Part shown: piece by piece, positions 1-40,099 of the stretch
Layout: the number at the start of each line of letters is the position of its first letter
Numbering within the stretch: the stretch's first letter is position 1
NCBI GenBank assembly: GCA_944324795.1
Contig: CALUXR010000016.1
Location: 1 to 40,099 of the forward strand
Source: an uncultured Acholeplasmatales bacterium
GTDB taxonomy: Bacteria > Bacillota_I > Bacilli_A > Acholeplasmatales > Anaeroplasmataceae
Direction: 5' to 3'
Length of the DNA stretch: 40,099 bases
Made by a program: the position numbers and the translations under genes
The notes under the pieces: model-generated
What the model was told of the DNA's origin: nothing
Databases searched by the model: none
The model's input: the letters and a program-made list of their open reading frames with translations, nothing else

Positions 1-117
1 AAAAAAGATGTAGACAACATTTTGAATGTCGAGTTTGATATATCTTAACAACCGAAAAAACGGTAAGATCCCAAAGATAGGTATAATATTACTTTATTTT
101 CTTTTTGTCAACGTTTT

Positions 118-480
118 TTACATAAGATCTGACAAATCATTATTACCAATATTCTCATCTAACGCTCTAATGGCTTCATCTAAAAGATTTTTTTCAAATA
201 ATTTAGTAGTTAATCCTACATATGCATCAGAATTGATAATTAATTGAACTTCAATATTTCTTTTATTTTTAATTACATAAACAGTTAAGGTTACAAACAT
301 AGTATTATAATTTTTATTAAATACCATACTACCTATTAATAAACCATGTTTTCTTTGTAATGTTATAGGTTCTTCTCTAACAAGTCTAATAAAAGGTATC
401 ATATTACAAAAAGACTCTTTAATTATTTGATAAACTCTAGAATATTCTAAACCGGGATATTTAATAGTAAATTTTTTCAT
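118..480 (-). CDS. Hypothetical protein, small soluble alpha/beta protein
   Basis: A 120-residue protein that I do not recognise. It has no signal peptide, membrane segment or cysteine motif beyond one Cys. The central part (about residues 45-90) reads as alternating beta strands (GLLIGSMVFN, MFVTLTVYVI, NIEVQLIINS) followed by a C-terminal helix (EKNLLDEAIRALDENIG), which suggests a compact single domain. Upstream (481-571) is very AT-rich and only a weak AGG-type ribosome binding site precedes the ATG. It lies downstream of another unknown gene on the same strand with a 91-base gap. No function is proposed. Confidence 0.7.
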   Translation of the reverse strand: MKKFTIKYPGLEYSRVYQIIKESFCNMIPFIRLVREEPITLQRKHGLLIGSMVFNKNYNTMFVTLTVYVIKNKRNIEVQLIINSDAYVGLTTKLFEKNLLDEAIRALDENIGNNDLSDLM

Positions 481-571
481 ATAAACCTAAATTAAAATGA
501 ATATTATCATAAATTACTTTTATATATTTATAAGTTAATTATAATACATTTTTAATAATTAAGAAAAACAA

Positions 572-1225
572 TTAAATACTTTTATTTATTATATTAATTA
601 ATTCTTTATTATCTTTAATTAATATATTATTTAATACTTTACTTTTTATATATCTTTTATATTCTTTTATAAAATTAGCTAAATTCTCTTTAGCACACTT
701 ATTTATTAAATATAAATTAATAGCTATTAATCTTGAAAAGAAATTTGTATTAATAATTTCATCATAATCTAATACATTTCTATAATCACAATCAACTTCA
801 TCATAATTTATATCATCATAATATCTACAAACTATTTTTAAATCTAAAAGTTTTAAAGCTAAAGGATAGGCTTCTTTATCTAAATTACGATATATTAATA
901 TTTCTAAATTGTTTACTATATCAGCAAATTCTATTAATAAATCATCATTATTAAAACTTTCATAATCATAATCCTCTCCACCTATACCACAATATCCGGC
1001 AAATTTTTCTAAATAATTAAAGTTTAATTCATCATTTTCACTTTTGTTAATAAATTCTTTGATTTTTAAAATAATATCTTTTGTATTAACATCAATATTT
1101 AAAATAAATTTATTATAACTTTTTATTATATCTTCATCTTTCGCTTTTAATAAAAGATCATAATACATTTGATATTTATTATTAGATTTTTTAAATTCAT
1201 TTAATAATATTTCTTTATAATTCAT
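572..1225 (-). CDS. Hypothetical acidic, mostly helical protein
   Basis: A 217-residue protein not recognised as a known family. It is rich in Asn, Asp, Glu, Ile, Leu and Tyr and reads as a run of amphipathic helices, with an acidic stretch near residues 80-100 (GIGGEDYDYESFNNDD). It has no signal peptide or membrane segment. The start codon lies only about 10 bases after the U tract of the htpG terminator and the site TTAGGT forms its ribosome binding site. I see no separate promoter, so expression probably depends on terminator read-through from htpG or on an undetected promoter inside htpG. Confidence 0.7.
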   Translation of the reverse strand: MNYKEILLNEFKKSNNKYQMYYDLLLKAKDEDIIKSYNKFILNIDVNTKDIILKIKEFINKSENDELNFNYLEKFAGYCGIGGEDYDYESFNNDDLLIEFADIVNNLEILIYRNLDKEAYPLALKLLDLKIVCRYYDDINYDEVDCDYRNVLDYDEIINTNFFSRLIAINLYLINKCAKENLANFIKEYKRYIKSKVLNNILIKDNKELINIINKSI

Positions 1226-1233
1226 ATAATTAC

Positions 1234-1262
1234 CTAAAAAAATAAGGAGGTACCTCCTTATT
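1234..1262 (-). terminator. Rho-independent terminator of htpG
   Basis: A perfect 22-base palindrome at 1241-1262 (AATAAGGAGG and its complement) is followed on the minus strand by a run of T. It overlaps the htpG stop codon. Confidence 0.85.
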
Positions 1263-3141
1263 TCAATAATAATTCAATTGCTTTATTAGCAAAATTAACT
1301 GGGTCTTTAGGTTGTAATCCTTCAATAATTAAAGCATCATCAAGTAAAAATTTAGCATAGTCAGCTAATTTATCTTTATCATTTTGATAAATTTCTTGTA
1401 ATTTTGTAAATATTTTATGATTTGGATTAATTTCAAGAATTTTTTCTGCTTTAGCCATACCATCTTGTGCAGCTAATACTTTTTCCATTTCAATTGAAAT
1501 ACCACCTTTAGCAGATAAACATACAGCACCATCTACTAAGCGTTTTGATAATATAACATCGCTAACATCATCTTTTAATGTTTCTTTTAAAGCTTCTAAT
1601 AAATCTTTATTATTTTCTTTTACTTCATCTAATTTTTTATTTTCTTCTTCATCTAATAAGTCAAGTTCGCCTTGAGTTATTGATTTAAATTCAACTTTAT
1701 CATAATCATGCATTACTTGAAGCATAAATTCATCTACATCATCATTTAATAATAAAACATCATAACCTTTATTTTTTAATAAAGTCATTTGTGGTAAATT
1801 TAAAGCTTGTTCTTTAGTCTTTAAAGCTACATAATAAATATTTTTTTGACCTTCTGGCATTTTTTCTTTATATTCTTTTAAAGTTATAAATTTATCTTCA
1901 TTTAAAGAATGTAATATTATTAAATCTTGTAATGATTCTTTTCTAGCTCCATAATTTTCATATAAGCCATATTTTAAAGCTCTACCATAATCTTTAAAGA
2001 ATTCTTCATATTTATTACGATCATTTTTTAACATTTTAGCAAGTTCTTGTAATATTTTCTTTTCAACATTACTTGCAATCTTTTTAATTTGTCTATCTTC
2101 TTGTAATAATTCACGACTAATATTTAAAGGAAGATCGGCACTATCAACTAAGCCTTTAACGAAATATAAATAATCAGGGATTAAATCCTTGCATTTATCT
2201 AAAATGAATACACCTTTAGTATATAATTGTAAGCCTCTTTCATCACGATCATTATATACATTAAACATAGGTTTACGTGGTATAAATAATAATGCATTAT
2301 ATGTTATTAATCCTTCAACACTAACAAAGATTGCAGATAGAGGGTCTTGATAATCAACAAATTTTTGTTTATAGAAGTTATTTAATTCTTCATCAGTTAC
2401 ATCTTTACGATTCTTTTTCCATAAAGGAATCATTGAATTGATTGTTTCAAGTTCAAGGTGGGTACTTTCTTTATCCTCTTTTCCTTCTTCAACCTTATCA
2501 TATTTAGTAACCCAAGTTTTAATAGGATATCTTATATAATCACTATATTTTCTAATTAAATCTTTAATTTGATACTCATCTAAGAATTCACTATATTTTT
2601 CATCTTCTGTATCTTCTCTTAAATATAAAACAATTTTAGTACCATCAATAAGTTCATCACTAGATGAAATTGTATAACTGTCAAGACCTTCACTAGAAAA
2701 TAGATAAGTCTCATTTGTATTAACTTTATGAGATAAAACTTCTACTTTGCTAGCTACCATAAAGGCACTATAAAAACCAACCCCAAATTGACCAATAATA
2801 TCAGATGTGTTAGCTTTATCACCTAATTGTTCTAAAAATTCTTTTGAACCACTTTTAGCAATAGTACCTAAATTATTTTCAAGTTCTTCCTTATTCATAC
2901 CAATACCATTATCACTAATAGTTAAAGTTCTATTTGTTTTATCAGCTTCAACTAATATTTGATAATCAGGATTTATTATACTCTGGTCAGTTAAACTTAA
3001 AAATTTACGTTTATCAATAGCATCACTCGCATTAGAAATCAATTCTCTTAAAAATATTTCTTTATGAGTATAGATACTATGAATCATCATATCTAATAAT
3101 TTTTTAGTTTCTGTTTTAAATTCTTTTGTTTCGCTACTCAT
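1258..3141 (-). CDS. htpG: Molecular chaperone HtpG (Hsp90 family)
   Basis: An ATP-dependent Hsp90-type cytosolic chaperone of 627 residues, normal for bacterial HtpG. The N-terminal GHKL ATPase domain shows RELISNASDA (catalytic Glu and nucleotide-contacting Asn), DNGIGM, the GTIAKSG lid segment and GQFGVGFYSAF. The middle domain carries the client/ATP-contacting stretch NISRELLQED, and a C-terminal dimerisation domain follows. The longest frame starts at 3150 (MIKMSSE), but the AAAGGA site is only about 2 bases from that ATG and about 10 from the one at 3141, so I take 3141. It diverges from hslO around a CIRCE-like operator that overlaps its own promoter, so HrcA control is likely. It is followed by a strong terminator. 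Confidence 0.97.
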   Translation of the reverse strand: MSSETKEFKTETKKLLDMMIHSIYTHKEIFLRELISNASDAIDKRKFLSLTDQSIINPDYQILVEADKTNRTLTISDNGIGMNKEELENNLGTIAKSGSKEFLEQLGDKANTSDIIGQFGVGFYSAFMVASKVEVLSHKVNTNETYLFSSEGLDSYTISSSDELIDGTKIVLYLREDTEDEKYSEFLDEYQIKDLIRKYSDYIRYPIKTWVTKYDKVEEGKEDKESTHLELETINSMIPLWKKNRKDVTDEELNNFYKQKFVDYQDPLSAIFVSVEGLITYNALLFIPRKPMFNVYNDRDERGLQLYTKGVFILDKCKDLIPDYLYFVKGLVDSADLPLNISRELLQEDRQIKKIASNVEKKILQELAKMLKNDRNKYEEFFKDYGRALKYGLYENYGARKESLQDLIILHSLNEDKFITLKEYKEKMPEGQKNIYYVALKTKEQALNLPQMTLLKNKGYDVLLLNDDVDEFMLQVMHDYDKVEFKSITQGELDLLDEEENKKLDEVKENNKDLLEALKETLKDDVSDVILSKRLVDGAVCLSAKGGISIEMEKVLAAQDGMAKAEKILEINPNHKIFTKLQEIYQNDKDKLADYAKFLLDDALIIEGLQPKDPVNFANKAIELLLK

Positions 3142-3168
3142 TTTAATCATTTCCTTTCAACAATACGT

Positions 3169-3197
3169 ATTATAATTCTTTTAATTAGCACTGTCAA
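3169..3197 (-). promoter_or_regulatory. htpG promoter, sigma-A type
   Basis: On the minus strand TTGACA (3197-3192), a 17-base spacer and TATAAT (3174-3169): a perfect consensus. The -35 box lies inside the CIRCE-like operator, so a bound repressor would block RNA polymerase. Confidence 0.9.
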
Positions 3198-3211
3198 TAT
3201 TAAAGTGCCAA
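3185..3211. promoter_or_regulatory. CIRCE-like HrcA operator shared by htpG and hslO
   Basis: The pattern is TTAGCACTG, nine bases, AAGTGCCAA. The CIRCE consensus is TTAGCACTC-N9-GAGTGCTAA; the left arm matches 8 of 9 and the right arm 7 of 9, with the exact spacer length. It covers the htpG -35 box and ends five bases before the hslO -35 box. HrcA itself is not in the window. Confidence 0.8.
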
Positions 3212-3216
3212 TTATC

Positions 3217-3244
3217 TTGACTAATATAATAATTATGATATAAT
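3217..3244 (+). promoter_or_regulatory. hslO promoter, sigma-A type
   Basis: TTGACT (3217-3222), a 16-base spacer and TATAAT (3239-3244) on the plus strand, just downstream of the CIRCE-like element and 16 bases before the hslO start codon. Confidence 0.85.
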
Positions 3245-3260
3245 TCATACGGTGATTTAG

Positions 3261-4118
3261 ATGAAAGATTTATTAAATATCGCAACTGCTTATAATGATA
3301 AAATTAGAATTTATGCTTGTAATACCACAAATATTGTAAAACACGCCAAAGAAATATTTAATTTATGGCCTACCTCTTGTGCGGCTCTTGGTAGGACTTT
3401 AACTATTGCTTGCATAATGGCAGAGATGGAAAAAATGGATTCAAAAATAACTATTAAAATAGAAGGCGATGGTCCTATTAAAAATATTGTTGTCGTTGCT
3501 AAAAAAGGCGAAGTTAAAGGATTTTGTTATAATCCTGGTGTCTATTTATCAAATAATAATGGTAAATTATTAGTTGGAGAAGCAATAGGAAATGGCTATT
3601 TAACTGTTATTAAAGATTATGGTCTAAAAGAACCGTTTACTTCAACCGTTAGTTTACAAACTGGAGAAATAGGCGAGGATTTTGCCTATTATTTTAACCA
3701 AAGTGAACAAACTAATACTGCAGTAGCCTTAGGGGTTTTATTTGATAAAGAAGGCAATGTAACTGATGCTGGTGGTTATGTAATTCAAGTTATGCCAAAT
3801 TGTCCTATAGATATAATTGAAAAATTAGAAGAAATATTAAAAAATATTAAACCTATTTCTACTTTATTAAATGAAGGTAAAAACATTAAAGATATTATTT
3901 CTATATTAAGTCCAAATGATTATAAGATACTTGCTGAAAGAGAAATTAATTATGTTTGTGATTGTTCAAAAGAACGTTTTTTAGCTGGTATTAAAACACT
4001 TGGTAATGCTGAAATAAATGAACTTATTAATAGTAAGGAAGATATTTCTGTAACTTGTAATTTTTGTAATAAGACTTATAATTTTAGTAAAGATGATTTA
4101 AAAAATTTAATAGATTAA
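3261..4118 (+). CDS. hslO: Redox-regulated chaperone Hsp33
   Basis: Hsp33 is a holdase activated by oxidation and unfolding. This protein has 285 residues, typical of the family. The C-terminal zinc switch is intact: CDC (in YVCDCSKERF) and CNFC supply the four zinc-binding, redox-sensitive cysteines. The N-terminal body shows family patterns such as GDGPIKNIVV and GEIGEDFAYYFNQSEQ. The ATG follows GGTGAT at close spacing. It is one of only two confident plus-strand genes and sits divergent from htpG with a shared CIRCE-like site, so the oxidative and heat chaperones are probably induced together. Confidence 0.96.
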   Translation: MKDLLNIATAYNDKIRIYACNTTNIVKHAKEIFNLWPTSCAALGRTLTIACIMAEMEKMDSKITIKIEGDGPIKNIVVVAKKGEVKGFCYNPGVYLSNNNGKLLVGEAIGNGYLTVIKDYGLKEPFTSTVSLQTGEIGEDFAYYFNQSEQTNTAVALGVLFDKEGNVTDAGGYVIQVMPNCPIDIIEKLEEILKNIKPISTLLNEGKNIKDIISILSPNDYKILAEREINYVCDCSKERFLAGIKTLGNAEINELINSKEDISVTCNFCNKTYNFSKDDLKNLID

Positions 4119-4122
4119 TACA

Positions 4123-4160
4123 ATAAGGAGGAAGCAAATAAACTTCCTCCTTATATTTTT
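4123..4160 (+). terminator. Terminator of hslO, between convergent genes
   Basis: A perfect 12-base-pair stem (4123-4134 with 4143-4154), an 8-base loop and then ATTTTT. The hairpin overlaps the end of the convergent phosphoesterase gene and may also slow minus-strand transcription, though the minus-strand U tract is poor. Confidence 0.85.
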
Positions 4161-4597
4161 ACTTTTATTATTTTATCTTTATTAACTAAATATATTTCAT
4201 TATCTATAATATAAGCATATTCATTATTCTTAAAAGCGCCCGGGTTAATATAAATAGTATTTTCTACTTTAAAACAAATTTGTTTATGAGTATGACCAAA
4301 TAAAACTAAATCATATTTATTAACTGTATTTTGAATTAAATCATCATAACTATATTTTGTATTATATAAATTAGAATGTGTAATAAATATATTTAAATTT
4401 GCTAATTTTAATTTTAGATATATTGGATATTCATTATAATCACAATTTCCTTTTACATAATATAAATTTGGATAAAGTTTAAAATAATCTAAATCGCTAT
4501 TTTTAAGATCACCACAATGAATAATATAATCATAATCATCTAAAGGTAATTTGGTTATACTATTGTTGTGACTGTCCGAGCATATTAAGAGCTTCAT
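4151..4597 (-). CDS. YfcE/MJ0936-type metallophosphoesterase
   Basis: A small calcineurin-like phosphodiesterase of 148 residues. The dinuclear metal-binding motifs appear in the family order: DSHNN near the N-terminus, HCGD, KGNCD, an HS dyad in the middle, then GHTH and NPGA. These are the hallmarks of the YfcE/MJ0936/VPS29-like group, which cleaves phosphodiesters in vitro; the physiological substrate is usually unknown. It begins inside the 3' end of the MATE gene (38-base overlap), with an AAGGAG site about 11 bases upstream of the ATG, so the two are co-transcribed. Confidence 0.9.
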   Translation of the reverse strand: MKLLICSDSHNNSITKLPLDDYDYIIHCGDLKNSDLDYFKLYPNLYYVKGNCDYNEYPIYLKLKLANLNIFITHSNLYNTKYSYDDLIQNTVNKYDLVLFGHTHKQICFKVENTIYINPGAFKNNEYAYIIDNEIYLVNKDKIIKVKI

Positions 4598-6029
4598 TAT
4601 TTCTACTTCTCCTTAAGAATATAATATAACCTAAAACAAGAGGGATACAAGCAAATGTCCATGAAACAATATCAGCTGCACAAGTCATAATATAGGCCCC
4701 GTCACTTGCAAGTCTTGTAATTGGTGCCCCATTAATTAACTCTGGGAAGAAAAGACAAACAACAGTTCTAGCAATAAGTTCACCAACACCGGCTAAAAAT
4801 GGGAATAATGGTTTTTCTACACCTTGTAAACAATTTCTTAAAATGAATAAAACACCTAGTACCGGATAAGCTGGTAAAACTGTTATTAAATAATAATTAC
4901 CATATTTAATTGTTAAATCATTTATTTTATCTTTAGATAAGAAAATATATAAATATGCTCCATTAATAGTTAATAATAAACCAATTCCTGCAAAAATGAC
5001 ATACATAATAAGCATTATAAGGAAAGATTGTTTAATACCACTTTTTAACCTTTTATAGTCATTAGCTCCTAAATTTTGACCACAATATGATAGCATAGCT
5101 GTTCCTAAGGCATTAAATGGCGTCATCAAGAAGTTATTTAATTTACAAGCTGCACCATAGCCAAGTTGTGATTCGTTGGCTAAAGTACCATCAGGTAAAA
5201 TATCAAATTTAATTGTTGTAGCTTGCATAACTATTAGACCAACTGCTAAAATTGAAAATTGAAAAGCTAAAGGTAAGCCTAATACTAAATGTTTTTTAAT
5301 ATAACCTTTAGGTAATTTAAAATCTTCTTTTTTAAAACGATATTCTTTAAGCTTAATAAAAATATATAAAAAACAACCGATAGCTGAAATTGCTTGAGCT
5401 AAAACTGTCGCGATTGCAGCTCCTTCTACTTCCATATTTAATGGTCCAATAAATAATAAATCTAGAACAATATTTAGAATTGTTGAAAATATTAAAAATA
5501 ATAATGGCGTTACACTATTACCTAAACTTCTTAAAAACGAACAAGCTAAATTATAAAATACTTGAGCAATTGTTCCTAGAAAAATTATAAAAGTATAAAT
5601 ATAAGCAGCATCATAAATTTCTTTATTTTTACTTTCTTCAACGCCAATAAAATTAAGCAATAAATCGATTGATAATATTGCTATAACGGTTAATATGACA
5701 CTAATGATAAATGATAAAATCATTTGAACAAGTAAGCTTTGTCTAGCACCCTTAATATCGTTTTGACCTATTTTACTAGCAGAAACAACACTAAAACCAG
5801 CCGTACAACCAAACGCAAACTGTAATACTATAAAGGTTATATTGCTAGTATTATTAACACCAGCTACTTGATTAGCATTTAAAAATTGACCACATATTGC
5901 CGCATCTGATATCGTATATATTTGTTGAAATAGATATGACAATAAGATAGGAATTGCAAAAATAACAATAACTTGCCAAATAACACCCTTTGTTAAATCA
6001 ACTGAACCAAATAATTTTTTTAACATATT
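4560..6029 (-). CDS. MATE family multidrug/cation exporter
   Basis: An inner-membrane antiporter of 489 residues with about twelve hydrophobic segments. The N-terminal region (LTKGVIWQVIVIFAIPILLS, then FQQIYTISDAAICGQF) has the typical MATE pattern of a short amphipathic lead followed by TM1 and the D-x-x-x-x-G-Q segment. The second half repeats the fold (KKHLVLGLPLAFQFS). It most resembles the NorM/DinF group; transport substrate and coupling ion cannot be read from sequence. The longest frame starts at a GTG at 6038, but that GTG is part of the ribosome binding site GGTGAG, so the ATG at 6029 is preferred. Confidence 0.92.
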   Translation of the reverse strand, partial: NMLKKLFGSVDLTKGVIWQVIVIFAIPILLSYLFQQIYTISDAAICGQFLNANQVAGVNNTSNITFIVLQFAFGCTAGFSVVSASKIGQNDIKGARQSLLVQMILSFIISVILTVIAILSIDLLLNFIGVEESKNKEIYDAAYIYTFIIFLGTIAQVFYNLACSFLRSLGNSVTPLLFLIFSTILNIVLDLLFIGPLNMEVEGAAIATVLAQAISAIGCFLYIFIKLKEYRFKKEDFKLPKGYIKKHLVLGLPLAFQFSILAVGLIVMQATTIKFDILPDGTLANESQLGYGAACKLNNFLMTPFNALGTAMLSYCGQNLGANDYKRLKSGIKQSFLIMLIMYVIFAGIGLLLTINGAYLYIFLSKDKINDLTIKYGNYYLITVLPAYPVLGVLFILRNCLQGVEKPLFPFLAGVGELIARTVVCLFFPELINGAPITRLASDGAYIMTCAADIVSWTFACIPLVLGYIIFLRRSRNNEALNMLGQSQQ

Positions 6030-6033
6030 TCTC

Positions 6034-6065
6034 ACCAAATAAAAATAGAGTTAAAAACTCTATTT
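6034..6065 (-). terminator. Terminator after yqeY
   Basis: A perfect 10-base-pair stem (6043-6052 with 6056-6065) and a 3-base loop, followed on the minus strand by a T-rich tract. It overlaps the yqeY stop and leaves only a few bases before the MATE ribosome binding site, so the MATE gene may rely on partial read-through. Confidence 0.75.
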
Positions 6066-6488
6066 AATCTCCTTAGCTATTTTAGATACCAAACCCATAT
6101 TACATTTACCTTGATAATTAGTCTTAAAATATTTCATAACATTTGGTAAACTTTTATCTTCTAAGTCGTTTATTAAATTTTTAATTTCTTCTTCACTTAA
6201 TTGTTTTGGCATATAATTATTAATAATTTCTTTTTGTGCTTTTAAATTATTAACACGTTCAATATAATTATCACCAGCATTACTAAATGATAAGATTTCT
6301 TCATCTAATTCTTTAATAGTTTTTTCAATGATTTTTATAACATCTTCATCTGTTAAAATACCATTACTATCTTTTTCTACTTTTTTATATTTACATTTTG
6401 AAATTATACTTGACAAAATATCTTTTTTAACTATATCACGTGCTTTATAAGCAGCAATATAATCCTTATTTAAATCATCAAATAGCAT
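6060..6488 (-). CDS. yqeY: GatB/YqeY-domain protein
   Basis: A 142-residue protein matching the stand-alone YqeY family, which resembles the tRNA-binding tail domain of GatB. Characteristic stretches are LFDDLNKDYIAAYKARD, an acidic helical middle, and NYMPKQLSEEEI before the C-terminal GKCNMGLVSKIAKEI. The family is presumed to interact with tRNA or aminoacyl-tRNA, but its role is not settled. It starts one base after the hydrogenase gene ends, so they form an operon, and it is followed by a terminator. Confidence 0.92.
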   Translation of the reverse strand: MLFDDLNKDYIAAYKARDIVKKDILSSIISKCKYKKVEKDSNGILTDEDVIKIIEKTIKELDEEILSFSNAGDNYIERVNNLKAQKEIINNYMPKQLSEEEIKNLINDLEDKSLPNVMKYFKTNYQGKCNMGLVSKIAKEIK

Positions 6489-6489
6489 T

Positions 6490-8019
6490 TTAAACGCCTC
6501 TTTCTTCTAATTCCTCTAGTCTATCTGAATATACACTTTCTAAAGAATTCTTAAGTGGTGTTTCTCTTTGTGATACACCAACTAAAGCTTTTGTCTTAGT
6601 AGGTTGAGTTATAGTTCCTGCCCCAGAAGCACAACCATAAGGACAAGCCATACCTTCTAATAAATAACCATCATATTTTCCTTTTTTAGCATCTTCAAGC
6701 ATAGCTTTACAATTTCTTAATCCTTGGGTAGCTTTCACTTTAATTTCTCTTTCTGGAGCCATTTTTTTACATACATTTACAACAGCTTGAGCTACTCCAC
6801 CAGCTACAGCGAAACCTCTACCATCAGCAGTTGTTTCATTCTTAAGTGGTTTTGATTCTAATGTATTGAAATCAACTTCTTTAGCTTCAAATAAACCCAT
6901 CAATTCTTCAAAAGTTAAAACAAAATCAACATCAGAACGAACTGCTTTTCTACTTGCTTCAAGTTTTTTAGCAGAACATGGTCCTACAAAGACAATCTTA
7001 CAATTTGGATGTTCTTTTTTAACAAAACGAGCAGTTAAAACCATTGGTGTTAAAGCCATTGAAATATTATCTTTAAATTCAGGGAAAACAGTTTTAGCCA
7101 TCACAGACCAACTAGGACAGCATGATGTTCCCATAAATTTGATTTTATTAGGTACTTCTTCTAAAAAATCTTTAGCTTCTTCAATCGTACATAAATCAGC
7201 ACCAATAGAAACTTCGTAGACACCGGCAAAGCCAAGTTTACTCATCGCATCATCAATTGTTTTTAAATTTACTTTAGGACCAAATTGACCAACAAATGAA
7301 GGTGCCATAATTGCATAAACTGGAGTATCTGATTTAATTGATTGAATAACTTGGAAAATTTGTGATTTATCAGCAATAGCTCCAAATGGACAATTAACTA
7401 AACACATTCCACATGAAACACATTTATCATAATTGATTTTAGCTTTACCATATTCATCAGATTCAATAGCATCCATACCACATGCTTTTTGACATGGTCT
7501 TTCTCTATGAATAATAGCACCATAAGGACAAACATCCTTACATCTACCACATTTAATACATAAATCTTGATTGATATGACTTCTACCATTAACAATACTT
7601 ATCGCATTTTTAGGACAAACATTACGGCAAGGGTTAGCAAGACAGCCTACACAAACATCAGACACATAATATGAATCTGTAGGACAAGCATTACAAGCAA
7701 AATCAATAATATTAATAAGGGGTGGTTCGTAAAATCTTTTGGTAGTGATTGCTTCATCAATACCTTTAGAAATAGCACTATGTTCATCTGCACTTCTTAC
7801 AGGTAAACCAATTGCTAAACGTAATCTTTCAGCAACTATAGCTCTTTCTAAGAAAATTGATTCTCTATACTTAGCTTGGCCATTTCTTTTTGCCTCTGAG
7901 TTAAGTAATTGATAAGGTATTTCTTCAATTCTTTCATAATCGCCTTCATAAGCTAATTTAGCTACTTCTTTGAAGACACTTCTTCTTATTCTAACTAATG
8001 ATTCAAAACTATCAAACAT
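6490..8019 (-). CDS. Monomeric [FeFe] hydrogenase, group-B-like
   Basis: A 509-residue iron-sulfur protein that probably couples ferredoxin-level electrons to H2. The N-terminal half has several cysteine clusters: about residues 109-136 (CNAC, CVGC, CRNVCP), a ferredoxin pair CIKCGRCKDVCP (154-165) and CVSCGMCLVNCP (200-211). The C-terminal half has all three H-cluster motifs: TSCCPSW (298-304), VGPCSAKKLE (345-354) and EGMACPYGC (455-463), so the active-site cysteines are present. The wording of these motifs resembles group B rather than the classical group A enzymes. The maturases HydE, HydF and HydG are not in the window. The start has a good GGAGAT site; a possible -10 (TATAAT) lies at 8048-8043 with only a weak -35. 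It is co-transcribed with yqeY. Confidence 0.9.
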   Translation of the reverse strand: MFDSFESLVRIRRSVFKEVAKLAYEGDYERIEEIPYQLLNSEAKRNGQAKYRESIFLERAIVAERLRLAIGLPVRSADEHSAISKGIDEAITTKRFYEPPLINIIDFACNACPTDSYYVSDVCVGCLANPCRNVCPKNAISIVNGRSHINQDLCIKCGRCKDVCPYGAIIHRERPCQKACGMDAIESDEYGKAKINYDKCVSCGMCLVNCPFGAIADKSQIFQVIQSIKSDTPVYAIMAPSFVGQFGPKVNLKTIDDAMSKLGFAGVYEVSIGADLCTIEEAKDFLEEVPNKIKFMGTSCCPSWSVMAKTVFPEFKDNISMALTPMVLTARFVKKEHPNCKIVFVGPCSAKKLEASRKAVRSDVDFVLTFEELMGLFEAKEVDFNTLESKPLKNETTADGRGFAVAGGVAQAVVNVCKKMAPEREIKVKATQGLRNCKAMLEDAKKGKYDGYLLEGMACPYGCASGAGTITQPTKTKALVGVSQRETPLKNSLESVYSDRLEELEERGV

Positions 8020-8091
8020 TTTTTCATCTCCATCTCGTGCATATTATAAACTAAAAGCTAAATTTTTAAAAGAAAATTTTCAACTTTTATC

Positions 8092-8117
8092 TAAAAAAAT
8101 GCTCCAAAAAGGAGCAT
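8092..8117 (-). terminator. Terminator of the SPFH-NfeD operon
   Basis: Stem ATGCTCC/GGAGCAT (8099-8105 with 8111-8117) with a 5-base loop, followed on the minus strand by a run of seven T. Confidence 0.88.
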
Positions 8118-8124
8118 CTATTTA

Positions 8125-9093
8125 TTAATTTTTATTATTTTCTTTCTTATTATTTAAAACTTCTGAAATTGTAGCTATATTAGATACTAAATCTTGCATA
8201 TTTGATGGAATAATTAATTTAGTTGCTTTTCCATCAGCTACCTTTTCCATTGTTTCATAACTTAACATTGTAAGTACTTCTTTATTAGCACTAGCATCTT
8301 TTAAATATTTCAAACCCTCAGCTTCAGCATTTCTAATTAATTTCATACCTTCAGCTTCAGCTTGTTTAACTTTTAAAATAGATTCAGCTTCACCTTCAGC
8401 TTTTTTAATCATAGCTAATTTTTCTGCTTCAGCTCGTAAGATTTGTGATTCTTTGTCACCTTCAGCTTGTAAGATTTTACTTCTCTTATCACCTTCAGCA
8501 AGCAAGATTTTCTCTCTTCTTTCTCTTTCAGCTCGCATTTGTCTTTCCATAGAATCTCTGATGTCTTGAGGTGGTAATATATTTTTAACTTCAACTCTAT
8601 TAACCTTAATTCCCCAAGGATCTGTTGCTTCATCTAAAATACTGCGCATTTTTGAATTAATAATATCACGACTAGTTAAAGTAGCATCTAATTCTAATTC
8701 ACCTATAATATTACGCAATGTTGTTGCAGATAATTTTTCAATTGCGAAAATCGGATTTTCTACCCCATATGTATATAATTTAGGATCTAAAACAGTATAA
8801 AATACAACCGTATCTATTTGCATAGTGACATTATCTTTCGTAATAACTGGTTGAGGATCAAAATCTTTAACTTGTTCTTTCATTGATACTACGCTAGCCA
8901 CCCGATCAACAAAAGGCATTAAGAAATGAATACCTACATTCCAAGTAGTATGATAAGCACCTAAACGTTCAATAATATATTTACTAGTTTGTTCAACTAT
9001 TCTTATTCTTGTAATTAAATAAATTAAGATAGCAAGCAATACAATACAAACTACAATTATTGCAGCTATATTAGCCACTGTAATCAAAAACAT
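8125..9093 (-). CDS. SPFH/stomatin-prohibitin family membrane protein
   Basis: A 322-residue protein of the QmcA/YbbK-stomatin type, thought to organise membrane microdomains. Residues about 5-27 form an N-terminal membrane anchor. The SPFH domain follows (YIIERLGAYHTTWNVGIHFL, then VDRVASVVSMKEQ and PQPVITKDNVTMQIDTVV). Residues about 190-275 form an Ala/Glu/Lys-rich coiled coil with repeated RAEAEK and AEGEAES-type units. Its direct partner in the operon is an NfeD protein, as expected for this family. The short Asn/Lys-rich tail (NNKKENNKN) looks unstructured. Confidence 0.94.
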   Translation of the reverse strand: MFLITVANIAAIIVVCIVLLAILIYLITRIRIVEQTSKYIIERLGAYHTTWNVGIHFLMPFVDRVASVVSMKEQVKDFDPQPVITKDNVTMQIDTVVFYTVLDPKLYTYGVENPIFAIEKLSATTLRNIIGELELDATLTSRDIINSKMRSILDEATDPWGIKVNRVEVKNILPPQDIRDSMERQMRAERERREKILLAEGDKRSKILQAEGDKESQILRAEAEKLAMIKKAEGEAESILKVKQAEAEGMKLIRNAEAEGLKYLKDASANKEVLTMLSYETMEKVADGKATKLIIPSNMQDLVSNIATISEVLNNKKENNKN

Positions 9094-9543
9094 TTACATA
9101 ACCTCCATTTTTTTAACAACTAATTTATTACCTTTAATTGCTACAATTAAGCAATGAGTCCCTTTAGAAATTGGCTTATTATCGACACTTGTAGCGGTGT
9201 ATACGACATCATTAATTTTTACTTCACCACTACTATCTTGATTACAATCTTTTAACATAATAACTTCTTTACCAATAAATTCATCAGCATTGGTTTGTCT
9301 AATTTGATTTTTCAGCATTTTCTTTACTAAAGGTCTTGTAAACATTAAAGTTATAAAAGAAACAACTACAAATACTACGATTTCAACATAATAAGGAATA
9401 TTAGGAATTATCGATAAAATAAGACTGATAAAAGCCCCTAAAGCAAGCCATATTGATACTAAATCTTGAGTTACTGCTTCTACTATTAACATAATGGTAA
9501 AAACAGCTAACCAAACCCATAGCATATAACTTTCAATTACCAT
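9094..9543 (-). CDS. NfeD family membrane protein with C-terminal OB domain
   Basis: A 149-residue short-type NfeD protein (no ClpP-like protease domain). It has three hydrophobic segments in the first 70 residues (MLWVWLAVFTIMLIVE, WLALGAFISLILSIIP, IVVFVVVSFITLMF) and the family-typical TRPLVKK, then a beta-rich OB-like domain containing GKEVIMLKD and GEVKINDVVYTATS. It ends exactly one base before the SPFH start, so the two are translated together. NfeD and SPFH proteins act as a pair in membrane-domain organisation. Confidence 0.92.
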   Translation of the reverse strand: MVIESYMLWVWLAVFTIMLIVEAVTQDLVSIWLALGAFISLILSIIPNIPYYVEIVVFVVVSFITLMFTRPLVKKMLKNQIRQTNADEFIGKEVIMLKDCNQDSSGEVKINDVVYTATSVDNKPISKGTHCLIVAIKGNKLVVKKMEVM

Positions 9544-9918
9544 CTATACCGCCTCCTCCATATCAGCAATGATAACTTTCTTTTGATCATCATAACGTCC
9601 ATTAAATTTTAAAAATCCCTCTTTTGGTATATTAAATTTAAAAACATTACATATAAAATCAATAACATTACTATTAGATATTCTACCATAACTTTTAGTA
9701 ATAGACAATTTTAAAAGTGAACTTTCGCTATAAATACCTGATAATGCTTCATCTTTATTTAATTTAAATAAATATAATTTTTTATTTTCTTTATCGCAAG
9801 CAATTCTTATTCTATAACAATCATTAAATGTATTAACCAAATTTTTATTTAATAATAAATAATTCTTATAAATAGAAATATAACCACTAAAATTATCATA
9901 ATCATAAAATTCTAGCAT
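9544..9918 (-). CDS. Hypothetical protein, first gene of the NfeD-SPFH operon
   Basis: A 124-residue protein not recognised. It has no membrane segment or signal peptide and alternates short beta-like stretches (YISIYKNYLLLNK, YRIRIACDKENKKLYLFKL) with a later FLKFNGRYDDQKKVIIADM segment, suggesting a small beta-rich soluble domain. A near-ideal AAGGAGG site precedes the ATG and a sigma-A promoter lies just upstream. It abuts NfeD with no gap, which implies a role linked to the NfeD/SPFH membrane complex. Confidence 0.8.
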   Translation of the reverse strand: MLEFYDYDNFSGYISIYKNYLLLNKNLVNTFNDCYRIRIACDKENKKLYLFKLNKDEALSGIYSESSLLKLSITKSYGRISNSNVIDFICNVFKFNIPKEGFLKFNGRYDDQKKVIIADMEEAV

Positions 9919-9940
9919 TATTAAACCTCCTTATGTCTAT

Positions 9941-9969
9941 ATTATACATCTAAATACATAAATATACAA
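9941..9969 (-). promoter_or_regulatory. Promoter of the hypothetical-NfeD-SPFH operon
   Basis: On the minus strand TTGTAT (9969-9964), a 17-base spacer and TATAAT (9946-9941), followed 22 bases later by the start codon. Confidence 0.75.
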
Positions 9970-10013
9970 TATCTATCATAAAAATATTATGTTAGAATTA
10001 AATTGGTGATATT

Positions 10014-10763
10014 ATGATTTTAATGTTTGATTTAGATGATACCTTATTAAATAAAGATGGTATTATATCTTCTTATACTATAAATATATTAAATAAATAT
10101 AAAAAAGATAATTTATATGTTATAAATAGTGCACGAAGCCTAGATGCAACTAAAAAACTTTTATTTAATTTTAAACCAGATTATTTAATATTAAATGCTG
10201 CAAGTACTATTTATGATAAAAATTTAAATTTAATCTATAGTAATCCCTTTTCAATAATAGAAACCCAAAATATTATAAATGAATTAAAGAAAAGACAAAT
10301 ATTTAATATTTTAATTGAATCTGGTGAAGGATTTAAAACTGATAATTTAGAATTTATAAAAAATCATAATTATGCTAGCTATTCTAATTTAAATTATTAT
10401 AATAATATTGCTTATAAAATAGTATATCATAGTGATAATAAACATATTGGCGAACAAATAGCTTTAAAATATAATTTAGATTTTACTACTTATGTTAATA
10501 CAAATATTAATAAATTTAGTAAAACAACTAAAGGAGAAGGTTTAATAATATTAAAAAAAATATTAAATTATAAAGATAAAATAATGGCTTTTGGTGATGA
10601 TTTAGGTGATTTATCGATGTTATTAAATAGTGATATTCCTATTATTATGGCAAATTCACATCCTAAATTAAAAGAATTTAATTTTAATATTACTAAATGT
10701 AATAATGATGATGGCGTAGCTTATTTTATTGAACATTATTTTAAACAAAAAGAAGGCATTTAG
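10014..10763 (+). CDS. Cof-type HAD-superfamily phosphatase
   Basis: A 249-residue haloacid-dehalogenase-like hydrolase. Motif I is DLDDTLL at the N-terminus (nucleophile and acid/base Asp), motif II is the Ser in INSARS, motif III Lys probably lies in KTTKGEGL, and motif IV is GDDLGDLSML. The long segment between motifs II and III fits a C2 cap, as in Cof/YidA-type sugar-phosphate or FMN phosphatases; the substrate cannot be read. The GGTGAT site is four bases from the ATG. It is on the plus strand, convergent with ssb, and their stop codons overlap by four bases. Confidence 0.9.
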   Translation: MILMFDLDDTLLNKDGIISSYTINILNKYKKDNLYVINSARSLDATKKLLFNFKPDYLILNAASTIYDKNLNLIYSNPFSIIETQNIINELKKRQIFNILIESGEGFKTDNLEFIKNHNYASYSNLNYYNNIAYKIVYHSDNKHIGEQIALKYNLDFTTYVNTNINKFSKTTKGEGLIILKKILNYKDKIMAFGDDLGDLSMLLNSDIPIIMANSHPKLKEFNFNITKCNNDDGVAYFIEHYFKQKEGI

Positions 10764-10770
10764 CCTTCAA
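10746..10770. terminator. Terminator at the HAD/ssb convergent end
   Basis: Stem GAAGGC/GCCTTC (10752-10757 with 10763-10768) with a 5-base loop. On the minus strand it is followed by TTTTTG, so it mainly serves ssb. It overlaps both stop codons. Confidence 0.75.
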
Positions 10771-11098
10771 CCTTCGTATCAACATTTGAAAAAAAGATTA
10801 TTCGTTCGCCTACTAGTTCAGTTTGATAAATATTAGAACCATCTTCTTTTACTTTTTTAGTAGAAACAATTCTTCCTTTAATTCCAATCATAGCTCCTTT
10901 ACGAACATTATCTGAAACAATTTCGGCAGTGCTTTCCCATAATGTTACTCTTAATAAATCATTTTCATATTCACCATCAGGATTTCTAAATGGTCTTTGA
11001 ACTACAATTAAAAGATTTAAAACATTTCTACCATCTTCTAAAGTCTTTATTTCTACATCTCTAGCAATACGACCTACTAACATAAAATAATTATACAT
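10760..11098 (-). CDS. ssb: Single-stranded DNA-binding protein, short form without acidic tail
   Basis: An OB-fold ssDNA-binding protein of 112 residues. The pattern NYFMLVGRIARDVEIKTLED, then VLNLLIVVQRPF and LLRVTLWESTAEIVSDNVRKG, is typical of SSB. The chain ends at NVDTKVEG, just after the OB fold: the long linker and acidic DDIPF-like tip that recruits repair proteins are missing. It is therefore closer in size to B. subtilis SsbB than to the essential SsbA; whether another ssb exists is unknown. The longest frame begins at 11113 (MKGGNM), but those codons are the ribosome binding site itself (AAAGGAGG), so translation starts at 11098. Confidence 0.9.
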   Translation of the reverse strand: MYNYFMLVGRIARDVEIKTLEDGRNVLNLLIVVQRPFRNPDGEYENDLLRVTLWESTAEIVSDNVRKGAMIGIKGRIVSTKKVKEDGSNIYQTELVGERIIFFSNVDTKVEG

Positions 11099-11119
11099 AT
11101 TTCCTCCTTTCATGCTGAT

Positions 11120-11163
11120 AATAACAAAAATTTAATTTTTAACAAAATTAGGTTTTTGTTATT
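11120..11163. repeat. Inverted repeat upstream of ssb
   Basis: Perfect 11-base arms AATAACAAAAA (11120-11130) and TTTTTGTTATT (11153-11163), separated by 22 AT-rich bases that contain a smaller nested repeat. It lies directly upstream of the ssb ribosome binding site. It could be an operator or an mRNA hairpin, but in such AT-rich DNA chance similarity is possible. Confidence 0.4.
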
Positions 11164-11247
11164 TTTTTATAAATATTCTTTACATTAAGAAAAAAATATA
11201 TGTATTTTTATTTTATTTATAATTCATTAATATCTATCTTTATAATT

Positions 11248-11379
11248 ATGAAAAATGTTAAATTTATGCCCTTATTTATACTTTTTTTAATTATTTTTCT
11301 TATTTTATTAGCTTATAATTATAATATTTTTTGTTATTTTTATGTATTTAGTCAATTTTTAGAAAAAGAAAAAAACTAG
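11248..11379 (+). CDS. Possible 43-residue single-TM peptide
   Basis: A small plus-strand frame between ssb and deoD. It encodes a short basic N-terminus (MKNVKFM), a strongly hydrophobic segment (about residues 8-22) and a charged end (EKEKN), the layout of a one-pass membrane micropeptide. Against it: no Shine-Dalgarno site precedes the ATG, only a weak TTTACA/TATTTT promoter is seen around 11179-11208, and AT-rich DNA easily yields hydrophobic frames. Apart from this and the inverted repeat, 11099-11394 holds nothing I can name. Confidence 0.2.
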   Translation: MKNVKFMPLFILFLIIFLILLAYNYNIFCYFYVFSQFLEKEKN

Positions 11380-11396
11380 CTATATTTAGCTAGTTT
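11365..11396 (-). terminator. Terminator of deoD
   Basis: A 10-base-pair perfect stem (11373-11382 with 11387-11396) with a 4-base loop, followed on the minus strand by a T-rich tract. It overlaps the deoD stop codon. Confidence 0.9.
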
Positions 11397-12123
11397 AACG
11401 TTTATTAGTTGTAGCAAGTTCTAAAGCAATTTTCATCATATTTGTAAATGAATTTTGTCTTTCTAAAGCACTTGTTACTTCATGAGTTACAAATGAATCA
11501 GAAATTGTAAGTAAGCAACTTGCTTTTTTACCACAAGCTTTAGCATTAGCAAATAAAGCAAAGCTTTCCATTTCTACACATTCACAACCATATTTACCAC
11601 AAATAGTATCTAAATCAGTTATATCGCTATAAAATACATCTGAAGAATGACATATTGCAGGTTTTAATTCAATATTTAACTTATTGGCTGCTTTAATTAA
11701 TTTATTATTTATAGCTTTACTACTTTTTAATTTTTTAGAACGAATATTAAAAGCAGTTTTAGCAAAAGTTGATTCACTATAAGCTTCTGTTATTAAAACT
11801 GTATCATAAACATTAAGTCTTGATACATATGAACCAGCTGAACCAATTCTTATAATAACATCAACATCATAAAATTTATATAATTCATAAGAATAGATAC
11901 CAATTGAAGGCATTCCCATTCCTGAGCCCATAACACTTATCCATTTACCTTTATATTTACCGGTATAACCATACATTCCTCTAATATTATTAAATTCAAT
12001 TACATCAGTTAAAAAATTATCAGCAATAAATTTAGCTCTTAGAGGATCACCTGGCATCAATACTACTTTAGCGATCATATTTATATCTGCACAACTAATG
12101 TGCGGAGTTGGTATTTTACTCAT
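11395..12123 (-). CDS. deoD: Purine-nucleoside phosphorylase, DeoD type
   Basis: A hexameric-type PNP of 242 residues that splits purine (deoxy)ribonucleosides with phosphate into base and (deoxy)ribose-1-phosphate. Motifs include MPGDPLRAK (about residues 23-31, phosphate-binding), [20 protein letters not shown] (ribose binding) and SDSF, which contains the base-contacting Asp. It overlaps the end of deoC by eight bases. With DeoC downstream in the pathway (and a phosphopentomutase elsewhere), it channels deoxynucleosides into glycolysis and base salvage. Confidence 0.96.
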
Positions 12124-12769
12124 TTTTATATTCCTCCATTATTTTTACACCTGCTGAAGCTCCAATTCTTGTAGCTCCTACTTTAATCATTTCTTCCATT
12201 TCTGCTTTACTTCTAACACCACCTGAAGCTTTAACACCCATATCTTTTCCTACAGTTTCTCTCATCAATTTTACATCTTCTACTTTAGCACCATAAGTAC
12301 CAAAACCTGTCGATGTTTTAACATAATCAGCACCAGCTTCTTTAGCTAAAAGACAAGCAATTTTAATTTCTTCTTTAGTTAAATAACATGTTTCTAAAAT
12401 AACTTTTAAAGTTCTTGGGCCACAAACTTCTTTTATAGAAGCTATTTCTTCTTTAACATAATTATGATTACCATCTTTTAAGGCGGCAACATTAATAACC
12501 ATATCAATTTCATCTGCCCCAGCCAAAATAGCATCTTCAGTTTCTAATATTTTAGTATTCATAGTATTTTGGCCAAGAGGGAAGCCAATAACTGTACAAA
12601 CTAAAACATCAGTATCTCTTAATTCTTTTTTACAATAACTTACATAATAAGGATTAACACAAACCGATTTAAAATGATATTCTTTAGCTTCATTAATTAG
12701 CTTTGTTATGCTATCTTTACTCGCATCTGCCTTTAATAAGGTATGATCTATATATTTAGCTTTATCCAT
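12116..12769 (-). CDS. deoC: Deoxyribose-phosphate aldolase
   Basis: A class I aldolase of 217 residues that cleaves 2-deoxyribose-5-phosphate to glyceraldehyde-3-phosphate and acetaldehyde. Key features are IDHTLLK at the N-terminus, DEIDMVIN (about 86-93), the Schiff-base lysine K151 in DYVKTSTGF, and the second lysine K180 in [11 protein letters not shown] strong AAGGAGG site precedes the ATG. It lies between an unknown gene (12-base gap) and deoD (8-base overlap), forming a three-gene salvage operon. Confidence 0.97.
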
Positions 12770-12781
12770 AAATTCCTCCTT

Positions 12782-13636
12782 CTAAATATCTAAGACTTTA
12801 TTAAATTCAACTTTCTTTAATTCTAAAATTAGTGGTGAAAAATTAGTTTTATGCAATACTTTAGTGATTTTTTTCATTTCTTTTGATGTTGTATAATATA
12901 ACCCATTAAGACTTGATTCAATCGAATGGAAACATTTTTTAGTATGTTCATATAATTCTTCACTTGAAATATACATATTAGTATCAAGTACATGAACAAT
13001 ATCAACAAAAATTGGGAAAACAAAAGGTTCATTTGAATTGATTTCAATAGCTGTATATACTTTTCTTTTACCATCGACAGCGTAATATGCTATAGTAGGA
13101 ACACAAACATTATCAGTTTTTAATAAATCGACGATAATACTTCTTTGCTGCGTATAATCATATACTTTATTTAAGCTATCTTTATCTAATCTAAAATAAC
13201 TAGCAATTTCCATTGGATATTTATTTTTATAAGCTAGTTTTACAATATCATAAGCTTTTAACATTAAGCTTCTTTTAAATGGTGAAACATCTTCAAAAAC
13301 TTCATTATAAACATAAAAATTAAACATCTTACAAATATCTTCGACCATATTTAAAATTAAATCAACATCATAAGTAGGTAGTAAAACTTGAAATTCAACC
13401 TTTAAATTAACTTCAACATATTTAGGATCTAGACGTTCAATATTAGGGACACTTGATTTACTAGCAATCACAAAATCACATGAGAATTCTAAAGATGGGT
13501 TAAAGTAATGTGCTACCTTTTCTGATTCATTTTTATTCATTACATCTATATACGGGTTGGCATTAAAATAACTAATTAAATCAGCCACTTCATATAACCT
13601 AGACCCTTCTTTAAAAAAATAGTACCGAAATAGCAT
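12782..13636 (-). CDS. Hypothetical protein heading the deoC-deoD operon
   Basis: A 284-residue protein I do not recognise. It has no membrane segment or signal peptide. It reads as an alpha/beta N-terminal half (about 1-130) with beta strands such as VEVNLKVEFQVLLPTYD, a helical middle (MEIASYFRLDKDSLNKVYDYTQ, which looks HTH-like but is not convincing) and a beta-rich part (CVPTIAYYAVDGKRKVYTAIEI) before C-terminal helices. GGTGAT lies just before the ATG, with an extended -10 promoter upstream. Its position suggests a regulatory or accessory role in nucleoside use, but this is inference from position only. Confidence 0.75.
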   Translation of the reverse strand: MLFRYYFFKEGSRLYEVADLISYFNANPYIDVMNKNESEKVAHYFNPSLEFSCDFVIASKSSVPNIERLDPKYVEVNLKVEFQVLLPTYDVDLILNMVEDICKMFNFYVYNEVFEDVSPFKRSLMLKAYDIVKLAYKNKYPMEIASYFRLDKDSLNKVYDYTQQRSIIVDLLKTDNVCVPTIAYYAVDGKRKVYTAIEINSNEPFVFPIFVDIVHVLDTNMYISSEELYEHTKKCFHSIESSLNGLYYTTSKEMKKITKVLHKTNFSPLILELKKVEFNKVLDI

Positions 13637-13653
13637 AAAATCACCTACTAGCT

Positions 13654-13662
13654 ATTATATCA
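13654..13662 (-). promoter_or_regulatory. Extended -10 promoter of the deoCD operon
   Basis: TGATATAAT on the minus strand gives a TG-n-TATAAT extended -10; no good -35 is visible. The rest of the gap up to 13894 is AT-rich and I see nothing in it. Confidence 0.55.
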
Positions 13663-13892
13663 TTTTTATTTAATAATGTATAGTATCTTTTTTTTAGCTA
13701 AATTTTATTATATATAAAGAAAAAAGACTACTATTTTTTTCTAAATCATAAAATTTACAATAATTAAAAAGAATCTTTTATCAATTTCAATTTTATTTAA
13801 TATATCTAATTTTATTTATATTTATTAATCTAAAACATTATTTAAATACAAATCGTTTAAAATAAATTTGTATTTTAGCATTATTTAGACAT

Positions 13893-13926
13893 TTTTAAAA
13901 GGATGAAAAATTATTTCTTCATCCTT
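13893..13926 (-). terminator. Terminator after the ileS-protease operon
   Basis: A 9-base-pair stem AAGGATGAA/TTCATCCTT (13899-13907 with 13918-13926) followed on the minus strand by TTTT and an A/T tract; it overlaps the stop of the small membrane protein gene. Confidence 0.75.
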
Positions 13927-14105
13927 AATCTTTTATAATAAAATCTTGTGATTATAATAGCTATAAATAATAATATTGCAATTAAGATGATTAAAAGCCA
14001 AATAATATTAGTAAAAATAAAACAATTAATTATTATAGCTAATGGTCCAATTATATAAATTAGAGATATTAATATTGATAATAAAATTGCTTTAAACTTT
14101 TTCAT
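13911..14105 (-). CDS. Small two-TM membrane protein
   Basis: A 64-residue protein with a basic N-terminus (MKKFK), two hydrophobic segments (about 7-28 and 31-52) and a basic C-terminus (YYKRLRMKK), so both ends probably face the cytoplasm. No family is recognised. Its start lies 14 bases inside the upstream protease gene, so it is translationally coupled to it, and it is followed by a terminator. It may be a partner or membrane adaptor of that protease, but this is inference from the overlap. Confidence 0.65.
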   Translation of the reverse strand: MKKFKAILLSILISLIYIIGPLAIIINCFIFTNIIWLLIILIAILLFIAIIITRFYYKRLRMKK

Positions 14106-15084
14106 ATAAAACCTTAAGACAATCTTCTATATTATTTACTTCATATAATTCCATTTTTTTATTATTTATGGAATTATAAGTTTCTAAAGCCTCTTTATAA
14201 TTACTACTAGGGCAAAAAAAGATATCAACATCCTTTAAAATAGCTGTATATATTTTTTGTTTAATCCCTCCAATTGCCCCAACTTTACCATTTGATGAAA
14301 TTGTACCAGTACCACTTATTTTTAAGCCATTTGATAAATCGATATCTATTATATCATCAATTAAAGATAAACTTCTAAGAAGCCCACCACTAGGACCATT
14401 AGTAGTTCCCCTTCTAATATTAACTGATGGATTTAATGTATCATAATTAATATTAAAATAAGGATAAACATAAATATAATCATTAGTACTATTAATATAT
14501 TTATAAATTATTTTACCATCTCTTATGATTTTTAATTTAGCATTATCTTCTTTTAACCAACCAGAATCGATATCATTTAAAGAATATAAATCTTTAACTG
14601 CTACATCATTTACTTCAATTATTTGATCACCTATTTTATAATCACTATCTAAATAATAATATGTTACAACTAAACTTTCTAAATAATAATCTAAATTGAT
14701 AGAATCATCATAATTACTAACTATATTATAAGCTGATATAATTGTATTCATCACGGAAGAATTATGTTCTATTTCCCCCATCTTATAATTTTCATAATCA
14801 CTAAAATGACGACTATTAATAGAAATTTCTTCAATAGTAGTTGAATTTAAATATTTACAAATGAAGTTTTGAAATAAAGTTGAATGACTAAAAGATACTA
14901 CATATACCGTTTCATATGTACCACTATTACTACTTTTTTTATCTACTTCAACGACATCACTTGCTTCATTTAATCCACCTATTAATGTTATTTCATAATT
15001 TGACCTATATGTTGTAAAAAACAATATTATAAAATTAATAATTATAGCTATAATTATTGGTATAATATGGCGTAGTTTAAGCAT
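14092..15084 (-). CDS. Membrane-anchored PDZ/Lon-type (S16) serine protease, SepM/YlbL-like
   Basis: A 330-residue extracytoplasmic protease. Residues about 7-24 form a signal anchor. A PDZ domain lies around 130-200 (YKIGDQIIEVNDVAV, then LKIIRDGK). The C-terminal Lon protease domain has the catalytic dyad: Ser232 in GPSGG and Lys275 in IGGIKQK, exactly 43 residues apart as in Lon (Ser679/Lys722 in E. coli). It also shows GTGTISSNGKVG, which matches SepM/YlbL proteins. SepM of streptococci trims a secreted signal peptide; the substrate here is unknown. It overlaps the ileS end by eight bases, so the ileS T-box also controls it. Confidence 0.92.
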   Translation of the reverse strand: MLKLRHIIPIIIAIIINFIILFFTTYRSNYEITLIGGLNEASDVVEVDKKSSNSGTYETVYVVSFSHSTLFQNFICKYLNSTTIEEISINSRHFSDYENYKMGEIEHNSSVMNTIISAYNIVSNYDDSINLDYYLESLVVTYYYLDSDYKIGDQIIEVNDVAVKDLYSLNDIDSGWLKEDNAKLKIIRDGKIIYKYINSTNDYIYVYPYFNINYDTLNPSVNIRRGTTNGPSGGLLRSLSLIDDIIDIDLSNGLKISGTGTISSNGKVGAIGGIKQKIYTAILKDVDIFFCPSSNYKEALETYNSINNKKMELYEVNNIEDCLKVLYEKV

Positions 15085-17779
15085 TTTTATTAAACACTAT
15101 ATCATGACAACGACTACATAGACCATCTTTCAATTCTTCTTCTACAACCATCCAACATCTTGAACATACATGACCTTTTGCCTCATTAACTTCATAATGA
15201 ATGTCTTTATCTTCTTTTAATTCAAGTTGTGAAACTATTAATATTTGAGCTAAATTACAATTTAAATTATTTAAGAAATCTAAATAATCTTTTGGACCAT
15301 AAATTGTAAGTTTAGCATTAAAACTCTTACCAATAATTTTATTAGCTCTAGCTTCTTCTAATGATTTTAAAATATCATTACGATAAATCATAAATTTATC
15401 AAAATCTTTTTCTAATTTATCATCAATAATTTTACTTACTTTTGTCATATTTTCAAGATAAATATCTTCTTCTTGTTTACAAGGAATTGTATTATATGCT
15501 TCGCTTGTAGTATGAGGAATAATTGGAGTTAAAACTTTTAATAAACTTATTAAAATTTGATATAAAACTGTTTGTAAACTTAAACGCTTTTTATCGCTTG
15601 GGTCTAAGATATATAAAATATCTTTTGAAAAATCTAAATAAAATGAACTTAAAGTATTATTGATATAAGTATTAGTTAATCTATAAACATCACCAAAACG
15701 GAATGTATCATATGCTTCATATACATCTTTTAAATATTTATTTAATTTAATAAACATATATTTATCAATACTTTCTAATTCATTATATGAAATACTATCT
15801 TTAGGATCAAAATCAGAAGTGTTAGCTAAAATAAATTTAATTGTATTTCTAATTTTACGATATGTTTCACTAATTTGTTTTAATAATTCTTTACTAATAG
15901 GCATATCAGATTGATAATCAATTGATGCTACCCATAAACGTAATACATCAGCCCCATTTTGTTTACATACATCGCTTGGGTCAATGACATTACCAAGTGA
16001 TTTACTCATTTTTCTTCCTTCACCATCAAGAGTAAAGCCATGAGTTAAAACATTTTTATAAGGTGCACCGTTAAACATAGCTGTTGAAGTTATTAAACTT
16101 GAATTAAACCAACCACGATATTGATCGGCCCCTTCTAAATATAAATCAGCAGGGAATGGTAAGTCATGGCGAAGTAAAGTCATATAACTTGAACCACTAT
16201 CAAACCAAACATCCATAATATCTTTTTCTTTTGTATAAATATTATTTGGAGAATGAGGATTACTATAACCGTTTGGAAGTAATTCTTTAGCTTCTTTCAT
16301 AAACCAAATATCAGAACCAAATTCACCAAATAAATAAGAAATATGTTTAAATACTTCTTGATCTAAAATTGGAGTTCCATCTTCACAATATATGATTGGG
16401 ATTGGTACACCCCAAACTCTTTGACGGCTTATACACCAGTCATGACGCTCTTTAATCATATTTGTCATTCTGATATCGCCCCATTTAGGATACCAATTAA
16501 CATTTTTAATATTTGTTAAAATTTCATCCTTTATTTTGTCTATTGAAGCAAACCATTGAGGGGTAGCTCTAAATATTACTGGTTTTTTTGTACGCCAATC
16601 ATGAGGATAACTATGAACAATTGTGATTACTTTTAATAAATTACCTGAACTGTCTAAGTCATTAATTACTTCTTCATTACATTTTGTATAGAATAAGCCT
16701 TCATATTTACCAGCTTCCTTAGTCATATAACCTTTATTATCAACCGGACATAAAACATCTAGATGATATATTTTACCAACATTATAGTCATCTTCACCAT
16801 GACCTGGGGCAATATGTACAAGTCCTGAACCATCTTCAGTTGAAACATAATCACCTAAAACACATGGTGATATTCTATCATATAATGGATGTTTATATTT
16901 TAGACCTTCTAAAGATGTACCTTTGTATTCTTTAATAATTTCTACTTCACCTAAATCTAATAAATCTTTTAATTTGTTTAATAAATCATAACCAAAAATC
17001 AATTTACCTTTATTAGTTTTAGCAAGAACATAATTAATATCTGGTCCGGCACAAACAGCTAAATTAGCTGGTAATGTCCATGGGGTAGTAGTCCATACTA
17101 AAAATTTAGCATCATTTAATTCACTATCATTAGATATAATTGGGAATGTGAAATAAATAGATTTATCTTCTTTATCATGATATTCAATTTCAGCTTCCGC
17201 TAAAGCTGATTCACTTGATGGTGACCAATAAACTGGTTTTAATCCTTTATAGATTAATCCCTTTTCTACCATTTTTGCAAAAACTTTAACTTGGTCGCGT
17301 TCAAATTCTTTTTGTAATGTTAAATAAGCATCATCATAACTTGCAAGAACACCAAGTCTCTTAAAACCAATTTTTTGTTTTTCTACTTGTTTTATAGCAT
17401 ATTCATGACAATGTTTTCTAAATTCTAAAGTCGAAACTTCTTTTCTATTTACAGTCTTAGAAACATTTATTTCAATAGGTAAGCCATGTGTATCCCATCC
17501 CGGAATATATGGTGAATAAAATCCTTGCATATTTTTATAACGAACTACTATATCTTTTAATATTTTATTTAAAGCATGACCAATATGAATATTACCATTA
17601 GCATATGGTGGACCATCATGAAGAATATAAGCTTTACTTCCTTTATTTTTAGCTAATCTTTTTTGATATATTTCTTTTTTAGTCCATTCTTCTTCAATAA
17701 GTGGTTCTTTTTGACCTAAATTACCACGCATTTCAAAATTTGTTTTACCCATAAATAGAGTATTTTTATAATCTTGCAT
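15077..17779 (-). CDS. ileS: Isoleucyl-tRNA synthetase
   Basis: A class I aminoacyl-tRNA synthetase of 900 residues. HIGH is at about residues 65-68 in PPYANGNIHIGHALNK, KMSKS occurs as GRKMSKSLGNVIDP, the tRNA-dependent editing domain lies in the middle (WTTTPWTLPANLA), and a C-terminal zinc finger has CSRCW and CSRCH. The frame is open up to 17845, but the first 22 codons of that version belong to the T-box terminator; AAAGGAGAT stands right before the ATG at 17779. It is controlled by the T-box immediately upstream and co-transcribed with the S16 protease and a small membrane protein. Confidence 0.98.
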   Translation of the reverse strand: MQDYKNTLFMGKTNFEMRGNLGQKEPLIEEEWTKKEIYQKRLAKNKGSKAYILHDGPPYANGNIHIGHALNKILKDIVVRYKNMQGFYSPYIPGWDTHGLPIEINVSKTVNRKEVSTLEFRKHCHEYAIKQVEKQKIGFKRLGVLASYDDAYLTLQKEFERDQVKVFAKMVEKGLIYKGLKPVYWSPSSESALAEAEIEYHDKEDKSIYFTFPIISNDSELNDAKFLVWTTTPWTLPANLAVCAGPDINYVLAKTNKGKLIFGYDLLNKLKDLLDLGEVEIIKEYKGTSLEGLKYKHPLYDRISPCVLGDYVSTEDGSGLVHIAPGHGEDDYNVGKIYHLDVLCPVDNKGYMTKEAGKYEGLFYTKCNEEVINDLDSSGNLLKVITIVHSYPHDWRTKKPVIFRATPQWFASIDKIKDEILTNIKNVNWYPKWGDIRMTNMIKERHDWCISRQRVWGVPIPIIYCEDGTPILDQEVFKHISYLFGEFGSDIWFMKEAKELLPNGYSNPHSPNNIYTKEKDIMDVWFDSGSSYMTLLRHDLPFPADLYLEGADQYRGWFNSSLITSTAMFNGAPYKNVLTHGFTLDGEGRKMSKSLGNVIDPSDVCKQNGADVLRLWVASIDYQSDMPISKELLKQISETYRKIRNTIKFILANTSDFDPKDSISYNELESIDKYMFIKLNKYLKDVYEAYDTFRFGDVYRLTNTYINNTLSSFYLDFSKDILYILDPSDKKRLSLQTVLYQILISLLKVLTPIIPHTTSEAYNTIPCKQEEDIYLENMTKVSKIIDDKLEKDFDKFMIYRNDILKSLEEARANKIIGKSFNAKLTIYGPKDYLDFLNNLNCNLAQILIVSQLELKEDKDIHYEVNEAKGHVCSRCWMVVEEELKDGLCSRCHDIVFNKNA

Positions 17780-17789
17780 AATATCTCCT

Positions 17790-17997
17790 TTCAAAATAAA
17801 AGTCCTTAGAATAAATCTAAGGACGAATAATAGCCGCGGTACCACCTTAATTCTAGTAAACTAGCTCTTTAAAGCTTTAACGCAGCTAACGTAGATCTTT
17901 TAATCTAATTGATTCTAGTGATCTAAATATTACTTTCTTACTGTCTTTCACCATCACAGTTCGCTAAATAGATTTTTATAATATTCCGTCTAGAACG
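17790..17997 (-). promoter_or_regulatory. T-box riboswitch, isoleucine specifier
   Basis: The conserved T-box GGTGGTACCGCG lies at 17847-17836 (minus strand). The terminator stem GTCCTTAGA/TCTAAGGAC spans 17802-17824 and is followed by TTTTATTTT. The Stem I arms TTCTAG and CTAGAA are present, and an ATC triplet at 17922-17920, followed by ACT, sits where the specifier codon is expected and reads Ile. Uncharged tRNA-Ile would pair with ATC and with the T-box and favour read-through into ileS. Confidence 0.92.
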
Positions 17998-18002
17998 CAC
18001 AT

Positions 18003-18031
18003 ATTTTAACAAATTATATTATAAATTACAA
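18003..18031 (-). promoter_or_regulatory. Promoter of the ileS T-box leader
   Basis: On the minus strand TTGTAA (18031-18026), a 17-base spacer and TAAAAT (18008-18003). The -35 box touches the sepF stop codon and no terminator separates them, so jet-sepF transcripts could also enter the T-box. Confidence 0.65.
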
Positions 18032-18355
18032 TTATTTATCATCAAAATCATTTAAAAATTCATTTAATGTTCCATCATTAAATTCAACATTTTTAGCAAA
18101 TAAATAAGTTGTTTCATTAATTTTAATAGATTTACCACTAGATGCATAGCTAGCACCAGCAAAGAAAGCTAAATATTTATTAGCTCCAAGCAAATCTAAT
18201 TTTTCAAAATTTAAAACTAATGGTTTGCCAAGTTGTAGTTCATCAACTAATTCCTTAGCTCTTTCATCATCTTCTAATATTTGTTCAAAAATAATTTTTT
18301 CGATAGCTGGTATTTTGGCTGATTCTTCAACTTTTTTACGTTTAAATAGCCCCAT
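18032..18355 (-). CDS. sepF: SepF-like cell-division protein, short form
   Basis: A 107-residue protein whose body matches the SepF core: an N-terminal DDERAKELVDELQLGKPLVL helix-strand, then NFEKLD, then KYLAFFAGASYASSGKSIKI and TTYLFAKNVEF. SepF polymerises, binds the FtsZ C-terminus and tethers it to the membrane through a short N-terminal amphipathic segment, here perhaps MGLFKRKK. The usual long linker is mostly absent (B. subtilis SepF has about 150 residues). The frame opens at a GTG at 18364, but that GTG is inside the site GGTGAAG, so the ATG at 18355 is preferred. The gene starts 14 bases inside the 3' end of jetC, so it is translationally coupled to the SMC-like operon. sepF close to ileS is the ancestral Firmicutes arrangement. 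Confidence 0.85.
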   Translation of the reverse strand: MGLFKRKKVEESAKIPAIEKIIFEQILEDDERAKELVDELQLGKPLVLNFEKLDLLGANKYLAFFAGASYASSGKSIKINETTYLFAKNVEFNDGTLNEFLNDFDDK

Positions 18356-21300
18356 TATCTTCACCGCCTTGTTTAATGATTGGCATAACTTGAGCTTTTA
18401 CACCTTGACGAGCCATTATTAAAATTGTTTTAGCATAATCTTGTAATAAACTCATTCTTTGAGGAGGACAGGCAATTATTGTTTGAAGTGGCATAGATGT
18501 AATAAAATCCATCATTGCTTTCATTCTATTACTATCCATTTTATCAAATACCTCATCAAACATTACAAGACCAATCGGATCGCCACCATAAGCTTGGGTT
18601 TTTGTATAAATTCTAACAAATGAAGCTATTATAGCTACATAAAATGGTACTTGTGTTTCACCACCTGATTTTTCTTTAAAGACTTTTGAATAACTCATTG
18701 ATTCACCCTCAAGGTTAGTTATTTTAATATCATAGTCCATATAAGTTCTATAGTCAGTGAATTTATTAATAACCCCATGAGAATTGATTTCATCAACAGC
18801 TAAACTATCGAATAATTCTTTAATTTGTTCTTCATATTTATGTTCAAAATCAGTAGTGAATAATCCTTCTTGACCACCTTCTATATCTGATTTAACCATT
18901 TCATAGAAAGCTCCATATTCACTAGATTTAGGGAAGACAAATTCATATGTATCATTACCAAATCTAATATTTGCTAGAGTATCATTAATCTTGCTGATTT
19001 CTATTTCAGCTTGTTCAATATTAGCTCTTAATTTAGCAATAAAGTCTTCTTTAAAAATCAATTCAGCTTCTTCTCTAGCTGTTCTTACTTTTTGTTCATA
19101 TTTAATAAGTTCTGTTTTTTCTAGTTTATTTAATTCTTGATAATAAGAAGGCATTTCAGTAATACCAATTGAGAAACTAGAATCGTAATCGTTGACATAT
19201 TGATATTGCTTAGTCATCAAGGCCTCATTTAATGTGTCATAAGTATTATCTTTAACATTGTATTTAGCATCAAATAATTTATATGCTTCACTAAAACTAC
19301 GACCATTCAAAAATTCATTATATTCATTTAAAGCTTTATCTTTAATAGTAATTAAAGTATCACCTAATTTTAATAAATCATCTTTTTTAGTTCTTAATAA
19401 ATTATTTTGTTCAACAATTTTTTCTTCTAAATTTAAAATATTTTGTTCAACACGACCAATTTCTAAAGTGATTTGGCTCTTTTTATTTTCATTATTAGTA
19501 ATAGTTTCTAAAATATGATTATAATCATCTTCAATATCTTTTAAAGATGAAGTTTTTAAATGTTCTCTTTGTAAATATAAACCTTTTAAAGCATCTTTTT
19601 CATATTCTAATTTTCTAGAACTTTCTATACCATCTAATATAGATTGGAAATCAAGATTATCTAATAATGTTAATTCAGCTTCTAAACTATCAATTTCATC
19701 AATTACTTCATCATAAGAAGTTTTAGCAACCGCAGCTTTTTCTTCCCAAACTTTCAATTGTGATTGATAAGCATTCTTACCACAGAAAGGTTTGTCAATT
19801 CTTGGATTTAAACTTCTAACTGTAAATTGACTATAAAGTAAATAATCATTTGTAATAGCCGTATTATATTTTTCTAATTCTAGTTCATTATCACACATTA
19901 TAACATTGCCACAAGTCATATTAATATAACGACGAGCATCTTCATTTTCACTAGACATAATACTTGCTAGAGAATTTGGTTCATATGAATTAAATGTTTT
20001 AATTTTTTTAGTATTTACTAAACCAATACCATATATTGGATGTCTATCTTTAATACGGGCAAAAATTTGTAAAGCTTGGTCATAGTAACGTGGTTCAACA
20101 ATCATATTAAACCTTCTATTTCCTAAATAAACTTCAATTGTATCAGCCCAATTAGGATCATTTATTTCTACTAATTCAGCAAAAATAAATACTGGGATAT
20201 CATAATTATAAATACGTTTTAAACCAGCCTCAATTTCATCTCTTAAGCCAATTAACTGGCTTGGGAAATTTACTTTATTTTGACTTAATTTCTTTAAAGC
20301 ACTAGCAATTTCATTAACATTTTTAATAATTTCTGATTTTTTGATCGTTAAAGCACCAAGTTGTTGATTATTTCTTTGTTTATATTGTTCAACTAAAGTT
20401 TTAGCTTCATTTAATTTTAATCTGGTAAAATCAACTTCATTATTATTTAAATTAATTAAAGACATGCTTGCTAAATCATTAAAAATTTTTCTATCTTTAT
20501 TTCTTTTTCTTATTTCATTAACATTATCTTTAAAATTAGCAACATATTTTAAAAATATTGCATTATCTTTTTCAAGTTCACTAATATTTCTTTCTTTATC
20601 TTCAATATCGCGAGCTATATTTTCATTATTTTTAAAAACTTCATCATTAGCTAGGACATTATATAATTCTTTACTTCTTTGATTTAAAGCTGCGATTTCT
20701 CTTTCAATCTTTCTTAAATCACTTTCTTTACTACTTTTTTTAAGATTTTCTTGTTCAATAGCTTTTTCTAAATTAATAATATCATTAGCTACTCTTTCTT
20801 TTTCAAATAAAGTATTTAAATATTCAACATAAGTTTTATTTTCAATTACTTTTTCTAATTCTTCATAAACATTAGTAATTTCTTTTAAATCGCTAATCTT
20901 TTTCTTAATTAAATTAAGAGTATTTTCTAATTCTTTATAAGAACGAATTGTATCTTTAATAGCTGATACATCAATTTCTTTTTCTTCTAAAACATTTTGA
21001 TAAATAAATTCTTTAACATCAGAAATAGGTTTAAAAGCTAGAGCTTTAGGAATTAATTTAAAGAAATCTTCATTAATTGAACCAAAAGCATTTCTAAAAG
21101 CTTTTTTAGCTTCTTTTTTAGTTAAATAAAATTCAAAATCAGGATGATTTTTTCTAAAGATTACAGTTGAATAAATCATACCTTCACTAGATACAAACCA
21201 TGAATCATCTAAAGGTGTATCTACTTTATAAAATAAACTTTTAACAGGCATCAATTCGCCAAAAGCATCAATTACAACCCCAACGGTAAAATCAGTATTA

Positions 21301-21599
21301 GTTTTTTCATCATGAAATTCAAGAGCGACATGGCCTGTAACATCACCTTCTCGAAGATATTCTTTATCATCAAGACCTAGTTTACATTTAACATAACCTC
21401 TTAAATCACGTTTTGATTTTTCATTAGCGGCCATATTAAAATTAGTATCACCAGCAGTAATAACATACATAACCGCATCCATAATAGTTGATTTACCACT
21501 AGCATTAGGACCTGTTAATAGAACATGGTCTTTAACATTTATAGTCTCATTAGCAAGATAGTGCCAATTAATTAATCTAATTTTAGTTAATTTTTTCAT
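18342..21599 (-). CDS. jetC: JetC/MukB-like SMC ATPase of a Wadjet-type complex
   Basis: A 1085-residue SMC-family protein. The N-terminal head has Walker A GPNASGKST (about residues 30-38). Long coiled coils flank a central hinge-like region (around 470-640, with YDIPVFIFAELVEIND and GNRRFNMIVEPRYYD), and the C-terminal head has the signature SGGETQVPFY (from about 978) and Walker B LVMFDEVFDKMD (about 1011-1022), with Asp and Glu both intact. The ATPase therefore looks active. The non-canonical SMC pattern and its partners JetA and JetB match the Wadjet/MksB group, which extrudes DNA loops. Translation starts from GGAGG in an ATGA overlap with jetB. The expected next gene, jetD (TOPRIM nuclease), is not here; sepF follows instead. 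Confidence 0.9.
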   Translation of the reverse strand: MKKLTKIRLINWHYLANETINVKDHVLLTGPNASGKSTIMDAVMYVITAGDTNFNMAANEKSKRDLRGYVKCKLGLDDKEYLREGDVTGHVALEFHDEKTNTDFTVGVVIDAFGELMPVKSLFYKVDTPLDDSWFVSSEGMIYSTVIFRKNHPDFEFYLTKKEAKKAFRNAFGSINEDFFKLIPKALAFKPISDVKEFIYQNVLEEKEIDVSAIKDTIRSYKELENTLNLIKKKISDLKEITNVYEELEKVIENKTYVEYLNTLFEKERVANDIINLEKAIEQENLKKSSKESDLRKIEREIAALNQRSKELYNVLANDEVFKNNENIARDIEDKERNISELEKDNAIFLKYVANFKDNVNEIRKRNKDRKIFNDLASMSLINLNNNEVDFTRLKLNEAKTLVEQYKQRNNQQLGALTIKKSEIIKNVNEIASALKKLSQNKVNFPSQLIGLRDEIEAGLKRIYNYDIPVFIFAELVEINDPNWADTIEVYLGNRRFNMIVEPRYYDQALQIFARIKDRHPIYGIGLVNTKKIKTFNSYEPNSLASIMSSENEDARRYINMTCGNVIMCDNELELEKYNTAITNDYLLYSQFTVRSLNPRIDKPFCGKNAYQSQLKVWEEKAAVAKTSYDEVIDEIDSLEAELTLLDNLDFQSILDGIESSRKLEYEKDALKGLYLQREHLKTSSLKDIEDDYNHILETITNNENKKSQITLEIGRVEQNILNLEEKIVEQNNLLRTKKDDLLKLGDTLITIKDKALNEYNEFLNGRSFSEAYKLFDAKYNVKDNTYDTLNEALMTKQYQYVNDYDSSFSIGITEMPSYYQELNKLEKTELIKYEQKVRTAREEAELIFKEDFIAKLRANIEQAEIEISKINDTLANIRFGNDTYEFVFPKSSEYGAFYEMVKSDIEGGQEGLFTTDFEHKYEEQIKELFDSLAVDEINSHGVINKFTDYRTYMDYDIKITNLEGESMSYSKVFKEKSGGETQVPFYVAIIASFVRIYTKTQAYGGDPIGLVMFDEVFDKMDSNRMKAMMDFITSMPLQTIIACPPQRMSLLQDYAKTILIMARQGVKAQVMPIIKQGGEDNGAI

Positions 21600-22180
21600 T
21601 CTTCTTCGCCTCCTTGCTTGATTCTATTAATAGTTTGATATAAAGAATTAATATCTTCACTTGGTATAGCAAGTAAAATAGTTGGCATCAATACTATTTT
21701 AGTTGTTGAAACAGTTAAATCCCCTGTTGCTTCTATAAGATTATAACGACGAAATAATCTTAAAGCTTGTTGTAGGTCAGTTTTATTTAATTTCTTTTTA
21801 ATTTCTAAATAATCATATTTTTCATGAATATCAGCTATATTACAAACAATATTATCATTTAAAGATGTTTCTTTAATTTTTTCATGATATAAAAGTCTTA
21901 AAATCAATAATATTAAAGTTTCATCTCTTTTTAATCTTAATGTTTGACCTTGACTAAAGCCTTTTAACATAACAGAACCTTGTTGTTGATTTAAAATAAT
22001 TTCTAAATCTAAAATTTTAAAAAATTCATCAAAAATATCTTTATAACTCATTAAAAAATAATAAGCTTCTTTATTATCTTTTTTATCTCTAGCTAAAAAG
22101 TTATAAGCTAAAAGTTTATTACAAATATCTTTGAACATTGTTTGTTGTGGGTTAGTCATTTTTGCTAAATTTTCTAACAT
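21596..22180 (-). CDS. jetB: JetB/MukE-like KITE subunit (DUF4194 type)
   Basis: A 194-residue protein with the DUF4194 pattern seen in JetB: GQTLRLKRDETLILLILRLLYHEK in the middle (a winged-helix core) and TDLQQALRLFRRYNLIEATGD toward the C-terminus. KITE proteins of this type dimerise and bind the kleisin that bridges the SMC heads. It starts one base after jetA ends and shares ATGA with jetC, so the three are tightly coupled. The stop is TGA, which shows that TGA is not read as Trp in this organism. Confidence 0.88.
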   Translation of the reverse strand: MLENLAKMTNPQQTMFKDICNKLLAYNFLARDKKDNKEAYYFLMSYKDIFDEFFKILDLEIILNQQQGSVMLKGFSQGQTLRLKRDETLILLILRLLYHEKIKETSLNDNIVCNIADIHEKYDYLEIKKKLNKTDLQQALRLFRRYNLIEATGDLTVSTTKIVLMPTILLAIPSEDINSLYQTINRIKQGGEEE

Positions 22181-22181
22181 A

Positions 22182-23597
22182 CTAAACCTTCTTTCTAATT
22201 AAGAAATTTTTCATTCTTAAATTAACATTAGTAATCTTTTCATTAATAACTAAAACTTCATATTCTTCATTATCTTCAAGAGCGTATAAAATAGAATATA
22301 TTGCAAGCATACATGTATCTTCATTTGTATCATATTTGATAACATCATTACCATACATTTCATTATCTTTTAAATGATTTAATAAAAAGCTTTTAGCTAT
22401 TTCTTCACTATATGGTGTTTGATATTGTTTAATAAAATCAGCTTCAATATCAAAATCAAATAAAGTATCATTATCAAGCATTAAATTATAATTATGTTTA
22501 TATGCCCCTCTTGGAATATAAAGAGATGATTCACTTAAACTTCTATTTGCTTCTAATTTATACATTCCATTAACCATCTTTAAAGCTTTTTCAATATGAC
22601 CTTCCTTATTTTCAGAACGAACATATTTTAATATTTTATTAATTTTACCAATAACATTATCATCTTCAGATAATAAAAATTTAATTTTCGCAATCGTACT
22701 ATTAACATATGTTTTACTTTTTTCATCAATTTCAGTAATCATTTCATCTAACGAATTGAAAACATCAATTATCTCATCAATATCTCTAATAGCTTTAGTG
22801 ATTGCTTTATCTTTATCAAGATTTGGATAATTTATGCTAATAGCTTCTAAAACATTACCATTTTCTTCATATTCTTCTAATTTAGAAACGATTCTTAAGC
22901 GATAACGATTAATATTATCTCCCATCTTTAATTTCATATAGCCTTGTTCAACAAAATTTTCTCTATATGATACTAAGTTTTCCATCAATTCTTTAACTTC
23001 AGCTTGTTCAAAAACAGAACTAATATATGTTTTAAGACTTGCATCTAATCTTCTAATAGAACGTAATAATAATTTTGTGTTACGATAAACTTCTTGCATA
23101 ATTACACTATATTCAATATTATCACTGTTATTTAACAATGAATATATAGTATAAATATATCCCTGATATTCTTTATTATTAGGAATGTAGTTAGTATCTT
23201 CTTCATAATTATCATCATAATCTTTACCACTTAATTGTAGTAAGGCTTCTGATATTATAATACCAGAATTAGTAAAATTTAAAATTTCTTCATAATCATT
23301 AGTAATATCAACATAAATCCAGCCACATTCTTCTAACCGTCTTAAAATATAATTTGCTAAATCTCTATTTGATTTAGGATTAGCTTCTTCATCTAATGTA
23401 TCTTCAGCATCATAATTATATTTATTATTATCTAAAAAATTAACTAATTCATCTAAGACAATTTTCTTTTCAATACCTGTCGTAGAGGCACTTTCATATA
23501 TTTTAAAAACCTCAAGAATTGAAGCTGAATAAATTCGTTTATTTTTAGAACTTAAAAGTGAAAAAAAGTTTTCAGGAATAATATTAAATAAATCCAT
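22182..23597 (-). CDS. jetA: JetA kleisin-like subunit of a Wadjet-type complex
   Basis: A 471-residue protein beginning MDLFNIIPENFFSLLSSK, which is the typical opening of Wadjet JetA proteins (DUF5716 type). An N-terminal winged-helix-like domain (about 1-140) precedes long helices (GYIYTIYSLLNNSDNIEYS, SIRRLDASLKTYISSVFEQA) and a C-terminal domain that would contact the SMC head. The frame continues upstream to 23651, but those 18 codons contain promoter sequence, and GGTGAAGGT stands just before the ATG at 23597. It is the first gene of the jetABC-sepF operon. Confidence 0.88.
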   Translation of the reverse strand: MDLFNIIPENFFSLLSSKNKRIYSASILEVFKIYESASTTGIEKKIVLDELVNFLDNNKYNYDAEDTLDEEANPKSNRDLANYILRRLEECGWIYVDITNDYEEILNFTNSGIIISEALLQLSGKDYDDNYEEDTNYIPNNKEYQGYIYTIYSLLNNSDNIEYSVIMQEVYRNTKLLLRSIRRLDASLKTYISSVFEQAEVKELMENLVSYRENFVEQGYMKLKMGDNINRYRLRIVSKLEEYEENGNVLEAISINYPNLDKDKAITKAIRDIDEIIDVFNSLDEMITEIDEKSKTYVNSTIAKIKFLLSEDDNVIGKINKILKYVRSENKEGHIEKALKMVNGMYKLEANRSLSESSLYIPRGAYKHNYNLMLDNDTLFDFDIEADFIKQYQTPYSEEIAKSFLLNHLKDNEMYGNDVIKYDTNEDTCMLAIYSILYALEDNEEYEVLVINEKITNVNLRMKNFLIRKKV

Positions 23598-23621
23598 TAC
23601 CTTCACCCCAATCTTTAAACA

Positions 23622-23651
23622 ATTATAGCATAATAAACCCATTATATACAA
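23622..23651 (-). promoter_or_regulatory. Promoter of the jetABC-sepF operon
   Basis: On the minus strand TTGTAT (23651-23646), an 18-base spacer and TATAAT (23627-23622) with a TG extension (TGCTATAAT). It is a housekeeping-type promoter; I see no operator or repressor gene nearby. Confidence 0.75.
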
Positions 23652-23682
23652 TTGTTTTTATAAAAAATAACAATAATTTTAA

Positions 23683-23729
23683 CAAAAAAATAAAGGATTA
23701 TCTAAGCTATAAAATAAATAGATAATCCT
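23683..23729 (-). terminator. Terminator of the frameshifted membrane-protein gene
   Basis: A perfect 11-base-pair stem (23694-23704 with 23719-23729) with a 14-base loop, then TTATTTTTTT on the minus strand. Confidence 0.85.
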
Positions 23730-23739
23730 AAAAAATATA

Positions 23740-24346
23740 TTAAATATCAATATCGTTACTAATTATATTAAATCTTTTATTATTAATAAGAACTACAATA
23801 CTTAAAAATAAATTAAATATTAAAATTGAATAACTTACTACAATAGCTAAAACTTCAATTACTTCTTTTAAAATTACTAATGCTAAAAGATTTAAAATTA
23901 GATTTATAAACGTTAAAATTAAAGATATCACCTTAAAATTTACTTTTAATTTAGAATAAATAAAAATTCCTATAGATATAATAATTTGCATAAGAGCTAA
24001 ACAAAAAGCTGAACAATAAAAATAAAAAATTAAAGCATTGCCATTTATTACTTCACTTTTATAATCAAATGTTTCTAATAATAAAACAAATGTTAGAATA
24101 GCTAATACTAAAATACTAATAAATTTAAATTTATAAGAGTTATCTTTAATCAGTAATTGAAAAATAATAAATGAAAATAAATAAATAATTATTAAAACAA
24201 CATAACTTAATTCTCTAAATTTAGAGAAATCTCCATTAAATATAATTAATTCTCTATCTAATATTATAACTACTAATAAACCTATAAAACTTAAAATAAA
24301 TATAGCTATACTACTAATTAAAGATATTATTCCCCCTATCTAGCAT
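23740..24346 (-). pseudogene. Multi-TM membrane protein with a one-base frameshift in a G run
   Basis: An ATG at 24346 with a good upstream site (AAAGGGGTG) reads only ten codons (MLDRGNNIFN) before a stop. A second frame is open without a stop from 24339 down to 23740 but has no start codon of its own near its beginning. The two frames join if the five-G run at 24336-24332 (minus strand) had four G: the product would be MLDRGIISLISSIAIF and onward, about 201 residues with five or six hydrophobic segments. The 83-residue frame starting at 23991 is only its tail. This may be a real null mutation, slipped-strand phase variation or a sequencing error. The family is not recognised; there are no charged catalytic motifs. 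Confidence 0.7.
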
Positions 24347-24390
24347 ATCGATCACACCCCTTTCTTCATTTTAAAATAATATTCAACATT

Positions 24391-24418
24391 TAAAAAGATG
24401 TCATAACAATATGACACC
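24391..24418 (-). terminator. Terminator of the ABC exporter operon
   Basis: A 7-base-pair stem TGTCATA/TATGACA (24399-24405 with 24410-24416) with a 4-base loop and flanking GC bases, followed on the minus strand by TTTTT. Confidence 0.8.
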
Positions 24419-24425
24419 TTTTATT

Positions 24426-26153
24426 TTAGTCTATTTTTTGAAATTGAGATTCATAAATTTCTTTATAGAATCCACCTTTAGCTAAAAGTTCATTATGAGT
24501 TCCTATTTCTTCAATATGACCTTTATTTAATACTATTATTTGATCAGCATCTATTATTGTTTTTAAACGATGAGCTATAACAAAACTAGTTCTACCTTCC
24601 ATTAAATTTGAAAAAGCATTTTGCACTAAAACTTCAGTTCTTGTATCAATCGATGATGTTGCTTCATCAAGAATTAAGATTTTTGGTTTTCTTAACATAA
24701 GTCTTGCGATACATAAAAGTTGACGTTGTCCTTCAGATATAGCTGTTTTATTATCTAAAATTGTATCATAACCATCTTTTAATAATGTTATAAAATTATC
24801 TGCATAAGCTTCTTTAGCTGCTTTAATTACTTCTTCTTTACTAGCTTCTTTCCCATATGCTATATTTTTATAAATCGTATCTTTAAATGTCCATGTATCT
24901 TGTAAAACCATGCCTATATTATCTCTTAAATTATGAGGATCAATAGTATTTATATCGATATCATCAATTAAGATTTGTCCTTTATTGACATTATAAAAAT
25001 GCATCAACAAATTAATTAATGTTGTTTTTCCTGCTCCTGTAGGACCTACGATCGCAATTTTACTATTTGGTTTTACTAATAAATTGAAGTTTTCGATTAA
25101 AGGTTTATCTTTTAAATAAGAAAAATATACATTTTTAAATTCAACTTTACCAGCAACATCAACTAAATTATTAGATACTTCATATTTTTCATCTTCTAAA
25201 TCAACGATTTCAAATATTCTTCTTGCAGAAGCTAAACTATTTTGTAATTCTGTCATAACTTGACTTATATCATTAAATGGTTTTGTATAACTTTGAGCAT
25301 AACTTAAAAAAACAGTTAAATCACCAACCGTAATTAAACCACTTAAAGCTCTAATTGCTCCATACATTCCAACAGCCGCATAAACTAAACTATTAATTAA
25401 ACGAGTTGCCGGATTAACTAGTGCAGATAAAAATTGAGCTTTAACACCTACTTTATATAATTCATTATTAATTTTTTCTTCTTCTTTTTGGGATTTTTCT
25501 TCATAATTATAACTTTTAACAATTTTTAGCATATTAAACATTTCATTATAATGTGCAGATAATTTACCTTTAATTTGAGCTTGTTTTCTAAATGTTTTAT
25601 AGCTCATTTTCGCAATAAAATAAGCTGTAAGTAATGATAGTGGAGTTAAACAAATTACAATTAGGGCAACTTGCCATGAAACTACTAACATAAATATTAA
25701 TGTTAAAATTATAGTTATAACACCTGTTATTAAATTAGTTAAAGCTTGTAATAAACCATCACCTAATTGATCTGCATCGCTAGTTAGACGCATTAATGTA
25801 TCCCCTTCTGGAATAGTATCAATATAACTAAGTGGTAATTTATCTAATTTTTTAAATAAAGTGTTTCTTAAATCTTTAACCGTATTATTTGTAATATAAG
25901 CCATTAAATATTGCATTAAATAGCCAAATAAAGCTTGTAAAATTCCTAATATAGCTACATATATTAAAACATTATTTAAATAATTAAAATTAACATCATT
26001 AATACCAGCTAAATAATCAATTCCATTTCTAACAACAATCGGAATAAATAAGGTAGCTACAACTTGAATGATGCTAGATAAGATTGCAAATATCAAGATG
26101 AATTTATGTTTAAATAAGATTTTAATTATCCTGCTTAAAGCTCTATCCTTCAT
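24426..26153 (-). CDS. ABC exporter half-transporter with intact Walker B and degenerate signature
   Basis: A 575-residue type IV (MsbA/LmrCD-like) half-transporter. Six TM segments occupy about 1-310. The ATPase domain has Walker A GPTGAGKTTL, Q-loop MVLQDTWTF, signature ISEGQRQ (the usual LSGGQ is degenerate), Walker B LILDEATSSID with the catalytic Glu, and H-loop IAHRLKT. It starts 11 bases inside the end of the upstream half-transporter and together they should form a heterodimer. The complementary defects in the partner place the working ATP site on this subunit's Walker motifs. The substrate is unknown (drugs, lipids or peptides are possible). Confidence 0.95.
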   Translation of the reverse strand: MKDRALSRIIKILFKHKFILIFAILSSIIQVVATLFIPIVVRNGIDYLAGINDVNFNYLNNVLIYVAILGILQALFGYLMQYLMAYITNNTVKDLRNTLFKKLDKLPLSYIDTIPEGDTLMRLTSDADQLGDGLLQALTNLITGVITIILTLIFMLVVSWQVALIVICLTPLSLLTAYFIAKMSYKTFRKQAQIKGKLSAHYNEMFNMLKIVKSYNYEEKSQKEEEKINNELYKVGVKAQFLSALVNPATRLINSLVYAAVGMYGAIRALSGLITVGDLTVFLSYAQSYTKPFNDISQVMTELQNSLASARRIFEIVDLEDEKYEVSNNLVDVAGKVEFKNVYFSYLKDKPLIENFNLLVKPNSKIAIVGPTGAGKTTLINLLMHFYNVNKGQILIDDIDINTIDPHNLRDNIGMVLQDTWTFKDTIYKNIAYGKEASKEEVIKAAKEAYADNFITLLKDGYDTILDNKTAISEGQRQLLCIARLMLRKPKILILDEATSSIDTRTEVLVQNAFSNLMEGRTSFVIAHRLKTIIDADQIIVLNKGHIEEIGTHNELLAKGGFYKEIYESQFQKID

Positions 26154-27864
26154 AAGTCACCTCATCTTGATGTTGAGAATCATATATTTCTTTATATATT
26201 TTATTATTTTTTAATAAATCATTATGTTTCCCTTTACCAACTAAATTACCATTATCTAATACTAAAATTAAATTAGCATCTTTAACTTGATCTACTCTTT
26301 CAGTTACTAAAACAATTGTAATATTTAATTTTTTTAATTCTTTACGTAGATTATAATCAGTTTTAAAATCAAGAGCTGATAAACTATCATCAAGCATTAA
26401 AATATTAGGTTTACTCGCAAGAGCACGAGCTATTGCTAAACGTTGTCTTTCTCCTCCTGATAGATTTTTACCACCTTGAATAATCATTTTATTTAAACCT
26501 TCACTATCATTTAAGACAAAATTAGCTTGACTTATTTTTAAAGCTTCAATTAAATCTTTATCGCTTAGATTTGTTTTCCAGCTCAAGTTGTCTTTAACAG
26601 TTTGGGCTGCTAATAAAGATTTTTGAAAAACAAAACCGATTTCTTTATTTAAACATAATTTAGAATAATCTTTAATATTAGAACCTGCTAAATAAATATT
26701 ACCTTCACTAGCATCATAAAATCTAGCAAGTAAATGTAGAAGGGTTGTTTTACCACTACCAGTACCACCAACTATTCCAATAAAATCACCTTTATGAATC
26801 GTAAAATTCAAATTATTTAAACTTGGTTTACTACTTGATGGGTAACTATAACTAACATTATTGAAGACATATAAAGCATCATCATTATTCATTTCTTCTT
26901 TATCGCCATATATAATTTTAGAATTAGTTTCAAATAGCATATTTATTCTACTACAACTACTAATTGCTTTACCAAATATTTGAATTAAATTACAAACTAC
27001 AAAAATTGCAACTAAAATTTGATTTAAATAATTAACTAAAGCAGTAACATCACCTTGTGAAATAATACCATCAAAGACTAAATTACCACTCAATTTTAAA
27101 ACTAATAAAATAGCTAAAGCTACTAAAATTGAAGAAATCGGATTTAATAAAGCTGATATTTTACTTACTTTATTACTATCATTCCATAAAATATTAGTAC
27201 TATTTATAAATCTATTTTCTTCATATTCTTCTTTATTAAATGCTTTTACAACTCTAATACCATTTAAATTTTCTTTAGCTATTCTTGTAACATCTTCTAA
27301 ATCTTTTTGAACAATTTTATTTTTAGGAATCGTAAATTTCATTATTAATAAAGCAGAAGTTAATATTAATATACCAACTGCTAAAAAGATTAAACCTGCA
27401 TAAACATTAATTATAAATGCTAAAAAAATAGAACCAATAACTATAAATGGGGCTCTTATAACAAGTCTTATTAACATCGCAACACTTGTTTGAACTTGAT
27501 TAATATCATTATTCATTCTTGTTAATAATTCTGCAACCCCAAATTCTTCAATTTGATTAAAATCAAGAGATTCAATATGTTTAAATAAATCATCTCTTAA
27601 TCTAGTACCAACCCCTTGACTTGTTATAGAGGCAAAATATTGACAAACTAAAGTAGAACAAAACCCTACTATAGAAACAACTATCAATAAACCACCCATT
27701 TTATAAATATAATTGATATCGCCACCATTTATTCCTTTATCGATAATAGAGGCCATAATTAGCGGGACAATAAGTTCAAATATTGCTTCTAATAATTTAA
27801 ATAGAGGTCCTAAAATGACCTCTTTTTTATAATATTTTAAATATTTTTTATATAACTTAAACAT
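26143..27864 (-). CDS. ABC exporter half-transporter with degenerate catalytic site
   Basis: A 573-residue half-transporter paired with the next gene. After six TM segments the ATPase domain has Walker A GGTGSGKTTLL and a canonical signature LSGGERQR, but Walker B is LMLDDSLSALD, with Asp in place of the catalytic Glu, and the H-loop is VTERVDQ, without the switch His. These losses are the pattern of the regulatory subunit in heterodimeric exporters such as TM287/288 or BmrCD. It overlaps the upstream HAD gene by eight bases, with GGTGAT as its ribosome binding site. Confidence 0.95.
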   Translation of the reverse strand: MFKLYKKYLKYYKKEVILGPLFKLLEAIFELIVPLIMASIIDKGINGGDINYIYKMGGLLIVVSIVGFCSTLVCQYFASITSQGVGTRLRDDLFKHIESLDFNQIEEFGVAELLTRMNNDINQVQTSVAMLIRLVIRAPFIVIGSIFLAFIINVYAGLIFLAVGILILTSALLIMKFTIPKNKIVQKDLEDVTRIAKENLNGIRVVKAFNKEEYEENRFINSTNILWNDSNKVSKISALLNPISSILVALAILLVLKLSGNLVFDGIISQGDVTALVNYLNQILVAIFVVCNLIQIFGKAISSCSRINMLFETNSKIIYGDKEEMNNDDALYVFNNVSYSYPSSSKPSLNNLNFTIHKGDFIGIVGGTGSGKTTLLHLLARFYDASEGNIYLAGSNIKDYSKLCLNKEIGFVFQKSLLAAQTVKDNLSWKTNLSDKDLIEALKISQANFVLNDSEGLNKMIIQGGKNLSGGERQRLAIARALASKPNILMLDDSLSALDFKTDYNLRKELKKLNITIVLVTERVDQVKDANLILVLDNGNLVGKGKHNDLLKNNKIYKEIYDSQHQDEVTYEG

Positions 27865-28729
27865 CTAAATCACCATCATACTTATGTCTATAATTTGCTA
27901 ATTGTTTTTCTTCTTTTTGTCTTAATTTTTCATATAAAACCATATTTTCAATACTCATTTGCACAAATTTTTCTAAACTTGAGTTTTGAGAATAATCAGC
28001 TTGACAAACAAAATTAATTCTAGAATCACTAACAAGTTTCATTACTTTTTCTTCATCATTAGGTCTATATACCGCAATAGCTTTACCACCTTTATCTTTT
28101 AATACTTGCATACAAGGAATGTCAGTCATTCCATCCCCAATATAGATCATATTACGATAGAAAACATGTCTATTTTTATCAGGAGTATCAGAATTTAATT
28201 TTTCTTCATCTAAAATATCAAAAGCGCCTTTAGAAATTCTAAAGATAAATTGAGTTTTTAAAGTAAAATTAATAGCCATCTTTGGCCATATTGCTTCTTT
28301 AGTGTTTTCATCATATAAAAATTCACAACCATAAATCCTTTTAAATTCTTTAGCTATGCTAGTACCTTCAATTATTTCTTTAGTTCCAGATGAAACTATA
28401 TAATGTTCAATCTTAATTCCTAAATTTTCCCCAAAAGTATTAATTCTATTAAACCACGTTGTTACCCCAGGAAAATATTTTATATTTTTACCTAAACTAT
28501 TTAAATATTCTTTTGTGAGTTTAATATTTTTTTCTTTACACATATAAATCATTTCATACATATATGCTAGTATTTTATCCATACTATGGTTATTACCAAG
28601 AACTCCTGTTTTTCCCCAAAATTCACTAGGAGTCAAACCAAGATTTGGGATAAAACTATAATTTTGCATATCTTCAGTACATAAAGTTTTATCGAAATCA
28701 TATAATATCGCAATTACACTTTTTGGCAT
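27857..28729 (-). CDS. HAD-superfamily phosphatase, SerB-like
   Basis: A 290-residue haloacid-dehalogenase-like hydrolase. Motif I is YDFDKTLC near residue 10, motif II is the Ser in IVSSGTKE, motif III Lys probably lies in FRISKGAFD, and motif IV is GDGMTDIPCM. The layout and the helical cap between motifs I and II resemble phosphoserine phosphatase-like enzymes, but the substrate cannot be assigned. The C-terminal 60 residues are helical and charged. It is the first gene of an operon with the ABC exporter, with a consensus-like promoter and a GAGGGGT ribosome binding site. Confidence 0.88.
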   Translation of the reverse strand: MPKSVIAILYDFDKTLCTEDMQNYSFIPNLGLTPSEFWGKTGVLGNNHSMDKILAYMYEMIYMCKEKNIKLTKEYLNSLGKNIKYFPGVTTWFNRINTFGENLGIKIEHYIVSSGTKEIIEGTSIAKEFKRIYGCEFLYDENTKEAIWPKMAINFTLKTQFIFRISKGAFDILDEEKLNSDTPDKNRHVFYRNMIYIGDGMTDIPCMQVLKDKGGKAIAVYRPNDEEKVMKLVSDSRINFVCQADYSQNSSLEKFVQMSIENMVLYEKLRQKEEKQLANYRHKYDGDLDV

Positions 28730-28751
28730 TATACCCCTCTTTTCTAGCTTT

Positions 28752-28780
28752 ATTATAACAAAATTAAGCTTTCATTACAA
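28752..28780 (-). promoter_or_regulatory. Promoter of the HAD-ABC operon
   Basis: On the minus strand TTGTAA (28780-28775), a 17-base spacer and TATAAT (28757-28752). Confidence 0.8.
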
Positions 28781-28803
28781 TGAAAAAAGGCATCAAATGC
28801 CTT
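28781..28803 (-). terminator. Terminator of the hisS-aspS-rluD operon
   Basis: Stem AAGGCAT/ATGCCTT (28787-28793 with 28797-28803) with a 3-base loop, followed on the minus strand by T residues; it overlaps the rluD stop. Confidence 0.85.
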
Positions 28804-29692
28804 CATTCTTTAGTCTATTTAATTCATCTTTAAAATAATCTGGTAAATCAACTTCAAAAGTCATTACTTCTTTAGTTCTTGGATGTATAAAAGTTATTTT
28901 TTTAGCATGTAAATATTGACCAATCGTATTATAAACTTTTCTAGGACCATATAATGGGTCCCCTAAAATAGGTTTATTAATATAAGCTAAATGAACCCTT
29001 ATTTGATGAGTCCTTCCACTTTCAAGTAAACATTTTATATAAGTGTTATTTTTAAATCTTTCAATAACTTCAAAATGAGTAATAGCTTCTTTACCATCAC
29101 TTACAACTGCCATTTTAGTTCTTTCTTGTTTATTTCTACCAATAGGAGCTATAATTTTACCTTTATCTTCATTAATAAGGCCAATAGTTAGTGCGTGATA
29201 TTCTCTATACATCGTATGATTTTTCAACTGTTTAGCTAATTCTTGATGAGCTAAATCACCTTTTGCAATAACTAAAAGACCAGATGTATCTTTATCTAAA
29301 CGATGAACAATACCAGGTCTAATTGTCCCATTAATCGAACTTAAATCTTTTATTTGGTACATTAAACCAGATACTAAAGTATCATTATAATGACCTGGAG
29401 CTGGGTGAACTACTAAACCTTTAGGCTTATTAATTACAGCAAGATCACTATCTTCATAAATTATATCTAAATTTAAATTTTTAGCTTCTAAATCAATTTT
29501 TTCTTCTTCTTTAAATATAACTTCAACAATATCATTTAATAAAACTTTATAACTTAATTTAACTTCTTTATCATTTACTTTTAAAGATATTAAATTATTT
29601 TGAATAAAGCTGCGGGTTTTATTAGCTATTTCACTTAAATATTTATCAATTCTATAACCACTATATTTATTATCAACTAGATATTTAGGCAT
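28793..29692 (-). CDS. rluD: RluD-family 23S rRNA pseudouridine synthase
   Basis: A 299-residue pseudouridine synthase of the RluA/RluD family. An S4-type RNA-binding domain lies at about residues 10-60 (YRIDKYLSEIANKTRSFIQ), followed by the catalytic domain with HRLDKDTSGLLV, in which Asp133 is the nucleophile, then LESGRTHQIRVH and HAKKITFIHP, all typical. It probably modifies helix 69 positions in 23S rRNA, but paralogues of this family differ in target and cannot be separated by eye. It overlaps lspA by eight bases; the lspA-rluD order is common in Firmicutes. Confidence 0.94.
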   Translation of the reverse strand: MPKYLVDNKYSGYRIDKYLSEIANKTRSFIQNNLISLKVNDKEVKLSYKVLLNDIVEVIFKEEEKIDLEAKNLNLDIIYEDSDLAVINKPKGLVVHPAPGHYNDTLVSGLMYQIKDLSSINGTIRPGIVHRLDKDTSGLLVIAKGDLAHQELAKQLKNHTMYREYHALTIGLINEDKGKIIAPIGRNKQERTKMAVVSDGKEAITHFEVIERFKNNTYIKCLLESGRTHQIRVHLAYINKPILGDPLYGPRKVYNTIGQYLHAKKITFIHPRTKEVMTFEVDLPDYFKDELNRLKNEGI

Positions 29693-30194
29693 TGTTTTTC
29701 TTCTTTCTTATATCTTCTAAAAAGATTACATCAATAACTAACATTATAACCCCAATAACTAAACACATATCAGCTACATTAAATACCGGAAAATTATAAT
29801 TGCCAAATCTAAAGCTTAAGAAATCAATTACTCCATCTAAAACATTTAAAACAGTTAAAAAACGATCTATTAAATTACCAAAAGCCCCTGCAATTATTAA
29901 ACATAGAGCAATAGAATAAAATTTTTTAGTTTTAAAATTGTTTTTTGTTGTAAAAAATAAAGCTATAAAACCACAAATAAAAGATATAACTGTTAAAATT
30001 ATCGTATTTGAAGAACCAATTCCCCAAGCAGCCCCTGTATTAAAAACTAATTCTATAGCGAAAAAATTACTAATAACAGGAATAGCACTACCTTCATATT
30101 TTAAATTAGTTAAAACTACCATTTTTGTTATTTGATCAACTATTATCAATAACGCAATAATTAAATAAGTTATAATAAAAGTTTTTTTAGTCAT
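29685..30194 (-). CDS. lspA: Lipoprotein signal peptidase (signal peptidase II)
   Basis: A 169-residue inner-membrane aspartic protease that removes the signal peptide of prolipoproteins after lipid attachment. It has four hydrophobic segments; the catalytic Asp residues lie in GNLIDRF and VFNVADMCL, and FNTGAAWG is the conserved substrate-side motif. The frame opens at a TTG at 30206, but GGAGG there is the ribosome binding site for the ATG at 30194. At least one predicted lipoprotein in this window (35941-36405) would be a client. Confidence 0.95.
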   Translation of the reverse strand: MTKKTFIITYLIIALLIIVDQITKMVVLTNLKYEGSAIPVISNFFAIELVFNTGAAWGIGSSNTIILTVISFICGFIALFFTTKNNFKTKKFYSIALCLIIAGAFGNLIDRFLTVLNVLDGVIDFLSFRFGNYNFPVFNVADMCLVIGVIMLVIDVIFLEDIRKKKNNA

Positions 30195-30660
30195 TATAAC
30201 CTCCAACTATGATTTTTACTTCCTTCATTTTTTTATAAGTAACCCCAGCAGCATCAAACATTTTTCGACTAGCTATATTACTATCTAAATGTTTATATTT
30301 ATCATTCATATAAACAATATGTTTGATACCACTTTGAATGATCAATTTAGCACATTCATTACAAGGAAATAAAGTAACATATAAAGTAGCACCCTTTAAG
30401 CTAGATGTTGAATTTAAAATAGCATTTGGTTCAGCATGAACAACATATGGATATTTAGTATCTAATTGTTCACCTTGTTTACCCCAAGGAAAAACCTCAT
30501 CAGAACAACCATAAGGAAAACCATTATAACCAATACCAATTATTCTTTTATCATCATTGACTATACAAGCACCGACTTTTGTAACCGGGTCTTTACTACG
30601 ATAGCTAGATAAAATAGCTACCCCCATGAAATATTCATCCCAAGAAATATGATCCATCAT
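30187..30660 (-). CDS. dCMP deaminase (ComEB-like)
   Basis: A 157-residue zinc-dependent deoxycytidylate deaminase. The zinc ligands and catalytic Glu are in VHAEPNAIL and LFPCNECAKLI, with KVGACIVNDD and GYNGFPYGC as substrate-side motifs. It converts dCMP to dUMP, the substrate for thymidylate synthase. It lies seven bases after aspS and overlaps lspA by eight bases, so it is controlled by the hisS T-box together with the synthetases. Confidence 0.93.
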   Translation of the reverse strand: MMDHISWDEYFMGVAILSSYRSKDPVTKVGACIVNDDKRIIGIGYNGFPYGCSDEVFPWGKQGEQLDTKYPYVVHAEPNAILNSTSSLKGATLYVTLFPCNECAKLIIQSGIKHIVYMNDKYKHLDSNIASRKMFDAAGVTYKKMKEVKIIVGGYND

Positions 30661-30667
30661 ATTGCAC

Positions 30668-31969
30668 CTACGGATTTAAACGATCTGGTCCACGGAAGAT
30701 GAACATAGATTCTTTAATACCTTCATTAAAGATAAGCATTGTAATACGATCAACACCAATACCAAAACCACCATGAGGAGGACAACCATAACGGAAGAAA
30801 TCTAGATAGAATTTAACATCATCAGTTAAACCTTTTTCATCAGCTTGAGCTTTTAAAATTTCATACCTATGTTCTCTTTGAGCTCCGGTTGTAATTTCAC
30901 AACCTTTCCAAATTAAATCATAACCACATGGAACACCTAATTCATCACGCATATGATAAAATGCTCTATTTTCTTTACTATAACCTGTTACAAATAAGAA
31001 TTCATGACCATATTTTTCTAAACTAAATTTTTGACATAATCTTTCACCTTCAGTAGTTAGATCTCCTTTTTCAGATTCAGGAACTTTATAACCATATCTT
31101 GTTTCTAATTCAGCATATAAATCATGAAGATCAATAACCGGGAATGGTAATGTAGGCACTATTATATCAATACCATAGACATTTTTAATTTCTTCTCCAT
31201 ATTTTTCCTTAACACCTTTAAGGGCATATGTTAACATTTCTTCTTCTAAATGCATAACATCTTTATAAGATTCAATATATGAAAATTCTAAATCAAAACC
31301 TGTAAATTCAGTTGCATGTTTACGACTAGCAAATTTTTCTGCTCTAAATACCGGACCAGATTCATAAATCCGTTCAAAGCCTGCAGCCATAGCCATTTGT
31401 TTATAAAATTGTGGTGATTGAGCAAGGAAAGCATCGCGTTCAAAATAATCAACTTTAAAAACACCAGCCCCAGATTCTGATTCAGCTCCAATTAATTTAG
31501 GTGTATGAATTTCAATAAAATCACGTTCATTTAAAAATTCACGACATTTATTAACAAAATGAGATTGAACTTTAAACATTAATGTGTTTTTATCAGTTCT
31601 TAAATCGATCCAACGGTAATCAAGACGTAAATCAATATTAGTTTCTTCACCCTTAGGAGCAACAATAGGACTTGGTAAACTTATAGATTCAATTTTTAAT
31701 TTATCAGGATACATTTCCATATGATTTAATTTAACATATTCACTAGGAACAACCATACCTTCTACTTCAATAACTGAATCTATTGTGATTTGTTCTAATA
31801 ATTCATTAAATTCAGGATGTTTTTCTTTTTCAATAGTTACTTGAAGTTTTCCTGAAACATCTCTTAAAACAATAAAACACATTGTTTTTTTATTTCTAAA
31901 ATTTTCAACAAAACCAGCTAATTTATTAACTTCATTTAATTTTAAATCTTTAATTTGTACTCTTTTCAT
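30668..31969 (-). CDS. aspS: Aspartyl-tRNA synthetase, archaeal/AspS2 type
   Basis: A 433-residue class II synthetase. It is far shorter than the usual bacterial AspRS (about 590) because it lacks the GAD insertion, and its motifs are of the archaeal type: an OB anticodon domain (about 1-110), motif 2 PVFRAEKFASRKHATEFTGF and motif 3 CPPHGGFGIGVDRITML. Such enzymes often also charge tRNA-Asn and then work with GatCAB; the residue that commonly tells the two kinds apart (His or Trp in GWVxxxR) reads Glu here (GFVENFR), so this is open. The start at 31969 follows GGAGGT; the longer frame to 31984 contains that site. It overlaps hisS by 20 bases. Confidence 0.9.
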   Translation of the reverse strand: MKRVQIKDLKLNEVNKLAGFVENFRNKKTMCFIVLRDVSGKLQVTIEKEKHPEFNELLEQITIDSVIEVEGMVVPSEYVKLNHMEMYPDKLKIESISLPSPIVAPKGEETNIDLRLDYRWIDLRTDKNTLMFKVQSHFVNKCREFLNERDFIEIHTPKLIGAESESGAGVFKVDYFERDAFLAQSPQFYKQMAMAAGFERIYESGPVFRAEKFASRKHATEFTGFDLEFSYIESYKDVMHLEEEMLTYALKGVKEKYGEEIKNVYGIDIIVPTLPFPVIDLHDLYAELETRYGYKVPESEKGDLTTEGERLCQKFSLEKYGHEFLFVTGYSKENRAFYHMRDELGVPCGYDLIWKGCEITTGAQREHRYEILKAQADEKGLTDDVKFYLDFFRYGCPPHGGFGIGVDRITMLIFNEGIKESMFIFRGPDRLNP

Positions 31970-33266
31970 GACAATTACCTCCACAATTATGACAACTATT
32001 TTGAGTTAAATTTTTAATTAAATAACCTTTTAATTCACTAATATTAAGCGTTACTTGTTCCTTAGTTTGATTATTTTTAACATTTATAGTTTGTTTATTT
32101 AATTCATCTTCACCAAGTATTAAAGTAAATAAACTATTATTATTATCAGCTTCTTTAAATTGCGCTTTTAATGATGCCTTAGTATAACTCATATCACAAG
32201 TAATACCTGCTAAACGCAAATCATATATTAATTTTAAACCATAATCGCTACAATCATTTCCTAATGTAATTAAATATGCATGTAGCATCTTAGGCTTTAT
32301 AATATTAATATTTTCATTAGCTAGAGCTAATAATAAACGATCCATTCCAAAAGCAAGACCTACCCCAGGAATATCAGGGCCACCTAAATCTTTAACTAAA
32401 TCATTATATCTGCCACCAGCACATAAAACATTTTGATTTCCTAAAACATCAGATTCATATTCTATTTCAAATACTGTATCAGAATAATAATCAAGTCCTC
32501 TAACTAAATGTGGGTCAACAACATATTTAATATTTATTTTATCTAATTCTTCTAAAACTTTATTAAAATGGGTTTTTGAATCATCATTTAAATAATCACT
32601 AATCTTAGGAGCATTCTTTAATATTACATTTTCTTTATCAATTTTACAATCTAAAATTCTTAAAGGATTCTTTTCTAGTCTTTGTTTACAATCACTACAT
32701 AATAAATCAATATTTTTAGAAAAATAATCAACTAAAACATTTCTATAATTATTTCTAGATTCCTTATCTCCTAAAGTATTGATTCTAACTCTAACTTTCA
32801 TAAAACCAAGAGCCTTAAGTAACATTACAGCTGTAGAAATTATATCAACATCAAGTAAAGGTGATTTAGGACCATAAGCCTCCAAACCAAATTGCATAAA
32901 TTGTCTATAACGTCCTTTTTGAGGTCTTTCATAACGAAACATTGGTCCTAAATAAAATAATTTAGTCACTTTATTTAAAACATATAATTTATTTTCAATA
33001 AAGGCGCGCACACAACCAGCAGTCCCCTCTGGTCTTAAAGTCATCTTCCTATCGCCTCTATCTAAAAAATCATAAGTTTCTTTTGTAACCATATCAGAAC
33101 TATCATCTTCATTCCGATGAAAAGTTTCATAAGCTTCAAAAATAGGGGTTCTAATTTCTTCATAATTAGCTAAATTACAAACTTTTCTTATAACCGTCTC
33201 TAATTTAGCCCATATTCTTGCCTCATTTGGCAATATATCATAAGTACCTTTAGGTTTAGTTAACAT
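31950..33266 (-). CDS. hisS: Histidyl-tRNA synthetase
   Basis: A 438-residue class II synthetase. Motif 2 reads FRYERPQKGRYRQFMQFG, the HisA motifs are LVRGLDYYSDTVFEI and AGGRYNDLVKDLGG, motif 3 is GVGLAFGMDRLLL, and an anticodon-binding domain closes the protein. There is an unusual C-terminal tail of about 15 residues rich in Cys and His (CHNCGGNCHEK), partly encoded in the overlap with aspS. It is preceded by its own T-box and is the first gene of a five-gene operon. Confidence 0.96.
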   Translation of the reverse strand: MLTKPKGTYDILPNEARIWAKLETVIRKVCNLANYEEIRTPIFEAYETFHRNEDDSSDMVTKETYDFLDRGDRKMTLRPEGTAGCVRAFIENKLYVLNKVTKLFYLGPMFRYERPQKGRYRQFMQFGLEAYGPKSPLLDVDIISTAVMLLKALGFMKVRVRINTLGDKESRNNYRNVLVDYFSKNIDLLCSDCKQRLEKNPLRILDCKIDKENVILKNAPKISDYLNDDSKTHFNKVLEELDKINIKYVVDPHLVRGLDYYSDTVFEIEYESDVLGNQNVLCAGGRYNDLVKDLGGPDIPGVGLAFGMDRLLLALANENINIIKPKMLHAYLITLGNDCSDYGLKLIYDLRLAGITCDMSYTKASLKAQFKEADNNNSLFTLILGEDELNKQTINVKNNQTKEQVTLNISELKGYLIKNLTQNSCHNCGGNCHEKSTN

Positions 33267-33280
33267 TTTATAGCCTCCTT

Positions 33281-33478
33281 TTAATATAAAAAGTCCTTAG
33301 ATAATCTAAGGACGAAATAATCGCGGTACCACCTTTTTTCTAGTATAACTAGCTCTTTGTCCGTTAACGCCTGGTACGTTTACTTTTAAAGAAGTGTCTA
33401 ACTTATTAATCTTTCAATGCTTTCACCATCCATTGTCGCTAAATAAGATTTTTAATAAGTCTCTTTTCTTCACGTAAT
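33281..33478 (-). promoter_or_regulatory. T-box riboswitch with overlapping Asp and His codons
   Basis: The T-box GGTGGTACCGCG lies at 33333-33322 (minus strand), with terminator stem GTCCTTAGA/TCTAAGGAC at 33293-33313 and TTTTTAT after it. Stem I arms GACTTATTAA and TTAATAAGTT are visible. At the specifier position (before ACT or TTC, by alignment with the ileS leader) the bases are GACAC: GAC (33398-33396) reads Asp and CAC (33396-33394) reads His. This suits an operon of hisS and aspS. Confidence 0.9.
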
Positions 33479-33484
33479 CAATTA

Positions 33485-33513
33485 ATTTTAACAAATTTTT
33501 AATTAAGAAACAA
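33485..33513 (-). promoter_or_regulatory. Promoter of the hisS T-box leader
   Basis: On the minus strand TTGTTT (33513-33508), a 17-base spacer and TAAAAT (33490-33485); the -35 lies in the end of the upstream gene. It closely resembles the ileS leader promoter. Confidence 0.55.
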
Positions 33514-34534
33514 GACCATCATTATTATTTTTAACTGTTTCTACTAATAAAAAATAATCTTTAAAACCTTCTCCAAGCTTTTCCTTTATAGGATCATAAC
33601 CATTAATTAAGAAATCATTTAATACATTTAAAGCAACTTGCATAAAATCACTTAAATCTTCTTCATAACCATCATAAATATAAAAACTTTGAGCAAATAT
33701 TATTAAATCATCTACTAGATATTCTTCTTTTAAATCATAACGCTTAAAAACAGTTTCAATACCACTTTTTTCTAATGTTTCTTTTAATTGACTATAAGTT
33801 TTATAATCATTAATAATTAATTTAGAACATTTTTTATATTTATTAAATATATTAATTAAATATAAATATATATGATCAACATTATAATCTTTAAATATTA
33901 TTACACTATTAATAAAATTACTACTATAAGTTATCATTATTCTAAAAGAATCATTTACTTCATTATAAAAACGTCTAATAAATAAAGTTCCTTCATAATT
34001 TGCTTCTTTTAGATTTTTAAATTCTTCTATTAATGCTAAATTAGGTTTTTTAAATTTATAAGTATATTCTAATTTAAAACTTGATTTATCAACAAATTTT
34101 AAATTGTTATCTATTAATTTTATATAAATATCATCATTATCTTTAATAATATTATGATCTAATACCTCAATTAAACTATACATTAAATAGATTAAATCAT
34201 CTATAATTTTTTTACTAACTGAAATTGAATTACTATATTTTTTTAGTATATTACATTCAATTTTATTAAAATCTTTAAAAATAATTTTAATAAATTCATG
34301 TTCGGCAATATTATATAAAGATTTATTTTCAATATCTAAATAAGTAGAAATACCATCATTTAAAGGAAAGATTGTAATACTAAATTCATTTTCTGTATTT
34401 ATTTTTATAATATAATAAGAAATATTTTTTTTATCAAATAATATAAAAAATGTTTTATTTTTATAATTATATTTTAAATATAATTCTTTAAAATTAATAA
34501 AATTTTCTTCTAAAAAACGAGGGAATTTATTCAT
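33503..34534 (-). CDS. Hypothetical protein downstream of rsmD
   Basis: A 343-residue soluble protein with no recognised family, signal or membrane segment. It is strongly enriched in Ile, Lys, Asn and Tyr. The second half reads FIRRFYNEVNDSFRIMITYS, then VIIFKDYNVDHIYLYLINIF and a segment of alternating strand and helix (CSKLIINDYKTYSQLKETLE, SGIETVFKRYD), a layout that recalls domains with a domesticated RNase-H-like fold, but no catalytic motif can be pointed out. The start lies inside the rsmD end (8-base overlap), so they are co-transcribed. Confidence 0.75.
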   Translation of the reverse strand: MNKFPRFLEENFINFKELYLKYNYKNKTFFILFDKKNISYYIIKINTENEFSITIFPLNDGISTYLDIENKSLYNIAEHEFIKIIFKDFNKIECNILKKYSNSISVSKKIIDDLIYLMYSLIEVLDHNIIKDNDDIYIKLIDNNLKFVDKSSFKLEYTYKFKKPNLALIEEFKNLKEANYEGTLFIRRFYNEVNDSFRIMITYSSNFINSVIIFKDYNVDHIYLYLINIFNKYKKCSKLIINDYKTYSQLKETLEKSGIETVFKRYDLKEEYLVDDLIIFAQSFYIYDGYEEDLSDFMQVALNVLNDFLINGYDPIKEKLGEGFKDYFLLVETVKNNNDGLVS

Positions 34535-35069
34535 TTAAAGACCTCACTTCTAAAAAACATACTTGTTTTTTACCATATTTTTTTACTTTTATTATTTCAT
34601 AATTTAAAGGAATATTTAAATTAGTTTTAGAAGACATTTCAAAGATGATTCTTGTGTTATTTTTTATAAAACTACTCTTATTTAATTCATCTAATAATTT
34701 AAATGTATCATTAAAACTATATGGTGGGTCTAAAAATATAAAATCAAATGGTGGTAATGGTAATTTTAAAAGAGCTTTATAATCTAAATTATAAGCTAAA
34801 TAATTTTTAATATTTAAATTATTAATATTCTTTTTAGCGACATCTAGAGCCTTAATATTTATATCATTTAAAACAATAAAATTAGCTCCTCTACTATAAG
34901 CTTCAATAGCCATAGCGCCACTGCCACAAAATAAATCTAATACACGACCATGAACAAAATTTAAAGAATTAAAAATAGCCTCTCTAATTCTATCTTGAGT
35001 TTCTCTAGTTGTTTCTAAATTACAACCTTCAATAATTCTATGCCTTAAACTACCTGCAATAACACGCAT
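34527..35069 (-). CDS. rsmD: 16S rRNA (guanine-N2) methyltransferase RsmD
   Basis: A 180-residue SAM-dependent methyltransferase that modifies G966 of 16S rRNA. It opens with MRVIAGSLRHR, shows TQDRIREAIFN, the SAM-binding motif DLFCGSGAMAIEAYSRG, and the N-methyltransferase motif DPPY in FIFLDPPYSF. All features are typical of the family. Only about 16 bases separate its ATG from the U tract of the upstream ncRNA terminator, so its transcript may come from read-through of that terminator. Confidence 0.95.
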   Translation of the reverse strand: MRVIAGSLRHRIIEGCNLETTRETQDRIREAIFNSLNFVHGRVLDLFCGSGAMAIEAYSRGANFIVLNDINIKALDVAKKNINNLNIKNYLAYNLDYKALLKLPLPPFDFIFLDPPYSFNDTFKLLDELNKSSFIKNNTRIIFEMSSKTNLNIPLNYEIIKVKKYGKKQVCFLEVRSLNE

Positions 35070-35085
35070 ATTTTCACCACTTTAA

Positions 35086-35265
35086 AAAATAAAAAGGCTT
35101 TAATGCCTTACTAAAAATAATGCTAGGAAGTCCATGAAGAACAAAGTCTTCAAAGGCTGAGTCCTCACGGATAAATAATTAGGATTCTTATAAATAAGCA
35201 TTCACACATATTTAACCTCAGACTCATTAAAAAATGTTTTGGGTTCCACGGGCTTCTTCCTAGCA
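35086..35265 (-). ncRNA. ssrS: Structured small RNA, probably 6S RNA
   Basis: About 180 nt with its own promoter and terminator. The predicted transcription start (about 35265) coincides with the first base of a perfect 10-base closing stem, TGCTAGGAAG (35265-35256 with 35130-35121). Inside it, further pairings build a long rod: GCCCGTGG with the CATGGAC side, TGAGTC with GACTCA, and an apical stem CTTAT/ATAAG. A terminator hairpin AAGGC/GCCTT (35094-35109) follows with a T run. Size, rod shape and end-to-end pairing fit 6S RNA, which binds RNA polymerase sigma-A holoenzyme; B. subtilis 6S-1 also lies next to the aspS region. The family is inferred, not proven. Confidence 0.6.
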
Positions 35266-35270
35266 ATTAA

Positions 35271-35299
35271 AATATAACATATTTTTAAAAAATTGTAAA
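35271..35299 (-). promoter_or_regulatory. Promoter of the 6S-like RNA
   Basis: On the minus strand TTTACA (35299-35294), a 17-base spacer and TATATT (35276-35271), six bases before the start of the closing stem. Confidence 0.75.
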
Positions 35300-35310
35300 G
35301 TTATAGGACT

Positions 35311-35658
35311 TTAAAAATAAGAGAATATTATGGTTGCTATTCCAAATACAACTAAAAGTCCAGCAATCACTTGCATAACTTTATCACCTTTATCTGTTGA
35401 ATTTATATTATATTTATTTAAGATTGTCATAAGTAGGGCAACTACACCAACTAATATTAAAGATAATCCTAAACCAAAATGCTCAATAAAAGGTGGAATA
35501 TCTGCTTGGTCTAATGTAAAAACTAAAATAGTCATCGATACAGCAAAAATTAAACAAATGATTATTATAATAGTAAATATAATTTTTAATATTTTATATG
35601 AATTGCTTTCAACTAAATTAGCATTAGTTGAACGTTTTCTTGTACTTTTATCTTCCAT
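35311..35658 (-). CDS. Hypothetical membrane protein with three TM segments
   Basis: A 115-residue protein. A polar, basic N-terminus (about 22 residues, MEDKSTRKRSTNANLVESNS) is followed by three hydrophobic segments (about 24-47, 62-80 and 92-113) with a basic loop (NKYNINSTDKGDK) between the last two. The family is not recognised. It has a clear promoter and a GAGG site. It is separated from the ncRNA promoter by a short gap without a convincing terminator. Confidence 0.75.
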   Translation of the reverse strand: MEDKSTRKRSTNANLVESNSYKILKIIFTIIIIICLIFAVSMTILVFTLDQADIPPFIEHFGLGLSLILVGVVALLMTILNKYNINSTDKGDKVMQVIAGLLVVFGIATIIFSYF

Positions 35659-35693
35659 CTACATTAACCTCGTTATTTCTTTAATACGTTGAC

Positions 35694-35722
35694 ATAATAC
35701 TATTTTTCATTTCTCTTTGCAA
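35694..35722 (-). promoter_or_regulatory. Promoter of the three-TM protein
   Basis: On the minus strand TTGCAA (35722-35717), a 17-base spacer and TATTAT (35699-35694). The rest of the gap to 35940 is AT-rich and I see nothing in it. Confidence 0.7.
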
Positions 35723-35940
35723 GTATAAACTAATAAAAAGATAAATAAAGATTTTTTTAATATTTATAATATAAATTTATATCTTATTTTTTACTTAATC
35801 ATTATGTTTATTAATTTAAATTAAAATTCAACTTCATTAGTAGAAAAACATCCCTAAATATTTTTTTACTATAATTTCTTTTGCTTTATTTGCATTCTAA
35901 ATTTAAAAAATGGGGTAATTTAATAAAATTTATATCTACT

Positions 35941-36405
35941 CTAATTATATAATTTAAATAACTCAATTGACCCACCACTATAAACAAAATTTATGTCATC
36001 AATCACTTTAGTTACTAATATACTAGCCTCACTCTTTAAACTAGAATCAATCCTAATAGCATAATAATCATTATATTTACCATAATATGCTAAATCTAAA
36101 TTATTATATTCTTCAAGATTATTAGCTAAACTAACTTTAATTTTATGATTAATATCTGAAGGAATACTACCAATATCTTTTACTTTAAAATTATCAAATA
36201 ATTTACAATTTAAGTCTATTCCATCATTATTATAATAACTAATATTTAAGAGGTCATCATAAGAAATATTAACTAAATGAAATTCTTCTCTTAAATCATA
36301 AAAATGACCGTAATCTTGATTAAAATCAATATTATCACTAGCACTATTAACACTACAAGCACTTAAAGTAACTAATAATAGACTTAATGCAATTACTTTT
36401 TTCAT
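35941..36405 (-). CDS. Predicted lipoprotein of unknown function
   Basis: A 154-residue protein with a lipoprotein signal peptide: MKKVIALSLLLVTLSAC, where LSAC is the lipobox and Cys17 would be lipid-modified and become the mature N-terminus, exposed on the outer face of the membrane. The mature part is acidic and reads as a small alpha/beta domain (YGHFYDLREEFHLVNISYDD, then IDLNCKLFDNFKVKDIG and LDLAYYGKYNDYYAIRID). The family is unknown. The frame continues upstream to 36531, but GGAGG and the signal peptide fix the start at 36405. LspA encoded in this window could process it. Confidence 0.82.
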   Translation of the reverse strand: MKKVIALSLLLVTLSACSVNSASDNIDFNQDYGHFYDLREEFHLVNISYDDLLNISYYNNDGIDLNCKLFDNFKVKDIGSIPSDINHKIKVSLANNLEEYNNLDLAYYGKYNDYYAIRIDSSLKSEASILVTKVIDDINFVYSGGSIELFKLYN

Positions 36406-36525
36406 ATAGATTAAACCTCCAGCAAATTCTACAATTATTTCTTCAATAGATATCAATGCTTTTCCTATAGGTATCTTTAAATATTTACCATTAAAACTTT
36501 CAAAAACATCTTTCTTATATAGAAT

Positions 36526-36557
36526 AAACAAAAAAAAATAGGTTTTGCAACCTATTT
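36526..36557 (-). terminator. Terminator of the infC-rpmI-rplT operon
   Basis: A 9-base-pair stem AAATAGGTT/AACCTATTT (36536-36544 with 36549-36557) with a 4-base loop, followed on the minus strand by a run of eight or nine T; it overlaps the rplT stop. Confidence 0.9.
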
Positions 36558-37247
36558 TGATAATAATTCAATAATTTCTGCTTTCTTTAAAGTAGAATAG
36601 CCTTTTAAACCTTTTTCTTTACATAAAGCTTTAAGTTCAGTTAAATTCATTTCTTCATAATTAGGTTTAGCTACTTTAGCTTTTTTAGCTGGTTTAGCTT
36701 CAACTTTTTCTTCTTTTTTAACTTCAGGTTTAGCTACTTTGGCTTTTTTAGCTGGTTTAGCTTCAACTTTTTCTTCTTTTTTAACTTCAGGTTTAGCTAC
36801 TTTTTTGCTTGTTGCGTTATGATTAGCACTTCTTTCTGCTTTAGGAGCAGCTTTAACAAAAATTGTTTCAACTACTTCTTTAGCTTTTGGATTAGCTAAA
36901 CCATCTTTAGCTAAAGCTACTAAATCAGCAAAACCTTTAGCATCATTTACAGCTAATTCAGCTAACATTTTACGGTTAACGATAATATCTTTATGTTTTA
37001 AACCATTGATAAATGCTGAATAAGAAATATCATTTAAACGACAAGCTGCATTGATACGTGTGATCCATAATTTACGGAAATCTCTTTTTCTAACTTTACG
37101 ATCACGATAGCTATATTGTAATGAACGCATTACTTGTTCATGTGCTGTCTTATATAAAGCATGTTTTGATCCATAATAACCTTTAGCAAGTTTTAATACG
37201 GCCTTACGACGACGTCTTGCTACATATCCACCTTTAACTCTTGGCAT
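36552..37247 (-). CDS. rplT: Ribosomal protein L20 with C-terminal SAP/Rho-N-like extension
   Basis: A 231-residue protein, about twice the usual L20 length (near 118). Residues 1 to about 118 are canonical L20 ([20 protein letters not shown], then [19 protein letters not shown] and [13 protein letters not shown]), a 23S rRNA-binding assembly protein and autoregulator of its operon. Residues about 140-195 are a Lys/Glu/Ala/Pro-rich linker made of two 21-residue repeats ([20 protein letters not shown]). Residues about 198-231 ([20 protein letters not shown], then [10 protein letters not shown]) look like a SAP or Rho-N helix-extended-loop-helix nucleic-acid-binding motif. GGAGGAAAG precedes the ATG. 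Confidence 0.95.
36670..36795. repeat. Two tandem 63-bp repeats inside rplT
   Basis: Copies at 36670-36732 and 36733-36795 differ by one base that I can see. The unit is 21 codons, so copy number can change without a frameshift. They encode the charged linker of L20. Confidence 0.9.
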
Positions 37248-37259
37248 AATTCTTTCCTC

Positions 37260-37460
37260 CTACATCATATTGCTGATTAAGCTTTTAATACGCTTTTCAT
37301 CAGTCTTATCTACTAAACCTGGTTTATGAAGATTACGATTTTGTTTATGAGTCTTATTAGTCTTCATATGACCTGTGAAGGCATGACCACGTTTAATTTT
37401 ACCAGTTGCAGTAATTTTAATTCTTTTCTTTAAACCACTATGTGTCTTTTGTTTTGGCAT
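37260..37460 (-). CDS. rpmI: Ribosomal protein L35
   Basis: A 66-residue basic ribosomal protein: MPKQKTHSGLKKRIKITATG, then GKIKRGHAFTGHMKTNKTHK, typical of bacterial L35. The frame extends upstream to 37517, but AAGGAGAT before the ATG at 37460 sets the start. It lies between infC (one-base gap) and rplT (12-base gap) in the standard operon order. Confidence 0.97.
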   Translation of the reverse strand: MPKQKTHSGLKKRIKITATGKIKRGHAFTGHMKTNKTHKQNRNLHKPGLVDKTDEKRIKSLISNMM

Positions 37461-37461
37461 T

Positions 37462-37998
37462 TTAATTATCTCCTTTTTGTTTTTTTGGTGCGATAGTGGC
37501 AAATAATAATTTACCATCTAATTTTATATCGCTTTCAAGTGTTGAAGTTTGAGCTAACGCATCAACAAACCTCTCAATTACTTCTTTAGCTAATTCTTGG
37601 TGAACAATCATTCTACCTTTTAGTCTTAAAGTAATTTTAACTTTGTTACCCTTATCTAAAATGGTTTGGGCCTTTCTAGCCTTAGTGTCAAAATCATGTT
37701 TTTCTATTGTCGGACTTAATTGGATTTCTTGAACTGTAATAACTTTTTGTTTTTTCTTCATTTCTTTTAGTTTCTTTTGTTGTTCAAAACGAAATCTTGA
37801 ATAATCCATCATTTTAGCTACCGGCGGATTAGAGTCTGCCGATACAACTACTAAATCAAGGCCCCTTTTATAAGCTTCATCAAGAGCCCTATTTTTAGGT
37901 AATAATCCTAATTTTTCTCCCTTGTCTGTAATGACAAGCATTTCTTTTAATCTGATACTTTCATTAACCATTTCTTCTGGTTTTTTTTGCGTATTAAT
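37462..37998 (-). CDS. infC: Translation initiation factor IF-3 with a likely AUU start
   Basis: IF-3 keeps the 30S subunit free and checks start codons. Here it has about 178 residues. The N-domain has VNESIRLKEMLVITDKGEKL and KNRALDEAYKRGLDLVVVSA; after the linker helix (FRFEQQKKLKEMKKKQK) the C-domain has EIQLSPTIEKHDFDTKARKA and VKITLRLKGRMI. There is no ATG near the N-terminus with a ribosome binding site. An ATT at 37998 lies about seven bases after GGAGGTG, which fits the AUU start used by infC in many bacteria for self-regulation. A GTG at 38007 is the alternative, but it overlaps the site. Confidence 0.9.
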   Translation of the reverse strand: MNTQKKPEEMVNESIRLKEMLVITDKGEKLGLLPKNRALDEAYKRGLDLVVVSADSNPPVAKMMDYSRFRFEQQKKLKEMKKKQKVITVQEIQLSPTIEKHDFDTKARKAQTILDKGNKVKITLRLKGRMIVHQELAKEVIERFVDALAQTSTLESDIKLDGKLLFATIAPKKQKGDN

Positions 37999-38031
37999 GT
38001 GCTCCACCTCCAAATATTTATATCAGTCAAT

Positions 38032-38153
38032 AAAAAAAGGACGTCAAAGCGCCCCATTAAATCCATAATTAAAAATTCATGTGACCTTTTGCCTACCAAC
38101 TTACTTGTCAATCAGGCGAGAACGGGGGTTCTGCTTTTCACTTTTTTTATTTC
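38032..38153 (-). promoter_or_regulatory. infC-rpmI-rplT leader with attenuator, probable L20-type
   Basis: A transcript starting near 38153 would carry about 120 nt before infC. It includes a C-rich stretch (CCCCCGTTCTCGCC at about 38127-38114) that can pair with the G-rich arm of a terminator: GGGCG/CGTCC (about 38055-38038) with a 6-base loop, followed by a T run. This arrangement of competing hairpins upstream of the L20 operon fits the attenuation control by L20 known from Bacillus. I have not matched the family consensus base by base. Confidence 0.65.
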
Positions 38154-38159
38154 GTAAAG

Positions 38160-38187
38160 ATTATACACTATTTTTGCTCAATGTCAA
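38160..38187 (-). promoter_or_regulatory. Promoter of the infC operon
   Basis: On the minus strand a perfect TTGACA (38187-38182), a 16-base spacer and a perfect TATAAT (38165-38160). The gap 38190-38300 behind it is AT-rich and shows nothing I can name. Confidence 0.9.
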
Positions 38188-38300
38188 CTAAAATTTTTCT
38201 ACTTTTCAAAAATCTTCCATTTATATAAAACTGCTTTAAATAAAATAATAAATTAAAGAGGTATCCTAATAAAAGAATTAATCTATTAACTTTTATAATT

Positions 38301-38549
38301 TCACATTACACCAATTTTAAATAAAATATTATTATTAGACTCAATAATAGATAAATATGGATAAAAGTTAAATTCTTTAGTTCCAACCAAACATATATCT
38401 AAATCATTATATTCATCATATTCTTTAACTTTACTATTAAATAAATACTGACAAAAACTAAGACAAATATAAATAACAATACTAACTATACTAATTAATA
38501 TCAAACTTATAATTGTTAAATTAATTATTTTCTTTATATTCTTTTTCAA
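38301..38549 (-). CDS. Hypothetical single-TM protein with a TTG start
   Basis: An 82-residue protein with a basic start (KKNIKKI), one long hydrophobic segment (about 8-34) and an extracytoplasmic tail of about 45 residues (VKEYDEYNDLDICLVGTKEF). The family is unknown. The start codon is TTG, with AAGGA five bases upstream, in the last codons of the broken gene before it, so its translation was probably coupled to that gene. There is no recognisable terminator after it. Confidence 0.5.
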   Translation of the reverse strand: MKKNIKKIINLTIISLILISIVSIVIYICLSFCQYLFNSKVKEYDEYNDLDICLVGTKEFNFYPYLSIIESNNNILFKIGVM

Positions 38550-38550
38550 T

Positions 38551-38835
38551 TCAATCCTTAACTTCTATATGATAATCAAATATTTCATATTGACTATCTA
38601 TTGCATAATAACAAATACTATTATTTTTATCAACACCGACAAAATAATCGCTATAATCAGCTATAATATTAGAATCCCAACTAACAACTATATCCCAATA
38701 TGTTTTAAAAATCTGCCAATAATCGCTTTGTTCATGCTAAACATACATTGCATAATGACCATTTTCTATATCTCCTAAATTAAGATAACAACCAATACCA
38801 ATATAGTGAACTTCATCAGCTGCACTTTCCATCAT
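38551..38835 (-). pseudogene. Broken gene with an in-frame TAG
   Basis: A minus-strand frame reads MMESAADEVHYIGIGCYLNL, then GDIENGHYAMYV, a TAG stop at 38739-38737, then 61 more sensible residues: HEQSDYWQIFKTYWDIVVSW, IIADYSDYFVGVDKNSICYY and on to a natural TGA at 38553-38551. Composition on both sides of the TAG is protein-like (Trp, Tyr and Gly-rich) and another TAG stands seven or eight codons before the first ATG, so the 5' part may also be lost. The pattern of an aromatic core and a late IADxxxxF stretch faintly recalls SMI1/SUKH-type immunity proteins, but this is weak. Point-mutation decay is the simplest reading. Confidence 0.6.
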
Positions 38836-39064
38836 CAAATTAATTTCAATTTTCTAATTAAATTACAAACTTGCTTTAGATTTTAGTAGAGTTTATTTTT
38901 TATTTCTAAATACCTCTTAACTTATGGTTCTCATTTATTTTGAGTAAAAAAGATATAAAAGAGTAGTATCAAAAACAACTAAAATTCAATAATTCGCTAT
39001 ATTTTTCAAAAAGTATATTTTTCTTAAACATTCATATAGAGTTAATGACATTTGGTTCTATTTT
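38836..39064. other. Non-coding AT-rich gap
   Basis: No convincing gene, promoter or hairpin is seen here. It may contain more of the decayed gene from 38551-38835. A plus-strand frame starting at 39045 is the shadow of the next gene. Confidence 0.5.
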
Positions 39065-39961
39065 TCACTTATTGTCAGCTAATTCTTTTTGTTTATTTCG
39101 CTTTTTTATAAATTTAACAGTTATAACAATTATGATTGTTAAAATTATTAATCCAATTATTATAAATGGTAAAAACATCATTAAATTCATTAATAAATAT
39201 GGACTTTTAAAAAAACCAATAAATTTTTGCCATCCATTTTGTTCTAATTCAATTTCAAGATTTTCTTCTGGTAAGGTGTTTGACTTGTACTGATAATGCC
39301 TATTACCTAAATCTGCAAATTCTAAATTGCTATCTTTTAAAACAGGCATATCTTTAGATAAATATAAATTGATTGTCAAATTAGAAAAACTATGCCATAA
39401 CGCGGCTGGTTTTAAATAATATGTTAAACTACCTCTTTTCATATCATCAGTTCTACTAGGATAGCCACCTAAACGATATTTATAATTAATAATTATTTCT
39501 TTTTCTTCTAATGGGCTAAATTCAATATTAAAGGTTAAAGTTTGAACTTGTCTATAATATTCATCATAATATTCTTTTTCTAATATTACATATTCCCAAT
39601 TATTTGTCGCTAAATCATCATAAGTAGAATAATAAAAAGTTTCTTTAATACAATCTACATCTTTATCATCTACTTTAACACTAACATTTTCTCCTTCAAT
39701 ATTAGGTGATACAAACATTGAAGACGTATTAATAGATTCATTTTTAATATTTTTCATATTATAAGTAACTGTAATATCAGCTAAAGTATCAATAATATAA
39801 ATATCTAATATTTCACTTGTAACATCAATATCATTACTTTTTTCAAAAGAAACAGATGTCGCAATATCATCTATTAAAGGGGCAGCCATATTAGCTTTTA
39901 CAGGCAATGAATTAAACAATAAGATTATAATGCTAAATATTATTATTAAAAGTTTCTTCAT
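39065..39961 (-). CDS. Secreted membrane-anchored protein of unknown function
   Basis: A 298-residue type I membrane protein. A signal peptide (about 1-23, MKKLLIIIFSIIILLFNSLP ending VKA) leads to a beta-rich extracytoplasmic domain (about 24-255), then a hydrophobic anchor (about 257-284) and a basic cytoplasmic tail (KFIKKRNKQKELADNK). The early part (DIDVTSEILDIYIIDTLADI, then VTYNMKN) and later EFSPLEEKEIIINYKYRLGG resemble the beta-sandwich plan of DUF4424-like proteins, but the assignment is uncertain. AGGA lies five bases before the ATG. The upstream stretch 39962-40099 has TATAAT-like sequences but no promoter I would defend. Confidence 0.78.
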   Translation of the reverse strand: MKKLLIIIFSIIILLFNSLPVKANMAAPLIDDIATSVSFEKSNDIDVTSEILDIYIIDTLADITVTYNMKNIKNESINTSSMFVSPNIEGENVSVKVDDKDVDCIKETFYYSTYDDLATNNWEYVILEKEYYDEYYRQVQTLTFNIEFSPLEEKEIIINYKYRLGGYPSRTDDMKRGSLTYYLKPAALWHSFSNLTINLYLSKDMPVLKDSNLEFADLGNRHYQYKSNTLPEENLEIELEQNGWQKFIGFFKSPYLLMNLMMFLPFIIIGLIILTIIIVITVKFIKKRNKQKELADNK

Positions 39962-40099
39962 ATTTTCCTAGTATAATTAAATTGTACTTAATAATTATAC
40001 TTTCTCCTTTCTGATTTGTGTGAATTTATAGTTATGAGTACAACATAACTTTTATATCAACATACAATTGATGATATAATTTAATTAACGCTGTAGTCT

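Follow-up and report, generated by a model that had tools for sequence, protein, structure and literature searches.

A JetABC operon without JetD upstream of sepF in the Anaeroplasmataceae: probably a chromosomal SMC complex

Introduction

What might a Wadjet-type operon be doing in a cell where it lacks its nuclease and is followed by a gene for a cell division protein? The question is raised by a locus of an uncultured member of the Anaeroplasmataceae (Acholeplasmatales), a family that includes the cultured Anaeroplasma bactoclasticum and belongs, with many other wall-less bacteria from guts and the environment, to a large group of relatives of Acholeplasma. JetD is the TOPRIM nuclease of Wadjet. 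In the initial annotation of the stretch of 40,099 nucleotides analysed here (the window), jetA, jetB and jetC were recognized as contiguous and as ending in sepF instead of jetD, and it is the meaning of both the missing gene and the neighboring one that is considered below.

The jetABC-sepF operon

The features of the window that are relevant are the following.

22182..23597, minus strand: jetA (type I, JetA1), kleisin subunit, 471 aa; Pfam and PADLOC
21596..22180, minus strand: jetB (JetB1), KITE subunit, 194 aa; Pfam DUF4194 and PADLOC
18342..21599, minus strand: jetC (JetC1), SMC-type ATPase, 1085 aa; PADLOC and solved JetC structures
18032..18355, minus strand: sepF, 107 aa; Pfam, solved-structure profile and fold
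15077..17779, minus strand: ileS; synteny in families f2, f3, f4 and f5 and in other Anaeroplasmataceae genera

All four genes from jetA to sepF are carried by the minus strand in a tight operon, with the 1-base gap between jetA and jetB and the 4-base overlap (ATGA) of jetB with jetC just as first described, and with a 14-base overlap (18342-18355) of jetC with sepF. The start of jetA is probably at 23597 and not at the listed 23651, because both the profile match and the relatives begin at MDLF; the longer reading frame relies on an upstream TTG. The start of sepF is at 18355, which gives the 107 aa product, and the overlapping reading frames would lead to co-expression of JetABC and SepF. 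As the jetC-sepF junction is found in 47 genomes, an assembly artefact is ruled out. An Rfam scan of the window gave no hits. At 14092-15084, in the place after ileS that surE takes in sister genera, the window's genus has a gene for a protein with PDZ and Lon C-terminal domains.

JetA matches Pfam JetA with 235 bits (cut-off 26) and JetB matches DUF4194 with 99 bits (cut-off 33), AAA_29 and an SbcC Walker B domain are recognized in JetC, and PADLOC labels the subunits JetA1 (348 bits), JetB1 (200 bits) and JetC1 (1016 bits). The nearest solved structures to JetC are JetC proteins; comparison of JetA with PDB sequences gave no useful match, and its predicted fold is nearest to the MukF kleisin, with TM-scores that are low. 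The ATPase motifs of JetC, thought from the outset to be intact, are kept in an alignment across the Anaeroplasmataceae: Walker A is GPNASGKST, the signature is SGGETQVPFY and Walker B is VMFDEVFDKMD. The locus accordingly has what characterizes the Wadjet group of SMC-kleisin-KITE complexes, an SMC ATPase with all three motifs together with a kleisin and a KITE protein, and it has the JetA1, JetB1 and JetC1 of Wadjet type I within one operon. It is not MukBEF proper, the Pfam MukB domain scoring 18.2 bits on JetC against a cut-off of 23.

All three Jet proteins are under strong purifying selection (dN/dS 0.09-0.21), and this together with the intact motifs rules out a pseudogene. For JetC the dN/dS is 0.17-0.19 compared to 0.17-0.20 for the neighboring ileS, and the divergence of the former tracks that of the latter (Spearman 0.51).

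JetD and a second Wadjet locus

JetD was found neither beside the window operon nor beside any close orthologue. Its absence, which had been noticed for this one operon and had led to the suggestion of a domesticated or distinct version, is a property of the whole clade, and the suggestion is borne out to the extent that this JetABC is probably domesticated. A jetD elsewhere in the same genome had been named at the outset as a finding against the proposal, and taken literally there is one, on contig C10, though it belongs to a separate and divergent JetABCD. That locus (L073 of genome G000, C10 1732-8106) is complete and canonical, its JetD keeps an intact GDID motif and its proteins are 25-31% identical to those of the window, subunit by subunit. 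JetD is present in 7 of 80 Acholeplasmatales genomes, mostly adjoining a second, divergent JetC. Within the Anaeroplasmataceae a JetD-bearing locus is found elsewhere in the window's own genome and in four other genomes (5 of 48), and in 4 of these 5 JetD is beside a second, divergent JetC. Since the JetD on C10 is part of a JetABCD of its own, and since 43 of the 48 genomes are without JetD, a relocated JetD that acts in trans on the window complex is ruled out.

Among JetC relatives' loci fetched for comparison, linkage to JetD is bimodal. Those with 40-84% identity, in which the band near 45% consists of Izemoplasmatales and similar MAGs, all lack JetD, and those with 31-36% identity have JetD downstream in every one. 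Because no JetD is next to jetABC, the jetABC-sepF locus is, as judged from its sequence, a JetABC homologue and is not filed here as a Wadjet defence system.

There are two further occurrences of JetD to record. In genome G138 contig C32 has JetA fragments and an adjoining JetD match (2965-5026), apparently a decaying second Wadjet, and the main JetABC of that genome is without JetD. In genome G018 there is a JetD match on contig C80 (L036, L103), with no JetC found in the surrounding 14 kb that were read; the sepF-linked JetABC is on another contig.

In JetC trees the window is in a JetD-less clade with families f2, f4, f23 and f24 (support 100/100). AU tests reject monophyly of the JetD-less JetC proteins as a whole (p 1e-49) and a grouping of the window clade with f3 (p 2e-5), and so rule out one JetD-less clade that includes the Acholeplasmataceae, keeping in mind that the deep branches of JetC are long and that two trees disagree on the deep branching. 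With a single JetD-less clade rejected, the change seems to have occurred more than once, probably through several losses of JetD in different lineages.

Distribution of JetABC and loss of SMC-ScpAB

JetC is present in all 48 Anaeroplasmataceae genomes, in all 15 sampled non-phytoplasma Acholeplasmataceae, one of them closed, and in 30 of 34 and 6 of 7 genomes of two Izemoplasmatales families in which the misses are assemblies with 70-92% estimated completeness. Family f3 includes a closed genome of 1,496,992 bases. JetC is in none of the 49 genomes of f16, a family of the order Izemoplasmatales. ScpB was found in 0 of 80 Acholeplasmatales genomes, and SMC and ScpB are likewise missing where the orthologues occur in Izemoplasmatales. 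Nearly all SMC-hinge matches in the 80 Acholeplasmatales genomes are to JetC's own hinge, and no SMC gave a match over the cut-off there, below which a remote SMC could still lie. This context of missing SMC and ScpB had escaped the initial annotation.

A class-wide sample of 237 Bacilli genomes that are at least 90% complete has SMC in 110 and ScpB in 111, the two agreeing in 108. JetA or JetC is present in 65, of which 55 are without SMC and ScpB, and 52 of these 55 are without JetD anywhere. Both kinds of complex, JetABC and SMC-ScpAB, are present in only 10 of the 237, all of them in f12 (Haloplasma-like) or f17. The Fisher p of 4e-10 for this table merely describes it, as the genomes are related and non-independent. 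Neither SMC or ScpB nor JetA or JetC is present in 69 of the 237, including phytoplasmas (the phytoplasma-like genus g23), most of f5, and f16; loss of SMC-ScpAB therefore does not require JetABC. Five f12 loci (L230, L232, L233, L234 and L249) are from genomes with a JetD-less JetABC and SMC-ScpAB, several of which also have JetABCD. Since f12 retains both, loss of JetD does not alone amount to replacement; it is possible that the f12 genomes with both complexes are takeover intermediates. The distribution of JetABC is that of a housekeeping condensin, with lineage-wide retention as the sole SMC complex, and with the extra JetD-bearing locus in five Anaeroplasmataceae genomes.

This bears on whether JetABC may still be directed against plasmids, but without cutting, by extruding and then compacting or sequestering small circular DNA or by borrowing another nuclease. 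The intact ATPase of JetC would serve such an activity, and by PADLOC the nearest proteins are indeed anti-plasmid JetABC. However, defence is unlikely for a JetABC that is universal, slow-evolving and vertically kept when the family's JetABCD is patchy (JetD in 5 of 48), and that is embedded among housekeeping genes.

SepF and the history of the junction

The short gene that starts inside jetC is a true SepF gene, as had been proposed. Its 107-residue product passes the Pfam SepF cut-off (36 bits versus 27), the family profile finds solved SepF structures, and the predicted fold (pLDDT 85) matches the SepF of B. subtilis and of C. glutamicum; the three tests rule out a spurious call. It is the sole SepF of the window's genome, has a conserved N-terminal short MGLF..K segment, and is as short and plain as the SepF of sister families.

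In families f2, f3, f4 and f5 the gene order is ychF-yggS-sepF-ileS, with ftsZ further upstream in f3 and f5, and in most Anaeroplasmataceae loci it is ychF-jetABC-sepF, with ileS next in several. ileS anchors the window locus to the ftsZ-ychF-yggS-sepF-ileS cluster of the sister families. Beside the jetABC orthologues of f2, f4 and the Izemoplasmatales there is no sepF, and their neighbors are groESL, rsmE-mtaB and others. Because the sister families hold sepF in that cluster and jetABC is where yggS was, sepF is an ancestral resident and not a JetD substitute, and in the Anaeroplasmataceae it was jetABC that moved, taking the place of yggS among old neighbors with a part in cell division. 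Loss of JetD predates the jetC-sepF junction, as JetD-less orthologues elsewhere adjoin rsmE-mtaB or groESL. The part of the initial reading in which a JetD-less JetABC is followed by SepF stands, but that in which sepF stands in for jetD is ruled out: orthologues without sepF next to them, their sepF being elsewhere, are without JetD too, and the sepF of this locus was inherited there. At L154:5612-6847, in one Anaeroplasmataceae member, ftsZ is directly upstream of jetABC-sepF.

Conservation of the junction, a matter raised at the outset, is complete, with sepF directly after jetC in 47 of 47 testable Anaeroplasmataceae genomes. In 36 of 37 loci sepF begins no more than 13 bases ahead of the jetC end and no more than 5 bases beyond it, and in the other it begins at 68. 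The outer flanks are less stable: among scorable loci, ychF is still upstream in 21 of 31 and ileS still downstream in 11 of 35. Such a contrast is a hint that co-expressing jetC and sepF is of use, rather than proof of a physical link.

Constancy of the junction, with sepF usually overlapping jetC or within 5 bases of it while the flanks vary, could also be expected if SepF recruits JetABC to the Z-ring for loop extrusion at the division site, for instance for clearing or positioning the chromosome, and the one genome with ftsZ directly before jetABC-sepF would fit. Such recruitment is nevertheless quite improbable given that sepF is an inherited occupant of this place and in sister families already abuts an upstream yggS, that orthologous JetABC of the Izemoplasmatales, f2 and f4 has no adjoining sepF, and that this SepF is short and plain like its counterparts there. 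Equally doubtful is the more elaborate proposal, confined to the Anaeroplasmataceae, that JetABC replaced SMC-ScpAB and that SepF physically links it to the Z-ring as a division-site-anchored condensin, SepF being a fourth component that replaces JetD.

That sepF abuts yggS in sister families can instead be read as a sign that jetABC and sepF are neighbors by chance, with the overlap being kept as translation of sepF needs jetC, and with JetABC redundant and dispensable; many relatives do live without any known SMC complex. Retention in 48 of 48 genomes and a dN/dS of 0.09-0.21 on all three Jet proteins speak against dispensability, and mere neighborhood is very improbable as the whole explanation.

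Proposed role

The preferred explanation, which we consider probable, is that jetABC encodes a Wadjet-I-type SMC-kleisin-KITE complex without nuclease that works as a housekeeping chromosomal SMC complex. JetABC would load on the chromosome, ATP hydrolysis by JetC would drive DNA loop extrusion, and the complex would help sister chromosomes to separate with no DNA cutting. What is observed is an intact three-subunit operon, missing JetD, missing SMC and ScpB, near-universal presence, constraint like that of a tRNA synthetase and a place in an ancestral cell-division cluster upstream of the sole sepF; in addition, the flanks of the orthologues are housekeeping genes, which supports a chromosomal role. 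That role and loop extrusion we infer from Wadjet, MukBEF and MksBEF. As most of the cells have no other machine of this type left, JetABC has probably taken over chromosome folding. Against this are the 69 genomes that do without either complex, and it may be that JetABC is of use to the cell without being essential.

Comparison with known systems

There is a precedent in the replacement of Smc-ScpAB by MukBEF, which is the chromosomal SMC complex of E. coli. MukBEF of enterobacteria is a nuclease-free Wadjet-group SMC-kleisin-KITE complex in genomes without SMC-ScpAB (PMC10586767, PMC7617805). MksBEF of Pseudomonas aeruginosa is also nuclease-free and has a role in chromosome organization (PMC10586767), in a species that carries SMC too (PMC7485682). 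Both have been proposed to be former Wadjet defence complexes after JetD loss (PMC10586767). According to a 2025 Cell paper (PMC7617805) JetD is lacking in several members of the Wadjet group, and the JetD-less examples discussed there and in PMC10586767 are MukBEF and MksBEF. JetD-less Wadjet-group complexes are thus already known in kind, and the supplementary operon list of PMC7617805 may already include some of the present operons.

The window operon resembles Wadjet type I (JetABCD) in its JetA1, JetB1 and JetC1 profile matches, its jetA-jetB-jetC order and in having JetC as closest structures, but differs in being without JetD, which in most of the genomes is not found anywhere, and in being core, not patchy, and in a cell-division gene cluster. 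It shares with MukBEF that a nuclease-free Wadjet-group complex is found in genomes lacking SMC-ScpAB, and MukF is the closest match to the JetA model, but in sequence it is type I JetABC with a sub-cut-off MukB domain, and it is from other bacterial lineages. MksBEF is likewise a Wadjet-group complex without nuclease, though P. aeruginosa also has SMC whereas SMC-ScpAB is absent in the window's relatives. The likeness to SMC-ScpAB is in the proposed role only, as the SMC family is a different one and here no SMC match is over the cut-off and there is no ScpB. In a partial coverage of the literature no paper was found in which a type I JetABC is the only SMC complex in Acholeplasmatales or Izemoplasmatales and no description of a jetABC-sepF operon, and a search on SMC loss in Acholeplasma found nothing.

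With PADLOC profiles the proteins of this group come out as Wadjet subunits, and for that reason caution is merited before every JetABC is annotated as anti-plasmid defence. Across entire families of Bacilli, type I JetABC is seemingly the sole SMC complex of most genomes, with JetD-bearing relatives of it still in existence, and Acholeplasma laidlawii, a culturable saprophyte, would permit a direct test of whether a defence motor has become a chromosome organizer.
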